Origin: Symmachiella dynata
GTDB lineage: Bacteria; Planctomycetota; Planctomycetia; Planctomycetales; Planctomycetaceae
Reading direction: 5' to 3'
DNA length: 64,000 nucleotides
Assembly (NCBI RefSeq): GCF_007747995.1
Contig: NZ_CP036276.1
Coordinates: 1,355,001 to 1,419,000, forward strand
Positions 1 through 64,000 of the stretch are shown here, one piece after another (position 1 is the first letter of the stretch; each line of letters starts with the position of its first letter). The translations under genes were made by a program, and so were the position numbers. The notes under the pieces are model-generated. The model worked only from the letters and a program-made list of their open reading frames with translations. It ran no database searches and was not told the DNA's origin.

Positions 1-663
1 CAGCAGTTCCAAAAATCCTCCTTGGATGACGACGCGATCAAGACGAATCCAGAGACCAAAGAACTGATTCGCACAATGATCAAAGAGGAATTGAAGATTG
101 CCGCGCAGGAGGTTGCCGCCGACCGTATGCGTGCGGATATTAAACTTTTGGAGGAAACGCTCGACGACAACGAGCACTCCAAACTCGTGCAGCTCCGCGC
201 GGACTTGGCAAAACAAGAAACCAAAATTGCGGAATTGAATGCGCAGTTAAAGCCGACACTGGAAGCAACTCTCCGCGACTATCAGGTTGCGGTTCGCGAG
301 CAACACCAAGCAACGCAAGCGGCGCGTGTTGAGGTGTTGGACGAATCGCTTGCCGCATTGGAGGAAGAACTCGATCGCCGCAAGATTCGCTCAAAGTCCT
401 CAAGTGTCGATTCCTTTGAACTTGAGAAACTTCAAGCTGAGGCTGAGCGGCTTGAGAAACGTTTGATGGAGATTGACGACCGCATTGAGACGTTGAGAAT
501 CGAACTCAACGCTCCGGACCGGATTAGTATTGTGCAATTGGCCGAAAAGCCCGAATCCAAAGACTACACAGCGGTCTGTACGAAGAGTGCGATTGTCGGC
601 GGCGGAGCATTTGTGCTCGCCTTCGCCCTCACGCTGTTGATCGCCCCACGCAAATTGGTGTGA
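1..663 (+). CDS. Wzz/GumC-like chain-length determinant, C-terminal part (cut by window edge)
   Basis: The frame is open from base 1, so the start lies outside the window. The visible 220 residues are almost entirely charged heptad-like coiled coil (rich in Glu, Lys, Arg, Leu), followed by one hydrophobic segment near the C-terminus (about residues 187-206 counted from the TTG at 22) and a short Arg/Lys tail. A coiled coil ending in a membrane helix, preceded by a stretch like RISIVQLAEKP, is the usual end of Wzz/GumC proteins that set exopolysaccharide chain length from the inner membrane. No kinase domain follows, unlike the fused tyrosine autokinases; the protein stops five residues after the helix. 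The family call is inferred from architecture only. Confidence 0.6.
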   Translation, partial: QQFQKSSLDDDAIKTNPETKELIRTMIKEELKIAAQEVAADRMRADIKLLEETLDDNEHSKLVQLRADLAKQETKIAELNAQLKPTLEATLRDYQVAVREQHQATQAARVEVLDESLAALEEELDRRKIRSKSSSVDSFELEKLQAEAERLEKRLMEIDDRIETLRIELNAPDRISIVQLAEKPESKDYTAVCTKSAIVGGGAFVLAFALTLLIAPRKLV

Positions 664-874
664 TTCAGCAAACATCCACAGTTGCTGTCGATTCATAAGC
701 GCTTAAACGCGTCTCAAATAGGGGAAAGTCCCAACCCCCATAGGGTCCCCGGTCGATCATAATAGAGTTGGTCGTCAGTGCTTCGGCGGCCAAGTCATCT
801 CAAATTGCCGATGTCCGCAGCTGCCGTGGTTCGATTTCCTCAGCCCGCACTGCCAAGCTCTTCCGGGGACAAAC

Positions 875-1324
875 ATGCAGATTCGACAGATGGTCGCCCC
901 CGACCTCAAACGCGGTTTTATTAAAGCGCTCTGTGCTTTATCGGATGTCAATTTGACCTTCGAACAAGCGGTGCCGGTCTTTCAGCGACGGCTGAATTCC
1001 GGACTGCATACCTACGTCGCCGAAAAAGATGGCGAAATCGTGGGGACCGCCTCGGTGTTCATCGAGCCGAAATTCATCCATAGCGGTGGACTGGTCGGGC
1101 ACATCGAAGATGTCGCCGTCGACCCGGAGCGACATGGCGAGGGGATCGGCAACGCGCTGGTGCAACATCTGATTCAGCATTGTCAGGATCTGGGCTGTTA
1201 TAAAATCTTGCTGCAATGCACGCCCGAACTGTTGCCTTACTACGAACGCGAAGGCTTCCGGCAATGGGTCTGCAATATGCGAATGGACCTACAACCCACC
1301 TCCGCCCGCGCCGCCGCCAGTTAA
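875..1324 (+). CDS. GNAT acetyltransferase, GNA1-like (glucosamine-phosphate type)
   Basis: 149 residues, the normal length of a single GNAT domain. The acetyl-CoA loop is visible as RHGEGIG (residues 86-92), preceded by GLVGHIEDVAVDP (72-84), and followed by GCYKILLQCTPE and LPYYEREGF near the C-terminus. These segments closely resemble eukaryotic-type glucosamine-6-phosphate N-acetyltransferase (GNA1), which makes N-acetylglucosamine-6-phosphate for amino-sugar synthesis. The substrate is therefore a reasonable inference but not proven; other small GNATs share parts of this pattern. It stands alone, with about 210 bp before it and a dispersed repeat element directly after it. Confidence 0.7.
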   Translation: MQIRQMVAPDLKRGFIKALCALSDVNLTFEQAVPVFQRRLNSGLHTYVAEKDGEIVGTASVFIEPKFIHSGGLVGHIEDVAVDPERHGEGIGNALVQHLIQHCQDLGCYKILLQCTPELLPYYEREGFRQWVCNMRMDLQPTSARAAAS

Positions 1325-1332
1325 ACCGCAAA

Positions 1333-1556
1333 TGTAGGGTGCGTCGCGACGCACCTTTCTCGCGTAGGACGAGCGACGTGCCTCTGAAAAGAGGTCGCGC
1401 GCAGAGACGCAGAGCCGCAAAGAAGAAAAAGAGAAAATATTGGAAACCCACGTTGTAAATCAGTATTGCCCGTTCCCAACCAAGCTGCGCGTCACGTAAC
1501 AGATTGTATATTGCAAAAAAACTCTCTGCGTCTTGGCGTCTTTGCGCGCGGCATTT
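1333..1556 (+). repeat. Dispersed element with palindromic end, copy 1 (about 225 bp)
   Basis: Starts with GTAGGG followed by the palindrome GGTGCGTCGCGACGCACC, then runs through CGCAGAGACGCAGAG, an A/G-rich stretch, TTGGAAACCCA and CTCTCTGCGTCTTGGCGTC. The same order of blocks occurs in inverted orientation at 5883-6121. It lies between the acetyltransferase and the end of the TPR gene. No coding content is likely; reading frames through it are by-products. Confidence 0.8.
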
Positions 1557-1605
1557 TTTGAAGGGTGTTTTGTTGATGAGAGTATCGCTCATGTTACGAA
1601 ACCCC

Positions 1606-2451
1606 TCACCCCGTTCCGTTTTCAGAGGGTGCGGGAGGACGGTTGCGGTGTTTGGCTTTTCGGTAGGCGAATAGCGCGATGGCAAGCAGCAGTATGCCGC
1701 CGCCGATGAGCCATTTGAGTTGCTGATTATTCTGCCGAGCGGCTTGTGCGCGGGCGGCTTCTGTTCGGGCTTCGTCGATAATGTCTTGCGGCATGCCGAG
1801 ACGTTCCGCTTCGGCCAGTTGGGCATCGTGTGTTGCCCAATCGCTCTCGCTGCCGGCGACCAAAGCTGCCAGGAAATGGCCCTGTTCTTCATTGGGGAAT
1901 TTCTCGAGCAACACTTCCGTTGCGCGTCGCATTTCCGGGATGTCGTTTTCTCGCGCTGCGATGGTGGCAATGTAGAGGTAGGGGGTGGGATCATCCACCT
2001 GTTGTTCAGCTGCAAGCAGCGCCAATTTCATGGCACGGTCGCGGTAAGGGGCGAGGACTTCGCGGTCGATGTCGGTCTCTTCCAAAACCGAGACGGTGCG
2101 GCCCAGTGTGTGGAATGAGTTGGGATGCTCGGGCAAGGCATCGACCAGCGCGCGTCCTTCGTCGAGGTCGCCATTCATCATCAGAGCAATCCCCAACAGG
2201 CCCCGTGCTTCGTCCGATTCGGGAGCCAATTCGACCAGCGGCCTGAGAATCTCAATCGCGCGCTGCGGGTTGTTGGCGTCTAACGCGACCTGTGCCTGAT
2301 CAATCTCACCAGCGACCATGCCCGGCAAAGCCAGCCCTCCTGGAAGATCTTCGCCCGCTTGTTGAGGCGGTTGTTGACCGTTGGCCATAATTGGCAGACC
2401 GGTCAATATCGCTACGGCAAAGGTGGTCAGCAAGCCAAAACTCAACGCCAT
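1606..2451 (-). CDS. Exported TPR-type protein with C-terminal membrane anchor
   Basis: 281 residues. The N-terminus (ALSFGLLTTFAVAILTGLP) is a signal peptide or first membrane helix. Residues about 45-230 are alanine-rich helical hairpins of tetratricopeptide character (for example NNPQRAIEILRPLVELAPES and EARGLLGIALMMNGD). A second hydrophobic helix sits near residues 245-262, followed by a basic tail. So the repeat domain is probably outside the cytoplasm or in the paryphoplasm-like space, tethered to the membrane. The ATG at 2451 is preceded by a GAGGA box. TPR proteins scaffold other proteins; no partner is suggested by the neighbours and I do not assign a function. Confidence 0.65.
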   Translation of the reverse strand: MALSFGLLTTFAVAILTGLPIMANGQQPPQQAGEDLPGGLALPGMVAGEIDQAQVALDANNPQRAIEILRPLVELAPESDEARGLLGIALMMNGDLDEGRALVDALPEHPNSFHTLGRTVSVLEETDIDREVLAPYRDRAMKLALLAAEQQVDDPTPYLYIATIAARENDIPEMRRATEVLLEKFPNEEQGHFLAALVAGSESDWATHDAQLAEAERLGMPQDIIDEARTEAARAQAARQNNQQLKWLIGGGILLLAIALFAYRKAKHRNRPPAPSENGTG

Positions 2452-2732
2452 CTCAAATCCTCATTCACGCCGGCAGGCGACAGGTTCTTGTCCTAAAAAA
2501 CATCACGAATCAAGGACCAGTGTACCGAAATCCCGTTCCATAAACGTTCCCAGCCAGCCTCATTTCCTGAGAATTCGTCGCTATAGCAGCGGCGACACGA
2601 ATTTTTGTGGAAAAACGGCCGCAGAGTTGTATTTCGCGACGAATACGGGAAAATTGAATCTCTCGGCGAAAATGCAGCCGCTGAGTTTTTCCCCTCAGTT
2701 TTCCCAGATCAGAAGACAGACGCACAAAAATC
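2452..2732. other. Spacer between divergent genes
   Basis: About 280 bp that must hold the promoters of the TPR gene (leftwards) and the small gene at 2733 (rightwards). I see no hairpin repeat or RNA gene in it. Confidence 0.4.
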
Positions 2733-2972
2733 ATGGCCCTCAAAAACTACGATGCTCGCCGCGATCAATTGGTGATGGAAACCAAAACCTACTGGTCCGA
2801 GGATATCGCCAAGGAGCTGTCTGAGGAAGACAAAGCGCTGATCGCCACCGCCATTCACCGCTCGCCGGAATTGGCTGAGCAAGTTGAATACGAGCGGACG
2901 CACACCGGATTTACGCGGATCATCACCGTGACAGTCAACGATTTGGAACGGTTGTACGAACAACGCGTTTGA
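2733..2972 (+). CDS. Small acidic protein of unknown function (79 aa)
   Basis: 79 residues, strongly charged, with the pattern YDARRDQLVMETKTYWSEDIAKELSEEDK in the first half and a beta-like FTRIITVTVNDL near the end. Codon composition looks like the neighbours and the frame is free of rare features, so I take it as a real gene. No signal peptide, membrane helix or Cys/His cluster. I do not recognise the family. Confidence 0.55.
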   Translation: MALKNYDARRDQLVMETKTYWSEDIAKELSEEDKALIATAIHRSPELAEQVEYERTHTGFTRIITVTVNDLERLYEQRV

Positions 2973-3241
2973 GTCAGCGATTCCCTACGCCGGCACACGC
3001 ACTTTTTAACGGCGAAAAATCCGTTTAACCGAGATTGTCGCGGATGGGCGATTCGGTTAAGATCCGCCGCCCGTGGCAAGGCGGCTGAGAGATGCGTCCG
3101 GCCAGCTTGTCTCACTCGCGGGATTTTCCGCATCGAAATTGAGATGAAATGGAGATTCCCGTGTCCCCCAGGGCAACCGTTTAGGCCCAGGATGGCAGCC
3201 TCGACCCCAAGGCCGCCGCACGAAACATGGAGGTTTCACCG

Positions 3242-4264
3242 ATGCGCGCATCGTCTCACGGTCCGTTTCGGACATTGATGATGATCTTCCCCATGCTAGC
3301 CGTCGCAGGTTTAGCGTACTTGGGAGGATATCATTACCATACACTCGCAGCTTCACAGACGGCGCCCTCTTCAGAAGAAGAAGATATTAGCGGCGAGATT
3401 GTCAATCTCGGCGACGATACCAACGCTGCTCCCCAAGTGGGCGTCAACGAATTGTTTCCCAGCGGTCCGGTAACCACGGATGCCCCGCAAGCGGATGAGG
3501 CCGAGTACGGCCGGAATCCCAATATTACGGTCATCGAAGAAGCGCCGGCTGTAGAAACCGAGCGTCAACGTCGGCCAAGCCCTGCCCAAAATCGTCGCCC
3601 CCGGTCTTATCCCTCCGCCGCCATGAAAGGTTGGCAGGTTGCCGAAGATCCGGATTCGGCAGGCGGCGACGAGGAGCCGATCTTTGCGGAAACCACTGCG
3701 ACACAAGCCAATGACCTCGACGCCCAGTGGGACGAAGCTTTCGATGAGCGTCCCCCGGCGAACTCCCGCGAAAGCCGCCTGCAAGCTGCCATTGATGCGC
3801 GGCGAAACGAATTCGCCCAGCGCAGTCGGCAGCGCAATCCGGCTGGTCGATTGACCTCAGCTTCTAGGACTGACGATCTACTGGACGGACCCGAGTCGAC
3901 GTCTCGCACATCACCGCAACGCGACGTGCAACTCGCCTCGGCAACCGAGCCGGCTAATTTCGAAGAGGATTTTGCTCAGTTTGATGCCCCCTCCGAAAGC
4001 TCACAGGAACCGCCTGCCGCTAGTCCGCCGGTCTATCGCGATCCCCGCAACTTGAAGGAAGCCACCAAAATTCTTCGCACGTGGGGCATTCGAAAATTCA
4101 AACTCGAAGCGACTGCGGATGGTGCCGAGTTTCGGTTTTTGTGCGGCGTAACCGACATCCATAATCCCAGTATTCGCAGATTGTTTGTCGCTGAAGGGGA
4201 CGAGCCATTAGTGGCGGTGCGCAAGGTGTTGCGACAAATCGAGGACTGGCGTGCGCAACAGTAA
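3242..4264 (+). CDS. Membrane-anchored protein of unknown function, long acidic linker
   Basis: 340 residues from the ATG at 3242, chosen because GGAGG lies 8 bp upstream; an in-frame ATG at 3227 overlaps that box and is less likely. A hydrophobic helix (about residues 12-30) is followed by a long Pro/Glu/Asp/Arg-rich disordered region, then a compact C-terminal domain of about 75 residues beginning near DPRNLKEATKILRTWGIRKFKLEA and containing FLCGVTD. The layout is a single-pass protein with a small folded tail. Its last 14 bases overlap the start of scpB, so the two are probably translated together; a link to chromosome segregation is only a guess from position. Confidence 0.55.
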   Translation: MRASSHGPFRTLMMIFPMLAVAGLAYLGGYHYHTLAASQTAPSSEEEDISGEIVNLGDDTNAAPQVGVNELFPSGPVTTDAPQADEAEYGRNPNITVIEEAPAVETERQRRPSPAQNRRPRSYPSAAMKGWQVAEDPDSAGGDEEPIFAETTATQANDLDAQWDEAFDERPPANSRESRLQAAIDARRNEFAQRSRQRNPAGRLTSASRTDDLLDGPESTSRTSPQRDVQLASATEPANFEEDFAQFDAPSESSQEPPAASPPVYRDPRNLKEATKILRTWGIRKFKLEATADGAEFRFLCGVTDIHNPSIRRLFVAEGDEPLVAVRKVLRQIEDWRAQQ

Positions 4265-5018
4265 TCCTACATTCCAAAAGCCGGTACGATTGCAGTCGAC
4301 TGCTGCCGGGGGCTTTGGTTGGAATTTTCGTATCCGCCGAGAAGCGGAATCGCTTGAGCCACTCGCCACGCTCGTGCCGGGACATTTTCTGCGTGACGAT
4401 AAAATGGCGCGGTTGGAAGCGGCCTTGTTCGTCTCGCAAGATGCATTGCCCGCCCGACGGTTGGCACATGTCGCCACGTTGGCCGATGCGACCGAAGTTC
4501 GAACGTTGATCAAACGCCTCAACGAATTCTACGACGCGTCACAGACCGCCTTTCGCATCGAACGGGTCGCCGCCGGGTACCAATTGCTGACCCGGCCGGA
4601 ATTCGCTTTGTGGCTGGGGAAATTGCATCATCGTCAGGCGGAGTTGAAACTCTCGCCCTCAGCTATGGAAACGTTGGCCATCGTGGCCTATCGCCAACCG
4701 GTCACGCGGGCCAACATCGAAGCGGTCCGCGGCGTCCAGAGCACTGAGATGCTCAAGCAATTGATGGAGCGCAATCTCGTCCGTATCGCCGGCAACGAAG
4801 AGACGCTCGGCCGGCCATTTCTCTACGGCACCACGCGACTGTTTCTGGAACTCTTTGGACTGCAAAGTCTAGAGAGCCTGCCGATGGCTGATCGCCTGCG
4901 AGTCACAAAACCGGCTGCCGCCGATGTGAGCGAAGAACCAGAAGCGGAACCCGAAATCGCCGGCAGTATTGGGACCGACGCGAGCGAAGCGGACGATGAA
5001 CTGAAACAGAGCGCCTAG
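4251..5018 (+). CDS. scpB: Segregation and condensation protein ScpB
   Basis: 255 residues from a GTG with GAGG 6 bp upstream, overlapping the previous gene by 14 bp. From about residue 51 (MARLEAALFVSQDALPARRL) the sequence follows ScpB: two winged-helix domains, with LAIVAYRQPVTRANIEAVRGVQS and LGRPFLYGTTRLFLELFGL as the recognisable second-domain motifs. ScpB dimers bind the ScpA kleisin and SMC in the bacterial condensin that organises chromosomes. The about 50 residue N-terminal extension and acidic C-terminal tail are additions to the core fold; the internal ATG at residue 51 would give the canonical length. No scpA lies in the window. Confidence 0.9.
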   Translation: MRNSNPTFQKPVRLQSTAAGGFGWNFRIRREAESLEPLATLVPGHFLRDDKMARLEAALFVSQDALPARRLAHVATLADATEVRTLIKRLNEFYDASQTAFRIERVAAGYQLLTRPEFALWLGKLHHRQAELKLSPSAMETLAIVAYRQPVTRANIEAVRGVQSTEMLKQLMERNLVRIAGNEETLGRPFLYGTTRLFLELFGLQSLESLPMADRLRVTKPAAADVSEEPEAEPEIAGSIGTDASEADDELKQSA

Positions 5019-5047
5019 TGCGGCGGCGGCTTTGCGTCGACGCGCAT

Positions 5048-5719
5048 TCACTTGGCGATCGCCTGCACGATTTGCCAAACCTCATCCGCAATCGCATCAA
5101 CAGGGCGAATCTCGCCTTCGGCGATCCCGTCGATGACCTGCCACCGATCATCGCCTTGGGCGACGTCGAGATAGACCTCGTGCACTTTGGCCAGATAACC
5201 CGCATCGGCTTCTTGAATGTCGGCGGCATCATCGGTGTAGTTGCGGGGGGCTTTGCGGGCGATCAATTCCTGCGCGCGGGCGGGCGGCAGGTTTAAGAGA
5301 ATCGTCACATCGGGCCGCGGCAGCGCGTAAATCTCATATTCGATCTTGTTGATCCAGGCGATGATTTCTTGCCGCTCTTCACCAGTGACTTTCGACGCCT
5401 GATGACCGATGTTCGAGGCCACGTAACGGTCCAGCACGACGTAATCATTGTCGCGCTGCGCCGCCAGCAGCAGTTCGCGCGATTCAAAACGGTCACCGGC
5501 GTACAGCAGCGCCGCCAGGAACGGGCTGACTTGATCGAGCGCGCCGAATCGTCCGTTGAGAAAATCGCCAATCGATTTGCCAAACAGCGTGTCGTCGTAA
5601 CGGGGAAAGCTAAACAGTTGGGCCGTCGCTCCCGTAGCACACAGACGTTCGCACAACAGTTGCGCCTGTGTCCCTTTACCCGATCCGTCGATTCCCTCAA
5701 TGTTCACCAGCAGCGCCAA
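5048..5719 (-). CDS. tmk: Thymidylate kinase (dTMP kinase)
   Basis: 223 residues. The P-loop is EGIDGSGKGTQ (residues 8-18), the DR(Y/H) motif is LDRYVAS (96-102), and FSFPRYDD near residue 37 matches the substrate-binding region. The enzyme phosphorylates dTMP to dTDP in the cytoplasm, an essential step toward dTTP. The start is TTG with GGAG about 9 bp upstream; no ATG occurs before the P-loop. It is convergent with scpB, only 29 bp apart. The P-loop arginine position carries Lys-Gly rather than a basic residue at the usual type I spot, so the exact subclass is not assigned. Confidence 0.92.
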   Translation of the reverse strand: MALLVNIEGIDGSGKGTQAQLLCERLCATGATAQLFSFPRYDDTLFGKSIGDFLNGRFGALDQVSPFLAALLYAGDRFESRELLLAAQRDNDYVVLDRYVASNIGHQASKVTGEERQEIIAWINKIEYEIYALPRPDVTILLNLPPARAQELIARKAPRNYTDDAADIQEADAGYLAKVHEVYLDVAQGDDRWQVIDGIAEGEIRPVDAIADEVWQIVQAIAK

Positions 5720-5754
5720 AATTAATCACTCCCCATCCGCACCACGCATGTCGC

Positions 5755-5785
5755 CGTAGGGTGCGTCATGACGCACCTGTCTACA
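5755..5785. repeat. Short GTAGGGTGCGTCATGACGCAC hairpin
   Basis: A palindrome of the same family as the ends of the element at 1333 and 5883, here with ATGA instead of GCGA at the centre. It sits alone just upstream of tmk and ends in GTCTAC, which pairs with the initial GTAG. Confidence 0.7.
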
Positions 5786-5882
5786 TTCCCAATCACGCGT
5801 TGCCTTATTGTTAATATTGTTTGATTGACGTGTTTGTTTGCTTTGTTGAATTGGATTGGGCGCGTTTTTCGTACTGCATAGA

Positions 5883-6121
5883 AAGGTGCGTCGCGACGCA
5901 CCCTACGAAAAGGCCGCGTGCAGAGACGCCAGGACGCAGAGAGTTGCGTAACCTTGATGGGTATCGCGCGGCATGGTTGGAAACCGGGACTTCTGATTTA
6001 TCGACTCGGGTTTTCAACAGTTTCCTCTTTTTCTTCGCGTCTCTGCGTCTTTGCGCGAGTCTTTTTATTTAGAGGCTCATCTCTCGTACTACATAGGAAT
6101 GTGCGTCGCGACGCACCCTAC
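5883..6121 (-). repeat. Dispersed element with palindromic ends, copy 2 (about 240 bp)
   Basis: Inverted copy of the element at 1333-1556. This copy is complete: both ends carry GGTGCGTCGCGACGCACC-type palindromes (5886-5903 and about 6101-6117). The blocks CGCAAAGACGCAGAG, AAGAAAAAGAGG, TTTCCAACCATGC and CTCTCTGCGTC occur in the same order as in copy 1. Its left-facing end supplies the TAG stop codon of mtaB. Size, palindromic ends and lack of coding capacity are MITE-like. Confidence 0.8.
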
Positions 6122-7395
6122 AGAACCTCGGCGATGACTCCGTGATCCGCGGCGGAGGTTGCCTGCACTTTGACAATTTGTCCGATGGCTGTGGCATCGC
6201 CCGGGATGTCGACCGGGGCATAACGACAAGCGGTGCCGCTGACCCAGTCGGGGCGATCGCGGGATTCCCGTTCGACCAAAACCTGAAGGTCGCGTCCGAC
6301 GAGCGACTCATAATATCGGCGGGCCAAACGGTCGCCCAACTCGGCCAATCGTTGCCCGCGCTCTTTTTTGACTTCGGGAGAAATCTGATCCGGCAGATCG
6401 GCCGCCGGCGTGCCCGCGCGGGCACTGAAGGGGAAGACGTGAATCTTCATGAAGCCCGCTTGTTCACAAACATCGAGCGTCTCCTGAAACTCCGCCTCGG
6501 TTTCGCCGGGAAAGCCGACAATCACATCGGTGCTGAACGCCGGATTGTCGAGCCGACTGCGGAGTAATTCCATCTTGCCCAAAAACATGTCGAGGCTGTA
6601 TCGCCTCTTCATCCGCAACAACACATTTCGCGAGCCGCTTTGCAGTGAAGGGTGGAAATGCGGGGACAGTTTCTCGGTGGAGGTCACGACATCGACGAAA
6701 TCTGGGGAGACTTCCGCTGCTTCAATACTCGACAACCGCATCCGCCAGTCGCCGGGAATGCGGTCCAGATTTTCGATCAGATGCGCTAACCGAAACGGAG
6801 CTTTGCCGCTACGGCCGCGCGTGGCATCGACGCCATAGTGCCCGAGATGAATTCCGCAAAGCACGATTTCCTTGTGGCCGTTTTCAATCAGCCGGTGGAC
6901 TTCCTCGTCAATGTCTTGCGGGGGACGGCTCCGCAGACCGGGTCGGACTTGGGGGATGATGCAGTACGTGCAATTTAAAATACAACCGTCTTGGACTTTG
7001 ACGTAGGCACGCCGCCGCCCTTCAAAGGTACTGATCCCGGTCGGGAAATCATTCACGCCGACACGCGCCAATACGTCTGGCAGTTCGCGTTTATCTTCAA
7101 CGACTTCCAACACATTGGGGAGTTGGGCCAAGGTCTCTGGTTCACGAGTGGCGTAACAGCCCATTACGATTGTTCGCGAGCCTGGGTTTTTGCGGGCCAA
7201 TTGGCGGATCAACTGCCGACCTTTCGAATCCCCGGTGGCGGTCACCGTACAGGTATTCACCACGCAGAGGTCGGCATTTTCCTCTTCCTCCGCTTCACGA
7301 TAGCCGCCGCGAACCAGCGCTTCTTTGACCAATTCGGTTTCGTATTGATTGACCTTGCAACCCAAGGTCACCAAACGGCAAGTTGGCTGTGACAT
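6118..7395 (-). CDS. mtaB: tRNA t6A37 methylthiotransferase MtaB
   Basis: 425 residues from the ATG at 7395; an upstream in-frame ATG at 7443 would add 16 residues before the conserved start TLGCKVNQYET (10-20), so it is disfavoured. The N-terminal methylthiotransferase cluster cysteines are C13, C49 and C80; the radical-SAM cluster is CILNCTYC (138-145). A TRAM-type RNA-binding domain forms the last 60 residues. MtaB converts t6A37 to ms2t6A37 in ANN-decoding tRNAs. The GCKVNQYETE signature separates it from MiaB (also present at 49849). The stop codon lies inside the repeat element next to it. Confidence 0.93.
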   Translation of the reverse strand: MSQPTCRLVTLGCKVNQYETELVKEALVRGGYREAEEEENADLCVVNTCTVTATGDSKGRQLIRQLARKNPGSRTIVMGCYATREPETLAQLPNVLEVVEDKRELPDVLARVGVNDFPTGISTFEGRRRAYVKVQDGCILNCTYCIIPQVRPGLRSRPPQDIDEEVHRLIENGHKEIVLCGIHLGHYGVDATRGRSGKAPFRLAHLIENLDRIPGDWRMRLSSIEAAEVSPDFVDVVTSTEKLSPHFHPSLQSGSRNVLLRMKRRYSLDMFLGKMELLRSRLDNPAFSTDVIVGFPGETEAEFQETLDVCEQAGFMKIHVFPFSARAGTPAADLPDQISPEVKKERGQRLAELGDRLARRYYESLVGRDLQVLVERESRDRPDWVSGTACRYAPVDIPGDATAIGQIVKVQATSAADHGVIAEVL

Positions 7396-7443
7396 AACAA
7401 AATACGCTTTGTAGAAATTCAAACTGTCTAATAACCGCCCCAT

Positions 7444-7688
7444 CAGTCAGCGATCAGTCCCTCTCCCTCAGAGAGAGGGTGAGGGCCGCCGACCAGACCG
7501 TTGGCCCAATGTCTGCAGCAGAACCAGCGAACCTACGTCCACCAGAAAAACCCGTACGATCGGCCCAATTCGCTCGACAACTCCTGCGACGATGAGGATC
7601 GCACAGTATAATAGTCTTAGCTCCCCACGGCGAGTCCGTTGGATAGGGACTTGTTCCGGCGCTCTTCCATTATTGACGCAGCGAGACA
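7444..7688. other. Spacer between divergent mtaB and ggt
   Basis: Contains a short inverted repeat CCCTCTCCCTC...GAGAGAGGGTGAGGG at about 7459-7484 close to mtaB. Otherwise presumed promoters for the two divergent genes; no gene seen. Confidence 0.4.
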
Positions 7689-9464
7689 ATGACCACAGCC
7701 GAGTCGACTCTCAGAAAATACGGGAAATCAGTTGATATGATGACTTTGAGACGATGTCTGGCTTTAATCGTTGGTCTTGCCATGACAGCGGCGGACGCGA
7801 ATGCCGCTGAACAAGAATCGGCCGCGGTTTATCAAAAATACGTCGTCGCCGCCGATCATCCCGCCGCCAGCCAGGCCGGATTGGAAGTCCTGCAGCAGGG
7901 GGGAAATGTGGTAGATGCCGCTGTAGCGACCTCATTTGCGTTGTCGGTGGTGCGTCCCGACAGTTGCGGCATCGGCGGCGGTGGCTTTATGGTGATCTGG
8001 AACGCCGAAACCAAGTCGTCTGTCGCCATCGATTACCGCGAGCGGGCACCGTTGGCTGCGACTCGGGATATGTTTGTCACCAAAAATAAGAACGGCCGGA
8101 AACTCTCCAGCCGGGCCGGAGGAGCTGCCGCGGGAATTCCCGGTACGGTTGCCGGCCTGTGTCACGCTCACAAAGAATTCGGCAAACTCCCCTTGGCCGA
8201 TGTACTGGCTCCGGCGATTCGTTTGAGCGAACAGGGTGTTTTGGCCGATGAACACGCCATCAGCGCGCAGCGTACGGCGCTGTTGCTATTGGCGATACAA
8301 CGCAACGGGAAAGAACGTTTCGCTGCCCTGTACAAGCAATACCTGAACTCCGGCCGGATGTGGACGAAACAGGATCGCATTTTCTCCCCCCAAACCGAGG
8401 TCCTCAAACGGATCGCCGCCCAGGGGCGTGACGGGTTTTATCGCGGGCCGGTGGCTGAGGCCTTGCTAGAGGTCGTTGCCGCACAAGGCGGTATTTGGCA
8501 GCGTGAGGATCTTGAGCAAATGGATGCCGTGCAGCGACAACCGCTGTCGGAGAAATTTGGCGAGAATACGGTCCTGACCATGCCACCTCCTTCCAGTGGT
8601 GGGGTGGCGCTGTTGGAATCCTTGAACATTATCGAGGCCTTTGAACGAGATCATCCGCAACGCAAGTGGCTAGGCAACGGTCCGCACAATGTGTCCGCCG
8701 TGCATCTGGTCACCGAGGCTCTCAAACACGCCTTTGCCGACCGTGCGGAGTATCTGGGGGATTCCGATTTTGTGTCCGTGCCCATCGCTCGCTTAACCAG
8801 CCGAAAATACGCCGACAAGTTGGCGGCGAAGGTCGACCCGTCGATAACACAACCGCCCGAAGCGTACGGCCGGTTCGAAGGAAAAACCGATAGCGGAACG
8901 AGCCATTTTTGTGTGATCGACGCAGAAGGGAACGCTGTCTCCTGCACCGAAACAATCAACACCACCTTTGGCAGTTTGGTGGTCGAACCGAAGTTCGGGA
9001 TCGTGCTGAATAATGAAATGGACGATTTTGCCGCTGTGCCCGGAAAACCGAATGCGTTCGGGCTTATTCAAAGCGAAGCCAACGCGGTCGCTCCCGGCAA
9101 ACGGCCGCTTTCGAGTATGACGCCCACGATCGTAGTGCGCGACGGCAAAGCGGCGTATGCACTGGGGGGATCGGGGGGACCGAAGATTATCAGCGCGACC
9201 CTGCAGGTCTTGCTGAATATGATGCGGCATGGTCAGGATGCTCAAGCCGCGGTTGCGGCGCCGCGATTTCACCACCAGTGGATGCCCAACGCGCTGTATG
9301 TGGAAGAGCCGCTGCAGAAGAAATTAGCGGCCGACTTAACCGCGTTGGGACACTCAGTCCGTTTGCAAAGCGCGATCGCCGCTGTGCAGGCGGCCACGCG
9401 CGATGAAACAGGATTGCGAGCCGCGAGCGACCCCCGCAAGGGGGGGCAACCGGCCGGCGAATGA
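7689..9464 (+). CDS. ggt: Gamma-glutamyltransferase precursor
   Basis: 591 residues, usual length of the autoprocessed enzyme. The processing/nucleophile threonine is T404 in GTSHF; the gamma-glutamyl pocket residues appear as SSMTPTIV and GGSGGPKII, and the oxyanion-type GIGGGGFMV (94-102) and MPPPSSGG (298-305) are present. The enzyme cleaves the gamma-glutamyl bond of glutathione and related peptides. A signal peptide (MMTLRRCLALIVGLAMTAA) begins at residue 17, so translation may really start at the ATG at 7737; the 7689 ATG puts 16 polar residues before it. Exported location follows from that signal. Monocistronic. Confidence 0.92.
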   Translation: MTTAESTLRKYGKSVDMMTLRRCLALIVGLAMTAADANAAEQESAAVYQKYVVAADHPAASQAGLEVLQQGGNVVDAAVATSFALSVVRPDSCGIGGGGFMVIWNAETKSSVAIDYRERAPLAATRDMFVTKNKNGRKLSSRAGGAAAGIPGTVAGLCHAHKEFGKLPLADVLAPAIRLSEQGVLADEHAISAQRTALLLLAIQRNGKERFAALYKQYLNSGRMWTKQDRIFSPQTEVLKRIAAQGRDGFYRGPVAEALLEVVAAQGGIWQREDLEQMDAVQRQPLSEKFGENTVLTMPPPSSGGVALLESLNIIEAFERDHPQRKWLGNGPHNVSAVHLVTEALKHAFADRAEYLGDSDFVSVPIARLTSRKYADKLAAKVDPSITQPPEAYGRFEGKTDSGTSHFCVIDAEGNAVSCTETINTTFGSLVVEPKFGIVLNNEMDDFAAVPGKPNAFGLIQSEANAVAPGKRPLSSMTPTIVVRDGKAAYALGGSGGPKIISATLQVLLNMMRHGQDAQAAVAAPRFHHQWMPNALYVEEPLQKKLAADLTALGHSVRLQSAIAAVQAATRDETGLRAASDPRKGGQPAGE

Positions 9465-9484
9465 CGGTGGCTAACAACGGCGGT

Positions 9485-10720
9485 TTATGACCGCCGTTTC
9501 CGCCCACCGCCGGAGCGCTTCGATGACGGTTTTTTGGTCGTCGTCGAACCCGAGGAACTGTCACTCGACGACGACGTTTTCTTCTGCGCTTTCGTCTTGG
9601 TCGGCGCCGCTGTCGGTGCATCCGCCGCAGTTGTTTTCTTCACCGGATTGAGTACGAAGGAGATCGCATCTTCCCAGGTCGGAACGTCTTGATACTTCTT
9701 CTCGTCCGACTTTTTCGGTGGTTTTCCGTAGGAAGTCTCGTCGTCGTCTTCCTCATCGTCGTCGTCCAGGTCGGCGTCATTGGCTTCGATGGCATCATCT
9801 TCGACGGCATCGTCCTTGGCGACAGTCTTCTTGGTCTCGTCGGTGGCTTCGACTGAAGATTTCCCGCGTCGCCGTCCGCCCCGTTTTCGGCGTCGGCGTT
9901 TTTTGGGGGCGGGTTCTGCGGCTGTGTCTTCTTCAGAGTCCTTATCAGCAGCAGCTGCAGTCTCGTCGGCGACGGATTGTTTTTCTTCGTCGGCTGTCTC
10001 TGTCTCCTCATTTACCGATTCTTCAGTTTCAACCGTTTCCGCAGCTTGCTCCTCGACCGACCGTCGTCGACGGCGGCGTCGGCGGCGCGGACGACGTTGT
10101 TCCTCGGCTGGTTCTGCCGTTTCTTCGTCCGCGGCCTCTTTCACTGCTTCGACTGCAGCCGGCTTTTCGTCTTTTGTCTTCTCCGCAGGTTCGTCAAACA
10201 GATCAGCGGCAAAATCCGAATCGTCGGAGACTTTGCTTGGCTTTTCGTCCGGCACCAACTCAGCCAGCACCTTGGTGCGCTCGGCTTCGGTCTTTGGTTT
10301 CGGTTTGCGTTCCGAGCGGCGGGGCTTGCTTTTGGATTCAGATTTAGCAGGTGATACCGATTTCTCGTCGCTTTCCCAGTCCCAGTCCGCCAGAGCATTC
10401 CAAAACGGATCGTCGACTTCATCCTCCACATCGGCCTCTTCGAGGTCGTCGTCAGCGTCCTCTTCTTCGTCCGATTCGTCTTCGGCAATAATCCCGAAAT
10501 CATCGTCCGGAGTTTCATCGGTCGCCTCGACGATCTCGGGGCTCTCTTCGACGTCCTCCTCAGCGTCGACCGCTTCCAGCGACTCTGTGGAATCGGCGCT
10601 AGTGGACTCAACCTCTTGCGGCGCATCGGGTTTCGGCTCGGGCGGCAGTCCTAGCAGGTTTTCGGCTAAGGCGCCCCAATCGTCGTCGTCGTCGTTTGAC
10701 ATGTTTGCGTCTTTATTCAT
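9485..10720 (-). CDS. Disordered polyampholyte protein with Arg- and Asp/Glu-rich blocks
   Basis: About 411 residues (an upstream TTG adds two). Nearly the whole chain is low complexity: Asp/Glu-rich stretches in the first third, then blocks such as RRPRRRRRRRRRS and KKRRRRKRGGRRRGK, then a Ser/Thr/Lys tail ending in RSGGGRKRRS. Short ordered islands are DDDDDWGALAENLLGL at the N-terminus, DDPFWNALADWDWE, and PTWEDAISFVL near residue 350. Arginine/glycine blocks embedded in acidic sequence suggest RNA or DNA binding, comparable in style to the tails of RNase E-type proteins, but no catalytic domain is present. I do not assign a function. It ends 20 bp from the convergent ggt. Confidence 0.6.
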   Translation of the reverse strand: MNKDANMSNDDDDDWGALAENLLGLPPEPKPDAPQEVESTSADSTESLEAVDAEEDVEESPEIVEATDETPDDDFGIIAEDESDEEEDADDDLEEADVEDEVDDPFWNALADWDWESDEKSVSPAKSESKSKPRRSERKPKPKTEAERTKVLAELVPDEKPSKVSDDSDFAADLFDEPAEKTKDEKPAAVEAVKEAADEETAEPAEEQRRPRRRRRRRRRSVEEQAAETVETEESVNEETETADEEKQSVADETAAAADKDSEEDTAAEPAPKKRRRRKRGGRRRGKSSVEATDETKKTVAKDDAVEDDAIEANDADLDDDDEEDDDETSYGKPPKKSDEKKYQDVPTWEDAISFVLNPVKKTTAADAPTAAPTKTKAQKKTSSSSDSSSGSTTTKKPSSKRSGGGRKRRS

Positions 10721-10805
10721 GCCCAAAAATTAACGCACACCGGACTGATTGACAAGAGCAGCGGCAATTTGCCTCAGTCGTCGCAAAGCGTCTTCAGAAG
10801 ATAGT

Positions 10806-11606
10806 TTACGGGGGAGTCCACAATGGTTTCCGCGAATTTTCCCCGGCAATACGTGGAATTCGCCGCGATTTCATCCGTAAATAGGGGGCGACGAACAATC
10901 CTCGATGCCGCCAGCTGCCCAGTGGGGCCTGCGGGTCACCCCGATACGGCTCGGTCAAATCCTCGATTACGAAACCCGACCGGCAAAGTCCGCCGACCAA
11001 TTCCTCCCAGCGGTGTAGAAATTCCACCGTGCCGCTTTCACGATACGATTCGTCCTCCACCAGCGGCAACGAGCTGTCCTGATAATACGGCAGACCCAAC
11101 ACGTAGCGGTGCCGTTCGTCGCGCTCGGTGATCTGCAGGCTGGTCGGTTGTTTGTGTTGACTAATGTACAGGCCGTCGTCGCGGAGCACGCGGGCGATTT
11201 CGCGATACACAACAGTCACGTCCGAGACGTAACAAGTGCTGACCGGTTGATGGACGATGTCGAAACACTCGTCGGCAAACATCTGCAGATTGTCCATCGA
11301 AGCTTCGACGACGCGAACTTTGTAATTGCGGCGGTTCGCTTCCTGTTCGTCCTTTTTGAGCATCTCCGGACTGAGGTCGACGACTGTGACGTTGGCTCCG
11401 GCGGCAGCGTAGAGAATCGATTGCCATCCCCCGCCGGCGGCCAAGCAGAGCACGTCTAGTCCCCGCACGCTGGCCGGCAACCAACCCCGCCCATCTAAGG
11501 CCTGCAGGGGATCACGGCATTGCTCGTCGGTGGCCACCTTGGCGAATTGGCTACCGGCTCGCACGAGGCGATCCCAGGCTGCGCGGTTGCGTTGGACAAA
11601 TGACAT
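10806..11606 (-). CDS. Class I SAM-dependent methyltransferase
   Basis: 266 residues. Motif I is VLCLAAGGGWQSILYAAAGA (residues 52-71), followed by the acidic ribose-binding strand VTVVDLS and a motif II/III region FADECFDIVHQP. The layout is a small-molecule type (Methyltransf_11) Rossmann fold. The extra C-terminal helices with LPYYQDSSLPL and APLGSWRHRGLF are characteristic of one subgroup I have seen only as uncharacterised. Substrate unknown. It is the only gene on its strand between 10.8 and 11.6 kb and shows no link to its neighbours. Confidence 0.75.
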   Translation of the reverse strand: MSFVQRNRAAWDRLVRAGSQFAKVATDEQCRDPLQALDGRGWLPASVRGLDVLCLAAGGGWQSILYAAAGANVTVVDLSPEMLKKDEQEANRRNYKVRVVEASMDNLQMFADECFDIVHQPVSTCYVSDVTVVYREIARVLRDDGLYISQHKQPTSLQITERDERHRYVLGLPYYQDSSLPLVEDESYRESGTVEFLHRWEELVGGLCRSGFVIEDLTEPYRGDPQAPLGSWRHRGLFVAPYLRMKSRRIPRIAGENSRKPLWTPP

Positions 11607-11728
11607 CGAACTACGATTGCGGCAATAAGGTGGATTTCACTCGTTCCTCAACTCCGGCCGGGGAACGGACTGTCGCGCGGTTTCGCTTCGCTGATTGAGA
11701 CAGATGGCCAAGGGGGGGCTTGACTCAC

Positions 11729-11778
11729 TCGAAGCGGAGCTTCGAGAAATGGGGTTCCCAAACTGGAGTTTGGGAACC
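11729..11778. repeat. Two-hairpin intergenic repeat (AAGCGGAGCTT + TTCCCAAAC)
   Basis: Two adjacent palindromes: TCGAAGCGGAGCTTCGA (11729-11745) and GGTTCCCAAAC...GTTTGGGAACC (11753-11778). The same pair of hairpins occurs twice at 27587-27730. It lies between the 3' end of one gene and the 5' end of another and may act as a terminator or be a passive repeat. Confidence 0.75.
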
Positions 11779-11809
11779 AGGGACGTTCGACCTTGGGGCG
11801 GGTGCGGTT

Positions 11810-12964
11810 TCAGGGAGTTCTGGCTTGTTCCACGAGTGCGGCGGCGTATCCGACGGGATCGTGTTGCGCGCGGCTGACTTCCATCAATTTATCATACCGG
11901 CCTGTTTCGGCGCACAGTTCGGCGAACGAGAACTCGAGTTGATCTTCGACGCTCAACAAATATTTCGCAGCGATGTCCAAGGCATCCTCGGTGCGGTCGA
12001 TGCGTCTCAGCAAATCCACAAGATGATAAGCGGTCAACTGTTTGTCCGAATCGGGGGCATCTCCCGCGAGTTGATCGCGAAAGTAATCCAGTGCTGCATC
12101 GCGATCCGTGTCTGTCAACGCATTGAAAAAATGGTGATGCGCCGTGTAATAATCTTCAAACGGCGGATCGCCCGCATAGCGATATTGCGGCGACAATTGT
12201 GCGCCGTATTCGGTCAGCTCTGTGGCAAGTCGGACTTCGTCACGGTTGGCGTCCAGGCTGCGGCAAAAGCGGATCACCGCATGCAAATGCGAAACGTCGA
12301 TGTGATAGTTGTCTTCGGCGAACAGCCACTCTCGTCCGGTGATCAATTCGCGGAGCGTTTCTTCCGTGGGGGCGGAGCCTTGTTTGCGTTCGACTTCGTA
12401 TTTGATCGTCGCCGTCAAATCCCGATAGATCGTCTGTGCTAACAACGCCGCACATTCCTGACGGACTTGCGGTTCCAACTGCATAAACTGCTGGTCGAGC
12501 ACCGTAATGGAATTGCACGTCCCGTGACTGGCAAGCAGCATCTCCAATCCCTTGGCCGGCGCAACCCCTTGGTAGAGTGCGATGTCGACAAGTTCTTCGT
12601 CGACGTCCTGCGAGATTTCCAGCGCGTTGATGGCAGCGACGATGGGTTCCGGTTCGCGAATGGTTCGCAGGTAAATCCAGGCACGGGGAATCGAACCTGC
12701 TTCCAGGTGCAGCGAACCGATTTCGCGGGCGGCGTTGACGTAATGCTCTTCGAATTCCGCGCGGCGGTCTTCGGGCAGGTTGTCAAACGATGTGGGACGC
12801 ACGACTGGCACACCCATCTCGAGCCGCTTTTTCAACAGCAGCGCATCAAACAGCCGGTCATAATTCTTGTCGTCGCGGAGCGTTTGAATGAGTTGATCCA
12901 CGGTGGCGACCGCGCCCCCCGATTCGTGGAGTTGATTCATCTCGTTGTAAGTGTCTTCGTTCAT
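11810..12964 (-). CDS. Alpha-solenoid (TPR-like) cytoplasmic protein of unknown function
   Basis: 384 residues from the ATG at 12964 (a TTG at 12976 is an alternative). Entirely helical, with repeated hairpins such as EEHYVNAAREIGSLHLEAGSI and EDALDIAAKYLLSVEDQLEF, but without canonical TPR consensus. No signal peptide or membrane helix. A conserved-looking patch is HHHFFNALTD, whose histidine run could bind metal, though there is no supporting motif. Transcribed in the same direction as the 640-residue gene upstream, 67 bp apart, so the two may form an operon. Confidence 0.55.
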   Translation of the reverse strand: MNEDTYNEMNQLHESGGAVATVDQLIQTLRDDKNYDRLFDALLLKKRLEMGVPVVRPTSFDNLPEDRRAEFEEHYVNAAREIGSLHLEAGSIPRAWIYLRTIREPEPIVAAINALEISQDVDEELVDIALYQGVAPAKGLEMLLASHGTCNSITVLDQQFMQLEPQVRQECAALLAQTIYRDLTATIKYEVERKQGSAPTEETLRELITGREWLFAEDNYHIDVSHLHAVIRFCRSLDANRDEVRLATELTEYGAQLSPQYRYAGDPPFEDYYTAHHHFFNALTDTDRDAALDYFRDQLAGDAPDSDKQLTAYHLVDLLRRIDRTEDALDIAAKYLLSVEDQLEFSFAELCAETGRYDKLMEVSRAQHDPVGYAAALVEQARTP

Positions 12965-13031
12965 TGCGCCGCCCAACCGTCCACGTTCTGTAGATTTCTT
13001 AAAGAAAAAATTCCAATCCGCCTTGCGTCGT

Positions 13032-14954
13032 CTACTCGACGAGCAGCAAGGGAGTCACGTCGCCATTTTTATCAAACTGCCCCAACACTGTTTCATCAAA
13101 CGTCTGAAAGCCGAGCACTGTCTGCGGGAGATCCGATTTTTGAAGTTTGCGATAGGCCAGCAAATGTTGCTCGCCGAGCCTCACGCGATACCCGGCGGAG
13201 ACGTCGCCCGGCAAAATGCGACCATCCTCGGTCACCGTCAGTTTACGCCACTGCACCGGCTTGCGGCGGCGGTCGGGATGCCAGTCCAAGACGATCGGGG
13301 CATACAAACCTTGTCCAGCCGCAACGTGCTTGAGCACCAAATCGTCGCCGAAGATGCCACACCCGCCTGGCGTACCGTGCACGCGATCCTGTGGCAAAAA
13401 GAGCGGAAAGACACGTGTCAGGATCGGACCATCTTTGAGACGCGTTTCACGATCACCCGAGTCGGATTGCGTATCCAAAGCATCGCTCAACGGCAAGCGG
13501 GATGAGTATTCAATCTGTTTGCCGGAAAATCCGGTCAAGGAGTCGGCGAACATGGCGGAGTGCGTTGAACGCGATAACCAAATTTGTCGCTCCACCCGAC
13601 CACCCGATGCAAACGTCTGTTGCAGCTCTATATAATCGCCATCCTCGTCGGTGTTCCAACAGATTGCCGTCCATTGTCGTTTGACGGAAACCGGTTTGCC
13701 ATCGACTTGGATCTTTAAATCCCAGTTCCCGTTAATCAGGGCGCGGCCCAAGACGGTCATGTCGATTTGTGGAAACTGTCCGTTATGGTCGACGACGATG
13801 CTATCGCATTCCGTTTCCCAATCGCTGCGCAGACAGGCCAAGTTGGCCCAGTCCGACTGCGACGACGGCGCTAGTTTCTTCAATCGCGGTTTGGTTGATG
13901 CTGATGCTGATTTTTTGGATTTGGCTTTTCGCTTCCGCGTGTTCGACGGAGCTTGATCCCACGCGAAGGCCAAATCGGCAATTTTGAATTCGCTTCCCGC
14001 CAATTGTGACGCCGCCCGAAACAACGAGCGCGGCGATGCCGAGAAGCCGTTGCTCATCGCCCAGGAGTCGGAGGGACGGTACAGTCGGATGGCTTGTTCC
14101 AATAGGTCATTGAACAGCATCGACAAATCGTCGTCCCACAATGTCGCCTGAAAACGGTTGGCCCATTGTCCGCTGCGAACCAGTGCCGCCAACCAGTACC
14201 CCAAGCGAGGCAACAACGTGGCGTGCGGCGTGCCGTCGCCATCGGTGCGGTCTTCCAATTCCCGCCGAATGACCTTACGCCCGCGGCGGCGAATCTTGGT
14301 GGAGCCTTTGACATCTCCGAACAGCAGACCCACCCGCCACGGCAACTCACCCGCCTGCAACAACTGTTCGTCAGCCGTTTGCGCCGGGTCCCCTTCGTCG
14401 GTGGTCGAGGGATCGTTTGTGAATTCACAAGCAGCGGCCAACGTTGTTCGCCACAATAAAAACAGTGTCGCCTGTTCCAACGAAGCACCGTTACACGCGA
14501 TCAACTCTGTCAACGCATGCAGGTCAGCGGGTGACGTTTTGTAGTTTTTCTGCGCCACGCTATTGAGAACCTCTGCCAAGCTGGCAGCCTCCACAGCTGT
14601 CGACTTCCCGGTCTTCCGTGTGAAGTGGCCGTTGGATGTGTGCAACAACTCTCGCAACGGTTTGGCAGGGGGCGCCGGTAAATATTCCGCCGTCGCCAAG
14701 CCGCCTTGAATGGCGGGACGTTTTTTTGTGGATTTGGTGGGAGGGCTTTCTGCGGGCAAGCATTGCAGTAATCGCGCCGTGAACGCCGAGACGTCACCCT
14801 TTCGAGCGGCGCGGACCAAGTCCGCATCGGCTGATTTTCGCCACTGGATAGACTGCAAAAATGCTGTGTCGGAGAGATTCGCGACCCCGCCCATGCTTCG
14901 TCCAAAAGCCACAACCGAAGTGGCGGCCGATCCCGACTGATCCGTTTTACTCAT
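13032..14954 (-). CDS. Large protein of unknown function, beta-rich C-terminal half
   Basis: 640 residues. The N-terminal 250 residues are helical with Ala/Leu-rich segments; a Lys/Ser-rich linker (RKRKAKSKKSASASTK) near residue 340 separates a C-terminal half rich in beta strands (WDLKIQVDGKPVSVKRQWTAI, EYSSRLPLSDAL). The C-terminal part superficially recalls the beta domain of heparinase II/III-like proteins, with an alpha-toroid-like N-terminal half before it, but I see no catalytic signature and no signal peptide, so this is only a hint. Downstream gene follows in 67 bp on the same strand. Confidence 0.5.
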   Translation of the reverse strand: MSKTDQSGSAATSVVAFGRSMGGVANLSDTAFLQSIQWRKSADADLVRAARKGDVSAFTARLLQCLPAESPPTKSTKKRPAIQGGLATAEYLPAPPAKPLRELLHTSNGHFTRKTGKSTAVEAASLAEVLNSVAQKNYKTSPADLHALTELIACNGASLEQATLFLLWRTTLAAACEFTNDPSTTDEGDPAQTADEQLLQAGELPWRVGLLFGDVKGSTKIRRRGRKVIRRELEDRTDGDGTPHATLLPRLGYWLAALVRSGQWANRFQATLWDDDLSMLFNDLLEQAIRLYRPSDSWAMSNGFSASPRSLFRAASQLAGSEFKIADLAFAWDQAPSNTRKRKAKSKKSASASTKPRLKKLAPSSQSDWANLACLRSDWETECDSIVVDHNGQFPQIDMTVLGRALINGNWDLKIQVDGKPVSVKRQWTAICWNTDEDGDYIELQQTFASGGRVERQIWLSRSTHSAMFADSLTGFSGKQIEYSSRLPLSDALDTQSDSGDRETRLKDGPILTRVFPLFLPQDRVHGTPGGCGIFGDDLVLKHVAAGQGLYAPIVLDWHPDRRRKPVQWRKLTVTEDGRILPGDVSAGYRVRLGEQHLLAYRKLQKSDLPQTVLGFQTFDETVLGQFDKNGDVTPLLLVE

Positions 14955-15358
14955 AGATTACTCGCCCTGCCGGGGGCCGTGGATGACCACACGTCCCGGT
15001 CCATGCCGATTGACTCCTGGTTTCGCCCACTTCAAGAGGCGCTCACCATAAGGTACTCGACACGAGCAGATTTGCCAATCACACCGGTCAGCAAGTCGTC
15101 ACAACCCCAGCAGCGATAGAGGCAACGGAGCAAAAAACAGCGTCCCGGGAGGGCGAAGCTCCCGCTGAGCCGCAGCGGTACACGAAGCAGGGCACGCCAA
15201 CTCATCAAGCCAACCACCAATCCAGTCGCCCAGCAAGGATCTCGCCCAACCTCTCTCCAAAGCAAAGCGCCCAACGGAAGCGGCCTACCCACCCCCGAGC
15301 GGAAGCTCGAACCTAGCGGCTGTGCCGCCGGAAGCTCGGACCAAGCGGTTGTGCCGCC
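14955..15358. other. Gene-free spacer with a 29-bp direct repeat at its end
   Basis: About 400 bp without a credible gene. At 15300-15358 a segment of about 29 bp of the form GGAAGCTCG-AC-AGCGG-TGTGCCGCC occurs twice in direct tandem, with small differences, ending where the stop codon of the next gene begins. The rest is unremarkable. Confidence 0.5.
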
Positions 15359-16750
15359 TTATTGGGCGGCGCGTTGTGCTTCGCGGCGTTTTTTGCGGAG
15401 CTCTCGTTTTTGTTTTTTGGACAGCCCTTTGAGCTCATCAGCGGTCACTTCGTCGATTTGATCTTCGATCGGTCTTTGCGAAGCGCGGGTTTTTGCTTTT
15501 TTGGGTGGAGTGCGACGCTTCGGGCGCGGCGGCGATTGTTCCGCCATGGCTTCTGTCGTTGCCGATTGCGGAGCAGGGGGTTCGATGTGCGCCGGTTCGG
15601 TCCGCGTTCGACGTGATGATGCCTTTTTCTTCTTCGGAGCCGGTTGGACCGCTTTGGTCGCCACTGGCGGAACGGGGGCAGGGGCCGCTTCGCGCGGTTT
15701 GCGTTTTGGCAATTTCAGCTTGGGCAATTTCAACTTGAAGGTGGGAAACTTCAATTTGAAAGTCGGTAACTTAAGTGCCGGGAATTTGAGCTTCGGAAGC
15801 TTGAGCGTTGGTTTCTTAAAGGTGAGGAGCTTCCAATGCAGAAATTTCGGCAAACGCAAGAACCGTGGTCGACGCAGCCGCGGGCGACGCAACCGGGGGA
15901 GCGGCAAGCGGAATTGTCGCACGGCCGACGTAGGTGGCTCTGGGTTGATATGCACGACATAGCGAGCATGCAAGGACATCGTGGTGAACAGCAGGATGTT
16001 CGCCGCAGAGAACGCGATCAGATCGATCGGCATGCCCGCGATCAGCGGGGGGAGCATCGCCAGAGATCCGGCGAACAGCTTGATGGAGGCGAGCAGGGGG
16101 ACCAAATAACACAAACAGCTGAGATACAGTAGAACGCACGTCGGACGATGTTCGCGCATTTCTCGTCCCAGTTCCAACAACAGCAGCCCACCAATGGTCA
16201 ACACGGGGACCTGCCAGGTGATTGATGAGGTTACTAAGTCAGGCCGATTCAACAGTGCCGCCACGATTCCGCCTGCTAAGTGGTGCAGGTTGAGAAAGAT
16301 GGCCGCACAAGCGAGACCGCTGGCAACGACCACCCAATTCCACAGGCGATAGCGGCCGTCGAAATCATTGCGGCTGCGTCCGCGGACTTGTCGAATGACC
16401 ACACAAATTTGCATGGTGACGAACAAGCACAACCCGGCCATCACGCGCTGCGACTCATCAACAACTTGTCGCAGTTGCGAGATGTCGACAATGTGATTGT
16501 GCGGCAGGGCATCGAGGGCAGCGTGGCTACCAAAAGCCAACATCGCCAAGACCAGGGCGACACCGATGTGCGGCCAAATGGAGCGGGGAATGAGGGCCTG
16601 GATTGCCAGCTCAACGAGCGCGATCGCATCCAGCTCTTTGTTTGCTTCTCTGGTCGTCGTAAACGATTTGGACTGCGCGCCATCCTGCTCGACCGCCAAA
16701 CGCCGCCGCCGCCGTTCATCAGAATGTTGAGACCCGGCAAACCCTGTCAC
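15359..16750 (-). CDS. Polytopic membrane protein with Lys-Leu-Pro repeat tail
   Basis: 463 residues from a GTG with GAGG 8 bp upstream. Five or six hydrophobic helices (about 60-78, 104-120, 137-155, 180-195, 205-222, 240-262) follow an Arg-rich N-terminus. Residues about 280-352 form an unusual basic repeat built from KLP/KFP/RRP units, for example KLPTFKLKFPTFKLKLP. After it come Pro/Lys-rich linkers and a highly basic end (GLSKKQKRELRKKRREAQR). The tail should lie in the cytoplasm by the positive-inside rule and could bind nucleic acid, lipid head groups or ribosomes; this is inference. I do not recognise the family. Confidence 0.55.
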   Translation of the reverse strand: MTGFAGSQHSDERRRRRLAVEQDGAQSKSFTTTREANKELDAIALVELAIQALIPRSIWPHIGVALVLAMLAFGSHAALDALPHNHIVDISQLRQVVDESQRVMAGLCLFVTMQICVVIRQVRGRSRNDFDGRYRLWNWVVVASGLACAAIFLNLHHLAGGIVAALLNRPDLVTSSITWQVPVLTIGGLLLLELGREMREHRPTCVLLYLSCLCYLVPLLASIKLFAGSLAMLPPLIAGMPIDLIAFSAANILLFTTMSLHARYVVHINPEPPTSAVRQFRLPLPRLRRPRLRRPRFLRLPKFLHWKLLTFKKPTLKLPKLKFPALKLPTFKLKFPTFKLKLPKLKLPKRKPREAAPAPVPPVATKAVQPAPKKKKASSRRTRTEPAHIEPPAPQSATTEAMAEQSPPRPKRRTPPKKAKTRASQRPIEDQIDEVTADELKGLSKKQKRELRKKRREAQRAAQ

Positions 16751-16979
16751 GCAACCAGCCTCATTCGGAATCGCAAAGTTTTAAGAGAGCGGACGGACCA
16801 CGCACCAATCACTACGGGTTCTATTCATCGGAGTCCTGAGGTCCGCGCGGCGAATGAATGCGGTTTTGCGACGTCGCTGCAGGCATCTCAGTGAAATCGA
16901 GCATGCAAATCTTGCCTAACAGTCACAGGTGGATCACGGATCATCCGCCAGACTGACATGCCTGTTGTACTTGTGGTGC
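16751..16979. other. Spacer between divergent genes, left part
   Basis: About 230 bp upstream of the membrane protein gene, no gene seen. The hsp20-proximal part carries the palindrome array annotated separately. Confidence 0.35.
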
Positions 16980-17065
16980 TGCCATAATGGCACTGCCTGT
17001 CGCTTTGGGTGGGTGCTGCCGATATGGCAGGTTCCGGGTCGGTTTGCTCAACTGCCATAAATGGG
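16980..17065. promoter_or_regulatory. Array of TGCC-N5-GGCA palindromes upstream of hsp20 pair
   Basis: Two perfect 13-bp inverted repeats, TGCCATAATGGCA (16980-16992) and TGCCGATATGGCA (17017-17029; extended to CTGCC...GGCAG), and a degenerate third, TGCCATAAATGGG (17053-17065). Start-to-start spacings are 37 and 36 bp, so the sites are regularly spaced. The array lies about 290 bp before the first hsp20. Regular dyads at a stress gene look like operators for a dimeric regulator; which protein binds is unknown, and they could equally serve the divergent gene. Confidence 0.55.
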
Positions 17066-17352
17066 TTCTCGGGGATTTTGCCGAGAGGGGGTATGATTGG
17101 AATGGACTGTGGGGTGTCGCTGTAAGTGTTTATTTAGTATTGGGATATGGATATTGTTTCTGCTTGGTTTAACGTGATTGGACGATCTTCTACTGGGATT
17201 TTTTGGCAAATCGTTGCGGCGATAACAGATCGGCATGGAGGTTGCATTAAGGGTTGTCATCGGGCATTTGGAAGTCACAAGTCTCTGCCTGCTGCAGTGC
17301 GGAGACAGATGTTCGACGAATTCATCGTTACGACTGAAAGGAAGGTGAAATC

Positions 17353-17799
17353 ATGCTGAGCACTTCATTTCGAAAACATTGGGATCCGTGGCAAGAGTTG
17401 AATCGTTTGCCGGTGGACATGAATCGAATTTTTTCCGGGCTTTCCGACGCGGTGCGGACCGGAGCACAAGTTTTTCCGGCGATGAACGTCTTGTCGGGTG
17501 AAGACCGTTTGGTCGTCACCGCCGAGGTTGCTGGCGTCAATGCGGACGACATCGACATCACGGTCGAAGGTGACATGCTGACGATCAAAGGCAGTCGCTC
17601 TGTCGATGCGCTGGGAGAGGACGAGAAGTATCATCGTCGTGAACGGGGCACGGGCGAATTTTCGCGAACGTTGCGATTGCCGTTTGAGGTCGATGCGGCG
17701 CAGACCGAAGCGGAATACGCGCAAGGCGTATTGACGATCGTTCTGCACAAACCGGAAGCGAGCAAGCCCAAGAAGATTACGGTCAAACGCGCTTCCTGA
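17353..17799 (+). CDS. Hsp20/alpha-crystallin small heat-shock protein, first copy
   Basis: 148 residues, typical for the family. Alpha-crystallin domain at about 42-140, with the conserved strand LVVTAEVAGVNADDIDITVEGDMLTIKG, the AxxxxGVLTI motif as AEYAQGVLTIVL, and the C-terminal extension ending in KKITVK. These ATP-independent chaperones bind unfolding proteins in the cytoplasm. GGAAGGTG precedes the ATG. It is followed after 79 bp by a second, diverged hsp20 and preceded by a palindrome array, so the pair is probably co-regulated by stress. Confidence 0.95.
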   Translation: MLSTSFRKHWDPWQELNRLPVDMNRIFSGLSDAVRTGAQVFPAMNVLSGEDRLVVTAEVAGVNADDIDITVEGDMLTIKGSRSVDALGEDEKYHRRERGTGEFSRTLRLPFEVDAAQTEAEYAQGVLTIVLHKPEASKPKKITVKRAS

Positions 17800-17878
17800 A
17801 GCGCAATGACCAGCATGGGGATTGTCATGGGCGTCTGTTGATCAGGCGCAAAAGATAGAAGAAGAAAGGGAGGATATC

Positions 17879-18283
17879 ATGACTCAAACACAAGAGGCTT
17901 TGACCAAGAGTTGTTGTACGGCGGACAAAACCACAACGGAAAAAACTACCGAAGAGGTGTTGAATCCGCGCGTGGATATTTCGGAAACCAACGAGGCATT
18001 GATCCTGACGGTCGATCTGCCCGGCGTCGCTGAAGAAGATGTCGACATCACGTTGCACAAACAGGTGTTGACGATCGAAGCGAAGAAGTCGGAATGCATA
18101 CACGAGGGGGTCAACCCCTACTACGTCGAGCACTCCGCCGGACTTTACCAACGGCGGTTCAAACTGACCGAAGAGGTCGACCGGGACGGCATTGATGCGA
18201 CGCTCAAGGATGGCGTGTTGCGATTGACATTGCCCAAGGCGCAAGCCGAAGTGGCGCAGAAGATCAAGGTCATGACGGCGTAA
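17879..18283 (+). CDS. Hsp20/alpha-crystallin small heat-shock protein, second copy
   Basis: 134 residues from the ATG at 17879, chosen for the strong AGGGAGG box 5 bp upstream; an in-frame ATG at 17822 lacks a box. Core signatures are LILTVDLPGVAEEDVDITLHKQVLTIEA and DGVLRLTLPKA. The N-terminal arm is short with a CC pair (SCCTADK) at residues 11-12, unlike the first copy, and the C-terminal I-x-I/V anchor reads IKV. Sequence divergence from the neighbour suggests mixed oligomers or different clients; this is inference. A strong hairpin follows the stop. Confidence 0.95.
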   Translation: MTQTQEALTKSCCTADKTTTEKTTEEVLNPRVDISETNEALILTVDLPGVAEEDVDITLHKQVLTIEAKKSECIHEGVNPYYVEHSAGLYQRRFKLTEEVDRDGIDATLKDGVLRLTLPKAQAEVAQKIKVMTA

Positions 18284-18323
18284 GTCCCAGGTCGAGGACA
18301 TGGGGAATATGCCGGTAATTGCA

Positions 18324-18356
18324 GGGCGGCGCGAAAAGATATGAGTCGCGCCGCCC
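18324..18356 (+). terminator. Hairpin after the hsp20 pair
   Basis: Perfect 11-bp stem GGGCGGCGCGA / TCGCGCCGCCC with an 11-base loop, 40 bp after the second hsp20 stop. No run of T follows, so it is either a terminator without U-tract or an mRNA 3' stabiliser. Confidence 0.6.
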
Positions 18357-18506
18357 GCGGTTGTTCTTTGGGGCGTATCGAGTGTGGCTAGAAAAAACGC
18401 GTCCAGGAGGGTGGCAGCGATTGCGAAGCAATCGGTGTGCCGAAGGCACAAGACGCCGCAATTCAGCGTTCCTGGGCATTGCCGTCGGCATCTTGATCCG
18501 ACACGT

Positions 18507-18567
18507 TAATCGCGGCTTCTTGCCGGCTGCGCCGGCCCCGATTGCGGAAAGCAATCGCGGCCACCCG
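18507..18567. repeat. CGCGGCTTCTTGC hairpin repeat, copy 1
   Basis: About 60 bp: CGCGGCTTCTTGC, then the hairpin CCGGC-TGC-GCCGG, then the hairpin CGATTGC-ggaaa-GCAATCG, then CCACCC. A near-identical block lies at 49776-49836 beside miaB. In both places it stands in front of the 3' end of a minus-strand gene. Confidence 0.7.
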
Positions 18568-18572
18568 ACCAT

Positions 18573-18899
18573 CTAGAACAAACTGCCGCCATCCTCGTCG
18601 TCGGCTGGTTTCTTTTTGGCCGACTTGCGAGTTTTTTGTTCCACGGTCGATGTGGCATCGAAGGGGGCGGTGGTGAGGTTGCCTTGTTCGTCGACAGCGG
18701 TGAGCAGTTCGATTTTTTGCTCTGCTTGCTCCAAAGTCTGATAACAGGTTCGCAACAGGCCGATGCCTTCTTCGAAGCGTTTGAGCGAATGCTCCAATCC
18801 GCCGGAACCTTCTTCGAGTTCGCCGACGATTTGCTGCAATTGCTCCAGGGCTTCTTCAAACTTCGGGGCTGCGTTTTCTTTTTTGGCGCGTTTGGCCAT
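18573..18899 (-). CDS. xseB: Exodeoxyribonuclease VII small subunit
   Basis: 108 residues from the ATG at 18899. The XseB core KFEEALEQLQQIVGELEEGSGGLEHSLKRFEEGIGLLRTC is at about residues 13-53, in the family's usual three-helix arrangement, followed by a Lys/Asp-rich tail longer than in E. coli. XseB coats the long helical arm of XseA in the heteromeric nuclease that degrades single-stranded DNA from both ends. The gene starts 7 bp after the xseA stop, so the two form an operon. Confidence 0.92.
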   Translation of the reverse strand: MAKRAKKENAAPKFEEALEQLQQIVGELEEGSGGLEHSLKRFEEGIGLLRTCYQTLEQAEQKIELLTAVDEQGNLTTAPFDATSTVEQKTRKSAKKKPADDEDGGSLF

Positions 18900-18906
18900 G
18901 TTGGGT

Positions 18907-20178
18907 TTACTCCAAAAAGTCTTGCGGTTGGCCCGCGTCTGTCGATTCGATTTTACTAATGACCCGGCCGTCGGCGAGCAGCGACTGCAAGGTCGCTCCC
19001 GCCGGCGCGTCGTCGATCGTTTTGAGGAACTGAGTGGAGCCCGCGATCTTGCTGAGTGAATATCCGCGGCCCAAAACGGCCAACGGGCTGAGGGCATCCA
19101 GCGATGCGGATGAGGAGGCGAGTTGTTGCTTTGCGGTTTCCACAATCCGCTGCACCGCACGGCGGTTGCGGGCCTCGAGTTCGTCGAGGAGTTGTTGTAA
19201 ATCGTGGATCCGTTCAGCCGGTTGTGTGAAGACGCGCCGCGAGGCGAGTGCGTCGAGCTGTCGCCGTGCGGTGACTGCTTGTTGTTTCAAACCGCTGATC
19301 AGCCGGTTACGCATTTGTGCGATGCCCGCGCGGATGTCACGCACGTCGGGAACGACCAATTCGGCCGCTTCGCTGGGAGTCAAGGCCCGACGGTCGGCCA
19401 CCAAGTCGGCAATCGTCACGTCGATTTCGTGCCCCACGGCGCTGACAACGGGAATCGGGCAATCGTAAATCGCCCGTGCGACGATCTCTTCGTTGAACGC
19501 CCAGAGATCCTCCAGACTGCCGCCGCCCCGGCCCGTGATCACAACATCGACGCCCGGTATCTGTGGCACGGACCGCAGCGCGGCCGCAATTTCCGCTGCA
19601 GCACCCGGCCCCTGAACCAGGACCGGCAGAATCAAAATCTCCGCTGCCGGCCAGCGACGTGTGAGGACCTGCAACATATCGCGGACAGCGGCGCTGGTGG
19701 GACTGGTCACCAGCGCGATACGTTGCGGAATTGCCGGCAACGGTTGTTTGTGTTCCGGGTCAAACAGACCTTCGCCTGCCAGTTTTTCATGCAGTTGGCG
19801 AAACGCCAGTTCCAGCGCGCCCAACCCCTGCGGTTCGCACTGTTCGATGATCAATTGATACGAGCCGCGGGCTTCGTAAACTTCCACGCGACCGGCGGCG
19901 ACGACTTCTAACCCGTCGTGGAGGTCGAATTTCAAGCGATTGGCAGTTCCCCGCCACATGATCGCCCGCAACTGTGCGGAGTCGTCCTTGAGCGTGAGGT
20001 AACAATGCCCCGAGGCGGCGCGTGAAAGGTTCGAGATTTCGCCCGAGACCCAGACGAAGGGAAATTCGATTTCCAGGCAGTTTTTGATCTCCTGCGTGAG
20101 CTGGGAGACGGTCTTCAAGGGGACGTCGGGCATTGCGAAATCAGCTTGGTTGATCGGGGCAAACGAATGTTTTTCCAT
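18907..20178 (-). CDS. xseA: Exodeoxyribonuclease VII large subunit
   Basis: 423 residues from the ATG at 20178; the frame is open 73 codons further upstream, but that part is Cys/Arg-rich and unlike the family. N-terminal OB fold (VWVSGEISNLSRAASGHCYL and RAIMWR), then the catalytic core with LVTSPTSAAVRDML, TGRGGGSLEDLWAFNEE and VSAVGHEIDVTIADLVADRRALTPSEAAEL, then a long coiled arm that binds XseB. Function: ssDNA exonuclease in repair and recombination. Operon with xseB. Confidence 0.95.
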   Translation of the reverse strand: MEKHSFAPINQADFAMPDVPLKTVSQLTQEIKNCLEIEFPFVWVSGEISNLSRAASGHCYLTLKDDSAQLRAIMWRGTANRLKFDLHDGLEVVAAGRVEVYEARGSYQLIIEQCEPQGLGALELAFRQLHEKLAGEGLFDPEHKQPLPAIPQRIALVTSPTSAAVRDMLQVLTRRWPAAEILILPVLVQGPGAAAEIAAALRSVPQIPGVDVVITGRGGGSLEDLWAFNEEIVARAIYDCPIPVVSAVGHEIDVTIADLVADRRALTPSEAAELVVPDVRDIRAGIAQMRNRLISGLKQQAVTARRQLDALASRRVFTQPAERIHDLQQLLDELEARNRRAVQRIVETAKQQLASSSASLDALSPLAVLGRGYSLSKIAGSTQFLKTIDDAPAGATLQSLLADGRVISKIESTDAGQPQDFLE

Positions 20179-20447
20179 TACCGGCGGACTGGCAGTGTAT
20201 CGTGAACGGTAACGCTTGAACACTATTGCTGCCAGGGGCAATTTGGATCTTCCGAGTGTCCAAAACGGACACTGTGGCAACCTCACAGCACATCGCGTCG
20301 AATTTTTGCATTCCGACTTGATTCGATAACAGCGTCGGCAACAATAAACGCGGGAGGGCTCAAGCTCTTCTGGTTCAATCGCCCGCGGCTGTTTCATGGC
20401 GGCACAGCACGGAGGAAATCTTCCTTAATTTTTATGGAGAAACAGTC

Positions 20448-23117
20448 ATGCTTCGCCGACGCGTCAGCACAGTGGCCTTTTTGATGACGGCTTTGATTGC
20501 CCAAGCCGCGGTCGCCTCAGCCGCCGACACTGGATTTTTGGAACGGGTTTATACCGACGACGCCGGCAACCACAAATATACGGTGTTCGTTCCCAAGAAT
20601 TATGACGAATCGAAACAGTGGCCGGTGATTTTGTTCCTGCATAGTGCGGACCAGCGCGGGAATGATGGCCAAGCACAGGTTGAGCAAGGTTTGGGACCGG
20701 CGATCAAGGAGCAGGCGGACACCTTTCCCTTTATTGCCGTCTTTCCACAAGCTGAGGATACCAAGGGGCGGATTCTCACCGCCTGGTCGCCCGAATCGCC
20801 CGATGGGGCGCGGGCGTTGAAGATTTTGGAGAGGGTCGAAAAAGATTTCCGCGTTGATCCCCAACAGCGGATCGTGACCGGCTGGTCGATGGGGGGCTAC
20901 GGTACGTGGCTGATGGGGGCGGCGAAGCCCGATTTCTGGTCCGCCTTGGTACCGATCTCCGGTGGCGGCGATCCGGCAATTGCCAAAACGATCAAAGACA
21001 TCCCCGTGTGGTGCTTTCACGGCGCGAAGGATCCAGTCGTTAAAATCGCGGACGACCAACAGGTCATTGACGCCCTGCGCAAATTGGGGGCGAATCCGCA
21101 TTTCACCGTTTATCCCGAGGCTGAACACGATGCCTGGAAACTCGCCTATCGCGATCCCCGCTTGTATACCTGGATGCTCGATCCCGCAGCCCCTGTGAAA
21201 TCGACAGCGCCGCTGTTGGCCAAACCGCGCGATCGCTCAGTCGACGAGCAAAAAAGTCGCGATGCGGAACCGTTCGTTCCGGCATTGGAGATCCCGAGCG
21301 CAATCAGTGTGCGACTGGGGAATGACCTACTCAAGGCGATGGCTGAGACGATTCCACAAGTCACTCCGCCGGATGTGACGCGGGGAGTCATCGCCAACAT
21401 TGGGCAAGGATCATCAGTGCAAGGTGTCTCCTTCAGCACAACGCTGTATGGCATCAACTATTCCGGCCGGCTCGTGCGGGCGCGGGTCAAAGCGTACACC
21501 AAGGACAAGGTGAACGTGCAAGTCGGGCTGAGTGATGTGCGGATCAATATTAGCGGGGCCTCGATTACCGGATCGTCCGGACCGCTGGGAGGCGGGCGTT
21601 ACGCACAAGCCGGACCGATGAGCATCTCGCTGGGATATCGCCGACCGATTTGGATCAGCTTTGACGTGACGCCTTATATTGTGAATCAGCAATTGAAACT
21701 GCGCTTGCGCGGCACATACTTCCGCATTCCCGACGACAACTGGTCGGTGAGCGGTCCCAATGGGATCTCCGCGAGTGGTTTGGGCATGGATGAAGGCCGC
21801 ATCGCCAGCAGCTTGCGCAGCGGGTTGTACGGAAGTAAGAGCCGTATCGAAAACGAAATTCTGGCGGCGATTCCGCCGATGGTGGCGGAGTTGGAAAAGA
21901 AGATTGACCTCTCGCCCGCCGGGAAACTGGTGACCGGATTGTGGCCGTTGCCGGTGTACAAACCGCGCGTGCGGGTTTGGCCCCAATCGGTCAGTACCGA
22001 TGACAAAGGAATCTCGATCGTCTTGGGCGCAACGGCGGCCGCCATCAATGCCCGTCAAGCGCCGCCGCGGCCCCGTGTGATTGCGGCGGTGGGGCCCGAT
22101 GCACAGCAGGTTCCCCAGACCGAGGAGTTTCAATTTGGCCTGGCGCCAAACATGCTCGGCCCGTTGACGCAAATGCTGATCGACGACGACGCGGCCCGGA
22201 TTCATTTGCTGGATACGCCGATTGAAAATTTCAAAAAGTTGGCGGACCGCCAGTTTTTGTCCGAGGTGATTCCCGACTTGAAGCATTACGGACCCGACGT
22301 GCAGATTTGGTCGGAGTTGATCATGACCGAACCGCTGCAGATCGTCGATGCCCCCGCAAAGTCCGGTGGCGAAGAGGATGTCGCGCAATCGACAATGCGA
22401 CTGCAACTTCCGCGATTGTTGATTTCGCTGGCAATCAAAACCGATGCGTCCAGCGAGACCTGGACACCGTACGCGGAGCTAGAATTCTCCGCGTCACAAC
22501 GAGTGATTCCGACATTACAAAAACCGACGTCGCTCACGCGGGCATTGGCGCTGCAATGGCAAGGGCAACCGGAGTTGAATCTGCAAGCGCGGTTCGCACC
22601 CGACTTGAAGCCCGAAGATGACACGATTGATTTGCCGCGGATTCGCGAAGTGTTGTTGGCCGGTTGGGCGGAATTGACGGACGGCGGGACCGCTTCGCGG
22701 GTGGACATCGCTGATTTCGATCTCGGTTACAGCAAGCTGCGCGCCAATGACATCACGTGGGCTCCACCGCAAATCGTCACGACCTTCGGCGCTCCCGGCG
22801 TGAAGATCACGAATAACTTCGACCAGCCACTCGTCTATGAAACCAAAGGCCCCTATAGCGACTGGAGCGCGCCCTATACATTGCCGTCGGGCGAGTCGCA
22901 CTATTTCGCCATCACGTACCCGTTGATGTACCGCCGCCAAGTCAACGGCAGCTACCAGGTCTTCACTCTGCCGGTCGGATCACACTCCGCCTATTCGGCG
23001 CCCCTTGCAGGAAAACCACCGCAACTGTATCAGGCAAAAGAGCAACCCCAAGAAAATCCGACCAACGGCGAATCACCTATGAAGGACTCCGACGTGCAGA
23101 GTGCGACAGCGGAGTGA
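20448..23117 (+). CDS. Secreted alpha/beta hydrolase with large C-terminal domain
   Basis: 889 residues with a signal peptide ending near AVASAA. Residues about 30-245 are an esterase/PHB-depolymerase-like alpha/beta hydrolase: nucleophile S147 in GWSMGG, acid D195 in HGAKDP, base H227 in EAEHDAW. The remaining 620 residues are not a hydrolase; they are beta-rich with repeated segments (LYGINYSGRLVRARVKAY, VTPYIVNQQLKLRLRGTY) and resemble nothing I can name. The N-terminal part probably cleaves an ester in cell-envelope or external polymers; the tail may bind the substrate or the membrane. GGAG precedes the ATG. Monocistronic, divergent from xseA. Confidence 0.7.
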   Translation: MLRRRVSTVAFLMTALIAQAAVASAADTGFLERVYTDDAGNHKYTVFVPKNYDESKQWPVILFLHSADQRGNDGQAQVEQGLGPAIKEQADTFPFIAVFPQAEDTKGRILTAWSPESPDGARALKILERVEKDFRVDPQQRIVTGWSMGGYGTWLMGAAKPDFWSALVPISGGGDPAIAKTIKDIPVWCFHGAKDPVVKIADDQQVIDALRKLGANPHFTVYPEAEHDAWKLAYRDPRLYTWMLDPAAPVKSTAPLLAKPRDRSVDEQKSRDAEPFVPALEIPSAISVRLGNDLLKAMAETIPQVTPPDVTRGVIANIGQGSSVQGVSFSTTLYGINYSGRLVRARVKAYTKDKVNVQVGLSDVRINISGASITGSSGPLGGGRYAQAGPMSISLGYRRPIWISFDVTPYIVNQQLKLRLRGTYFRIPDDNWSVSGPNGISASGLGMDEGRIASSLRSGLYGSKSRIENEILAAIPPMVAELEKKIDLSPAGKLVTGLWPLPVYKPRVRVWPQSVSTDDKGISIVLGATAAAINARQAPPRPRVIAAVGPDAQQVPQTEEFQFGLAPNMLGPLTQMLIDDDAARIHLLDTPIENFKKLADRQFLSEVIPDLKHYGPDVQIWSELIMTEPLQIVDAPAKSGGEEDVAQSTMRLQLPRLLISLAIKTDASSETWTPYAELEFSASQRVIPTLQKPTSLTRALALQWQGQPELNLQARFAPDLKPEDDTIDLPRIREVLLAGWAELTDGGTASRVDIADFDLGYSKLRANDITWAPPQIVTTFGAPGVKITNNFDQPLVYETKGPYSDWSAPYTLPSGESHYFAITYPLMYRRQVNGSYQVFTLPVGSHSAYSAPLAGKPPQLYQAKEQPQENPTNGESPMKDSDVQSATAE

Positions 23118-23133
23118 TTGTTGTTTCGTTATC

Positions 23134-23520
23134 TTTAGCCACGGATTGAACACAGATCAAACACAGATTTAAAAGATGCTGGAGCTTATCCAAATTCAAA
23201 CTGATATCGCCCTGACGCATTTCGATCAATTTGGGCAACGCGTAACGATACGATCTTTCCGTTTTAATCCGTGTTACTAACGTTTCAAAGTTTTACATGC
23301 TGCGCAAATTTTCGTGTGGCGAGGCTTTTTGATGTTCCGGTGCATAGAAGCCATTTGAAAAATCGATGCTGAATGATCCGACAGGTTGTTTTACGTCGGA
23401 AATCATTCGGCCACCGTTCTTGACAAGGATCGCCGTGCACGACGACAAGCCGTCGGTTTGGGACTTTGCGGTTTCACTCCCGCGAATCTGTGTTTTATCT
23501 GTGTTCAATCTGTGGCTAAA
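23134..23520. mobile_element. MITE-like element with 36-bp terminal inverted repeats
   Basis: TTTAGCCACGGATTGAACAC... at 23134-23169 is matched in inverted orientation by ...GTTCAATCTGTGGCTAAA at 23485-23520 with two mismatches over 36 bp. The 387-bp segment has no convincing gene (a 71-codon minus frame at 23293-23508 is the only open one). The right end resembles the segment at 59336-59410. It fills the whole spacer between the hydrolase and fxsA. Confidence 0.7.
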
Positions 23521-23550
23521 TAAACCGTCCCTTTGAGGAAACCAATCCGC

Positions 23551-24033
23551 GTGTTATTTCGTTTGATATTGTTGTTCACGATCGTACCGTTTGCCGAACT
23601 GGTGTTGTTGTTGTGGCTTAGTGACGTCACGAGTTGGCAATTTACGGTGCTGTTGGTGCTGGTGACCGGTGTGGTCGGCGCTTGGTTGGCGCGACTGCAG
23701 GGGTGGCAGACGTGGCAAAAGATTCAGCGACAACTTTCCAGCGGCGAAGCACCCGCCGGGACGCTGGTCGATGCGCTGTTGATCTTTGTTGCCGGAGCAC
23801 TGTTATTGACGCCGGGAATCTTGACCGATGCGGTCGGTTTCAGCTTGCTGATTCCCCCCGCGCGAGCCGTGATTAAGAAATGGTTGTCAGCCAAGTTTCG
23901 CGGCAGCATGGTGATGCAAGGGCAGGGGGCGGCGGCGCAATTTTGGGCCGGGACGCAGAATTCGCAAAACCGGCACAACGAGCAGATTATCGAAGTTCAA
24001 GCGACGCATAAAACGGACTCGGACCACGACTAA
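23551..24033 (+). CDS. fxsA: FxsA family membrane protein
   Basis: 160 residues from GTG at 23551, preceded by TTGAGGAA; a TTG at 23533 would add six residues but overlaps that ribosome-binding box. Family features: first helix LFTIVPFAELVLLLWL, second TVLLVLVTGVVGAWLARLQG, and the helical pair around GTLVDALLIFVAGALLLTPGILTDAVGFSLLIPP. FxsA is an inner-membrane protein named for suppressing phage F exclusion when overproduced in E. coli; its normal job is not known. The C-terminal hydrophilic tail ends in KTDSDHD. The MITE-like element ends 13 bp before the TTG. Confidence 0.88.
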   Translation: MLFRLILLFTIVPFAELVLLLWLSDVTSWQFTVLLVLVTGVVGAWLARLQGWQTWQKIQRQLSSGEAPAGTLVDALLIFVAGALLLTPGILTDAVGFSLLIPPARAVIKKWLSAKFRGSMVMQGQGAAAQFWAGTQNSQNRHNEQIIEVQATHKTDSDHD

Positions 24034-24203
24034 TCGCCCGTTGAATACCGGGGAAACCCTGCTGTCCAAGCCAGCTGAGGCATCTGGCTGCCGGACCGGG
24101 GCCAAAATTTGCCTTATGGGAATTCGTGAGCTAGGTTTGTCAGAACCGAAATTCGGTATGCGGACCAACCCCCCTCTCTGTCGTGACAGAAACGAGAATT
24201 CCG

Positions 24204-24338
24204 ATGAGTGAATGGCCGGAATATTACTACAAAACGCTCATGCACAGCTGGCGCACCATGGGGCCAGCGGAATATGGTTACGTCCTCGTGACGATCGGCA
24301 TCATCGGCTATCTGATGATGAAGAGTACGTCTAAGTAG
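24204..24338 (+). CDS. 44-residue single-pass membrane protein
   Basis: ATG at 24204 to TAG at 24338. Polar, Tyr/Trp-rich N-terminus (MSEWPEYYYKTLMHSWRTM) and one hydrophobic helix at about residues 24-40 (YGYVLVTIGIIGYLMM) ending in KSTSK. The order of polar head, helix and basic end is a plausible small inner-membrane protein. Codon use matches neighbours. No strong ribosome-binding box is visible, which lowers confidence. Function unknown. Confidence 0.5.
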   Translation: MSEWPEYYYKTLMHSWRTMGPAEYGYVLVTIGIIGYLMMKSTSK

Positions 24339-24459
24339 GCTTGAGGCTTGAGGTGACAGGCTTGAGGGTTGGCCGTTGAGAACCAAACGGCGCAGGCCAA
24401 AATTTGGTCCACGCCGCCCCTATTCTGGCCACCGGCCACTGACCACCGGCCACTAATTT

Positions 24460-24497
<38 letters not shown>

Positions 24498-24502
24498 GCA
24501 CG

Positions 24503-25357
24503 TCACCCAATCTGCTTAACCGCTTTGCGGACGTTTGACAGACAAACTTCGATGTCCGAGACCGGATTCTCGTGGTTTTCTTCGTACTCCACTGCCAGCG
24601 AATACTTGTAGTCATTCTTTTTGAGCAGTTTGAGGCAGCCGACTACGTCCAGGTCTCCTTCGCCGAGGATCGTCATGATTTTGGCATCCTTGACGTCCTT
24701 CAGGTGTACGCCGTATAGGCGGTCGCTCAGGCGGTCGATGGCTTCTACGGGGTCTTCATTGCTCCGCAGGAAATGCCCCGTGTCGACGCAGGCTCCCACG
24801 CGGGGATTTCGCCCTTTAACGATGTCCACCACGTCGTCGATCTTGTCGTATTTTGCCCCGGGACCGTGGTTGTGGATGGCGATGTTGATGGCGTATTCTT
24901 CGACCAACTTGTCTAGCAAATCGAACGTCGCTTTGTTTTTTTCCGGGTTGGCACTGAGTGTTTCGACGCCAATGGCTTTGGCAAAATCAAAAAACGCACG
25001 GGCCTGTGTTTCGTCTTTGCTGAACGGCAGCACACCGAAGGCAATCAACTTGACGTTGGCAGCGTCGAGCATTTTTTTGTATTTGGCTACCTGGGCGGGG
25101 ACCGTACTGACCGGTATGTGATTGGGGTAGGCTTCCCAGTAGTGCAGTCCCAGTTTGTCCGTCGTTTCCAGCGCTTTGGTCACGTCGAAGCCGCGAAGCG
25201 AATAGCTTTGAATCCCCATGCGGAAACCGGCATAAGGATCTTTCTCGGCGGCGAATAGCGGCGAGGTGATGCCGGGGACCAAGGTGGCGGCAGCCGCGAC
25301 GGCGGTCGTCTTCATAAATTGTCGGCGCGAGGCGGGCGAATCAACGGTTGGGGACAT
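24503..25357 (-). CDS. Exported sugar phosphate isomerase/epimerase-like TIM-barrel protein
   Basis: 284 residues from the ATG at 25357, which has GGAGAAGA upstream. A Tat signal is clear (SRRQFMKTTAVAAAATLV). The mature part is an AP-endonuclease-2/xylose-isomerase-like barrel: GMGIQSYSLRG-type start, NIAIHNHGPG, GACVDTGHFLRS, VHLKDVKD and GEGDLDVVGCLKLL give the metal ligands His, Asp, His and Glu in the usual order. Planctomycetes carry many such proteins, thought to act on sugars or cyclitols outside the cytoplasm. Substrate unknown. Confidence 0.8.
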   Translation of the reverse strand: MSPTVDSPASRRQFMKTTAVAAAATLVPGITSPLFAAEKDPYAGFRMGIQSYSLRGFDVTKALETTDKLGLHYWEAYPNHIPVSTVPAQVAKYKKMLDAANVKLIAFGVLPFSKDETQARAFFDFAKAIGVETLSANPEKNKATFDLLDKLVEEYAINIAIHNHGPGAKYDKIDDVVDIVKGRNPRVGACVDTGHFLRSNEDPVEAIDRLSDRLYGVHLKDVKDAKIMTILGEGDLDVVGCLKLLKKNDYKYSLAVEYEENHENPVSDIEVCLSNVRKAVKQIG

Positions 25358-25550
25358 GTTCTTCTCCAAAATGGGGGGATGACGCAAATTGTCGGTCGGT
25401 TCATCATAACCAACTTTTTAGCCCGAGGGGATGCTGCCGCACGATTTCTGGGGCGTGGCAGGCGACTTCCCTGGGTGAGCCGCCTATAATACAGGGGTCC
25501 TGCGCTGGACGTGCGCGCAGCAACACCATGATTCACAAGGAGCACCCCCC

Positions 25551-26633
25551 GTGGACGGCGACCCAGCACCCCTCGCGGAATTTCCCGAATCCGACCATCA
25601 AGCAGTCGCGCGGCTCCGCGAAGGCTACCAAAAAGTCAAAGACGAACTCGGCAAGGTCATTGTCGGGCAGGACGAAGTCATCGAGCAGTTGTTGATCGCG
25701 ATTTTCGCTCGCGGGCACTGTCTGTTGGTTGGTGTACCCGGCTTGGCCAAAACGTTGATCATCCATACGCTGGCCGAAACGCTGAGTCTGTCGTTCAATC
25801 GCATTCAGTTCACACCCGACTTAATGCCTTCGGACATCACCGGCACCGAAGTCATTCAAGAAAATAAGTCGACCGGCGACCGCGATTTCAAATTTTTGCC
25901 TGGACCGATCTTTGCGAATGTGATTCTCGCCGACGAGATCAACCGCACACCCCCCAAAACGCAAGCAGCGCTTTTGGAAGCGATGCAGGAACATCAAGTC
26001 ACCACCGGCGGTGAGCGGCGCGCTTTGCCGGAACCGTTTTTTGTGTTGGCGACACAAAACCCGATCGAGCAGGAAGGGACCTATCCGCTGCCCGAAGCGC
26101 AGCTGGATCGCTTCATGTTCAACATCTACGTCGACTATCCCGACGAAGAGGAAGAATTTCAGATCGTCCGCCAAACCACGGCGCTCGGAAAGTCCCAAGT
26201 GGAGAAGGTGCTTTCCGCCGAAGATGTCGCCGTGCTGCAGGACATCGTGCTCAAGGTTCCCGTCGCCGATCATGTCATTCGGTATGCGATGCAGTTCGCG
26301 CGATTGACGCGCAAGCAAAAAGGGAACGTTCCTGATTTTGTCGACGAATATGTCAATTGGGGCGCCGGCCCGCGAGCCAGTCAATGTTTAATCTGGGGCG
26401 CCAAAGCCCGCGCCATGCTGCATGGCCGCGCCTATGTCAGTACCGAAGACGTCGCCGCCGTCGCCTATCCGGTGATGCGGCATCGTATTATCACCAACTT
26501 CAACGCCGAAGCCGAAGGGGTTTCGCCCGATGAGATCGTGCGGCGGCTGACGGAGTTGATTCCCCAAGACCCGGAGCAATTGGCCGGTGGCGGAAAACTA
26601 TCGGAAATATTTAGATCCGCAGACGCTGTCTAA
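25551..26633 (+). CDS. MoxR-family AAA+ ATPase
   Basis: 360 residues, GTG start with AAGGAG 7 bp upstream. Walker A GVPGLAKT (61-68), Walker [12 protein letters not shown] (about 125-135), sensor 1 [25 protein letters not shown], all typical of MoxR. These ATPases work with DUF58 and von Willebrand-A proteins as a chaperone-like module that assembles or activates other complexes. The gene overlaps the DUF58 gene by 47 bp, and a BatA-like protein follows, so the module is complete in outline. Confidence 0.93.
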
Positions 26634-27498
26634 GCTGCAGGGCTTGGAAATCAAAGCTCGACTGATCGTCGAGGGGTTCGTCTCTGGATTGCACAAAAGT
26701 CCCTATCACGGCTTCTCAATCGAGTTTGCCGAGCACCGAGAGTACGTACCAGGGGACGACCTGCGGCACGTCGATTGGAAGGTCTTTGGCCGCAGCGACC
26801 GCTTTTATCTCAAACAGTATGAGGAAGAGACCAACTTCGCCTGCCACATCCTGCTCGACACCAGCGAATCAATGCGGTATCGCAGCGACCAGGCGGCGAT
26901 GTCTAAGTTGGAATATGCGCAGCACGTGGCCGCTGCCATCGCGTATTTGGTACTGCAACAGCGCGACGCGGCAGGGTTGGCGACCTACGACGATGCGTTG
27001 CACAATTTCATCCGCGCGTCGAGCCATCCCTCGCAGATCAAACAACTGTGTCACGTGATGGAGCAGAACCCAGCAGCTGGCGAATCGGCAATGGGGCCGA
27101 TTTTTCATGAGGTCGCTGAACGGATCAAAAAACGGGGGCTGGTCATTATTCTCAGCGACCTATTCGACGATGTCACCTCGTTGATGCACGGATTAAAACA
27201 TCTGCGCTACCGTCGCCACGAAGTGATTGTGCTGCACACCATTGATCCGGCAGAGCAGGATTTTCCCTTTGAGGATCCCACGCTGTTTAAGGGACTGGAA
27301 GGCTTGCCCGAACAATTGACCGAACCCCGCGTGTTGCGTGCCGCCTATCAAGAGGAGTTCGAACAATTCCTCCGCGACGTCCGCAAAGGCTGCCGCGACA
27401 TGCATATGGATTACATGCTGCTCAGAACCGACCAACCGCTCAACATGGCCTTGTCGGCGTACCTTTCGGGTCGGTCGCAGCATATGCATAAGACGTAA
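26587..27498 (+). CDS. DUF58 protein with degenerate VWA-like domain
   Basis: 303 residues from a GTG overlapping the MoxR gene. The DUF58 signature [20 protein letters not shown] is at residues 46-65, and a MIDAS-like LDTSESM follows at about 93-99, so a metal-binding VWA fold is likely. No membrane helix. DUF58 proteins partner MoxR ATPases. Translational coupling is implied by the 47-bp overlap, long for such pairs. Confidence 0.93.
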
Positions 27499-27586
27499 GA
27501 TTTGAAGTTCACCACGGAGGCACGGAGAGGGGGGGAGGCTGTAGGCTTTAGACTGTAGGTTTTAGGAAAAGATTTCAATCTGACTC

Positions 27587-27730
27587 GTTCCCAAACTCTG
27601 TTTGGGAACGCACCCTAGCGAAGCTCCGCTTCGCACGATGTACAAGTGACTGTTACCAAGTTAAGTAGATAACCAACTTCACCGAAGCAGAGCTTCGGGG
27701 ACGTGGGTTCCCAAACAGAGTTTGGGAACC
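27587..27730. repeat. Inverted pair of two-hairpin repeats
   Basis: GTTCCCAAAC...GTTTGGGAAC (27587-27609) and GCGAAGC...GCTTCGC (27617-27634) form one unit; the same hairpins in opposite order and orientation lie at 27682-27698 and 27706-27730. The unit matches 11729-11778. The pair separates the DUF58 gene from the BatA-like gene. Confidence 0.75.
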
Positions 27731-27771
27731 AGTAGAACCACTCAATTTAGTCGTAGAACCAGATCTCGCTC

Positions 27772-30000
27772 ATGGAATTCTTTTTGAGTCCTTGGATGTT
27801 GTGGGGAGCAGCGCTCGGGGCTGCGCCGATCATTATCCATTTGCTCAACAAGCGCAAGTTCCGTGAATCGGAATGGGCGGCGATGCGGTTTTTGATTCAG
27901 GCGGTTCAAAAGAAATCGCGACGGATCCGGCTAGAGCAATTGCTTCTAATGGCGATCCGCGCGTTGATTATGATTCTATTAGCGCTCGCGCTGGCGGAGC
28001 CGCACTTCCGGAGTCTAGGTCTCACGTTTCCCGCCGATGCACCAACCCACCGAATTGTGGTCATCGATTCAACCTTCAGTATGGGTTTTCAGCAGGGGAA
28101 CCAAAGCCGCTTCCATCAGGCCCAAGAAGTCGCCCGTCAAATCATTGACCAGTCGGGGCAAGGGGATGCGTTTAATTTACTGCGCATTGCCGAAGCGGCG
28201 CCGCAAGTGATTGTAGCGACGCCCTCGTTTCGCAAAGAGGATTTGGTCGAAGAGATTTCGATGCTCGAGTTACCCCACGGACGGGGGGACGTGGCTCCGA
28301 TTTTGGAGAGCATCAAAGAGCTGCTGGAGGAAAAGAGCGGAGTCCCCGAGCGCAAAGAGGTCTATTTTATTAGCGACTTTCAAAGCGCCGGATGGTTGCC
28401 GCGTTCGAATTCGCAAATGACCGAGTTTCGCAATCTGATGAAACAGCTTGGACAGGATGCCCAACTGGTCATGATTGATCTGGGTAAGCAGAGCCAGGAG
28501 AATACGGCGGTGACGTCGTTGCGGACGTTGCAGTCGCACGTGGCGATGGGTCGTCCCGTGCAATTCGAGGCGACCGTGCAAAACTTCGGGCGGATCCCCC
28601 AAGATAGCCGGCTGCTGGAATTTCTTGTCGATAACAAACTGCAAGCGACGCGCCGCGTGAATTTGGTGCCCGGAACGGCCGCCAGTGAGATCTTTACGCA
28701 CACGTTTTCCGCCGGGGGGGAACATCGCGTGGAAGTTCGCCTGCAGGGAGACGCGCTCGATGTTGATAATCGCCGTTGGCTTTCGGTGCCGGTGCGTGAG
28801 CGGCTGAACGTGCTGTGCGTCAACGGCAGTCGCTCGGGACGCGAGATGGGTAATGCGACCGACTTTCTGGCTTTGGCATTGCAACCGAGCGAACCATCGA
28901 CCGGATCCACCAGCCCCTTTTCGCCGCGGGTGATTGGCAGCGGCGATCTCGTTGGCCAGGACTTGCAGGATTACGATTGTATTTTCATGTGCAATGTCGC
29001 CCTTGTCACGCCGGCCGAAGCGAAACTGTTGGAATCATTTCTCAAGAGCGGCGGCGGCGTGGTCTGGAGTTTGGGGGATCGTGTCGATGTCGAGAATTAC
29101 AACGCCACATTGTACCGGGATGGGAAGGGTATCTTGCCGGTGAAAATCGGGCCGCGTCGCGGTGATGCTGCAGAACCGAGCGAAGCGTTCTATTTCGATC
29201 CGGGCGATTATACGCATCCGATTGTCGCCGATTTTCAAGGCAATCCTCAAGCCGGTTTGGGCAATACACTGACGTACGAATATTATCAATTGACCCTTCC
29301 ACCCCGTAGTCCGTTTCGCGTGGCTTTGCGGTTCGACACCGGGGACCCGGCGATTATTGACGGGACCATCGATGGCGGTCGCGCTTTGGTCGTGGCGACT
29401 TCGCTGGATGACAGTTGGGGGAACTGGGCGTTGTGGCCCAGCTATTTGCCCATGATTCGCGAGATGGCGCAGTTGGCCTGTAGCGGGCGGACCGGGCAGC
29501 GCGATTTTTCCGTCGGCCAGTCCATCGAGCGTGTTTTGCCGGCGCGAGCGTTTGATGTCGACATCACGGTCGTCCGGCCCGGCGGGGGGACCACACCGGC
29601 GCGGATCACACAGTCCGAATCGATCAGCGAGTTTCAGTTTGCCGACACGCAAACCTCGGGAATCTACGAAGTCAATTTTGGTCCGCCCCTTTCAGACACG
29701 GAGTTATTCGCCGTCAATGTGGATACTGCTGAAAGCAATCTTACGTCACTCTCTCGCGATGAGTTAGCAGCCGAATTGTTGCCCGGCATCGATTTTGATT
29801 ATCAAACCGACGTCATCCAGAACATCACAAACGAAACCGGAACGGTCGCCGAACGGGGCGGCCTCTCTCGCGGCCTGTTGTACGCGGTGCTGTTTCTTGT
29901 GTTCGTCGAACTGCTCATGGCCTGGCAATTCCGCTACGGCCTGTGGCTGCTTTTTCCACCGTTGGCGGTCATCGCTGCATATAAATATTGGCGGGGATAA
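27772..30000 (+). CDS. BatA-like membrane protein with VWA and GATase1-like regions
   Basis: 742 residues. Residues 1-80 are the BatA N-terminus: FLSPWMLWGAALGAAPIIIHLLNKRKF, then a second helix (LLMAIRALIMILLALALA). A VWA domain follows with the metal site VVIDSTFSM. The middle (YDCIFMCNVALVTPAEAKLLESFLKSGGGVVWSLGD) resembles the glutamine-amidotransferase-like fold found in such proteins, without catalytic Cys. The C-terminus has one helix and a short tail. It belongs with the MoxR-DUF58 pair upstream, separated by about 270 bp that contain repeats. Confidence 0.85.
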   Translation: MEFFLSPWMLWGAALGAAPIIIHLLNKRKFRESEWAAMRFLIQAVQKKSRRIRLEQLLLMAIRALIMILLALALAEPHFRSLGLTFPADAPTHRIVVIDSTFSMGFQQGNQSRFHQAQEVARQIIDQSGQGDAFNLLRIAEAAPQVIVATPSFRKEDLVEEISMLELPHGRGDVAPILESIKELLEEKSGVPERKEVYFISDFQSAGWLPRSNSQMTEFRNLMKQLGQDAQLVMIDLGKQSQENTAVTSLRTLQSHVAMGRPVQFEATVQNFGRIPQDSRLLEFLVDNKLQATRRVNLVPGTAASEIFTHTFSAGGEHRVEVRLQGDALDVDNRRWLSVPVRERLNVLCVNGSRSGREMGNATDFLALALQPSEPSTGSTSPFSPRVIGSGDLVGQDLQDYDCIFMCNVALVTPAEAKLLESFLKSGGGVVWSLGDRVDVENYNATLYRDGKGILPVKIGPRRGDAAEPSEAFYFDPGDYTHPIVADFQGNPQAGLGNTLTYEYYQLTLPPRSPFRVALRFDTGDPAIIDGTIDGGRALVVATSLDDSWGNWALWPSYLPMIREMAQLACSGRTGQRDFSVGQSIERVLPARAFDVDITVVRPGGGTTPARITQSESISEFQFADTQTSGIYEVNFGPPLSDTELFAVNVDTAESNLTSLSRDELAAELLPGIDFDYQTDVIQNITNETGTVAERGGLSRGLLYAVLFLVFVELLMAWQFRYGLWLLFPPLAVIAAYKYWRG

Positions 30001-30046
30001 GCATCGCTGTGTGCCCAATTTGCGGGGCCAGGGCGTGTGCGACGCG

Positions 30047-31639
30047 TCATTCGTGCGGACTGAGCCGCAGTCCCTTGGGGACCAGTCGACGTTCGGCCAG
30101 TTCAAAGAAACCTTGAGCCAGCAAGGCCATGACGGCGGCGGGGATGGCACCTTGCAGGACCATCGACGTATCGCCGCGACGCATGCCGGTGAAAATCGGT
30201 TCTCCATAACCGCCGGCGCCGATGAATCCACCCAGCGTAGCGGTTCCCACGTTGATCACCGTCGCGGTCTTAATACCGGCTAGGATGGATCGCGCGGCCA
30301 GCGGTAACTCAATCAATCGCAACTGTGCCATGGCCGGCAATCCCAATGCGGTGGCCGATTCACGCAGCGGCTGGGGAATGTCGTGCAATCCGCTATAGGT
30401 GTTGCGCACGATGCCGAGCAAGCTATAGAGAAACAGTGCGATGATCGCAGGCACGGGACCGATGCCGAAGAGTGGAATCAAAAACACAAACAGCGCCAAT
30501 GATGGAACGGTTTGCACGATCCCGACGGTTCCCAAAATCAACTGGCCGAATAGTTTTTGTTTGGCGCAAAAAATCCCCAGCGGAATCGCCACGATGATCG
30601 CCGAAAACAGCGACATCCCCGTTAAAAACAAATGTTGCAGCGTATGTTTCCAAATCGAACGCGCGATGCGTTGAAAGGAACTTTCCGAGTCGTCAGTGAC
30701 CGGGCGGACAGCGACGCCCAACTGATCACGCACAAAGTCCGCTGCCACCTGCGCTTCGGTCTGATTATGTAGTTTGACCTGCGCGTTGAGTTTTCGCATC
30801 TGTTCAGCGGAGATCTGCTCTTCCAGCTTCAGCATCGCCGCCAAGGCCTTGGGCGCCTTGTCAGCTAGATCGCTGCGGTACAGCAGCACGGCATCGTAGT
30901 TGGGAAAGTAATTCCGATCATCGATGAGCGCGCGGAGTTGATACTGTTCGATCTCCGCGTCGGTCTGATACATGTCGGTCACTTCGAGCGCGCCGCTTTC
31001 GATGCCGCGGTATGCCAGGTCATGGTTCAAACCGCGGACGTCTTTTTGGGGCAGTCCGTAGGCCGCTCGCAATCCCGGCCAACCGTCGGCGCGGTCTATG
31101 AACTCGCTACTAAACCCCATTTTGAGTTGCGGGTGAGCGGCCAAGTCCGAAATCGTGCGGATGTCCAATTTCTGGGCCAATGCTTCGGGCATGCCCAGGA
31201 CATAGGTGTTGTTGAACCCCAACGGGCGGCTCATCACGATTCCCTGTTCGGCCAAAGCGGCGCGAGTTTCGGTCTGGTTGTTGAGTTTCAACTTGGCCAG
31301 GATCTCTTGGGTGATTGTGCCAGTGTAATCGGGATAGATATCAATCTCACCAGCAACCAGCGCCGTCCAGGCTTGTTGAGTGCCACCCAGTCCGGCGATA
31401 TGTTCGGCGTTCGCGCCGGCTGAGTCCGCCAAGGCTCGCAGCATTTCGCCTAATACGACCGATTCGGTAAATGCCTTCGAAGCAATTCGCACCTGCGGCG
31501 GTTCCTCGGCCGTGAGGCGATTTTTGTAAACGGCCAACACCAATAAACCGGTGAAGAGTATCAGAGCGCCCCTGCAAAGCCGTCGGCGGATTGGATGAAT
31601 GCAGCTGGCGCGTGAAAGAATCGCGATGGTCCGTTTCAT
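30047..31639 (-). CDS. Osmoprotectant-type ABC transporter: fused substrate-binding and permease protein
   Basis: 530 residues. An N-terminal hydrophobic helix (about 24-42) anchors a periplasmic-type binding domain of the OpuAC/ProX group (IASKAFTESVVLGEML, GEIDIYPDYTGTI, YQTDAEIEQYQL). Residues about 330-525 are a binding-protein-dependent permease domain: six helices with the EAA-type loop ESATALGLPAMAQLRLIELPLAARSIL. Expected role: uptake of glycine betaine, choline or related compounds with the ATPase next to it. In the fusions I know (OpuFB/EgtU type) the permease comes first; here the order is reversed. Overlaps the ATPase gene by 4 bp. Confidence 0.88.
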   Translation of the reverse strand: MKRTIAILSRASCIHPIRRRLCRGALILFTGLLVLAVYKNRLTAEEPPQVRIASKAFTESVVLGEMLRALADSAGANAEHIAGLGGTQQAWTALVAGEIDIYPDYTGTITQEILAKLKLNNQTETRAALAEQGIVMSRPLGFNNTYVLGMPEALAQKLDIRTISDLAAHPQLKMGFSSEFIDRADGWPGLRAAYGLPQKDVRGLNHDLAYRGIESGALEVTDMYQTDAEIEQYQLRALIDDRNYFPNYDAVLLYRSDLADKAPKALAAMLKLEEQISAEQMRKLNAQVKLHNQTEAQVAADFVRDQLGVAVRPVTDDSESSFQRIARSIWKHTLQHLFLTGMSLFSAIIVAIPLGIFCAKQKLFGQLILGTVGIVQTVPSLALFVFLIPLFGIGPVPAIIALFLYSLLGIVRNTYSGLHDIPQPLRESATALGLPAMAQLRLIELPLAARSILAGIKTATVINVGTATLGGFIGAGGYGEPIFTGMRRGDTSMVLQGAIPAAVMALLAQGFFELAERRLVPKGLRLSPHE

Positions 31640-32388
31640 CGCTCCCCTCCCGATAGGGCGGCGAGCGGGGAGCGTTGTGCATTGATGAATCGTGTCACAA
31701 ACGGATCGGCCGGTTGATTGACGAGTTCGTCCAGCGTGCCGGATTGGACGATGTTTCCTTCGCGCATCAGAATAATGCGATCACCGAAGAAGCCTGCCTC
31801 CCCGATATCGTGCGTGACCAGCACCACGGTTTTTTTTAAGGCGGCAAAGATCTCCCGCAGTTCGACTTGCAGGTCGGTGCGGATCAGCGGGTCGAGTGCG
31901 CCCAACGGTTCGTCCAAGAGCAACAAATCGGGGTCGAGCATCAAAGCCCGCATCAAGCTGACGCGCTGTCGCTGTCCGCCGGAGAGCTGAACGGGATAGC
32001 GATCCAAACCCTCGACGGGAAAGTGAGTCAATTCCGCCAATTCCGTCATCCGCGCGCGAACGGCCTCTTCTTTCCAGTTCAGGTGCCGGGCTAAGAGCCC
32101 CACGTTTTGCTCTGCGGTCAAATGCGGAAACAGGCCGCCGTCTTGAATCACGTAACCCATTTTATGTCGTAGTGACTCGATGTCGGCCTGGCTCAGATCG
32201 ATGCCCTCGAATTCAATCCGTCCCGCATCGGGCGCGATCAAGCCGATCATCAATCGCAGCAGGGTCGATTTGCCGCAACCGCTCGGCCCGATCAATACGG
32301 TGATCTTGCCCGATTCGACGTGCAGGTCCGTCGGCGCCAGCACCTGTTTTTTGCCGTACGATTTAGAAACGCCGCTGAGATTGAGCAT
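31636..32388 (-). CDS. ABC transporter ATPase, osmoprotectant type
   Basis: 250 residues. Walker A GPSGCGKST (34-42), Q-loop YVIQDGGLFPHLTA, signature LSGGQ (135-139), Walker B LLLLDEP (155-161), and the H-switch LVTHD. The sequence is closest in style to OpuCA/ProV without the C-terminal CBS domains. Gene order ATPase then fused permease, joined by ATGA overlap, makes a two-gene importer with no separate binding-protein gene. Confidence 0.92.
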   Translation of the reverse strand: MLNLSGVSKSYGKKQVLAPTDLHVESGKITVLIGPSGCGKSTLLRLMIGLIAPDAGRIEFEGIDLSQADIESLRHKMGYVIQDGGLFPHLTAEQNVGLLARHLNWKEEAVRARMTELAELTHFPVEGLDRYPVQLSGGQRQRVSLMRALMLDPDLLLLDEPLGALDPLIRTDLQVELREIFAALKKTVVLVTHDIGEAGFFGDRIILMREGNIVQSGTLDELVNQPADPFVTRFINAQRSPLAALSGGER

Positions 32389-32563
32389 GCTGAGGAGACG
32401 GTGGTAGCCATAAAGGTCGAAAACTGGAAAATGGTTCAGTTGATCCTAGAGGACCCATCACCATTCGTCCACCACTCCGGGAATGATCGGCAACATGTCA
32501 AAACGCAATCTAGGAGCGCAAAGCTCAGACCAAGCGTCGCGGGTGAATGAACTCATCGCGGAT

Positions 32564-32602
32564 AAAAAAAATTGGCAGAGCCCGGCGTGATGGGACTCTG
32601 CC
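32564..32602 (-). terminator. Rho-independent terminator of the helicase gene
   Basis: On the minus strand GGCAGAGTCCC pairs with GGGCTCTGCC, followed by AATTTTTTTT. The hairpin lies 84 bp after the helicase stop. Stem, loop and T-run are all present. Confidence 0.85.
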
Positions 32603-32685
32603 ATGAATTTTAGACCTGTCTTTCACAGGGGCAAAAAACGGTGGGGCTTTTTGCACCTGCTTTCGCATTTCGCGCTCGGATACCT

Positions 32686-33954
32686 TCAGACCACGCGGGC
32701 TGCGAGCGCCGTGCGGCGGAAACGACCGTTCCGCGTGGGTGCGGGGGGCGCTTTTTCGCGTTCCTCGGCCGCCTTTTCCGGATCGTACGGTTTGCGGGGT
32801 TCGAAGGCATCGAAATTGGGCACCGTATACGGCTCAAGCAGACCGTTGATGCGGATCTCGATATTCGTCAGTTGTTCCCCTTCTTCGGGGGTGACGAATG
32901 TAAACCCGCGGCCAAGTTCGCCATTCATCCGTCCCGTCCGGCCGATGCGATGCACGTAGTCATCGCAAAATTCCGGAATGTCGTAGTTGATGATGTGTGA
33001 GACGCCGCTGACGTCGATACCACGTCCCATCACGTCGGTCGCAATCAACAACCGAATGTTGCCTTCGCGAAAACCATTCAGCACGCGATCTCGCTGCCGC
33101 TGTTGCAAGTCGCCGTGAATCACCGCGATTTGCTTGGTCAGTTTGCGCGACAACCGCTTCAATAGTGCATCCGCGCCGCGTTTGGTTCGTGTAAACACGA
33201 TTGCTTGTCGCGGTTTTTCTTGAAACAAAACGCGCGTCAGCAGTTCGTATTTGCGATTGCGATCGACCGTCACGCAGAATTGCTCCACGGTGGTGGCGGC
33301 GATTCCTTTCGTCGACAGATCGACCCGTTCCGGTTCGTTCATGAACCGTCGTGCCAACCGTTCGACCGGCGGCGGCATCGTGGCGGAGAGCAATAACGTT
33401 TGCCGTTTTGCGGGACAGCTGCGGAGGATCTTTTCGATGTCGGGACGAAATCCGATATCGAGCATCCGGTCCGCTTCGTCGAGGATCACGATTTTCAGTG
33501 TTGAGAGATCCAGCACGCCGCGGGAAATCAAATCCAAAACCCGTCCGGGGGTTCCGACCGCGATTTGTGCACCACGTTTGAGGTCGGAGATCTGCTTGCG
33601 GATGTCCTTGCCTCCCACACAACTGGTGGTGCGGCATTTGGTGCCGTGGCAAAGCCGCTGGGCTTCCGCATTGACTTGATCGCTCAATTCGCGTGTGGGC
33701 GTGAGCACGAGCACTTGTGTAGCGGGAATGCGATCGTCGATGGCTTGTAGTGACGGCAGTACAAAAGAGGCCGTCTTGCCAGTGCCCGTTTGGGCCTGTC
33801 CCATGCAGTCCTTGCCGGTCACGGCAATGGGTATGAACGCTGCTTGAATGGGACTGGGGGTTTCGTAATTGACCTTCTTTAGAGCTTTGAGGGTCGTCTC
33901 GCTGAGACCGAAGTCTGCGAAGCCTTTGGTTGGCTTCTCCGTTTCGTTGGACAA
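32686..33954 (-). CDS. RhlE-like DEAD-box RNA helicase
   Basis: 422 residues from a TTG at 33954 with AGGAG 6 bp upstream; the frame is open a little further but only this start has a box. Q motif (FADFGLSETTLKAL...TPSPIQ), Walker A AQTGTGKT, GGxDI as VGGKDIRKQ, DEAD in ILDEADRMLDIGF, SAT, then second-domain motifs VIFTRTKRGAD, IATDVMGRGIDV and HRIGRTGR. It unwinds short RNA duplexes in ribosome assembly or RNA decay. The C-terminal tail is short and basic. Confidence 0.93.
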   Translation of the reverse strand: MSNETEKPTKGFADFGLSETTLKALKKVNYETPSPIQAAFIPIAVTGKDCMGQAQTGTGKTASFVLPSLQAIDDRIPATQVLVLTPTRELSDQVNAEAQRLCHGTKCRTTSCVGGKDIRKQISDLKRGAQIAVGTPGRVLDLISRGVLDLSTLKIVILDEADRMLDIGFRPDIEKILRSCPAKRQTLLLSATMPPPVERLARRFMNEPERVDLSTKGIAATTVEQFCVTVDRNRKYELLTRVLFQEKPRQAIVFTRTKRGADALLKRLSRKLTKQIAVIHGDLQQRQRDRVLNGFREGNIRLLIATDVMGRGIDVSGVSHIINYDIPEFCDDYVHRIGRTGRMNGELGRGFTFVTPEEGEQLTNIEIRINGLLEPYTVPNFDAFEPRKPYDPEKAAEEREKAPPAPTRNGRFRRTALAARVV

Positions 33955-34641
33955 TGAATTCTCCTGGTTGTGGCTTCGCGATCCGTCGGCGCGCAATATC
34001 TCCCCGAAAAAATCGAAGGATGCAAGATCTGCCTGCGGGGCTGGAAGCTCATTTTGAATTTTTGCCGGCCATCAATTTCCGGCTTCGCGTCAGTTCACTG
34101 ACAATATTAAACTTTTCGAATCCATTCCTTCGTAGGGCATCGGATCGCAGGGTTTACCCCCGCATCCGCCACCATGACCGTCATTCGCCGGTTTAGCAAC
34201 GAACAAGACTCGGTCCGCCCTCGTACGAAACGCCGCGTTCAAAGCCGCAGGTGACACGAAAGCACGTCGACGTAGTTCCGAAAAGACAAAACACGTAAGG
34301 GTATGGCAGGTAAGAGCTTCGGCGAAAAAATCACCGCATGGTGCTGTGTTCAGAAGAACACAACCGCTGATTCTAGAGAAAGCATCTAGGGCTGCCCCGC
34401 CCACCCGAGAATCAAGCAATCTCTGCCATACATCAATCGGTGCTGATACTATAGCCCGAATTGGAAGATGAGTCAATCCAGGCTGGTTTTTCAGGGGATT
34501 TCACGAAATGTAGTGTGTTACTGGCACTCCACGGACTAATTCCAATTTGTCAATTAACTGGTGTTGTGACGTTGAAATATATAAAATCAGATGGCTATCG
34601 ATGTAACGCAACAAAAGCAACAAATAAACAGGTAGTCAAAA
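33955..34641. other. 690-bp stretch without a credible gene
   Basis: Holds the helicase promoter. A 128-codon minus frame at 34090-34476 ends in sequence like GGKPCDPMPYEGMD that could be a decayed gene end, but codon composition and neighbours do not support it. The stretch from 34460 on reads AT-richer than the flanks, marking the beginning of the accessory region. Confidence 0.4.
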
Positions 34642-35154
34642 GTGGATGGCGAAACTGTTGAATCACGCGTTTTCCAGTGGCTCGAAAAATATTACCCTGA
34701 TGGTGTCGGCTGGCAGAATCCAGATAGTGATTGTCTCGGCGATGCACCAATCGAAATCAAATTGGTCGCGGCAACCAACACGATTGAGTACAACATCAGT
34801 AATGGGGGCTGGGGGCAGTTTCTTTGGAATTGTCACGGTACTTGGCGGCGTCTCCTTGCAATCGGCCACGAAGGATACAAGCTTATCGGAGCAGATGCGC
34901 AAGCGGACGCACTACAGGAACTCGGCGTCCTCTGCGAACGAGACATTGAAGAGTGTCGCGAATATATTCGCCGCGCAGATGCCGAGCAAGACTTCAAATA
35001 CCCTGCATCATTTACTGCACAGAGAGTCTTCTTCGAAGAAGACCATTGGACAAATTTGTTCTATTCGACGTCCGGGGTTTATGAGAAACGCCTTGAATGG
35101 CTGGAGAAAAACCAGGAGCGAGTTCTAGAAGCGTTGATGTATGTTCCGGGATAA
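34642..35154 (+). CDS. DMP19/DUF4375-like protein
   Basis: 170 residues, GTG start with no clear box. The stretch VAATNTIEYNISNGGWGQFLWN near residues 38-60 matches the family hallmark of a helix followed by NGG-x-x-QF. The rest is helical, with acidic patches. DUF4375 proteins have been described as DNA-mimic-like (DMP19) or as immunity-like small proteins; which applies here is open. Single gene at the border of the accessory region, convergent with the propeller gene. Confidence 0.6.
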   Translation: MDGETVESRVFQWLEKYYPDGVGWQNPDSDCLGDAPIEIKLVAATNTIEYNISNGGWGQFLWNCHGTWRRLLAIGHEGYKLIGADAQADALQELGVLCERDIEECREYIRRADAEQDFKYPASFTAQRVFFEEDHWTNLFYSTSGVYEKRLEWLEKNQERVLEALMYVPG

Positions 35155-35178
35155 CACGACTCACCATGCGGCTCTCAA

Positions 35179-36306
35179 TCAATCCCCACCCGCAAAACGA
35201 ATCACATGCACCGGGGGGAGATGCTCCGATACCGTTTGCCATGACTCTCCCGCATCGCTCGACACCCACAGCGAACCGGTGGTGGAGCCCATCACCAGAT
35301 TGCGACCGGTGGCGTCGACGTCCAGGGCGTGTCGGTAGACCAGGTCGTAGGCATCGGTCGCCGGGAGACCGTCGCTCATGATGATGAAGGATTGTCCGCC
35401 GTCGTCGGTCCGCGTCACGACCATTTTACCGGCGACCGGAATGCGGCATTCGTCTTTCACAGCGGGGACGAACCAAGCGATGTCGGGATTCTGCGGATGC
35501 ACTGCAACGGCAAATCCGAAACCGGACGGTTGCACGCGATCCAGTTCTTGCCATGACTGACAGTCGTCGGTGGTACGAAAGATGCCGTTGTGGTGTTGCA
35601 CCCAAAACGTATCCGGATCAGCGGAGCAATTGACCAACCGGTGCGGATCCTGAACGTTGCCCGCGCCGGCCAATTCGGGGGGCATATATTCGGCCCGCAT
35701 CCCATCGGCGCAAAGGTCCCACGTTTCGCCACCATCGCGCGTGGTCCACACGCCGCCGCAGGAGACACCCACGGTGACGTGCGCGGAATCGCGCGGGTCG
35801 ACACAGACCGAGTGGATGCCCGGATCGTCGTACCCGCCGCCAAACCATTGCAGCCGTTCCGGACGGTCCCACAATGAGCGTAGCAGTTGCCACGACTCAC
35901 CCCGATCGGGAGAGCGAAACAATCCGCCGGGGATCGTTCCCGCCCACAGCACACCCGGTTGATCCGCTCCGGCCGACTCGAGCGCCCAGATTTGTGAAAG
36001 GCTCCATGAGTTGGGCCGTCCTTCTTTCTCTTCCTCCTGCTGTTTTTCCTCAGGCGTCTGCTCAGGGAATTGCGGAGCTGCGATTTCGGTCCACGTCTCT
36101 TCGCCCTGGTTCTGGCGATGCAACTTCACACCAAAGTGCCCGTGATTCAATGCACAATACAAACACCCATCGCGGGCATCATGAAACAGCATCGAGACCG
36201 GCTCGCCAAGGAAATCCCGTCGGGCGATCGTCCAGTCGTCCGCCTCGCTATTCCGGCGGAGGGTAAATAACCCTTTCTTCGTTCCTACGTGCAGGCGATT
36301 ACTCAT
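35179..36306 (-). CDS. Asp-box (BNR/sialidase-like) beta-propeller protein
   Basis: 375 residues without a signal peptide. Five Asp-box motifs are visible: SPDRGESWQLL, TRDGGETWDLC, TTDDCQSWQEL, RTDDGGQSFI and SSDAGESWQTV, so a propeller of five to seven blades. No sialidase arginine triad or catalytic Asp/Glu pair can be recognised. The start MSNRLHVGTKKGLFTLRR is repeated in degenerate form at 37284-37320, a duplication trace. The ATG overlaps the stop of the upstream cupredoxin-like gene, implying one transcript. A binding rather than enzymatic role is my inference. Confidence 0.75.
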   Translation of the reverse strand: MSNRLHVGTKKGLFTLRRNSEADDWTIARRDFLGEPVSMLFHDARDGCLYCALNHGHFGVKLHRQNQGEETWTEIAAPQFPEQTPEEKQQEEEKEGRPNSWSLSQIWALESAGADQPGVLWAGTIPGGLFRSPDRGESWQLLRSLWDRPERLQWFGGGYDDPGIHSVCVDPRDSAHVTVGVSCGGVWTTRDGGETWDLCADGMRAEYMPPELAGAGNVQDPHRLVNCSADPDTFWVQHHNGIFRTTDDCQSWQELDRVQPSGFGFAVAVHPQNPDIAWFVPAVKDECRIPVAGKMVVTRTDDGGQSFIIMSDGLPATDAYDLVYRHALDVDATGRNLVMGSTTGSLWVSSDAGESWQTVSEHLPPVHVIRFAGGD

Positions 36307-37222
36307 GGTCTATTTGTATCTTTTTAAAGGGATTAAAGTTCATGTTTTTACGAAGCTGTTCCAGTGTTAATTTGCAATTGGGCATGTGTGTCGTTTTGCC
36401 CGCCTCGACAGATACATTCACAAATTTCTCGACGTAGTTGATCGTTTCGTGCCAGACCCTCAAACGATGTTTGCCGACCGGCAAGTCGGGAATCGTAAAG
36501 GTGCCATCCTGAGCCGTGACAGCTGCGTAGGGGTGATCCAAGACCAATATCCAGCATGTCGCCATCTCCTCGATGTCGCTTTGGAGGCGGATCGGAGACC
36601 TTTCTGCGCGGCGCGGCGTCCATTTTGATCGCTGCAATGGCATGAGCCACTGGTTGAAGCCCGGTTCGCCTGTCGGAACAATGTGGAAGTTCGCCTGATA
36701 GTTTGGCGATAAGTTTCTGAATTGTATGGTTTGACCGGAATGTACAACACGGCTACGAGGGACAAATCGCGTGAGGCGGGAGACGATGTTGACGTCTTCC
36801 AACTCCTTCTCAGAATGGCGAGGATGAATCGCGTCCGGAGCTTTGCGGAGATAAACAAACGCGTTTTTAATTCCGCGTGTTGATTTGTCGATCATCAACG
36901 TGCGGTTGATCTCGACGCCGATTTGTCGTGCATTGTCGGGATTAACTCTTACGTTACGCTCGACTGCCAGCAACGACCGGGGGCCTGCATAGACCGGAAT
37001 CTCCCCGCGAAAACGATCCAACAGTGGATCGCTGAGGTCGCCCTCAAACACCACGCGGCCGGTCACCGAACCCCATGCGGCTTTGTCGGCAGACGCTGGT
37101 TGTGTTTCGTCAGCAGCTAACAATGCGGGGAGTCCGCAAAGGATGATGGCTGCGGTGAAGCTGGCCAGGGAATCGAATCGCCGATTCGACATTGCGGGGT
37201 CTGTTTTGAGCAAAACGTTCAT
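36299..37222 (-). CDS. Exported cupredoxin-like / carboxypeptidase-regulatory protein, copy A
   Basis: 307 residues with signal peptide (FTAAIILCGLPALLAA). After about 45 residues, SVTGRVVFEGD starts a beta-sandwich; VVHSGQTIQFRNLSPNYQANFHI is the cupredoxin-like strand pair, and the C-terminus (DGTFTIPDLPVGKHRLRVWHETINYVEKF) is the CarboxypepD_reg fold. In planctomycete relatives I know, a CNIHPWM-type copper motif precedes LVLDHPY; here it reads EEMATCWILVLDHPY, keeping Cys but not the His/Met set. Metal binding is thus doubtful. Tandem partner of the gene at 37344. Confidence 0.7.
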   Translation of the reverse strand: MNVLLKTDPAMSNRRFDSLASFTAAIILCGLPALLAADETQPASADKAAWGSVTGRVVFEGDLSDPLLDRFRGEIPVYAGPRSLLAVERNVRVNPDNARQIGVEINRTLMIDKSTRGIKNAFVYLRKAPDAIHPRHSEKELEDVNIVSRLTRFVPRSRVVHSGQTIQFRNLSPNYQANFHIVPTGEPGFNQWLMPLQRSKWTPRRAERSPIRLQSDIEEMATCWILVLDHPYAAVTAQDGTFTIPDLPVGKHRLRVWHETINYVEKFVNVSVEAGKTTHMPNCKLTLEQLRKNMNFNPFKKIQIDHE

Positions 37223-37343
37223 CGGTCACCTTGCCTTTGCTACAACCGTTGCGTCAGCCGCCCGACAAGGCCTGCATGACGAATCTTCGTTCCCACGTGC
37301 AGGCAATCACTCATGGTCTATTCTCGTTAGATTAAGTGGCGAT

Positions 37344-38234
37344 TCAACGTTGATGTTTTTTACGAAGCTTTTCTAACGTCAATTTGCAATTGGGCATGTT
37401 TGTCGTTTTGCCCGCCTCAACGGTTACATCTACAAATTTCTCGACGTAGTTGATCGTTTCGTGCCAGACCCTCAAACGATGTTTGCCGACCGGCAAGTCG
37501 GGAATCGTAAAGGTGCCGTCCTTAGCCGAAATGGCTGCGTAAGGATGGTCCAATATCAGCATCCAAGCTTTCGCTATCGGCCGCATATCACTTTGGATTT
37601 TGATCGGTATCCGTTCCGCACGTCGTGTTTCCCACGCCCTTTGTTTGAACGACTCAAAAAATGAATTGAAACCGGGATTACGGATCGTGTTAACGTGGAT
37701 GTTTGTCGAATAGTTCGGCGATAGGTTTTTGAATTGCACCGTTTGCCCCAATTGTACGATACAGGCACGGGGGACAAATCGCGTGTGGCGGGAGACGATT
37801 GTAACATCCTCTAACTCTTTCTCGGAGTACCGTGGATGAATCGCGTCCGGAGCTTTGTAAAGATAAACAAACGCGTTTTTAATTCCCCGTGTCGCCTCGT
37901 CGATCATTAACGTACGGTTGATCTCCACGCCGACTTGCCGCACAGCGTCGGGATTATCTGGCTCCAATCCCGCTGCCGCCCGTTGCGTCGGCCTCCCTTC
38001 ATAGACGGGAAGCTCTCCGCGAAAACGATCCAACAGTGGATCGGCCATGTCGCCCTCAAACACCACGCGGCCGGTCACCGAACCCCATGCGGCTTTGTCG
38101 GCAGACGCAGGTTGTGTTTCGTCAGCAGCTAACACTGCGGGGAGTCCGCAAATGAGGAAGGCTGCGGCAAGTCCAACGAGCGAATCGAATCGCCGATTCG
38201 ACATCGCGGGGTCTGTTTTGTGCAAAACGTTCAT
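37344..38234 (-). CDS. Exported cupredoxin-like / carboxypeptidase-regulatory protein, copy B
   Basis: 296 residues, paralogue of copy A by tandem duplication: the first 60 residues and the last 80 are nearly identical, the middle (about 160-215) has diverged. The position of the copper-motif cysteine is Ala here (DMRPIAKAWMLILDHPY), so no copper ligand set remains. The C-terminus is KLTLEKLRKKHQR, shorter than in copy A. Strong 5' and 3' conservation with a variable centre suggests a recent duplication followed by selection or conversion; which one cannot be told from one sequence. Confidence 0.7.
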   Translation of the reverse strand: MNVLHKTDPAMSNRRFDSLVGLAAAFLICGLPAVLAADETQPASADKAAWGSVTGRVVFEGDMADPLLDRFRGELPVYEGRPTQRAAAGLEPDNPDAVRQVGVEINRTLMIDEATRGIKNAFVYLYKAPDAIHPRYSEKELEDVTIVSRHTRFVPRACIVQLGQTVQFKNLSPNYSTNIHVNTIRNPGFNSFFESFKQRAWETRRAERIPIKIQSDMRPIAKAWMLILDHPYAAISAKDGTFTIPDLPVGKHRLRVWHETINYVEKFVDVTVEAGKTTNMPNCKLTLEKLRKKHQR

Positions 38235-38265
38235 CGGTCACCTTGCCTTTGCTACAACCGTTGCG

Positions 38266-38535
38266 TCAGCCGCCCGACAAGGCCTGCATGACGAACACTT
38301 CGCTGGCCGGATCGAGCGGATTGCTCAGATCATTGTGATCGCAAATCGGTCGGCTGTCCACAAAAATCGTAATATGCTGTCGCACTCGATTTTGGTCATC
38401 CAACACATAACCCCGCAACCGCGGATTGTCGCGAAACACCGCCTCAAGCGCCTGCCCGAGCGTCACCGCTTCGACATCAACAACCGGACAGTCAAGATGC
38501 CGATTGAGGTTGGCAGTGAAATTAACACGGGGCAT
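38266..38535 (-). CDS. MoaD/ThiS-family ubiquitin-like protein ending in Gly-Gly
   Basis: 89 residues with the beta-grasp pattern: VNFTANLNRH, VTLGQALEAVFRDNPRLRGYVLDD, ITIFVDSRPI, then FVMQALSGG. The C-terminal GG is the residue pair that E1-like enzymes adenylate and thiolate in sulfur carriers. First gene of the operon that continues with the two cupredoxin-like genes and the propeller. No ThiF/MoeB-like E1 or MoaE lies in the window, so activation would need an enzyme elsewhere. Small MoaD-like proteins next to Asp-box propellers occur in other genomes in my memory, but the role is unassigned. Confidence 0.8.
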   Translation of the reverse strand: MPRVNFTANLNRHLDCPVVDVEAVTLGQALEAVFRDNPRLRGYVLDDQNRVRQHITIFVDSRPICDHNDLSNPLDPASEVFVMQALSGG

Positions 38536-38819
38536 TTGAGTGTGACCTTGAGCGGAGCGGCTTGGTGGATTCTGGTTTGCGATTCACCGCGTACTATACC
38601 CCCCGGCCGGCGCGGCGTCACGGTCTTTTTGGGGGAAATTCCAGGGGACGTCGCCGGGCTGCTTGAGCAGAGCCTTTTATCAACGTGCGAAGCTACGGCA
38701 GTCCGGTCATCCCCTGATGCGGCCGACGTTGAGATTGACGGTCACGCGGACCGGGGGTACTTTCAATACGGACTGTTTAAAGAAACAAATATTCTACGGC
38801 ATAAGCGTTCGGACCACGC

Positions 38820-39212
38820 ATGCGAAAGAGCTTTCAATTTACTTACGACGTCATCGCAGGCACTGCTGCCCACCTCATCCTGATGCTGGCTGGCGTTATC
38901 GTGGCGATGATCTGTTTTCGCAAACCGAATGAAGGAGTGCTGCTTCTCATTATGTTTGTGATTGTCCCGTTCACGTGTGCCGGCATGTTCATTGCCCATC
39001 GCGGTGTGCATTTTGCTCGGACCGTCTCACTAGTCTCCGGTGCGGTTGCCCTTCTCGTGCCACCGATCGTCATTGCGGCGTATTGGGATTGGAACTGGAC
39101 TCAGATAGGACCAGATTATCTCGGTACTATTGTAGGGTTACCATTCTCTGTCGTTGGTGCACATTACATCAAACAAACAGCAGTCGCGGATGCTCACCAA
39201 CCGGATAAGTAA
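38820..39212 (+). CDS. Four-helix membrane protein of unknown function
   Basis: 130 residues with hydrophobic helices at about 10-32, 38-58, 66-88 and 98-116. Short loops, no charged motif, no similarity I recognise. Followed by a second small membrane protein gene on the same strand 140 bp later. Accessory region. Confidence 0.5.
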   Translation: MRKSFQFTYDVIAGTAAHLILMLAGVIVAMICFRKPNEGVLLLIMFVIVPFTCAGMFIAHRGVHFARTVSLVSGAVALLVPPIVIAAYWDWNWTQIGPDYLGTIVGLPFSVVGAHYIKQTAVADAHQPDK

Positions 39213-39352
39213 TCCGTTTCGTTGGGCAGCCAGGTTAGAAAATGGTGCACGGAAATCTGGATGTTCGACCAATTTGCAAATGCATGTCACCGATTCGCAC
39301 CTTGTGATTTGACGCTTTCGTCGACAGAAGAGTTTTTGCTCGGAGCTCCGTA

Positions 39353-39763
39353 ATGACAACAGTTGGTTATCCAAAACTCAGGTTGTTGACTTCTGTGCTG
39401 GGCGGTTTGGCGGGCCTAACCGGCATCTTGCTGGTCGCGGTTGCTCGGGACTTTTTCATGCACCGCGAGCCAACGCTGCTGTCGATTGATTACACCACGA
39501 TCGGTTGGGTGTTACGCATTATCGCTGTCTTATGTGGCATCTTGGCGCTGTTAGGTTCATTCTGGGCGCGCCCCGTTACCCGAAAATATGCAATCGGAAA
39601 ATGGTGGTACCGAATCGTCTTCACCATCGCCTGTTGTGCCATCGCTTACGAAATTGCCATCTCGGTTGTGGTTGGGATAATTTTCATAGGTGGTATGGCG
39701 TCCGCCTTCTCCGGTTGCGGCGATTGGGGTGATGGTTTTGATCTCTTCGACTTTGGAGATTGA
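39353..39763 (+). CDS. Small polytopic membrane protein with Gly/Asp-rich tail
   Basis: 136 residues, helices at about 10-32, 46-68 and 84-112. The C-terminus, SGCGDWGDGFDLFDFGD, is acidic and glycine-rich after the last helix. Not recognised. The first of the hairpin-ended repeats begins 20 bp after the stop. Confidence 0.5.
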   Translation: MTTVGYPKLRLLTSVLGGLAGLTGILLVAVARDFFMHREPTLLSIDYTTIGWVLRIIAVLCGILALLGSFWARPVTRKYAIGKWWYRIVFTIACCAIAYEIAISVVVGIIFIGGMASAFSGCGDWGDGFDLFDFGD

Positions 39764-39783
39764 GGACAATTCGTTGCATCACT

Positions 39784-39881
39784 GGGTGCCACTGGCTCTG
39801 CCAGTGTTTTTCGTTTGGCCACAAAAAAATTCGCCTGCTTAAAGTTTGGCTGGGCATGTGACCCAAGAGCACTGGCACCCA
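39784..39881. repeat. Hairpin-ended repeat, copy 1 (diverged)
   Basis: Starts GGGTGCCACTGGCTCTGCCAG and ends in GCACTGGCACCCA, with a middle block TTTTTCGTTTGG. The middle is more diverged than in later copies and the right arm is shortened. Family members follow at 40801, 41787, 47207 and 48286. Confidence 0.8.
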
Positions 39882-39894
39882 CACGGAGGCCAAA

Positions 39895-40137
39895 ATGCAA
39901 TCCAGCTTTGTGTTAATCGACTTGGTCTCACAACGACATGCGGTTCGCAAATACCTGCGTGATTATGATACCGCTGCCAAGTTGGAATGGATCGCAGCGC
40001 ACGGCACGATTCGCACCGTTAATTCAGGCTTCCGAGAAACCTATGCATTCGAGTCCCGACTCGGCTTGACCGCTGGCTTTTTCTTCGACGATTCGGGCGA
40101 CTTTGTATTCTTAGGCGATCACTACACGTTCCAATGA
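39895..40137 (+). CDS. Small protein of unknown function (80 aa)
   Basis: 80 residues, mixed alpha/beta with aromatic-rich C-terminus (GLTAGFFFDDSGDFVFLGDHYTF). Single gene between repeats; no signal peptide. Resembles in size and position the small orphan genes that follow. Not recognised. Confidence 0.4.
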   Translation: MQSSFVLIDLVSQRHAVRKYLRDYDTAAKLEWIAAHGTIRTVNSGFRETYAFESRLGLTAGFFFDDSGDFVFLGDHYTFQ

Positions 40138-40260
40138 CTTTCGTGTGCTGTGATTTGCCAGATGCGGGTGGCCCAGATAGAAACGGAGGCCGTCCTGGGT
40201 GTTTCCTTAGATTCACGTTGCTGGCGGTATCCCGCTGGCAAATAGAATTCGAGCAAAAGT

Positions 40261-40773
40261 ATGGAATTTTTCTTAAATGAATCCTATGCGGCCTTGTTTT
40301 TCGACGAAATGGAAGAATACCAGGCTTTGATTTCCCAATTGACCAATCACTTGATCCGCAATGGACGCAATGTCCACGCCCTGAATAACAGGGCTGTTGC
40401 AAATTGGGAGATTGGAAACGTTGAGGAAGCGAAAGCAGACCTGGAATCTGTTTTGGATATTGGAGCAGACAACCATGTTCCTTATCACAAACTCGGAGAA
40501 ATCTATGAAAAACAGGGTGACCTTGAAGGAGCAATAGCGCTTTATAGCAAGGCAGTCGAGAGATGGCCGTCTGAATCAAGCTGTTATTCAATCAGGGCGT
40601 ACGCTCTTTTTTGTGCAAAGAGATGGGTGGAAGCGATTCCAGACTTCGACAAAGCCCTCGAAATATACGGGGATTGGAAAAAGTGGTACTTGGACAGAGC
40701 AACAGCCAAGGAAAAGATCGGAGATTGGGGAGGTGCAGAAGAAGATCGCCAATTGGCGAGTCAGCTCAAATAG
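40261..40773 (+). CDS. Short TPR protein
   Basis: 170 residues forming at least three TPR units, clearest in VPYHKLGEIYEKQGDLEGAIALYSKAVERWP and YALFCAKRWVEAIPDFDKALEIYG, plus NNRAVANWEIGNVEEAKADLESVL. No signal peptide or membrane helix. Small free-standing TPR proteins act as adaptors; partner unknown. The family of 110-bp repeats flanks it on the right. Confidence 0.65.
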   Translation: MEFFLNESYAALFFDEMEEYQALISQLTNHLIRNGRNVHALNNRAVANWEIGNVEEAKADLESVLDIGADNHVPYHKLGEIYEKQGDLEGAIALYSKAVERWPSESSCYSIRAYALFCAKRWVEAIPDFDKALEIYGDWKKWYLDRATAKEKIGDWGGAEEDRQLASQLK

Positions 40774-40800
40774 CGACAAGGACGTGGTCCCAATTCCGCC

Positions 40801-40910
40801 GGGTGCCACTGGCTATGCCAGTGTTTTTCGATTGGACTCGAAGAATGGCGCACGCTTAGAATGTAGTTTGGTATGCATTTCAAAAGCACTGGCGAAGCCA
40901 GTGGCACCCG
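40801..40910. repeat. Hairpin-ended repeat, copy 2
   Basis: Full form: GGGTGCCACTGGC(T/A)TGCCAG at the left, CACTGGCGAAGCCAGTGGCA at the right, each a hairpin and together inverted; the middle contains TTTTTCGATTGGACTCG, GCACGCTTAGAATGTAG and TATGCATTTCAAAAG. The following base starts the duplicated lipoprotein block. Confidence 0.9.
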
Positions 40911-40939
40911 TGCGTATTTCTTAAAAATACAGGTCTAAA

Positions 40940-41722
40940 TTGTTCAATACACTACGCCATTTCGCAATGATTCTACTGGCCACTCTGACCGGCTGCTCTG
41001 AATCGTCACCGTCAATGCCAGGACCGTCTAACGCGGCATCACAGCCAACGACAGATGTGCGCGGTGATTCGACCATCAATGCCATCCTTGCGAAACTGCT
41101 GCGCGATCACGGATTGGATGCCATGCGTCGTGATGGCTGGATTCTTGTTGATAATCGTCCATCTATTTGCGGCGCTATTGTCCGAGAAATGCAACCATCC
41201 TCGAACGTGACGAGCATTCAAATTGACGTCTATTTGCGAGTCGACCCGGACCGTATTCTCATGGAATCATTCGGTGGAATCGGCCTGACAAAAGACGAAG
41301 CCATTACCGACGGCATTCAGAACTTCGTGGCGAACTCATTCCATGTTCTTCTGTCGGCGTTTTATCGCGATGGCGATGATGATCAGGTCGAAACAGAACA
41401 ATGGGACATCAATGGCCAATCCAGGCGCGTGACTGTCGGAAACATGGGTGTCCGTGGCACTGTGCCAAATCCTGATGAGCCACCAACCGCATGGTTCAAG
41501 GCCCTCGAATCCCATATTAAGGCATCCTCGCTGCCACCCGGTACACACTGGGTCCGTTGCTACTATTCCCAAATGCAAAACCAACCAACTGCCCTTGAAG
41601 TACTACTTGACAACGGTGATTGGGGTGCAGTCCGGTCCGAAATGTTACAGGTAAACTGGCCCCAAGGCGAAGACTTTTACAGTGTTCGCGTCTTCCTGGT
41701 TGTCCAAGACAGCGAAGGGTGA
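40940..41722 (+). CDS. Lipoprotein resembling DUF6348, copy 1
   Basis: 260 residues. Lipobox LLATLTGC with Cys near residue 19. Start is TTG at 40940; the internal ATG at 40967 would leave a shorter but still usable signal. The core has EAITDGIQNFVANSFHVLLSAFYRDGDD and LPPGTHWVRCYYSQM...TALEVLLDNGDW, which recall DUF6348 from memory. Predicted to sit in the membrane facing outwards. An almost identical copy lies at 47440, in a block of about 0.98 kb repeated with one single-base length change. Confidence 0.6.
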   Translation: MFNTLRHFAMILLATLTGCSESSPSMPGPSNAASQPTTDVRGDSTINAILAKLLRDHGLDAMRRDGWILVDNRPSICGAIVREMQPSSNVTSIQIDVYLRVDPDRILMESFGGIGLTKDEAITDGIQNFVANSFHVLLSAFYRDGDDDQVETEQWDINGQSRRVTVGNMGVRGTVPNPDEPPTAWFKALESHIKASSLPPGTHWVRCYYSQMQNQPTALEVLLDNGDWGAVRSEMLQVNWPQGEDFYSVRVFLVVQDSEG

Positions 41723-41786
41723 GAAAGCGATGTAGCGAAGCGTGTGGCCCAGATAGAATCTGACTAAAGGGGGGCGGCTGCGCCAG

Positions 41787-41895
41787 AGTGCCACTGGCTC
41801 TGCCAGTGTTTTTCGATTGGACTCGAAAAATGACGCACGCTTAGAATGTAGTTCGGCATGCATTTCAATAGCACTGGCGAAGCCAGTGGCACCCG
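41787..41895. repeat. Hairpin-ended repeat, copy 3
   Basis: Same structure as copy 2, ending in CACTGGCGAAGCCAGTGGCA. It forms the right edge of the first duplicated lipoprotein block; copy 5 plays that part for the second block. Confidence 0.9.
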
Positions 41896-41910
41896 TGCGA
41901 GACAAAAAAG

Positions 41911-42252
41911 ATGATCAGACTGCAAGAGGAGATTATTGAGAGTCGTCCTGGTTTCCATCGCGCGTCGTTTCCCGAAGTTGGCGGCGAATACGAACTGACT
42001 ACCTCGTGGCCAATGGCGCAAGCGTTTGGCGAGTTTGACGGAATCGACTTTTACTTTCGTGCCAAGTATGGTGCATGGGAGTTCGAAACGGAAAACAAGC
42101 AGGGCCACTCGTTCCCCAATGAACATCCGAACTACTTCGTTAGTCGCGGCACGTATGACGAGAAGAAACCGAACGTCTTTTCCAATGAGTGGTCGCTGCG
42201 AATTTTACGAAAGTGTTTCGTCGAGTTCTGGGGCCCGCCTAGGACCGTATAG
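41911..42252 (+). CDS. Small protein of unknown function (113 aa)
   Basis: 113 residues, beta-rich and aromatic (FGEFDGIDFYFRAKYGAWEFE, HPNYFVSRGTYDEKKPN). No signal or membrane helix. Stops 10 bp before the next gene, so both may be one unit. The style (small, soluble, aromatic, single-copy in an array of orphans) is like immunity-type proteins, but no family is recognised. Confidence 0.4.
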   Translation: MIRLQEEIIESRPGFHRASFPEVGGEYELTTSWPMAQAFGEFDGIDFYFRAKYGAWEFETENKQGHSFPNEHPNYFVSRGTYDEKKPNVFSNEWSLRILRKCFVEFWGPPRTV

Positions 42253-42262
42253 CCAATCACCC

Positions 42263-42814
42263 ATGAGCGATGCCTACCAACGTCAACTACGCGAAAAGTT
42301 GGAGCAACTTCCATACTCCGACGCACCCGCTCCGTGGCGTCTTGTGGGGGGCTCATCGATTGGTGGGCTCACTGAGGTGGGGTACGCGGATGGCACTGAC
42401 GATCTTCTGGTCGTTTCCTCGCAAGGCCGAGGCGTTTTTGATTGCCTCACTGGTACACGGATTGCGCGAGATGCTGAGGGGATGTTCCACAATCCAGATG
42501 CTTCCCGCTTGACTGCTCCCGGAATTGGAAAACATGAGTCGACGATTTTCAGGATGGCAGGTTTGTCGGGCGGCGGCCTTGCGGCATCTACCAATGACGG
42601 TTGGGTGCTCCATGTCCTCCAATTGCCATGGCCAATTCACGTTGTGTTTCTGACATCGGAATATCAATACGTTTCCCAGGATGTCGCAAACGTCACGAAA
42701 CTATGCAATGATGAACCGTGCGAGTTTCGAACTGCTGGGTTTTCACCAACGGGACGTTCATTTGTGGTCGCAACGTCCGGAGAAGTGATCATCTATCGAC
42801 GTGATTTGGCATGA
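42263..42814 (+). CDS. Protein of unknown function (183 aa), beta-rich
   Basis: 183 residues from the ATG at 42263; a longer open frame upstream overlaps the preceding gene and is unlikely. Strand-rich with repeats like GTDDLLVVSSQGRGVFDC and RSFVVATSGEVIIYRRD suggestive of a partial beta-propeller or beta-sheet. Ten base pairs behind the 113-residue gene. Not recognised. Confidence 0.45.
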   Translation: MSDAYQRQLREKLEQLPYSDAPAPWRLVGGSSIGGLTEVGYADGTDDLLVVSSQGRGVFDCLTGTRIARDAEGMFHNPDASRLTAPGIGKHESTIFRMAGLSGGGLAASTNDGWVLHVLQLPWPIHVVFLTSEYQYVSQDVANVTKLCNDEPCEFRTAGFSPTGRSFVVATSGEVIIYRRDLA

Positions 42815-42907
42815 TAAGCGCTAGGTGCGTCACGGAAGAAATCGCCATGCTCTGTGGCATGGATGAATCCCCAAAAACGACCGAAAAACTCAACTGAAGT
42901 CAGCGAA

Positions 42908-43240
42908 ATGGCACGCCCCGCGAAGAAACGTCGCTTTCGGTCAATTGTCGTCGATGATGTAAAGTATCAATGGCAATTCGAGGGCGTGCTCGTGGTCTAC
43001 AGTGACAGCGAATCAAGTCGCCGCGGCCAAGCACTTGTTGCTGACTGGGGTTGGGTCGATTGGTTAGAGCCAGAATACCGAGATGCTTTACCTTTCGATC
43101 CGCATATTGTGACTCCCAGCTTTGTGCGATCTGCCATACAATTTGCAGTGACTGCTGGGTGGCAGTCGCACGAATCCGGAATCCCATTCCGGATCACGTA
43201 CCGCCAAGATCAGTTTGAACTTGCACCCGAAGCAACATGA
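42908..43240 (+). CDS. Small basic-N-terminus protein (110 aa)
   Basis: 110 residues from ATG 42908 (an upstream TTG/ATG frame at 42854 adds 18 residues without support). Starts MARPAKKRRFRSIVVDDVKYQWQFE; central WGWVDWLEPEYRD. The N-terminal pattern K-R-R-x-R-x-I-V-V-D-D-V is, as I remember it, found in many planctomycete orphans. Function unknown. Confidence 0.5.
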   Translation: MARPAKKRRFRSIVVDDVKYQWQFEGVLVVYSDSESSRRGQALVADWGWVDWLEPEYRDALPFDPHIVTPSFVRSAIQFAVTAGWQSHESGIPFRITYRQDQFELAPEAT

Positions 43241-43270
43241 TCAATGGCGAGCATACCATTCGCCTGTATC

Positions 43271-43348
43271 CGGCCCGCTAAGTTGCCGACACGTTGCAAA
43301 TCACTCCAGCGGCGGCGCCGCCCCGAAAGAATCTTTCGGGGCCACCCG
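43271..43348. repeat. GCCCGCAAAGTTGCCGACAC repeat, copy 1
   Basis: GGCCCGCTAAGTTGCCGACAC, TCACTCCAGCGGC, and the terminal hairpin CCCCGAAAG-aatc-TTTCGGGG. Other copies: 44516, 47366 (partial) and 49043. Confidence 0.85.
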
Positions 43349-43556
43349 CGTGGCGCTCTCCCCACGGAAAATGGGGCGACAATGTAGCAACCAATAGATA
43401 CAATCCAAGCGACTGCCTGCGCGTGAGGCCGCACGTTTGTGGACTCCAGTGAAGAGGCGGGTAAGTTCTGTTGCCAAGTTATGCGTTCACTGGCCCGATG
43501 GGAACGGAATTCAATGACGCATTCCTGCTTGCGTCCCTATTTACGGATGAATCTTT

Positions 43557-44438
43557 GTGCGTCAAACCTTGATTGAGTATGGTCTCGTCTTTCTTGCTGG
43601 CGCCTTGTATGCCGTCGCTTTGAAATACTTTGTGCTGCCTTCCAAAGTCATCCTGACTGGCACCGAGGGCATTGCGACGGCATTGTCGTACTACTTTGAC
43701 AGTTACTGGCTGTTCATTGGGCTCTATGTGCTGTTTCAGTCGGCGTTGCTCGTATTCGCATTTGCGCGCGTCAGCCGCGTGTTCGCGCAGCGTTCCCTGC
43801 TGGTCGTTGGCACCGTCGTTGTGGGACTGGCCGTGCTTCCGGAATTACGTTTCGCGCAGCCAGAACCTCAGAACGAGCGAATCATCTTGGTTCTATTTGG
43901 CGGCCTGCTGGCGGGGGTCGCGAAAGCACTTGCTTTCCGAAACCGGGGTTCAACCGGCGACGAGGATATTCTTGGCGCCTATTTTGCCGTCAAGTACTTA
44001 AAGCCTGTCGGCTCGATTGCCATTGTTGCCGCCATCGGGTCAACAACCTTCGGCCTGGTGATGGATCTCATCAAGAACGGGCAGTTTGAATCGGTCGTCA
44101 ACACATTGATGTATACCTGCATTTACATTTTCGCTTCGGCTGAGACGCTCAATAACCTGTATCGCAAATTCAAAATCACGATGCTCGCGATCATCACACG
44201 CAACGAAAAAGAAGTCGGTACTGCGATCACGACGACATCCGCACATCGTACTTATACATTGCATCAAGGGACCGGCGGTCGCAGCGGAGACACGTTTGTC
44301 GTCGTCCGCACGATCATTACACACGAAGAACTCCCTCAAGTGCTTGCCGCCATTCAAGCCGCCGACCCCGACTGTTTTTACTACTATCACAACGTCGAGG
44401 GCATTTCTCGCCGTTACCATATTGCCCCGATTGGCTGA
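43557..44438 (+). CDS. YitT-family membrane protein
   Basis: 293 residues from GTG. Five or six hydrophobic helices in the first 200 residues (LIEYGLVFLAGALYAVALKYF, TGTEGIATALSYYF with the family's GGxxGIA-like turn), then the soluble DUF2179 domain (YTLHQGTGGRSGDTFVVVRTIITHEELPQVLAAIQAADPDCF). The family is widespread and its substrate unknown; DUF2179 is presumed regulatory. The gene lies inside the accessory array between two copies of the GCCCGCAAAG repeat. Confidence 0.85.
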   Translation: MRQTLIEYGLVFLAGALYAVALKYFVLPSKVILTGTEGIATALSYYFDSYWLFIGLYVLFQSALLVFAFARVSRVFAQRSLLVVGTVVVGLAVLPELRFAQPEPQNERIILVLFGGLLAGVAKALAFRNRGSTGDEDILGAYFAVKYLKPVGSIAIVAAIGSTTFGLVMDLIKNGQFESVVNTLMYTCIYIFASAETLNNLYRKFKITMLAIITRNEKEVGTAITTTSAHRTYTLHQGTGGRSGDTFVVVRTIITHEELPQVLAAIQAADPDCFYYYHNVEGISRRYHIAPIG

Positions 44439-44515
44439 CTTTTCTGGCAAGGCAAAACGGGGTAGAACAAAGCGTTTACTGATCGACGTCCAGATAGCTT
44501 CAATCGGGGACGACC

Positions 44516-44610
44516 AAGTCGGCGGAAGGTCGGCCCGTAAAGTTTCCGACACTATGCAAATCACTCCAGCGCCGCCTCGAAAGAATCTTTTGAAGCCAGT
44601 GGCACCCGCG
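44516..44610. repeat. GCCCGCAAAGTTGCCGACAC repeat, copy 2, fused to hairpin-repeat end
   Basis: AAGTCGGCGGAAGGTCGGCCC, AAAGTTTCCGACAC and TCACTCCAGCG match the family, but its terminal hairpin is replaced by GAAGCCAGTGGCACCCG, the right end of the 110-bp hairpin family. The two repeat families are therefore recombined here. Confidence 0.75.
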
Positions 44611-44778
44611 CGGTGGGGCTCACCAACCGGGAAGCATTCGTCGGGATTCGAAGAAGAGTTTCGGTTGTTTGAATCGCTAAACAAAGAAAAGGAGACTCCC
44701 GAAGTATGGCTTTTCTTCAAGGACATCGATGAAGTTTGGCTGGATGATCCTGGACCGCAGCTAAAACAGGTACTTTGA
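44611..44778 (+). pseudogene. Fragment of a DUF4062/TIR-like sensor protein
   Basis: 56 codons directly following the hybrid repeat. The peptide RWGSPTGKHSSGFEEEF, then NKEKETPEVWLFFKDID, matches a piece of DUF4062-type proteins as I remember them (a GTPTG...SGTEEEF-like segment followed by a strand with FYF-type residues). Both ends of the parent protein are missing, no start codon belongs to it, and the frame ends at TGA 44778. It looks like debris of a defence-associated gene cut by recombination at the repeat. Confidence 0.45.
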
Positions 44779-45014
44779 ACTTCCGGGCGGCTTCTAAATT
44801 CGAGAAGCCATCGCGAAAGAACTGAAGGCACAACCGCCGATGTTGGCTGAGCGTATTGTCTGCGCATTACGGCTATTGATGTCGACTAGGCTCGTGTTTG
44901 AGACGTTAGGCTTGACGGTCCGGTATAAAACGGCCGAGTAGTGCTACCGCCAGCATTGTACTAAATAAGCACGGTTCTCAACGATGACGATGCTTGCTAC
45001 CCAAATGTTGATCA
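44779..45014. other. Spacer without gene
   Basis: About 235 bp with no credible frame; the next unit, on the minus strand, ends at 45091. Confidence 0.35.
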
Positions 45015-45044
45015 CGGCCAGAACGGTTGCAGCAGTTCTGGCCG
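45015..45044 (-). terminator. Hairpin downstream of the 121-residue gene
   Basis: CGGCCAGAA (45015-45023) pairs perfectly with TTCTGGCCG (45036-45044) around a 12-base loop, 47 bp after the stop of the minus-strand gene. No T-run, so weak support as terminator. Confidence 0.35.
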
Positions 45045-45090
45045 GACCAACTCGATCAATTCGAAGCTCTTATTGATTGACGGATCACCG

Positions 45091-45456
45091 CTATTTTCTG
45101 TTTAATGCGATAATCGCATCGGCAGATTTCTTGTTGTCTGCGAGAACTTCAACGTAAATTGTGTAGTTCGCGTCATCCTCTTTGAATGGCAACTCAATCT
45201 CGCCCTGCCCAACATTCGCCTTCGTAATCATCTGTTCTCCCAGGAAATCATCGGGATCCCAATCGTCGGACTCATATAGTCCAATTTTCGCACGGCGATT
45301 GAATAGGTAGTCCTTGTTGATGACTCGTGGTTGCCCTTCGTGAATAGGCTTCGGGCCCCAAAAATCCGAACCGTTGATTCGAATGTAGGCGTCATCGTGC
45401 CCAGTGTTGTCTTCTTGTTCATGACATATCAGGCTCAGTACTCTAAGAATTGGCAT
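45091..45456 (-). CDS. Small beta-sandwich protein, possibly C2-like
   Basis: 121 residues; ATG preceded by GGAG at 9 bp. The pattern MPILRVLSLICHEQED, DDAYIRINGSDFWGP, RAKIGLYESDDWDPDDFLGEQMI and ANYTIYVEVLA alternates strands and acidic loops in the manner of C2 domains, which bind Ca2+ or lipid through Asp clusters (here DDWDPDD). Assignment from strand pattern only. Isolated minus-strand gene upstream of the IS. Confidence 0.45.
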   Translation of the reverse strand: MPILRVLSLICHEQEDNTGHDDAYIRINGSDFWGPKPIHEGQPRVINKDYLFNRRAKIGLYESDDWDPDDFLGEQMITKANVGQGEIELPFKEDDANYTIYVEVLADNKKSADAIIALNRK

Positions 45457-45541
45457 CAGTTGCTTCTCCTTTTTGGAGGGAACGGAAAATTGTAAACCGT
45501 TTCATAGGTAAGCACCACACTTACGACTCGTTTACAACCAG

Positions 45542-46503
45542 TTTTGCCTTGTTGAAAACACCACTTGAATTGTTAGCCGCAGCGCGCTAAATGTAACTGC
45601 TATGAGCAACCCCCATCAACCGAACGTGCTGTTGGAAGTCGCTTCACTGTCGATGCGGCTGTCTACGAAATTCGTCCAGCCTTATTCGCACCCCAAAAGC
45701 CCGCAGAAATTCACGCAGTCGCAATTGCTGACAATCCTGATTCTCAAAGCGTACTTGAAAACCACCTATCGCGGCATCATCGACATCCTCGGCGCGTCCG
45801 ACCAACTGCGAGAACGGATGGAGCTCACGCGTTTGCCGCACTACTCGACGTTGAAATACTTCGCCGATCGCTCGCACGTCCTGGAAATCACTGACGCCAT
45901 GCTGGCGGAGATCATCAAGGAATTTGCCGCTGATGCGGACGAGGCATCGATGGATTCGACCGGTTTGGAAACGTCGTCGGCCAGTGCACACTTTCGCGTA
46001 CGGAGCGGAAAAACACGAAAGAAATACGTGAAACTCTCGGTCTGTGTTGTGGCTGGATCGATGTTGCCAGCCGGCTTGGTGGTCGGTTGGGGGCCGGGAA
46101 ACGACAAATGCGAAGCGCCTGAATTATTGGAGAAAGTGCGGCATGTTACGCAGCCCAAACGGCTGTTTGCCGACGCGGGTTATGATGCCGAGTGGATTCA
46201 CATGTACTGTCGCGAGGGCTGGGGCGTGCAAAGTTGGATTCCGCCGGCGGTGCATCGTGCGGACGGCAGCGTGGGCGGCGAGTATCGACAACAGATGACG
46301 AAGCAGCGGCTGAAGAAAAATGGTTACGGCCGGCGTTGGCTAGTGGAATCGTTCATGAGCGGTTTGAAACGGACGATGGGTTCTGCGCTCGCTGCCCGCT
46401 CCGAAAGCAGCCTCATTATTGAAGCCGGCCTCAAAGTCCTCGCTTATGCCTTGCGGCGTTAGCGACCAGCGTGGGGTAATCGGTCAGTTTTCAACAAGGC
46501 AAA
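45542..46503 (+). mobile_element. Complete IS element (IS5/IS4-like), 962 bp
   Basis: Terminal inverted repeats TTTGCCTTGTTGAAAAC (45543-45559) and its complement at 46486-46502, 17 of 17 bases identical. The element is bounded by the direct repeat CCAG (45538-45541 and 46504-46507), a possible 4-bp target duplication. One intact transposase gene fills it. Family by transposase type. Confidence 0.85.
45602..46462 (+). CDS. DDE transposase of the IS
   Basis: 286 residues, RNase-H-type DDE: D118 in SMDSTGLE, D191 in FADAGYDAE, E249 in RRWLVESF, with the downstream R and K in SGLKRTMG. N-terminal helix-turn-helix region about 35-90. The order and spacing match IS5/IS4-superfamily transposases of about 290 residues. 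The frame is intact, so the element may still be active. Confidence 0.92.
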   Translation: MSNPHQPNVLLEVASLSMRLSTKFVQPYSHPKSPQKFTQSQLLTILILKAYLKTTYRGIIDILGASDQLRERMELTRLPHYSTLKYFADRSHVLEITDAMLAEIIKEFAADADEASMDSTGLETSSASAHFRVRSGKTRKKYVKLSVCVVAGSMLPAGLVVGWGPGNDKCEAPELLEKVRHVTQPKRLFADAGYDAEWIHMYCREGWGVQSWIPPAVHRADGSVGGEYRQQMTKQRLKKNGYGRRWLVESFMSGLKRTMGSALAARSESSLIIEAGLKVLAYALRR

Positions 46504-46507
46504 CCAG

Positions 46508-47206
46508 TTTCAAAACTGTTTCTATTAGTGAACAGTTTTGGGATGCTACTCAAAACGCTCAAAAGACTTCTTGACCAGTGAGCCTCAGGATTGACCGGAA
46601 TCCTTTTCCTGTGAACACTTAGAGGTTTGTCAACTGGTTTTGGTAGAAATAGACCTACACCTCTGCTCGTAAATCGAGTGTCCGACAGAGAAGTCCCCGA
46701 TTCGTCCGAAGAACGACTCAACTGTTGCAATGCATTCACTAACAACTGATCAATCAGGAATTCGCTCAATAATCCACACTTCGTCGTGATCAACCGAACT
46801 GGGAAAGACGCGCTGTACAATACAATGCGAAAAACAGCAGCGTGGTCAGTCACACTTTTCTAGAAATATGAAAGTTTTTGCAGATTCGTTTGGGAGTCTG
46901 ATCGCATCTGACGAGTAGGTTGGGAGCTCATCGGGATGATTGGCATCAAGGAGAACCCGTACCTTCAGCACTATTCACGCAGCTAAAATGCTCGTCAAAT
47001 GCAAAGCGATCTGCACGCGTTAGTACAATGTCCCAGGGGCGCTAAACTATGTGAGCCCGTCTCATCACGATGGGGTAAATAACTGCGAAGTGAACTCCCC
47101 AGTCGTACGAATTAATTTCTAGTAACCGGGCTCCACGTGCTGTAAACTTCCTGAGATGATCAACGTCACACAAATACTTGGCCAAATTGATCACGGTGAT
47201 CCGCCA
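46508..47206. other. 700-bp stretch without a credible gene
   Basis: Open frames here read as random sequence. A minus frame near 47042-47200 ends in protein-like text (TARGARLLEINSYDWGVHF) but has no start or family and overlaps a repeat. Probably decayed accessory DNA to the right of the IS. Confidence 0.4.
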
Positions 47207-47315
47207 GAGTGCCACTGGCTCTGCCAGTGTTTTTCGTTTGGACACAAAGAATTTCGCACGCTTAGAATGTAGTTCGGCATGCATTTCAGAAGCACTGGCG
47301 AAGCCAGTGGCACCC
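47207..47315. repeat. Hairpin-ended repeat, copy 4
   Basis: Full-length member: GTGCCACTGGCTCTGCCAG ... CACTGGCGAAGCCAGTGGCA with the middle blocks TTTTTCGTTTGGACACAAAG and GCACGCTTAGAATGTAGTTC. Confidence 0.9.
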
Positions 47316-47365
47316 GTGCGGGTAGCCTCGATCGTTTCCATCTGAAACCACAAATTCGGTAGAAG

Positions 47366-47413
47366 ATCAGCCCGCAAAGTTGCCGACACGAAGCAATTCA
47401 CTCCAGCGGCTGC
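47366..47413. repeat. GCCCGCAAAGTTGCCGACAC repeat, copy 3 (partial)
   Basis: Only the first half (ATCAGCCCGCAAAGTTGCCG, TCACTCCAGCGGCTGCG) is present. It stops exactly where the second lipoprotein block (TGCGTATTTC) begins. Confidence 0.8.
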
Positions 47414-47439
47414 GTATTTCTTAAAAATACAGGTCTAAA

Positions 47440-48222
47440 TTGTTCAATACACTACGCCATTTCGCAATGATTCTACTGGCCACTCTGACCGGCTGCTCTG
47501 AATCGCCACCGTCAATGCCAGGACCGTCTAACGCAGCATCACAGCCAACAGCAGATGTGCGCGGTGATTCGACCATCAATCCTCTCCTTGTGAAACTGCT
47601 GCGCGATCACGGATTGGATGCCACGAGTCGTGATGGCTGGATTCTTGTTGATAATCGTCCATCCATTTGCGGCGCTATTGTCCGAGAAATGCAACCGTCC
47701 TCGAACGTGACGAGCATTCAAATTGACGTCTATTTGCGAGTCGACCCAGACCGTATTCTCATGGAATCATTCGCTGGAATCGGCCTGACAAAAGACGAAG
47801 CCATAACCGACGGCATTCAGAACTTCGTGGCGAACTCATTCCATGTTCTTCTGGCGGCTTTTTATCGCGATGGCGATGATGATCAGGTCGAAACAGAACA
47901 ATGGGACATCAATGGCCAATCAAGGCGCGTGACAATCGGAAACATGGGTATCCGAGGCACGGTGCCAAATCCTGATGAGCCACCAACCGCATGGTTTAAG
48001 GCCCTCGAATCCCAAATTAAGGCATCCTCGTTGCCACCTGGTACACACTGGGTCCGTTGCTACTATTCCCAAATGCAAAACCAACCAACTGCCCTTGAAG
48101 TACTACTTGACAACGGTGATTGGGGTGCAGTCCGGTCCGAAATGTTACAGGTAAACTGGCCCCAAGGCGAAGACTTTTACAGTGTTCGCGTCTTCCTGGT
48201 TGTCCAAGACAGCGAAGGGTGA
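47440..48222 (+). CDS. Lipoprotein resembling DUF6348, copy 2
   Basis: 260 residues, near-identical to the gene at 40940; visible replacements include SSP to SPP after the lipobox, NAILAK to NPLLVK, AMRRD to ATSRD, GGIG to AGIG. No frameshift, so both copies are apparently functional. The offset is exactly 6500 bp throughout the coding part. Lipobox LLATLTGC and TTG start as in copy 1. Confidence 0.6.
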   Translation: MFNTLRHFAMILLATLTGCSESPPSMPGPSNAASQPTADVRGDSTINPLLVKLLRDHGLDATSRDGWILVDNRPSICGAIVREMQPSSNVTSIQIDVYLRVDPDRILMESFAGIGLTKDEAITDGIQNFVANSFHVLLAAFYRDGDDDQVETEQWDINGQSRRVTIGNMGIRGTVPNPDEPPTAWFKALESQIKASSLPPGTHWVRCYYSQMQNQPTALEVLLDNGDWGAVRSEMLQVNWPQGEDFYSVRVFLVVQDSEG

Positions 48223-48285
48223 GAAAGCGATGTAGCGAAGCGTGTGGCCCAGATAGAATCTGACTAAAGGGGGGCTGCTCGCCAG

Positions 48286-48393
48286 GGTGCCACTGGCTCT
48301 GCCAGTGTTTTTCGTTTGGACACAAAAAAGGTCGCACGCTTAGAATGTAGTTCGGCATGCATTTCAAAAGCACTGGCGAAGCCAGTGACTCCC
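48286..48393. repeat. Hairpin-ended repeat, copy 5
   Basis: Follows the second lipoprotein gene as copy 3 follows the first. The right arm reads CACTGGCGAAGCCAGTGACT, with two changes that weaken the terminal pairing. Confidence 0.88.
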
Positions 48394-48629
48394 GTGCGCA
48401 GTACTCGCTACACTGATCTGTGCCACGGTATACCGCGTCGCCGTTTTTACTCCATTGCCAATTTGGGTTGGTTAAACCCACTCCTTATTGCATCACAGGC
48501 GGCAGACAGAAGGCATTCATAAAAAAAGCTTGACTGATGCGGTTGCACACAACACTTCGCCTTACAAAGCTGTGACTCTGAGTTGCCGTCACGGTAAAAA
48601 TTCTTGTTTCTTCGCTGGACCTTGCGAAC

Positions 48630-49034
48630 ATGCCTAATTCCAGAAACTTGTTGCGCTCTCTCATCGTATTTACGGTGCTGTTGCTGATTCTGGTCCCTGC
48701 GGGCTATTTCTATCTTCGATACCAAAACTACCACAGCGCACTAGAGTGCACCAAGGAATGGGCACGTCTCAATGAGTTCCCGACGAGCGCTACGGACCTT
48801 AACGTTGAGAATGTCGGAAGTCTGTTCACCCGTGAATTCGCGGTTTCCTTTGTCGCACCACTCGACGACACCAATGCCTGGCTCAAAGAGTCCCCTGGAA
48901 CGAAAGATGTCACGCCTGAGAAAGTCGGTTCAATTTGGAAATACGATATCGAACCCGGGGGTGGCGCCCAACACGCTGAATTGGAAGTTGATCAACAATC
49001 GGGAACCGTGACGATTCGCGCATACTGGAGTTAA
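48630..49034 (+). CDS. Small membrane-anchored protein of unknown function
   Basis: 134 residues: basic N-terminus, one helix (about 10-29, LIVFTVLLLILVPAGYFYL), then an extracytoplasmic domain of about 100 residues with PGGGAQHAELEVDQQSGTVTIRAYW at the end. Type II single-pass topology. Not recognised. Confidence 0.5.
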   Translation: MPNSRNLLRSLIVFTVLLLILVPAGYFYLRYQNYHSALECTKEWARLNEFPTSATDLNVENVGSLFTREFAVSFVAPLDDTNAWLKESPGTKDVTPEKVGSIWKYDIEPGGGAQHAELEVDQQSGTVTIRAYWS

Positions 49035-49042
49035 ATCACTGC

Positions 49043-49166
49043 TGGCCCTGATAGAATCGATCTGGGACGACGAAGTCGGCAGGAGGTCTGCCCGCAAAGT
49101 TACCGACACGATACAAATTACTCCAGCGGCTGCGCCGCCCCGAAAGAATCTTTCGGGGCCACCCGA
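49043..49166. repeat. GCCCGCAAAGTTGCCGACAC repeat, copy 4
   Basis: Longest member: CCCTGATAGAATCGATCTGGG, GACGAAGTCGGCAGGAGGTCTGCC as an inverted pair, CCCGCAAAGTTACCGACACG, TCCAGCGGCTGCGCCGCC and the hairpin CCCCGAAAG-aatc-TTTCGGGG. It ends four bases before the stop codon of the minus-strand gene. Confidence 0.85.
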
Positions 49167-49169
49167 ACG

Positions 49170-49592
49170 CTACTTGTCGCGATCTATAGACTCTATTATG
49201 TCTGCATATTCAGGTCGCAAGTACCGAGGCGTTTCAAAAGGCGTATTCTGCTGGTTTGACTTGTTACTGTCGTTGACAATCAGTTGTTTTTCGGTGTCGA
49301 TCGTCGTGAATGCCTTGCCACCTGGATTTTCCCAGGTGATACGAAACACCCCATTTCCTAGGTCTTCCAGCTTGGGATTTACCGGTTCCTCAATCGAGAT
49401 TTGTCCAAGTTTTCGCAAACCGCAGTCTCCGTCGGGAGATCCAATTGTGTAGAAGTAGCCAATCTCGTGAGGGCCGTGTAACCAAATCGAATACTCAGTG
49501 CCTGGCAGATCAGTCGAGCAGACGATGGGCACGTCAGCATCGCCAATACAGCCTGTAATCAACGGCAGTATCGCAAGTAGGCGGAGTCTCAT
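49170..49592 (-). CDS. Small lipoprotein of unknown function
   Basis: 140 residues; lipobox LPLITGC with Cys near residue 15. Mature part has IVCSTDLPGTEYSIWLHG and a C-terminal charged segment. No family recognised. Last gene of the accessory array, facing opposite to most of the array. Confidence 0.5.
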   Translation of the reverse strand: MRLRLLAILPLITGCIGDADVPIVCSTDLPGTEYSIWLHGPHEIGYFYTIGSPDGDCGLRKLGQISIEEPVNPKLEDLGNGVFRITWENPGGKAFTTIDTEKQLIVNDSNKSNQQNTPFETPRYLRPEYADIIESIDRDK

Positions 49593-49775
49593 TTGTCGAC
49601 AACCTTGTATTATACTGCTTGATTTACAAGACTCTTCGATTCATCGTACCACCCGTGGTTATTGGCAGCCACCGGGTTTCCCATGACGTTACGGCCGTCG
49701 TACCTCCCCCACTCCCACGCGAACCCGACTCGTTCCAAACGGCGATCCATCCAGTCCTCACTCCTCATGCAACGC

Positions 49776-49836
49776 AATAACCGCGGCTTCTTGCGGGCTG
49801 CGCCCGCCCTGATTGCTGCGCAATCAGGGCTACCCA
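49776..49836. repeat. CGCGGCTTCTTGC hairpin repeat, copy 2
   Basis: Matches 18507-18567: CGCGGCTTCTTGC, GGGC-TGC-GCCC, then GATTG-ctg-CAATC. Ends 12 bp before the miaB stop; copy 1 ends a few bases before the xseB stop. Possibly a 3' end structure for both genes, read from the opposite strand. Confidence 0.7.
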
Positions 49837-49848
49837 TTTGGTGGCCTA

Positions 49849-51312
49849 TCACCCCAAGATTGGCAGACCGCCATCGGCGGTGTGTTGCAACTCGCGCGTC
49901 ACGATCGTGCCGATTAGCGTTGTTGCGGTGCAGTCGTCGATTCGTACGCGGGTGGTGCTGCCGGTGAGGCGGCGGTTGCCGTCGAAGACGACGATGCGGT
50001 CGCAACGGGTGCGGCCGGAGAGTTGGGTTTGGGGGATACTGTCATCGTCGCCCGCTTTGACCGCACTTTTGCTGGGGCCTTCGACGAGAATGTCATATTC
50101 GCGGCCGATGCGGGCGGCGTTGTCCTCTTCGCTGATTTCGTTCTGTAAGTCGAGCATCTCGTTGTTGCGGCGGCGCTTGGTCTCTTCGGGTACGTCGTCC
50201 AACATGATCGCATCGGCCTTGGTGCCGGTGCGGGCGCTGTACTTAAAGATGAAGCTGTTCTTGAATCGGAACTCACGAATCAGCTCCATGCTCTTTTCAT
50301 GCGCGGCATCGGTCTCGCCGCAAAAGCCGACAATGAAGTCGCTGGAGACAGAGCAGTCCGGCACGGTTTCATGAATGCGGTGCATCATTTCGCGGTAATG
50401 TTCGACCGTGTAACCCCGCTTCATCCGCTTAAGCATTTCATCACACCCCGACTGCGCCGGCACGTGCAAATAATGCGCAACCTTGGGGAGATCCCGAACC
50501 GCTTGCAGAAGATCGTCGGTCATGTCGCGGGGATAGTTCGTCACAAACTTGATCCGCTCCAGGCCGGGGGTGTCGTGAAAACTGGCGATCAAATCGGACA
50601 ACCGATATTCGCGACCATCTTCGGTGTGCCGGTAACTATTCACCGTTTGCCCGAGCAGGGTGACTTCCTTGACCCCTTCGGCGGCGAGTTGCTGGACTTC
50701 TTGCACGATGTGTCTGGGGGAACGGCTTTGTTCCGGACCGCGCGTCATGGGGACCACGCAGTAGGTGCAAAACTTGTCGCAACCAATCATGATCCGCACG
50801 TAGGCTTGAAACGCGGAGTGCCGCATTTCCGGATCGCGGAGCGGGTCGTAACTTTCGAAACTGTCGGCGACCTTTTGACGCGTGGCGTCGCGGCGGGCGA
50901 GGCTGACCGCCATCTGCCGTTCGCGGTTCTCGCGGGCGTTGTCGATCAACAGGGGGATTTCGGATAATTGTCCGGTCCCCACGACCAGGTCGACGTGCGG
51001 CGCTTTTTGAAAGATCAGTTTTTGATCCTTCTGCGCCATGCAGCCCATCACGCCGATGACTTGATCGGGTCGCTTGCGTTTGCTGTATTTCAAGCGGCCC
51101 AGGGCGGAATAGATTTTGTGCTCGGCATGTTCGCGGACGCTACAGGTATTGAACAGCACCGTGTCGGCGTCGGCCACATCGGCGGTCAATTCGTAACCAT
51201 GCTTGCGCAGGGCGGCGACAACAAGTTCGCTGTCCAGTTCGTTCATCTGGCAGCCGACGGTATGGATAAATAGTTTGCCGTTGTGCACGGCTGTTTCGGC
51301 CGATGTGGTCAT
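49849..51312 (-). CDS. miaB: tRNA-2-methylthio-N6-dimethylallyladenosine synthase MiaB
   Basis: 487 residues. Methylthiotransferase cluster cysteines C21 (VGCQMNELDSE), C57 and C91; radical-SAM cluster CDKFCTYC (178-185); C-terminal TRAM-like domain. It adds the methylthio group to i6A37 in UNN-decoding tRNAs. The CQMNE signature marks MiaB, distinct from MtaB at 6118. Single gene, no miaA in the window. The Lys-rich TRAM insertion GPSKSAVKAGDDDSIPQ is slightly longer than usual. Confidence 0.94.
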   Translation of the reverse strand: MTTSAETAVHNGKLFIHTVGCQMNELDSELVVAALRKHGYELTADVADADTVLFNTCSVREHAEHKIYSALGRLKYSKRKRPDQVIGVMGCMAQKDQKLIFQKAPHVDLVVGTGQLSEIPLLIDNARENRERQMAVSLARRDATRQKVADSFESYDPLRDPEMRHSAFQAYVRIMIGCDKFCTYCVVPMTRGPEQSRSPRHIVQEVQQLAAEGVKEVTLLGQTVNSYRHTEDGREYRLSDLIASFHDTPGLERIKFVTNYPRDMTDDLLQAVRDLPKVAHYLHVPAQSGCDEMLKRMKRGYTVEHYREMMHRIHETVPDCSVSSDFIVGFCGETDAAHEKSMELIREFRFKNSFIFKYSARTGTKADAIMLDDVPEETKRRRNNEMLDLQNEISEEDNAARIGREYDILVEGPSKSAVKAGDDDSIPQTQLSGRTRCDRIVVFDGNRRLTGSTTRVRIDDCTATTLIGTIVTRELQHTADGGLPILG

Positions 51313-51418
51313 AGATTCTTCGCGCCGTTGTCGGTATTTCTCACGTGAGTCAGGCAGCGGCCTGACGGAATTTTAGTCGGGGCGCCTTCCTGGCTGATGT
51401 ACGGGCGTCCGAAACGGT

Positions 51419-51619
51419 TCATGCCGTTTTGGCCGTTGCTTGCTGTTTTCCGCCCGCTGGTGGTGCCGCTTGCTTAGTCAAACCTTGATTGATTCGCAAT
51501 CGCGCTTGAATGGCGGCATCGCGCCGCGCACGACTGCGGTGATTGGCCATCAACGTGGTCAACGATCTCAATGCCAACACCGAAGCAACAGCATACAGGC
51601 CCAATTGCCAAAACTCCAT
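51419..51619 (-). CDS. Small single-pass membrane protein (66 aa)
   Basis: ATG at 51619 has a perfect AGGAGG 5 bp upstream, which decides the start; longer in-frame readings are random. One N-terminal helix (FWQLGLYAVASVLALRSLTTLM) followed by a basic helix (NHRSRARRDAAIQARL) and an Ala/Lys/Gln tail. Topology N-out or anchored with the basic end inside. Function unknown. Confidence 0.65.
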   Translation of the reverse strand: MEFWQLGLYAVASVLALRSLTTLMANHRSRARRDAAIQARLRINQGLTKQAAPPAGGKQQATAKTA

Positions 51620-52036
51620 GACGTCCTCCTTGATTTTCGTCATGATTCGCCGGTTTCCTAGGCCAGAAACGATAACACAGCCTGCGGGTTGCTTCAAGAC
51701 GAGGTCCGGCCGGCGGGGATTCACCACGGAGACACGGAGAGCACGGAGGTGCTTGCAGCATCGAATGTTACGGCGAGAGTCGGTGTAGTAAGGTCGAGGA
51801 TCATGGGCAGGTTCAATGGGTGGGTGTTTGGAAATCTGCGTTGAAGCCAATGGATTTGGGGGGCGGACCGTATCCCCAGGGCGTTGCCCTGGGCTATGTT
51901 GTTTATTGGCTTTCAGCCAAGGTACGCGCTGAATTAAGCCTTTGCGCGGCGGGCATTGGATGCTTGTGTGGCGATTCGCTAATATGCGCTGCGGTCCCCT
52001 GAAACTGACACCTGATTTTTCTAAACGACATCCCCA
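51620..52036. repeat. Spacer with REP-like hairpin (51866-51922)
   Basis: Between divergent genes. Contains CACGGAGACACGGAGAGCAC (about 51725), a motif also found near 27510, and the hairpins CCCAGGGCGTTGCCCTGGG and TTGGCTTTCAGCCAA (51866-51922), which resemble the CCTGGGGCGTTGCCCCAGG and GGCCTTCGGCC units flanking the transposase at 53892. Confidence 0.65.
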
Positions 52037-53617
52037 ATGACCTTGGCAGACGATGCGGAATCCGCGACTGACCCTGAACCCACCCATGACGCCATGGTCG
52101 AGGCCATTGCGGTCCTCGAACAATTGGCGGCCGATCGTGGATTGCTGGAACGTTTGTCTCAGGAGGAGATGCATCGCTTGATGCGGGCGGCCGAGGGCGT
52201 GGCGGTGCCGGACCGTGTTTCCCGCATGAAACTGCGGCGAGCGATCCAAAAACGCGAAAAAGCAGCATTGGCTGAGCAGAAGGCGGCGGACGAATCGCTG
52301 CTGGCCCAGACCGGGATCCGTAAGCAATTCGCTCCCAAACGCATCAAACAGGCCTGCGCCCCGGCCCCCTTCGAACCGGAGCCACCCCCGGCCAACACGC
52401 AACCCGACGACCAATTCGGCCCTCGCCTGCAGGTCGCCCGCAGTTGTTATATCTGCAAACGGGACTACGACCGCGTGCATCAGTTCTATGACTCGATGTG
52501 CCCCGATTGTGCGTCGCTCAACTGGACCAAACGGAACCAAACGGCCGATTTGTCCGGGCGATATGCACTGCTGACCGGCGGCCGTGTGAAAATCGGTTTT
52601 CAGGCTGCTCTGAAGTTGCTCCGCGCCGGGGCTTATGTGGTCGTCACGACCCGTTTTCCCCGTGATGCCTCGCAACGATTTCTTGACGAAGCGGATAGCG
52701 GGGACTGGAAGGACCGGCTGCAATTGTACGGCATCGACTTGCGGCACACGCCGAGCGTCGAGTTGCTGGCCGAACATCTGGTCGCCACGTTGCCGCGACT
52801 CGATTTTCTATTGAACAACGCCTGCCAAACCGTCCGCCGTCCCCCCGGGTTTTATGCGCATCTGATGGAGGGGGAAACACGGTCGTTGGAGTCACTGCCG
52901 GCCGCAGCGGAACCGTTGTTGAAATCGTATGAGCAATTACGGGGCCAAGGTCTGATCAGCCCCACCAATGGAAAGACCTTACCCGCCCAGGTCCGCGATA
53001 GTCTGGCTGGGATCCAACGTGCAGCGGAGTTATCGCAAATTCCGTTGGCTCCCGGTGACCATGCTGGCGGAGCGGAGATTTTTCCCACCGGGCAATACGA
53101 TCATGATCTGCAACAAGTCGACCTGCGATCGATCAACAGTTGGCGATTACCGTTGGCCGATGTGCCGACGGTCGAATTGTTAGAAGTGCATTTGGTGAAT
53201 GCGGTGGCGCCGTTCATCCTCAATGCCCGCCTAAAACCGCTGATGGTCCGCGTCCCGACGCGTGACAAACACATTGTGAACGTCTCGGCCATGGAGGGAA
53301 TTTTTTACCGAGCGTATAAAACCGACAAACATCCGCACACCAACATGGCCAAAGCAGCGCTGAACATGATGACGCGGACCTCCGCCCAGGATTACGTCGC
53401 CGACGGCATTCACATGAACAGCGTCGACACCGGTTGGATCACCGACGAAGACCCGGCCGACATCGCCGAGCGCAAACGCGAAGAACTCGGCTTCCACCCC
53501 CCACTGGACACCATCGACGCCGCCGCCCGCATCTGCGACCCCATCTTCGCCGGAATGCTCAGCGGCGAACATCTGTGGGGGAATTTTTTGAAGGATTATC
53601 AGGTCGCGAATTGGTGA
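52037..53617 (+). CDS. SDR-superfamily protein with zinc-ribbon and missing catalytic Tyr
   Basis: 526 residues. Residues 20-110 are helical and charged. A four-Cys zinc site follows (CYIC 137-140, CPDC 155-158), then a Rossmann/SDR domain: TGGRVKIG (180-187), LLNNAC (258-263), and NVSAMEG with S417. At the Y-x-x-x-K position the sequence is T435-N-M-A-K439, so the usual catalytic tyrosine is absent while the lysine remains. NAD(P) binding is likely; ordinary dehydrogenase chemistry is not. Related long SDR proteins exist in other phyla in my memory but are uncharacterised. Confidence 0.7.
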   Translation: MTLADDAESATDPEPTHDAMVEAIAVLEQLAADRGLLERLSQEEMHRLMRAAEGVAVPDRVSRMKLRRAIQKREKAALAEQKAADESLLAQTGIRKQFAPKRIKQACAPAPFEPEPPPANTQPDDQFGPRLQVARSCYICKRDYDRVHQFYDSMCPDCASLNWTKRNQTADLSGRYALLTGGRVKIGFQAALKLLRAGAYVVVTTRFPRDASQRFLDEADSGDWKDRLQLYGIDLRHTPSVELLAEHLVATLPRLDFLLNNACQTVRRPPGFYAHLMEGETRSLESLPAAAEPLLKSYEQLRGQGLISPTNGKTLPAQVRDSLAGIQRAAELSQIPLAPGDHAGGAEIFPTGQYDHDLQQVDLRSINSWRLPLADVPTVELLEVHLVNAVAPFILNARLKPLMVRVPTRDKHIVNVSAMEGIFYRAYKTDKHPHTNMAKAALNMMTRTSAQDYVADGIHMNSVDTGWITDEDPADIAERKREELGFHPPLDTIDAAARICDPIFAGMLSGEHLWGNFLKDYQVANW

Positions 53618-53639
53618 GGGGGCCATTGTCACCAGATTT

Positions 53640-53861
53640 CCTGGCGTTGCCCCAGGCTACGGTGGAAAGAAGGCCTTCGGCCAAAAAACTGATGTGTGGC
53701 GCGCTGTTTGAATTTGATGGCGGAGTTACGGGTCGTATACAATTTGCAAAATAAATTCGGCCCTCAAATAATTGGCCAAAGGCCAATTGACACCTTAGCC
53801 TAGGGCAACGCCCTAGGAATTCGGGTAACATCAAATACCCCTTGGCCGAAGGCCATGTTCA
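53640..53861. repeat. Left pair of inverted REP-like units
   Basis: Unit R1 (about 53640-53684): CCTGGCGTTGCCCCAGG, then GGCCTTCGGCC. Unit L1 (53771-53861): TTGGCCAAAGGCCAA, CCTAGGGCAACGCCCTAGG, then TTGGCCGAAGGCCA. R1 is the reverse complement type of L1 with the first hairpin of the set reduced. The pair ends 30 bp before the transposase start. Confidence 0.82.
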
Positions 53862-53891
53862 CCGTAACGCCCCTCTTGTCGCGAGACGACC

Positions 53892-54344
53892 ATGCCTCAG
53901 TCGCTCACCAAGTTGTATGCCCATTTGGTTTTCAGCACCAAAAATCGGCACCCATTTCTCGATGTCCAGATACGGCCTCGCGTCCATGCTTATTTGGCGA
54001 CGACGGTGCGTAGTCTGGATTCCTCCTATGTGGTTGTCGGTGGAGTAGCCGACCATGTGCACATTTTGTTCGAGATGGGCAAAATGCGAACTCCCGTTGA
54101 AATCGTAGAGCAGGTCAAACGCGAATCATCCAAGTTCATGAAGACGCTCGGTCCACAATACGGCCAATTCTATTGGCAGCGCGGCTATGCAATGTTCTCA
54201 GTGAGCCCCACTCATCTTGGTGATGCGGAAACTTATGTTCGCAATCAGGAAGAGCATCATCGGACCAAGACATTTCAGGAAGAGTTTCGCGAATTCTTGA
54301 ATCGCTACAATATGGAATTTGACGAACGGTATGTTTGGGATTGA
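53892..54344 (+). CDS. IS200-type (RAYT-like) single-strand transposase, Y1 family
   Basis: 150 residues, Y1 transposase: HUH site ADHVHILF (H55, H57), catalytic Tyr probably Y115 in ETYVRNQEEHH, and the conserved FSVSPTH and QYGQFYWQRGYA stretches. Such enzymes cut and join single-stranded DNA at hairpins. Inverted REP-like hairpin pairs lie immediately on both sides, the arrangement of REP-associated tyrosine transposases. No accessory TnpB or palindromic IS ends are seen, so it is likely a domesticated or REP-mobilising enzyme. Confidence 0.88.
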   Translation: MPQSLTKLYAHLVFSTKNRHPFLDVQIRPRVHAYLATTVRSLDSSYVVVGGVADHVHILFEMGKMRTPVEIVEQVKRESSKFMKTLGPQYGQFYWQRGYAMFSVSPTHLGDAETYVRNQEEHHRTKTFQEEFREFLNRYNMEFDERYVWD

Positions 54345-54352
54345 TGCCGTTG

Positions 54353-54621
54353 TGAATATGGCCTTCGGCCAAAATCTTGTGGCAACCGCATAACGACCTG
54401 GGGCGTTGCCCCAGGCTAAGGTGGAAAGAAGGCCTTCGGCCAGAAAAGCCTGATGCATGTTGAACGATTGCGAATGATGACCGTATCACAAATGATCACG
54501 AATTTACGAACAAATTCACCCTGCGTAAAATTGGCCAAAGGCCAATCGACACCTTAGCCTAGGGCAACGCCCTAGGAATTCGTGCCAAATCAAATGCCCT
54601 TTGGCCGAAGGCCATATTCAA
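54353..54621. repeat. Right pair of inverted REP-like units
   Basis: Unit R2 (54353-54452): ATATGGCCTTCGGCCAA, CCTGGGGCGTTGCCCCAGG, then GGCCTTCGGCC. Unit L2 (54529-54621): TTGGCCAAAGGCCAA, CCTAGGGCAACGCCCTAGG, TTTGGCCGAAGGCCA. R2 is the inverted form of L2 with the three hairpins in the same order. The last bases of L2 contain the stop codon of the next gene. Confidence 0.82.
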
Positions 54622-55871
54622 CATCCGCCGCGCCCAATCACGTCCGCCAATCGCACACCGCCCCGCGGCAAACCCAACACGCCGGCTAAGTGCAACATCC
54701 ACATGATCAACCCCTGTTCGGGATGAAAATACAATTCGTGCAGCGCCTTTTGGGTCTTGTTGCCGACCGTAGCTGTGTAATGGGCATTCGGCATTTGGAA
54801 GAACGTGTGCAATTGAAAACTGCGTGCGCCGCGGAGGGCGTATTCGAGGGCCATTTTGCCGCTGTGGATATCACCGGTGGCGGACCAGGGGAGGGGGGGA
54901 TCGCACTCGGTTTGGAAACGGGACATGATGCGGAGGTTGCGGTCGCTCAGGTCCGGGCCGCCGTAGGCGATGCCCCGCTTGCCGTCGAATTCGCGGGTAG
55001 GATCGAACAGGCGATTGCCGTAGATGAAAAAGTCGGGGCGAGTCTCGCCATCGTGAATGGCCTGCAACATGGCCAATTGGAAGTCGTCATCGAACAGAGC
55101 GTTGAAGACTTTAAGTCCTACGCGAACTTGTGCCGCATCGGCCAGTCCAGCGCGAATTAAGCGTGGGACGGTGGTCAGCCATTCGAGAATTTTCGCTTGT
55201 TGCGCCGAGCGATCGCTGCCGGCGAGCGTGGGGCTGAAATCTTTTTCCAATGGCATCGGTTCATTTGTTGTGGCGCCGGCTTGCCAGGCCTCTAAGATCT
55301 TGGCGGTTGTGTAGCGGTATTCGCTCTCCTTCCACGCATCCTCCTCGGGCGTTGGCAGATGGTATTTGCAGGAGGGGACGATTAGCGTGTTTCCGTCAGC
55401 GGCGATTTGGCGGGTTGCGCGGATCAGTTGTAGGTATTCGTCAAACGTCCCCCACCAGCCGCGGCCTTTCCAACTCACCGTCCAACCCGGTTCGCCTGAT
55501 TGGCTAGTGATTGGTTCGACGACCATGCGCGATTCTTTAACGGCCCATTCCCCCATGGTCTGCGCGCCGGTTTCGTCTTGGGCAATCACGGTTTTGAGCA
55601 CCACGAAACCGAGCCCGGCTTGTACGTCTTCCTCGACTTGCCGGGCGGTCATTGATAATTGGCCGGAGGCTTTGCCAAACGGATTGGTGATCGGCAGGCC
55701 CGCATAGGTCGAAGCGACGTCGATGTGATACCGCTCCGCCAGATACGCTTCGAGGTTCGTTGGCAGCCCTTGCTTGGCAAATGTTTGATAGTCCCGCGCG
55801 ATTGTCTCGCGCAGGGCAGCGTCTACGACGGGGTGTTCGGGCAACAGGTGTGGTGAGGGGGCATCGGACAT
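54618..55871 (-). CDS. Dihydroorotate-dehydrogenase-like FMN barrel protein
   Basis: 417 residues from the ATG at 55871; the frame is open further up but without similarity. PyrD-like features: NPFGKASGQLSMTARQVEEDVQAGLGFVVLKTV (substrate loop), YGGPDLSDRNLRIM, and TGDIHSGKMALEYALRGARSFQLHTFF near the C-terminus, which is the phosphate-binding end of FMN barrels. A Cys/Ser base of the class 1 enzymes is not clear. It may be a dihydropyrimidine or other quinone/flavin oxidoreductase rather than true PyrD. Stop codon lies in the REP-like unit. Confidence 0.7.
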   Translation of the reverse strand: MSDAPSPHLLPEHPVVDAALRETIARDYQTFAKQGLPTNLEAYLAERYHIDVASTYAGLPITNPFGKASGQLSMTARQVEEDVQAGLGFVVLKTVIAQDETGAQTMGEWAVKESRMVVEPITSQSGEPGWTVSWKGRGWWGTFDEYLQLIRATRQIAADGNTLIVPSCKYHLPTPEEDAWKESEYRYTTAKILEAWQAGATTNEPMPLEKDFSPTLAGSDRSAQQAKILEWLTTVPRLIRAGLADAAQVRVGLKVFNALFDDDFQLAMLQAIHDGETRPDFFIYGNRLFDPTREFDGKRGIAYGGPDLSDRNLRIMSRFQTECDPPLPWSATGDIHSGKMALEYALRGARSFQLHTFFQMPNAHYTATVGNKTQKALHELYFHPEQGLIMWMLHLAGVLGLPRGGVRLADVIGRGGC

Positions 55872-56082
55872 GGTTGTGGGTTCTTGTGTGATCGTCTCGC
55901 AATTCGGAATATGGCGGTCTATAGTCAAGGTAACCATTGAATGCGGGCAATGGCAGTCCGTAGCGAGTTGAAAACGATTCGAGGAAAATTCAAAACCCTC
56001 TGATGCGTCCCGCCCAAACTTGTATGTATGTTTCTGAGACAAGCACAACCGGATTTTGAAATAGATTCAAGGCAGCAGACAG

Positions 56083-56985
56083 ATGAAGATCGCATTTTCG
56101 ACATTGGGGACACCGCAATGGAGTTGGGAGCAACTGCTCGAGCGGGGTAAAGCCTACGGGTATTCCGGAGTGGAGATTCGTCTGTTGGAGGGGGAGACCG
56201 ACTTATTGGCTCGTGCGGAATTTCAGCCGGAGCAGTTGCCGGTGCGGCGCGCGGAATTGGCGGCGGCCGAGTTTCAGGTGTGCGGACTAGCCTCGTCGGT
56301 ACGTTTCGACGATCCCGATCCCGCGCAGCGTGAACAGCAACTGGAAATCGGCCGGGCCTATATCGACTTGGCCGCTGCGTTGGGAGCGGAGTTCGTGCGG
56401 GTCTTCGGCGATACCTTGCCCCCTGTCGAGGACGAAGCGGGGCGTGCGACGGTCATTGCGCAGGTGGCTGCGGGGATCACAGCGCTGGCCGACTATGGAA
56501 TCGAGCAGAAGGTCCAAGTGCTGATCGAGACGCACGGCGATTTTTCTGATTCGCATGCGATGCAGGCGATGATGGAGCAAGTCGAGAGCGACAACGCGGG
56601 CGTGCTGTGGGATACGCATCATCCCTGGCGGTTTTACGAGGAACCGCTCTCAGAGACTTTTGCCCGGCTGAAACCTTGGGTTCGTCACACGCATTGGAAG
56701 GATTCGGTCGTGCGGCCGGAAGCGGTTTCTGATGCGGAAACCGACGCGGCCGCTCAAGCAGCCCATGCGTTGATGAGCGGACATCGGCATGCCGATTATG
56801 TGTTGTTCGGCGGCGGAGGGTTTCCCGCGCTCAACGCAATGCAATTATTACAATGGTCCGCGTACGACGGCTGGTATTCCTTGGAGTGGGAAAAGGCGTG
56901 GCATCCGGAGATCGAGGATCCCGAAATCGCTTTGCCGTTGTTCCCCGACAAGATCCGCCTCTTGGCATCGCAATGCCGCAGTTAA
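56083..56985 (+). CDS. Sugar phosphate isomerase/epimerase-like TIM-barrel protein
   Basis: 300 residues, cytoplasmic (no signal). AP-endonuclease-2-like barrel: start MKIAFSTLGTPQWSWEQLLERGKAYGYSGVEIR, metal ligands in VLIETHGDFSDS (E, H), VLWDTHHPWRF (D, H), VRHTHWKD (H) and YSLEWEKAW (E). Comparable to IolE/IolI-type isomerases acting on inositol or ketoses. Divergent from the flavin-barrel gene with about 210 bp between them, so they may share a control region. Substrate unknown. Confidence 0.85.
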   Translation: MKIAFSTLGTPQWSWEQLLERGKAYGYSGVEIRLLEGETDLLARAEFQPEQLPVRRAELAAAEFQVCGLASSVRFDDPDPAQREQQLEIGRAYIDLAAALGAEFVRVFGDTLPPVEDEAGRATVIAQVAAGITALADYGIEQKVQVLIETHGDFSDSHAMQAMMEQVESDNAGVLWDTHHPWRFYEEPLSETFARLKPWVRHTHWKDSVVRPEAVSDAETDAAAQAAHALMSGHRHADYVLFGGGGFPALNAMQLLQWSAYDGWYSLEWEKAWHPEIEDPEIALPLFPDKIRLLASQCRS

Positions 56986-57042
56986 TGCGCTGGCAACAAA
57001 GTCGACGGGCCCCACGCGACTGGTGTGTCGCTTTGCCTTCCT

Positions 57043-58665
57043 TCATTTCGCGCGTTGGCGGCGGTAGGGGCGGAGGATTTTGGCTGCGGTGGGGGTTTTT
57101 GCTGCCGTTGTTGTTCGCTTGGGCTGTGCGACCGGCGGCGAATTGGGGTTGGTGGTTTTCTTCTTAGCGGAGAAGTTCTTTCTCAGCGACGTTGTGTTGT
57201 ACATGGGGTCCGATTCCAACTCGTTGGTCAGGTACTTCACGAACTTGTCGCTGGCGCGGTTGAGGATCACCACACGGCTGGCGGCGCGGGGGTTGTTGAT
57301 GGGACGTACGACGCAAACCACTTCGGCTTCGCCCACTTTGGAGAGCGCCTCTTGCAGGGCGTCGAGGTCGGTCACGCCGCTGGTCAATTCGTCCATCGCC
57401 GCCGCCTCTGAAGCAGCAACCGCACCCTCCAGGTCTTCAGCGGTGTAAACGCGCTCTTGTTCGTCTTCGTCGTTGAGCACGATTTCATCGCCAAGGTTGT
57501 CTTCGGTGTTGTCGACGATGACCGGTGCGTTGGACTCGGTTGTGGTTTTGGGTTGATACAGGTGCGACAGCTGGCAACGATCAAGCAGTTGTTGAATCGG
57601 TTTGAGACCGGCATACAGTCCGCGGTGATCTTGAGGGTCGCGAGCGAAGCAAACGCCCACCACCGCGCCATGTTCGTCAAACAATCCGCCACCGGAACGG
57701 CCTTCGATCGGCTCACCGGTGCACTCGATGTTGTCCGGTCCCAGATAACGGTTCAGCGAGACGACGCGGTGTTGTTGCAAAGTGGGGTCATCGCCACCGC
57801 CACAACCGACGCTGGCAACCGCTTGGCCTTTTTTAACGCCGTGCCCGACGGGGGCGACGGGAGTGTAGGGGAAGTTCTCATCGGACGGAAACTCCAACAA
57901 TCCGACGTCCGCTTTTTCGTTGTAGGCGACGACTTTCCCGACATAGGTTTTGCGTTGTTTGCCGGAGAAAACATCAATTTCCATCGTGCCGCTTTTGACC
58001 ATGCCGCGACAAATGTGTCCGCAGGTGAGGACCATGGTGCGGCCGTTGCCGCTGGAGATGATGGTGCCGGATCCATAATTAATACCGGTACCGTTGTTGG
58101 CACGAATGCGAACGCTGGCTTCCATCGGAGTGGCGATCTGTGAGGCGGCGGGGGCATCGTCACCCTCGTCGATGTTGGCACGCACCGTGGCTTCGCTGAT
58201 GTCGATTTCCGGTTCGTCGTCGGCTTTGCCTAGGAAGGGAATGCGGAATCGACCCTTTTTGGAGCGGGGGGAGACACGGCCGCGTCCGGCGGGCGCCGCT
58301 GGGGAGCGACTGCTGGCGAGTTGGACCTCCGCACCGGTTTTAGACGGCGCCGCTTCGCGAGGGATTTTGGCGAACATCTCGCGCAGTTTCGCTTCGTTGG
58401 TCGCCCCGACAATCCGTTGGGCTTCTTTGCCGTCAATCACCAACACAAACGCTGGAATGCTGGTGACATTATATTTCGCCGAAAAGGCGCGATACTTGTC
58501 GACGTCGATCTTTTTGATCGGCAGTCCCTGACGTTCCAATCGCGAAACCATCGGACTCATTTGTTGGCAGGGACCGCACCAACTGGCGGTAAATTCGTAA
58601 ACAACACCTCGTGGCGTCGCACCAAGCACGAGCGCTGACATAACGAGTAGTTGGGAAGTAACCAT
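57043..58665 (-). CDS. Exported thioredoxin-trypsin fusion protein
   Basis: 540 residues from the ATG at 58665 (a TTG two codons earlier is possible). A signal-like N-terminus leads into a thioredoxin domain with WCGPC (29-33) and TSIPAFVLV at the cis-Pro. After a Pro/Arg-rich linker comes a trypsin-like (S1) domain with H217 in TCGHIC, D253 in KADVGLLEF and S324 in EGRSGGGLFD, a complete triad. A C-terminal region of about 150 residues is acidic then Thr/Pro/Lys-rich. Such a fusion could couple disulfide handling with proteolysis outside the cytoplasm; role inferred only. Confidence 0.8.
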   Translation of the reverse strand: MVTSQLLVMSALVLGATPRGVVYEFTASWCGPCQQMSPMVSRLERQGLPIKKIDVDKYRAFSAKYNVTSIPAFVLVIDGKEAQRIVGATNEAKLREMFAKIPREAAPSKTGAEVQLASSRSPAAPAGRGRVSPRSKKGRFRIPFLGKADDEPEIDISEATVRANIDEGDDAPAASQIATPMEASVRIRANNGTGINYGSGTIISSGNGRTMVLTCGHICRGMVKSGTMEIDVFSGKQRKTYVGKVVAYNEKADVGLLEFPSDENFPYTPVAPVGHGVKKGQAVASVGCGGGDDPTLQQHRVVSLNRYLGPDNIECTGEPIEGRSGGGLFDEHGAVVGVCFARDPQDHRGLYAGLKPIQQLLDRCQLSHLYQPKTTTESNAPVIVDNTEDNLGDEIVLNDEDEQERVYTAEDLEGAVAASEAAAMDELTSGVTDLDALQEALSKVGEAEVVCVVRPINNPRAASRVVILNRASDKFVKYLTNELESDPMYNTTSLRKNFSAKKKTTNPNSPPVAQPKRTTTAAKTPTAAKILRPYRRQRAK

Positions 58666-59335
58666 ATTCAAGCAACTCCGGATGTGAAGTGGAGGAAGTG
58701 ATTTCGCAGTGGGGGAGAGAGAGGAGAGGGGTCTTTAGCAACCGCGAAAGCGGAGAACTTTGCAAAGCCAATGCGACGCGGGGAATCGTACCGAGAGAGG
58801 GGATTTGGCGGCACGGCGTCGTGGACAGCAAAGCCTGAGGGGATTTGAATCCGCATCCTGCACGCGGGGATTGGGTCGGACGCCCCACACGGGGGGGATC
58901 GGGGCGTCAAGGCGTCGCGGGAGACGCCGCATTACAGGACTACGCATCAATCAGGCCTCCATGCCCAACATTTTGCAAAGTTTTCCAAACATTTGAAAAA
59001 ACTACAACAACGACTCGCCTTCCTGGCTCGTCGAAACTTGCCGAACAATACCGGGTTTCCTGGGTCGGAGTGGCGTTGTTCAGCAGTTTGTCACAGCGAC
59101 ATTCGCCGCAACGAAGTCATCAATATGCAGCAGGCGTGCCGAATTTTAGAAAAGCGTAATCTCAAAATGAAAAGAGATAAAGTTTTAATCCATAAGGGAT
59201 TACGAGATAAACAGTCGAGAGTTTTGAGGTAACGCTTTGATACGCTCTCGCCTCTCAACTTCCCTGTAAAACATGTTTTGTTTCGTGTGAGAGTTCAGGA
59301 CGGCGCGTTGTCTATTGGGGATCGCACAATGCGAC
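58666..59335. other. Spacer with GC-rich hairpins, no certain gene
   Basis: Contains hairpins GACGCCCC...GGGGCGTC (about 58878-58909) and GGCGTC-gcggga-GACGCC (58912-58931). A 35-codon frame at about 59124-59232 (MQQACRILEKRNLKMKRDKV start) is possible but unsupported. I tried to read the hairpin part as RNase P, SRP or tRNA and found no consensus. Confidence 0.35.
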
Positions 59336-59410
59336 GGCAAGCCGTCGGTTTGGGAATTTCGGGGATCACGCCGCTAATCCGTGTTTGATCCGTGTTGATC
59401 TGTGGCTAAG
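59336..59410. repeat. Fragment of the MITE-like family of 23134
   Basis: CGGCAAGCCGTCGGTTTGGGA followed by CCGTGTTTGATCCGTGTTGATCTGTGGCTAA matches the right end of the element at 23134-23520 (about 23449-23520). The left part is absent. Confidence 0.7.
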
Positions 59411-59437
59411 AAAAGAATGGGCGGATTGCGCTCAGCG

Positions 59438-59478
59438 CATGCAAAACGGCAGACCGAATTGGCCTGCCGTTTTGCATG
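59438..59478 (-). terminator. 15-bp perfect stem with T/A-rich arms
   Basis: CATGCAAAACGGCAG (59438-59452) pairs with CTGCCGTTTTGCATG (59464-59478). It lies 26 bp downstream of the 32-residue gene on the minus strand. The A/T block is within the arms instead of after them, and the stem can work in both directions. Confidence 0.55.
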
Positions 59479-59504
59479 TTTTATAATTCGTCGCAAACGT
59501 AATA

Positions 59505-59603
59505 TTACGTTTTCAGCTTCGCTCGTTTGGCTTTGCGCGCCTTGGAACTGGCCGGACGGGCACCGTGATTCGCCTTTTTCAATTTCCGCTGTGTTTTCGC
59601 CAT
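59505..59603 (-). CDS. Very small, very basic protein (32 aa), ribosomal-protein-like
   Basis: ATG 59603 to TAA 59505. Starts MAKTQRKLKKANHG, continues with A/K/R repeats, and ends AKLKT; 14 of 32 residues are Lys or Arg. GAGG lies 8 bp before the ATG and a strong hairpin follows the stop, so the unit has its own expression signals. Similar short, lysine-rich proteins ending in KRAK-like sequence are common in planctomycetes in my memory and behave like extra ribosomal proteins. Function not shown. Confidence 0.7.
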   Translation of the reverse strand: MAKTQRKLKKANHGARPASSKARKAKRAKLKT

Positions 59604-59755
59604 TGTATGACCTCGCAATTATGAGTTGAGTTTTCGGTTGAGTTTGAATCAAACATTATAGCAGGTGAGCGAAACCATCGAAAGGGAAGCGGATTCGGCT
59701 AAAAACGGCTGCCAACCCATCCCTCAAGCCTGTCCCCTCACGCCTCAAGCCTTAC

Positions 59756-60757
59756 TCAAAACCCCAACACCTCAGCTGTCGCCCGCACCACGCGTTCGTG
59801 GAGGGCGGCGTTGGTGGCGATGATGCCGCGATTGTTGACCAGCCCGCGGCCTTGGGTGAAATCCAGCGGTTTGCCCAACAAGTCGGTCACCACACCGCCC
59901 GCTTCGGTCACCACGATCTCTCCAGCGGCATGATCCCAGATTTTTTCGGTATAGCTGGCATCGGGGGAGAGCCGCAAATAGGCGACCGATTCGCCGCGTG
60001 CCACGGTGGCGTATTTGGCTTGGCTGTCGAGTCTTACCGGTTCGCCGGTCATTTGCGCTTTTTCGGCGATTTGTGCCATTTCATCGTGGCTGGCATGTCC
60101 CGACTCGACCGATTCGCACCGTCGGGCCGAAGCGGGATCGTCGGAGGAAGAAACGGCGATCGGCGACAATTCCCCGAGCGTCCCGTCCGCCGGCATCTTG
60201 GCGGCCTCTGTTCCTTGGCCTTTGACCGCCACGAAGGCATATCCGGCATCGGGACCGGTGGGTTGGTCCATTGATTCGGGCAGATTCGGGCAGCCCAGCA
60301 CGCCGAGCTGCACTTGGCCGTTTTCGATCAGGGCCAAGGCGATCGCGTATTGTTCTTTGCGGAGAAAACCTTTGGTGCCGTCGATCGGGTCCAAGACCCA
60401 AAATCGCCCCTGTGCTCCGCCGGCTGCCTGTCCGCGGTCGATCCAATTCAGCACGGTCTCGCTGGTCGGATCATCGTCGCGCGCTGCTTGCACCTCGGCG
60501 ACGACTCGATTTCGCAATTCCTCGGCACTCGCCTCACGCAGTTGGTCCGCTCCCTCTTCACCGACCAATGCGTCGTCGGGAAATTGCTCAGCCAACAAAC
60601 CGCTGATCAATGCTTGCACAGCGAAGTCGGCGACCGTCACGGGTGAGCGGTCTTTTTTGTCCAAGCTGTCCAGCGCAATGCCGGATTGCACGCGGCGACA
60701 AATCGCGGCGGCGGCCTGTACAGCAGAGAGAGCGAATTCCTTTTCCGATTCCAGCAT
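59756..60757 (-). CDS. cysQ: 3'(2'),5'-bisphosphate nucleotidase (CysQ/HAL2-type)
   Basis: 333 residues. IMPase-superfamily metal sites: GEEG (65-68 region), DPIDGTKGF and IWDHAAGEIVV. Length and the insert between them fit the HAL2/CysQ branch, which removes the 3' phosphate of PAP, a by-product that inhibits sulfotransferases and nucleases. Located 96 bp downstream of cysH in the same direction, consistent with a sulfur-assimilation operon. Confidence 0.85.
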   Translation of the reverse strand: MLESEKEFALSAVQAAAAICRRVQSGIALDSLDKKDRSPVTVADFAVQALISGLLAEQFPDDALVGEEGADQLREASAEELRNRVVAEVQAARDDDPTSETVLNWIDRGQAAGGAQGRFWVLDPIDGTKGFLRKEQYAIALALIENGQVQLGVLGCPNLPESMDQPTGPDAGYAFVAVKGQGTEAAKMPADGTLGELSPIAVSSSDDPASARRCESVESGHASHDEMAQIAEKAQMTGEPVRLDSQAKYATVARGESVAYLRLSPDASYTEKIWDHAAGEIVVTEAGGVVTDLLGKPLDFTQGRGLVNNRGIIATNAALHERVVRATAEVLGF

Positions 60758-60852
60758 GCTAAGTCCTGTCTTAAAACGATTCTTGCCATGTCACCCAGGT
60801 TCCCGCATGTGATTGGGGAAACGTCTGGAGACTCTTTTATTGGGCTGCAGTC

Positions 60853-61644
60853 TCAGATGACGAAATCATCGTTGCGGCCGAGGATTTTATCGATCAATTC
60901 CCCGGGCAACTCGATCGCGGGTGATCCACCGCGGTCGACATCGGTGGGATTGATCCCGCAATACATGGCCCAAGGCCCCAGATGCCGCCAGCGCCCGGCC
61001 CGTTTTTCTTCGTCGGGCAGGACGGGGGTGGTGCAACGATTGCAGCCAATCGTAGAAAATCCTTGCTCGTGTAGCGGGTTAACGATGACGCTTTGCCGCA
61101 CGATGTAGTCATTAAACTCTTGGTCGCCGAAATTCGCGAGGACGTTGATCTTCAGCGTTTGGGTATTGGTATCGATCGAAAGTATCGGAACGTTCCCCCG
61201 TCGTCCGCCATCGGCGCGGCGGAGGCTGCTGATCAGCGCATCGTAGTCGCTGGTGGCCTGCATCAGCGGTTCGGTTTTCCGTAGGTCGCAACATTTGGCT
61301 TGGCCATCGGGCGTCAGATAGAGCACGCCCATCTCAGCTGATTGTTCCGCCATGGTCTGCTTGGGGTGCAGGGTAATGACGTCCAACCCGTAATCGGAGA
61401 TCATGCGGTCGCGGGTCTCGAGCGTTTCCTGAAAATGAACGCCGGTGTCGACGAAGAGGACCTTGAGCGGCAATTTGGCAGACGATGCCATATGGCAGAC
61501 GACACTACCGGCTTTTTGCATCGCTGACATAATGGCAACGCGCTTGCCAAAGATCGATGCGGCCCACGCCAGCAATTCTTGCGGCGTGCGCTCTTCCATC
61601 GAACGATTGAGATCAGTGAGATCAACCTGAGATAGTTTGGCCAT
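60853..61644 (-). CDS. cysH: Adenylyl- or phosphoadenylyl-sulfate reductase
   Basis: 263 residues. ATP-pyrophosphatase-like fold with [11 protein letters not shown] at about 140-150. CC at 118-119 and CNRC (201-204) are the four cysteines of a [4Fe-4S] cluster, and C229 in AMYCGIN is in the place of the catalytic Cys of the ECG-x-H tail. Cluster-carrying members usually use APS, those lacking the cluster use PAPS; the adjacent cysQ, which handles PAP, argues for PAPS or dual use. The reaction releases sulfite for cysteine synthesis. Confidence 0.9.
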
Positions 61645-62198
61645 GGGTGCTTAAGTGCACTTTTTGATTCTGAGGGTGATTACGTATCGGTCTGAGATAC
61701 CGACATCCGAGGATGCGTGAGAACTCGGCGAACGAATGTAATGGGGACTTCTAAAGTACGACAACGTTCCATTTCGTTTTAGGTCGTCCCGAGTTGGGGT
61801 GCCACTGGCGGCTTGTCCGCCAGTGTCGTGTCAGGCTGCGTTTTCCCGATCCAGGGACGTCGGTCCACGTGCGGACTGACGGACGTTCTGCCAGTTTTAC
61901 CCGCGACGTAACTTGATAGACGATAGAATGTTATCGGCATTTTGGCGATTTCACTTAGCGCTATCGAACATGAAATTGTGGCTGGAATGGCACAATCCAT
62001 GTTCTGACCGTGCATTCGTCGCCACAACAGCGCGACAGTGTAGCAAACCGGTCCCGAAAGCGGCAACATCGCAGTTTAAGTGGGACGAAATGTCAACAGC
62101 TTCCCGTTCAGCGGGTTCTTTTGTGGGACATCCGTCAGACAACTGGCATGAGGTTGCTGGCACGAGAAGTGGTCGCGGCGATACTCCGGACGTGAACT
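61645..62198. other. Promoter region of cysH plus gene-free spacer with hairpin
   Basis: About 550 bp. At 61799-61826 GGTGCCACTGGCGG...CCGCCAGTG forms a 9-bp hairpin similar to the left end of the repeats at 40801, but without the rest of the family. No RNA switch consensus was recognised upstream of cysH. Confidence 0.4.
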
Positions 62199-64000
62199 TC
62201 AAAACCCGTTGGATTTCGTTCGCTTGGATGATGATTTGGCTCCGGCGGATGTTTGGGGCACAATCTTGCCAGGGTCTGCGCCGAGCCGTTGGCCGTTCCA
62301 GGAGTTCGCTTCGGCGCTGCTGTGCAGCGTGAAATGTTTGGGCACTAATTTCTCCAAAGTGGGGAGTGGCGCGGCAAACAGCACGCCTCCCGGTTTGGCG
62401 AGCGGGGAGCGGACGTTCTTCTGGCCCCAGGTCTCTATCCAGCCCAGGTTGAAATTTGATGAGTCGGCGAGTTTCACGGGGTCGGCCACGACGAACTTCT
62501 TAATTTCATCCGAGTAGCCATTCTGCTCGCCGATCCAGGCAACGGTCCCGCTCGCGGTGGCGGAGCGGTCGGCGAATACGACTGGTGTTGCTGTCTTTGA
62601 ATCGGTGTGTGGCGGTGCGGCGAAGATTGTCCGCTCCGCAAAAATCCCCAAGGCGGCGCGTTGCGAATCGTGAGGGTCGGCGGTGGAGACCTCGAAAAAA
62701 TTTCTCGCGGCCGAGAGTGTGGAATTTTGCAGGACGAGGCTGCTGGGCGGAATTGCGGGAGAAACATCGACGTCGAGTGAAAAAATCGTTTCGGGTGAAA
62801 CCAGGATCGCGTTGTCGACGAATAATTGCCGTTGTCGCATTTGAGCTTGAATGAGCGTTCCATCGGCGACAAGGAAGGAGTCGCGGATCAGTCCCACACG
62901 CGGTTGAGTTGCCGAGTTTCCGGCCGTGTCGTCTTGCCAGCGGATGAGTCCCGATTTGTGGTCGGAATTGCCCGACCGCAGGGCCACGTGACATTGCTCA
63001 ATCGAAAAACCGCCATCGCGCACGTCGAGGAACCAGTCAAAACCGGACCGCTTAGCGGAGGCGGACATCTCAAAATCGCCCCCTACGATATCCAGTCGGC
63101 CACTCACTACGGTCATCAAGGCATCGCTCGCTGGCTTGTTCACAGAGGCGCGACCTTTTGCGGCAGCCACCAGTTTTAGGGGGACTTCCCCCCCTTTTTG
63201 GCGAAATTCAATTCGTACGGCGCGGTCGGTGATCGAAAACGGCGTGATTTCCCGCCGTCCATATCCTTCGGCGACAATCACGACGCGCGGCGGAAGTCGG
63301 GTCTTGCGGAGAAAACTACCCAAGTCCCGTTTGGTTAAATCGAAGGGGATGATTTCGGCGTTTTTGAATTCCGCTGCGACGGCTGTTGGAAAAGAGGGGC
63401 GGGGGGGAATGTCGCGTGTCTCTGTGAGGGGAGTTGCCGTGCCGACATGCAAGTTCGCCACACGACAGCCCGGTTGGTCACCCAATAGACTGACGGCGAC
63501 TGTATTGGGAAGCGTTTGGGAGGTGAATGGTTTTAAGTCCAGCGGTTGTGAAAAACCGACTGCGGATGTGGGCCAGGGGGTGGGATGAAACTGTGGTTCT
63601 TCCCCCGGGACCGGCCAGAGCGATTTCCAATCGGTATAGTCGGCGGCAATGCCCTCTGTGATTTTCGCATTCCGATTTTGCACTAACCGCGGCCAACCTT
63701 GATAGGCTGAGCCGGCTGATTCCCAGGTGAGGTTTTGAAGCTGTCCGGCGGTGCGTGGCCAGTTTCGCAAGCCCAACATGGCGGCTGATTCGACTGCTGC
63801 GGTGTTGGCGAAAACTGTATCGATGGCGGTGATTTGTGTGGGGGCGACATCGCCGATCGAGAGGCCGTTGATTAACTCAACCGCGTGGCTGCTGGAGACA
63901 ATCGTGTCGCCGATCAATCGCAGCGAGCGTTGTGACATGGCTGCGGTGGCGCGCGATTGCGCGATTTGCAGGGCCGGAGCGCTGCCCGAGACAATGAGGC
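62199..64000 (-). CDS. Large beta-rich protein, C-terminal part (cut by window edge)
   Basis: Frame open from the right edge; at least 600 residues visible. Repeated short strands with Asn and hydrophobic ladders (for example DSFLVADGTLIQAQMRQRQLFVDNAIL, SSLVLQNSTLSAARNFF) point to a right-handed beta-helix region. No kinase, protease or signal motif is in the visible part. Similar C-terminal parts occur in large planctomycete kinases in my memory, but that link is weak. The last 15 residues are Ser/Lys/Thr-rich. Confidence 0.5.
   Translation of the reverse strand, partial: LIVSGSAPALQIAQSRATAAMSQRSLRLIGDTIVSSSHAVELINGLSIGDVAPTQITAIDTVFANTAAVESAAMLGLRNWPRTAGQLQNLTWESAGSAYQGWPRLVQNRNAKITEGIAADYTDWKSLWPVPGEEPQFHPTPWPTSAVGFSQPLDLKPFTSQTLPNTVAVSLLGDQPGCRVANLHVGTATPLTETRDIPPRPSFPTAVAAEFKNAEIIPFDLTKRDLGSFLRKTRLPPRVVIVAEGYGRREITPFSITDRAVRIEFRQKGGEVPLKLVAAAKGRASVNKPASDALMTVVSGRLDIVGGDFEMSASAKRSGFDWFLDVRDGGFSIEQCHVALRSGNSDHKSGLIRWQDDTAGNSATQPRVGLIRDSFLVADGTLIQAQMRQRQLFVDNAILVSPETIFSLDVDVSPAIPPSSLVLQNSTLSAARNFFEVSTADPHDSQRAALGIFAERTIFAAPPHTDSKTATPVVFADRSATASGTVAWIGEQNGYSDEIKKFVVADPVKLADSSNFNLGWIETWGQKNVRSPLAKPGGVLFAAPLPTLEKLVPKHFTLHSSAEANSWNGQRLGADPGKIVPQTSAGAKSSSKRTKSNGF

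What the first reader, a model, noticed from the sequence alone, without database searches (positions are those of the whole stretch)
35179..38535. MoaD/ThiS-like protein, duplicated exported cupredoxin-like proteins and Asp-box propeller in one operon
The four genes follow each other on one strand, with a 4-bp overlap between copy A and the propeller gene and short gaps elsewhere. A ubiquitin-like protein with intact Gly-Gly next to a five-Asp-box propeller, with two exported proteins that have lost the CxxH copper motif between them, is an odd mix: sulfur-carrier chemistry would be cytoplasmic, the middle proteins exported. It could be a sulfur-transfer or protein-tagging system whose client is the propeller or the exported pair.
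Basis: partly seen in the sequence, partly recalled or inferred. Interest (0 to 1): 0.6.

Follow-up and report, generated by a model that had tools for sequence, protein, structure and literature searches.

The report
Ubiquitin-like carrier paired with propeller enzyme
A small ubiquitin-like protein and a propeller-shaped protein are encoded side by side in many bacterial groups, probably as a sulfur carrier and the enzyme it serves, and in some relatives the propeller appears to carry selenocysteine; the two exported proteins between them here are a local insertion that was duplicated.

Summary
The four genes are real, but the unit is two genes. The MoaD-like protein and the Asp-box propeller form a conserved pair: MoaD lies just upstream in 79 of 80 related loci from six phyla; the 80th runs off its contig. 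Among 150 listed planctomycete propellers MoaD is within 2 kb for 38/40, 45/47 and 32/63 of three subfamilies; 10 of 12 inspected misses of the third have one too. Gene order switched at least 3 times. The Gly-Gly end is kept in 78 of 80 MoaD ORFs. An E1-like gene lies near 1 of 142 loci; no JAB gene lies beside the pair in 40 genomes. The exported genes are in none of the 80 loci; a sister species has one; this genome has two, with fossils of both flanking genes at the junction. One conserved propeller position is Asp, Cys or, in 13 genes with an in-frame TGA, probably selenocysteine. Best reading: a sulfur carrier feeding a propeller enzyme, substrate unknown. Neither the pair nor the selenoprotein was found in the papers searched.

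The parts
38266..38535 (-). MoaD/ThiS-like ubiquitin-fold protein, 89 aa; tail QALSGG at 38269-38286, stop 38266-38268
   Evidence: NCBIfam SAMP1 1.3e-9, below its cut-off; model pLDDT 87; Foldseek: SAMP1, 1v8c, CysO
35179..36306 (-). Asp-box beta-propeller, 375 aa, no signal peptide evident by eye; the usual partner of MoaD
   Evidence: PDB 3b7f; model pLDDT 89
35332..35814 (-). codons of highly conserved propeller positions: H165 (35812-35814), D220 (35647-35649; Cys/probable Sec in another branch), H222 (35641-35643), H239 (35590-35592), R325 (35332-35334)
   Evidence: H165 and R325 46/46, H222 and H239 45/46; for residue 220; same residues in 3b7f
37344..38234 (-). copy B, exported cupredoxin-like/CarboxypepD_reg-type protein without the copper motif; local insertion
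36299..37222 (-). copy A, tandem duplicate of B (72% aa identity); overlaps the propeller gene by 8 bp
37285..37314 (-). fossil of a propeller gene's first 10 codons left between B and A
   Evidence: (repeat D4)
37254..37283 (-). fossil of the last 9 codons and stop of MoaD left between B and A
   Evidence: (repeat D1)

Best explanation
A two-gene module of a dedicated ubiquitin-fold sulfur carrier and its client enzyme. SHOWN: the genes are neighbours across phyla and subfamilies; the MoaD Gly-Gly tail is strongly conserved; propeller conservation is enriched on one predicted face; one position there is Asp in the window's branch and Cys or probable Sec in a second branch. INFERRED: an E1-like enzyme encoded elsewhere in the genome adenylates the MoaD C-terminus and it becomes a thiocarboxylate; the tail enters the pocket on the conserved face of the seven-bladed propeller; there His165/His222/His239/Arg325 with Asp220 (Cys or Sec in relatives), possibly around a metal, transfer or oxidise the sulfur onto an unknown small substrate in the cytoplasm. 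The exported pair is a later local insertion, duplicated in this species' lineage, and not part of the mechanism.
For: Adjacency: 79/80 loci from six phyla (the best 80 of 93 relatives, found with the window's propeller); 38/40, 45/47 and 32/63 of 150 listed propellers in planctomycetes. Of the 31 third-band misses 12 were fetched and 10 have a MoaD beside the propeller after all. Order changed >=3 times with adjacency kept. Tail: 78/80 ORFs end in GG; Q-A-L-[ST]-G-G in 22/22 aligned. An E1-like gene is in 125/126 propeller genomes vs 153/168 others, p=0.0015 (lists compared by hand; test); own genome has 4. The carrier is distinct: own genome has 4 other ThiS-family places over cut-off. Nearest structures are CysO, SAMP1 and 1v8c, CysO being a carrier. 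Propeller: columns >=90% conserved are 17/83 in predicted top-face loops, 0/46 in A-B turns, 13/214 elsewhere and 10/32 in Asp boxes. Asp/Cys/TGA at one position, >=4 C/U switches.
Against: No other gene cluster recurs beside the pair across groups; E1 activation is assumed. Of tails of the A[VIM]-GG type, 9 of 33 are not terminal (one search prints 10; one, L140, is a pattern artefact whose true tail is terminal); some run on into AHSA1 or DinB domains, which a thiocarboxylate would not allow without processing. In the third band 19 of 31 misses were not inspected; L182 and L183, and plasmid loci L091-L093, show no MoaD. G105 has 6.8 kb of other genes between the two; G096:C3 has no MoaD in its 5-kb stretch. 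The match of Asp220 with a Leu tail (130 loci) and Cys/Sec with a Val/Ile/Met tail (35 loci; 188 examined, duplicates included) is one evolutionary split, so no independent evidence of contact. The E1 association may reflect genome size or completeness. Top-face segments were defined after the invariants had been seen.
Confidence: 0.5

Rival explanations
1. The MoaD-like protein is a non-covalent subunit or regulator of the propeller enzyme, its tail a plug or lid on the conserved face; no sulfur is carried.
For: Pairing without E1 neighbours; 9/33 A[VIM]-GG-type tails are extended or fused yet keep the GG motif.
Against: GG is exactly C-terminal in 132/135 ALSGG-type tails, more than a plug would need; an E1-like gene is in 125/126 propeller genomes.
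Confidence: 0.25
2. The MoaD-like protein is a protein modifier (as SAMP1/Urm1) attached to the propeller or, with it, to other proteins.
For: Nearest NCBIfam model is SAMP1 (38.5 bits) and the top Foldseek hits are SAMP1. The genome has a JAB gene and an E1-like gene next to each other, about 310 kb away.
Against: SAMP1 cut-off 60 not met; no Prok-JAB gene at E<=1e-5 in 20/40 propeller-bearing genomes and none beside the propeller in the rest; E1-like gene in 1 of 142 loci.
Confidence: 0.13
3. A four-gene export or copper system in which the exported pair works with MoaD and the propeller.
For: All four co-directional, 8-bp overlap, a same-genus genome keeps one exported gene in the same place.
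Against: None of 80 loci has the middle gene; only G000 and G294 among 101 family genomes hold a close copy; different predicted compartments; copper motif absent.
Confidence: 0.06
4. The propeller is a true sialidase/glycosidase and MoaD an unrelated passenger.
For: Public annotation calls it exo-alpha-sialidase; weaker fold hits include GH74 enzymes.
Against: No sialidase model among Pfam matches at E<=1; best is Sortilin-Vps10; NF045728 cut-off not met, 55.4 of 175; no signal peptide evident by eye; adjacency kept through order changes.
Confidence: 0.04

Closest known systems
CysO-CysM and BexX-CysO (PDB 3dwg, 4n6e)
   Same: small MoaD-like carrier with a C-terminal GG tail serving a client enzyme; hit by structure and by profile
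   Different: the neighbour here is an Asp-box propeller; no JAB gene beside it in 40 genomes; carrier-client contact not tested
MoaD-MoaE and ThiS-ThiG carrier-client pairs (recalled; MoaD structures)
   Same: two-protein logic, GG tail, beta-grasp fold
   Different: no recurrent second neighbour across groups; own genome has four other ThiS-family places over cut-off
SAMP1 (NF041918; PDB 3po0, 4hro)
   Same: best NCBIfam and Foldseek relative of the small protein
   Different: below the equivalog cut-off (38.5 vs 60); bacterial; paired with a propeller
PDB 3b7f, YP_299179.1/Reut_B4987 of Ralstonia eutropha
   Same: same fold (TM 0.85-0.87, 31% identity) and same H165, D220-P-H222, H239, R325; seven blades, five Asp boxes, family 'Not known' in PMC2716378 (passages seen)
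   Different: more distant in sequence; whether a MoaD gene lies next to it was not checked
Planctomycete copper-motif/CarboxypepD_reg proteins (paralogues at L085-L088)
   Same: same family as copies A and B by similarity
   Different: A and B lack the Cys and His of the copper-motif stretch; L085 lacks the Cys only

Membership tests
MoaD/ThiS sulfur carriers (Pfam PF02597) | score over the curated cut-off | tested here: not met
   15.8 vs 22.5 bits; relatives L165 32.5 and L171 39.1 meet it, L140 14.2 does not
MoaD/ThiS sulfur carriers (Pfam PF02597) | ubiquitin-like beta-grasp fold | tested here: met
   model pLDDT 87; Foldseek E<=1e-3 to SAMP1, CysO, MoaD, Urm1
MoaD/ThiS sulfur carriers (Pfam PF02597) | C-terminal Gly-Gly | tested here: met
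   QALSGG at the stop in the window; 78/80 ORFs
MoaD/ThiS sulfur carriers (Pfam PF02597) | thiocarboxylate formed by an E1-like enzyme | not testable with these tools
   E1-like genes exist in the genome but the chemistry cannot be computed
SAMP1 (NCBIfam NF041918) | score over equivalog cut-off 60 | tested here: not met
   38.5 bits
SAMP1 (NCBIfam NF041918) | isopeptide conjugation to proteins | not testable with these tools
   -
Asp-box beta-propeller | repeated Asp boxes in a propeller fold | tested here: met
   four strict boxes; strand pattern of the model; Foldseek 3b7f E 4.4e-31
GH33 exo-alpha-sialidase (public annotation) | match to sialidase family models | tested here: not met
   no sialidase model among Pfam matches at E<=1; catalytic residues not examined
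F510_1955 glycosylhydrolase (NF045728) | score over cut-off 175 | tested here: not met
   55.4 bits
Cupredoxin-type copper protein (copies A, B) | copper-motif Cys/His | tested here: not met
   SDIEEM / SDMRPI where paralogues have VCDLHAW / SCSIHAW
Cupredoxin-type copper protein (copies A, B) | cupredoxin fold of the N-terminal part | not tested
Selenoprotein (Cys/Sec-branch propellers, not the window's own) | in-frame TGA at one homologous codon aligned with Cys | tested here: met
   13/13 listed TGA places, motif [TSQ]-U-V-H-K
Selenoprotein (Cys/Sec-branch propellers, not the window's own) | Sec machinery in the genome | tested here: met
   SelA in 10/11 TGA genomes (G264 none), but also in 16/20 non-TGA genomes of the same search, so it shows capacity, not correlation; selB, selC and selD not searched
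Selenoprotein (Cys/Sec-branch propellers, not the window's own) | SECIS hairpin after the TGA | tested here: inconclusive
   27-nt stretch: mean -14.4 (11 Sec genes) vs -6.4 kcal/mol (11 Cys genes); stronger than 95% of uniform synonymous shuffles in 10/11 vs 2/11; L184 and L185 were not caught by the pattern. 75-nt windows of three genes not clearly below dinucleotide shuffles

The most novel reading that the evidence does not exclude
An undescribed family of carrier-dependent propeller enzymes widespread in bacteria: a ubiquitin-fold carrier delivers its C-terminal thiocarboxylate into a propeller pocket built on His/His/His/Arg plus an interchangeable Asp, Cys or selenocysteine, probably a metal site. 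That would be a new client class for MoaD-like carriers and a new selenoprotein family at the same time.
Probability: 0.4. Interest if true: 0.82.

Novelty: new variant of a known kind. Interest (0 to 1): 0.62.

Why it matters
Databases file the propeller as 'exo-alpha-sialidase' and the small protein as 'MoaD/ThiS family protein', so a widespread pair, present on a Pseudomonas aeruginosa plasmid, on a Burkholderia stagnalis plasmid and on the Cupriavidus metallidurans megaplasmid, carries a name that the family tests here do not support. Known clients of ubiquitin-fold sulfur carriers are few (recalled); a propeller client would add a new fold to them. The Asp/Cys/Sec position gives a testable active site, and 3b7f already holds the coordinates needed to look at it.

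Tried and rejected
Rejected: (a) four-gene system: the middle genes are absent from 80/80 other loci. (b) Tagging with clustered E1/JAB partners: E1-like ORF in 1 of 142 loci (L069, about 5 kb away; blastp with three own-genome E1 ORFs); Prok-JAB in 20/40 genomes, none beside the propeller (the 142 loci themselves were not scanned for JAB). (c) Sialidase: family tests not met. (d) Tail/active-site covariation as proof of contact: 130 Asp-Leu and 35 Cys/Sec-Val/Ile/Met of 188 loci, with 11 unreadable motifs, 11 without a tail and one mismatch, L181, which the pattern misread, but one split on the tree. For the tree, unreadable motifs were labelled Asp when the tail was ALSGG (circular for those rows) and L181 was set to Cys from the alignment. 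The 188 loci include places fetched twice. (e) SECIS by z-score of 75-nt windows: z 0.76, -1.56 and 1.09 in three genes, no clear signal. (f) SelA as a correlate of TGA: present in 10/11 TGA but also 16/20 other genomes. (g) Literature: searches and in-text word searches gave no mention of the pair or of a propeller selenoprotein. Only search listings, abstracts or passages were seen. No supplements were available: PMC4807772 lists planctomycete selenoprotein candidates in a supplementary table that I did not see. The PA locus numbers used were recalled. (h) Gene calling was poor (antisense ORFs) and was replaced, which is heuristic too.

Rows dropped: L004, L008 and L054 left out of the propeller alignment because of stop codons in the matched stretch; A1 and A3 use 22 and 18 representatives of the 80 loci plus the window; the 46-row alignment has 18 rows of the window's subfamily, 3 of the second and 25 of the third; the tree uses 79 propellers, with only a sample of the loci. 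One search uses only the 150 listed places each; both lists were cut.
Full report
WHAT IS THERE. The window lies in a 7.77-Mb single-contig genome. On the minus strand four genes run MoaD-like (38535-38266), copy B (38234-37344), copy A (37222-36299) and propeller (36306-35179). The small protein scores 38.5 bits to SAMP1 (cut-off 60) and 15.8 to Pfam ThiS (cut-off 22.5), and its predicted fold matches SAMP1, Thermus 1v8c, CysO and MoaD. The propeller matches PDB 3b7f by sequence (1.5e-50) and fold, a seven-bladed, five-Asp-box protein whose family is listed as 'Not known' in PMC2716378 (passages seen).

THE MIDDLE PAIR IS A LOCAL EVENT. A and B share 72% of residues. Direct repeats at 1008-1012-nt spacing extend beyond the genes: one includes the last 9 codons and stop of MoaD, another the first 10 codons of the propeller. 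The B-A gap therefore reads propeller start, then MoaD end. This is what tandem duplication of a segment 'MoaD end - exported gene - propeller start' leaves. A same-genus genome (G294, L139) has MoaD, one exported gene and the propeller; the third genome held for the genus (G295) has only a Cys-branch propeller. Among 101 family genomes only G000 and G294 hold a close copy of the exported gene; G295 and G318 have distant ones, 40% and 39% identical. None of the 80 loci has it. MoaD and propeller DNA are 94.1% and 91.9% identical between the two species, the exported genes only 78-84%, so the exported genes evolve faster; whether the duplication came after the split is not settled. In both copies the copper-motif Cys and His seen in some paralogues are gone.

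MOAD-PROPELLER IS THE CONSERVED UNIT. The best 80 of 93 relatives found with the window's propeller come from records titled Pseudomonadota groups, Acidobacteria, Planctomycetota, Myxococcales, Verrucomicrobiales and Actinomycetota. 79 of the 80 have a MoaD ORF just upstream on the same strand; the other (L054) starts 94 nt from a contig end. 78 of 80 MoaD ORFs (the window's included) end exactly in GG; L002 reads on past GG and L051 is truncated. In 294 genomes of the window's phylum, 126 have the propeller (E<=1e-40) and 122 a MoaD (E<=1e-10). Of the 150 listed propellers, same-strand MoaD within 2 kb occurs for 38/40 of the window's subfamily, 45/47 of a second and 32/63 of a third (the bands are mine, by E-value). 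Of the 31 misses in the third band I fetched 12. Ten have a MoaD beside the propeller: L134, L135, L180 and L181 a divergent one ending in AGG, L177, L178, L179, L185, L187 and L190 one below the threshold or off the cut list. Two, L182 and L183, show none; 19 were not inspected. Plasmid propellers L091-L093 show none either. In the other bands G105 has 6.8 kb of other genes between the two, recognised by eye as oxidoreductases and a DUF1559 protein, G096:C3 has no MoaD within its 5-kb stretch, and G180 and G256 have theirs on another contig. On the propeller tree MoaD changes side at least 3 times (4 by parsimony) while adjacency stays, which shared ancestry of one frozen operon does not explain.

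NO OTHER PARTNER SEEN. Clustering neighbours within five genes in 135 loci put MoaD in 106; the next six clusters (14-28 loci) occur only in the loci, which are rich in Oxalobacteraceae, and the two 12-locus clusters that cross groups look like an antisense ORF and a gene scattered in position. An E1-like ORF appears in 1 of 142 loci. Own-genome E1-like genes (four) lie about 310 kb or more away. Genomes with the propeller have an E1-like gene in 125/126 cases, others in 153/168 (lists; Fisher p=0.0015), a weak and possibly confounded sign. Prok-JAB is found in 20 of 40 propeller-bearing genomes, never beside the propeller.

THE PROPELLER LOOKS LIKE AN ENZYME. In 46 aligned propellers (18, 3 and 25 of the three subfamilies) W154, H165, S182, G185, G264, F265, P281 and R325, among others, are kept in 46/46, and H222 and H239 in 45/46. 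Mapped on the predicted strands, columns conserved at >=90% make up 17 of 83 positions in strand-A starts and B-C turns, 0 of 46 in A-B turns, 13 of 214 elsewhere and 10 of 32 in Asp boxes. In the usual propeller layout (recalled) strand-A starts and B-C turns form one face, around the central cavity; the segments were chosen after the invariants had been seen. 3b7f keeps H165, D220-P-H222, H239 and R325. Residue 220 is Asp in the window's branch and Cys in a second; the two are sides of one supported branch. In 13 Cys-branch genes, all those flagged in the list, the codon is an in-frame TGA, always in [TSQ]-U-V-H-K, with at least four C/U switches on the tree. SelA is present in 10 of 11 of those genomes and absent from the window's, but also in 16 of 20 non-TGA genomes of the same search, so it shows capacity only. 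A short hairpin 25-38 nt after the TGA is stronger in 11 Sec genes (mean -14.4) than in 11 Cys genes (-6.4 kcal/mol), though 75-nt windows of three genes do not clearly stand out from dinucleotide shuffles. Selenocysteine is the likely reading. Three prokaryotic selenoprotein papers (PMC13188914, PMC9312934, PMC2398784; word searches of the main text) contain none of the words propeller, BNR, sialidase or MoaD; the supplementary selenoprotein list of PMC4807772 was not seen.

MECHANISM. Sulfur carrier plus client is the likeliest model because the tail is under the constraint expected of a carrier, the closest structures include a carrier with known clients (CysO with CysM and BexX), and the partner has a conserved face with a nucleophile or metal-ligand position. 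Two observations cut against it: 9 of 33 tails of the A[VIM]-GG type carry extra residues or whole domains after GG (AHSA1 in L171, DinB in L165), and no activating gene was found clustered. A non-covalent subunit is therefore the main rival. Substrate and reaction are unknown; the cytoplasmic location is inferred from the absence of an evident signal peptide.

NOVELTY. The pair is not mentioned, by the words searched, in three comparative-genomics papers (PMC1779556, PMC1949818, PMC2948915), nor do the listings show a paper on it. The library holds open-licence papers only. I rate it a new variant of a known kind: carrier-client logic with a new client fold and a Sec-containing branch.

Noticed in passing
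L171:5512-5514, L172:5475-5477, L174:5712-5714 and ten further TGA places: Cys-branch propellers with an in-frame TGA at one homologous codon: a candidate new selenoprotein family in planctomycete genomes.
   Followed up: partly
L165:5842-6699, L171:6008-6742: MoaD-like domain continuing in frame past its GG into a DinB domain (L165) or an AHSA1 domain (L171).
   Followed up: partly
L184 (downstream of the propeller): MoaD tail PAVSGG followed in frame by 137 residues that begin like an ArsC/low-molecular-weight phosphatase (TVIFACVHNAG; recognised from memory, not scanned).
   Followed up: no
L089, L165, L181: Some pairs sit near sigma-factor, YCII-domain or DUF1428 genes, hinting at a stress regulon.
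   Followed up: no
L092:5977-10545: Cys-branch propeller without MoaD in Fuscovulum lies next to SCO-family and multicopper oxidase genes.
   Followed up: no
L152:4976-7624: Two tandem propeller genes behind one MoaD in G120; by coordinates also in G022, G086, G193, G204, G237 and G247, all of family f25.
   Followed up: no
own genome G000:C1:1702439-1703387 (outside the window): A Prok-JAB gene lies directly next to an E1-like gene in the same genome, about 310 kb from the pair.
   Followed up: no
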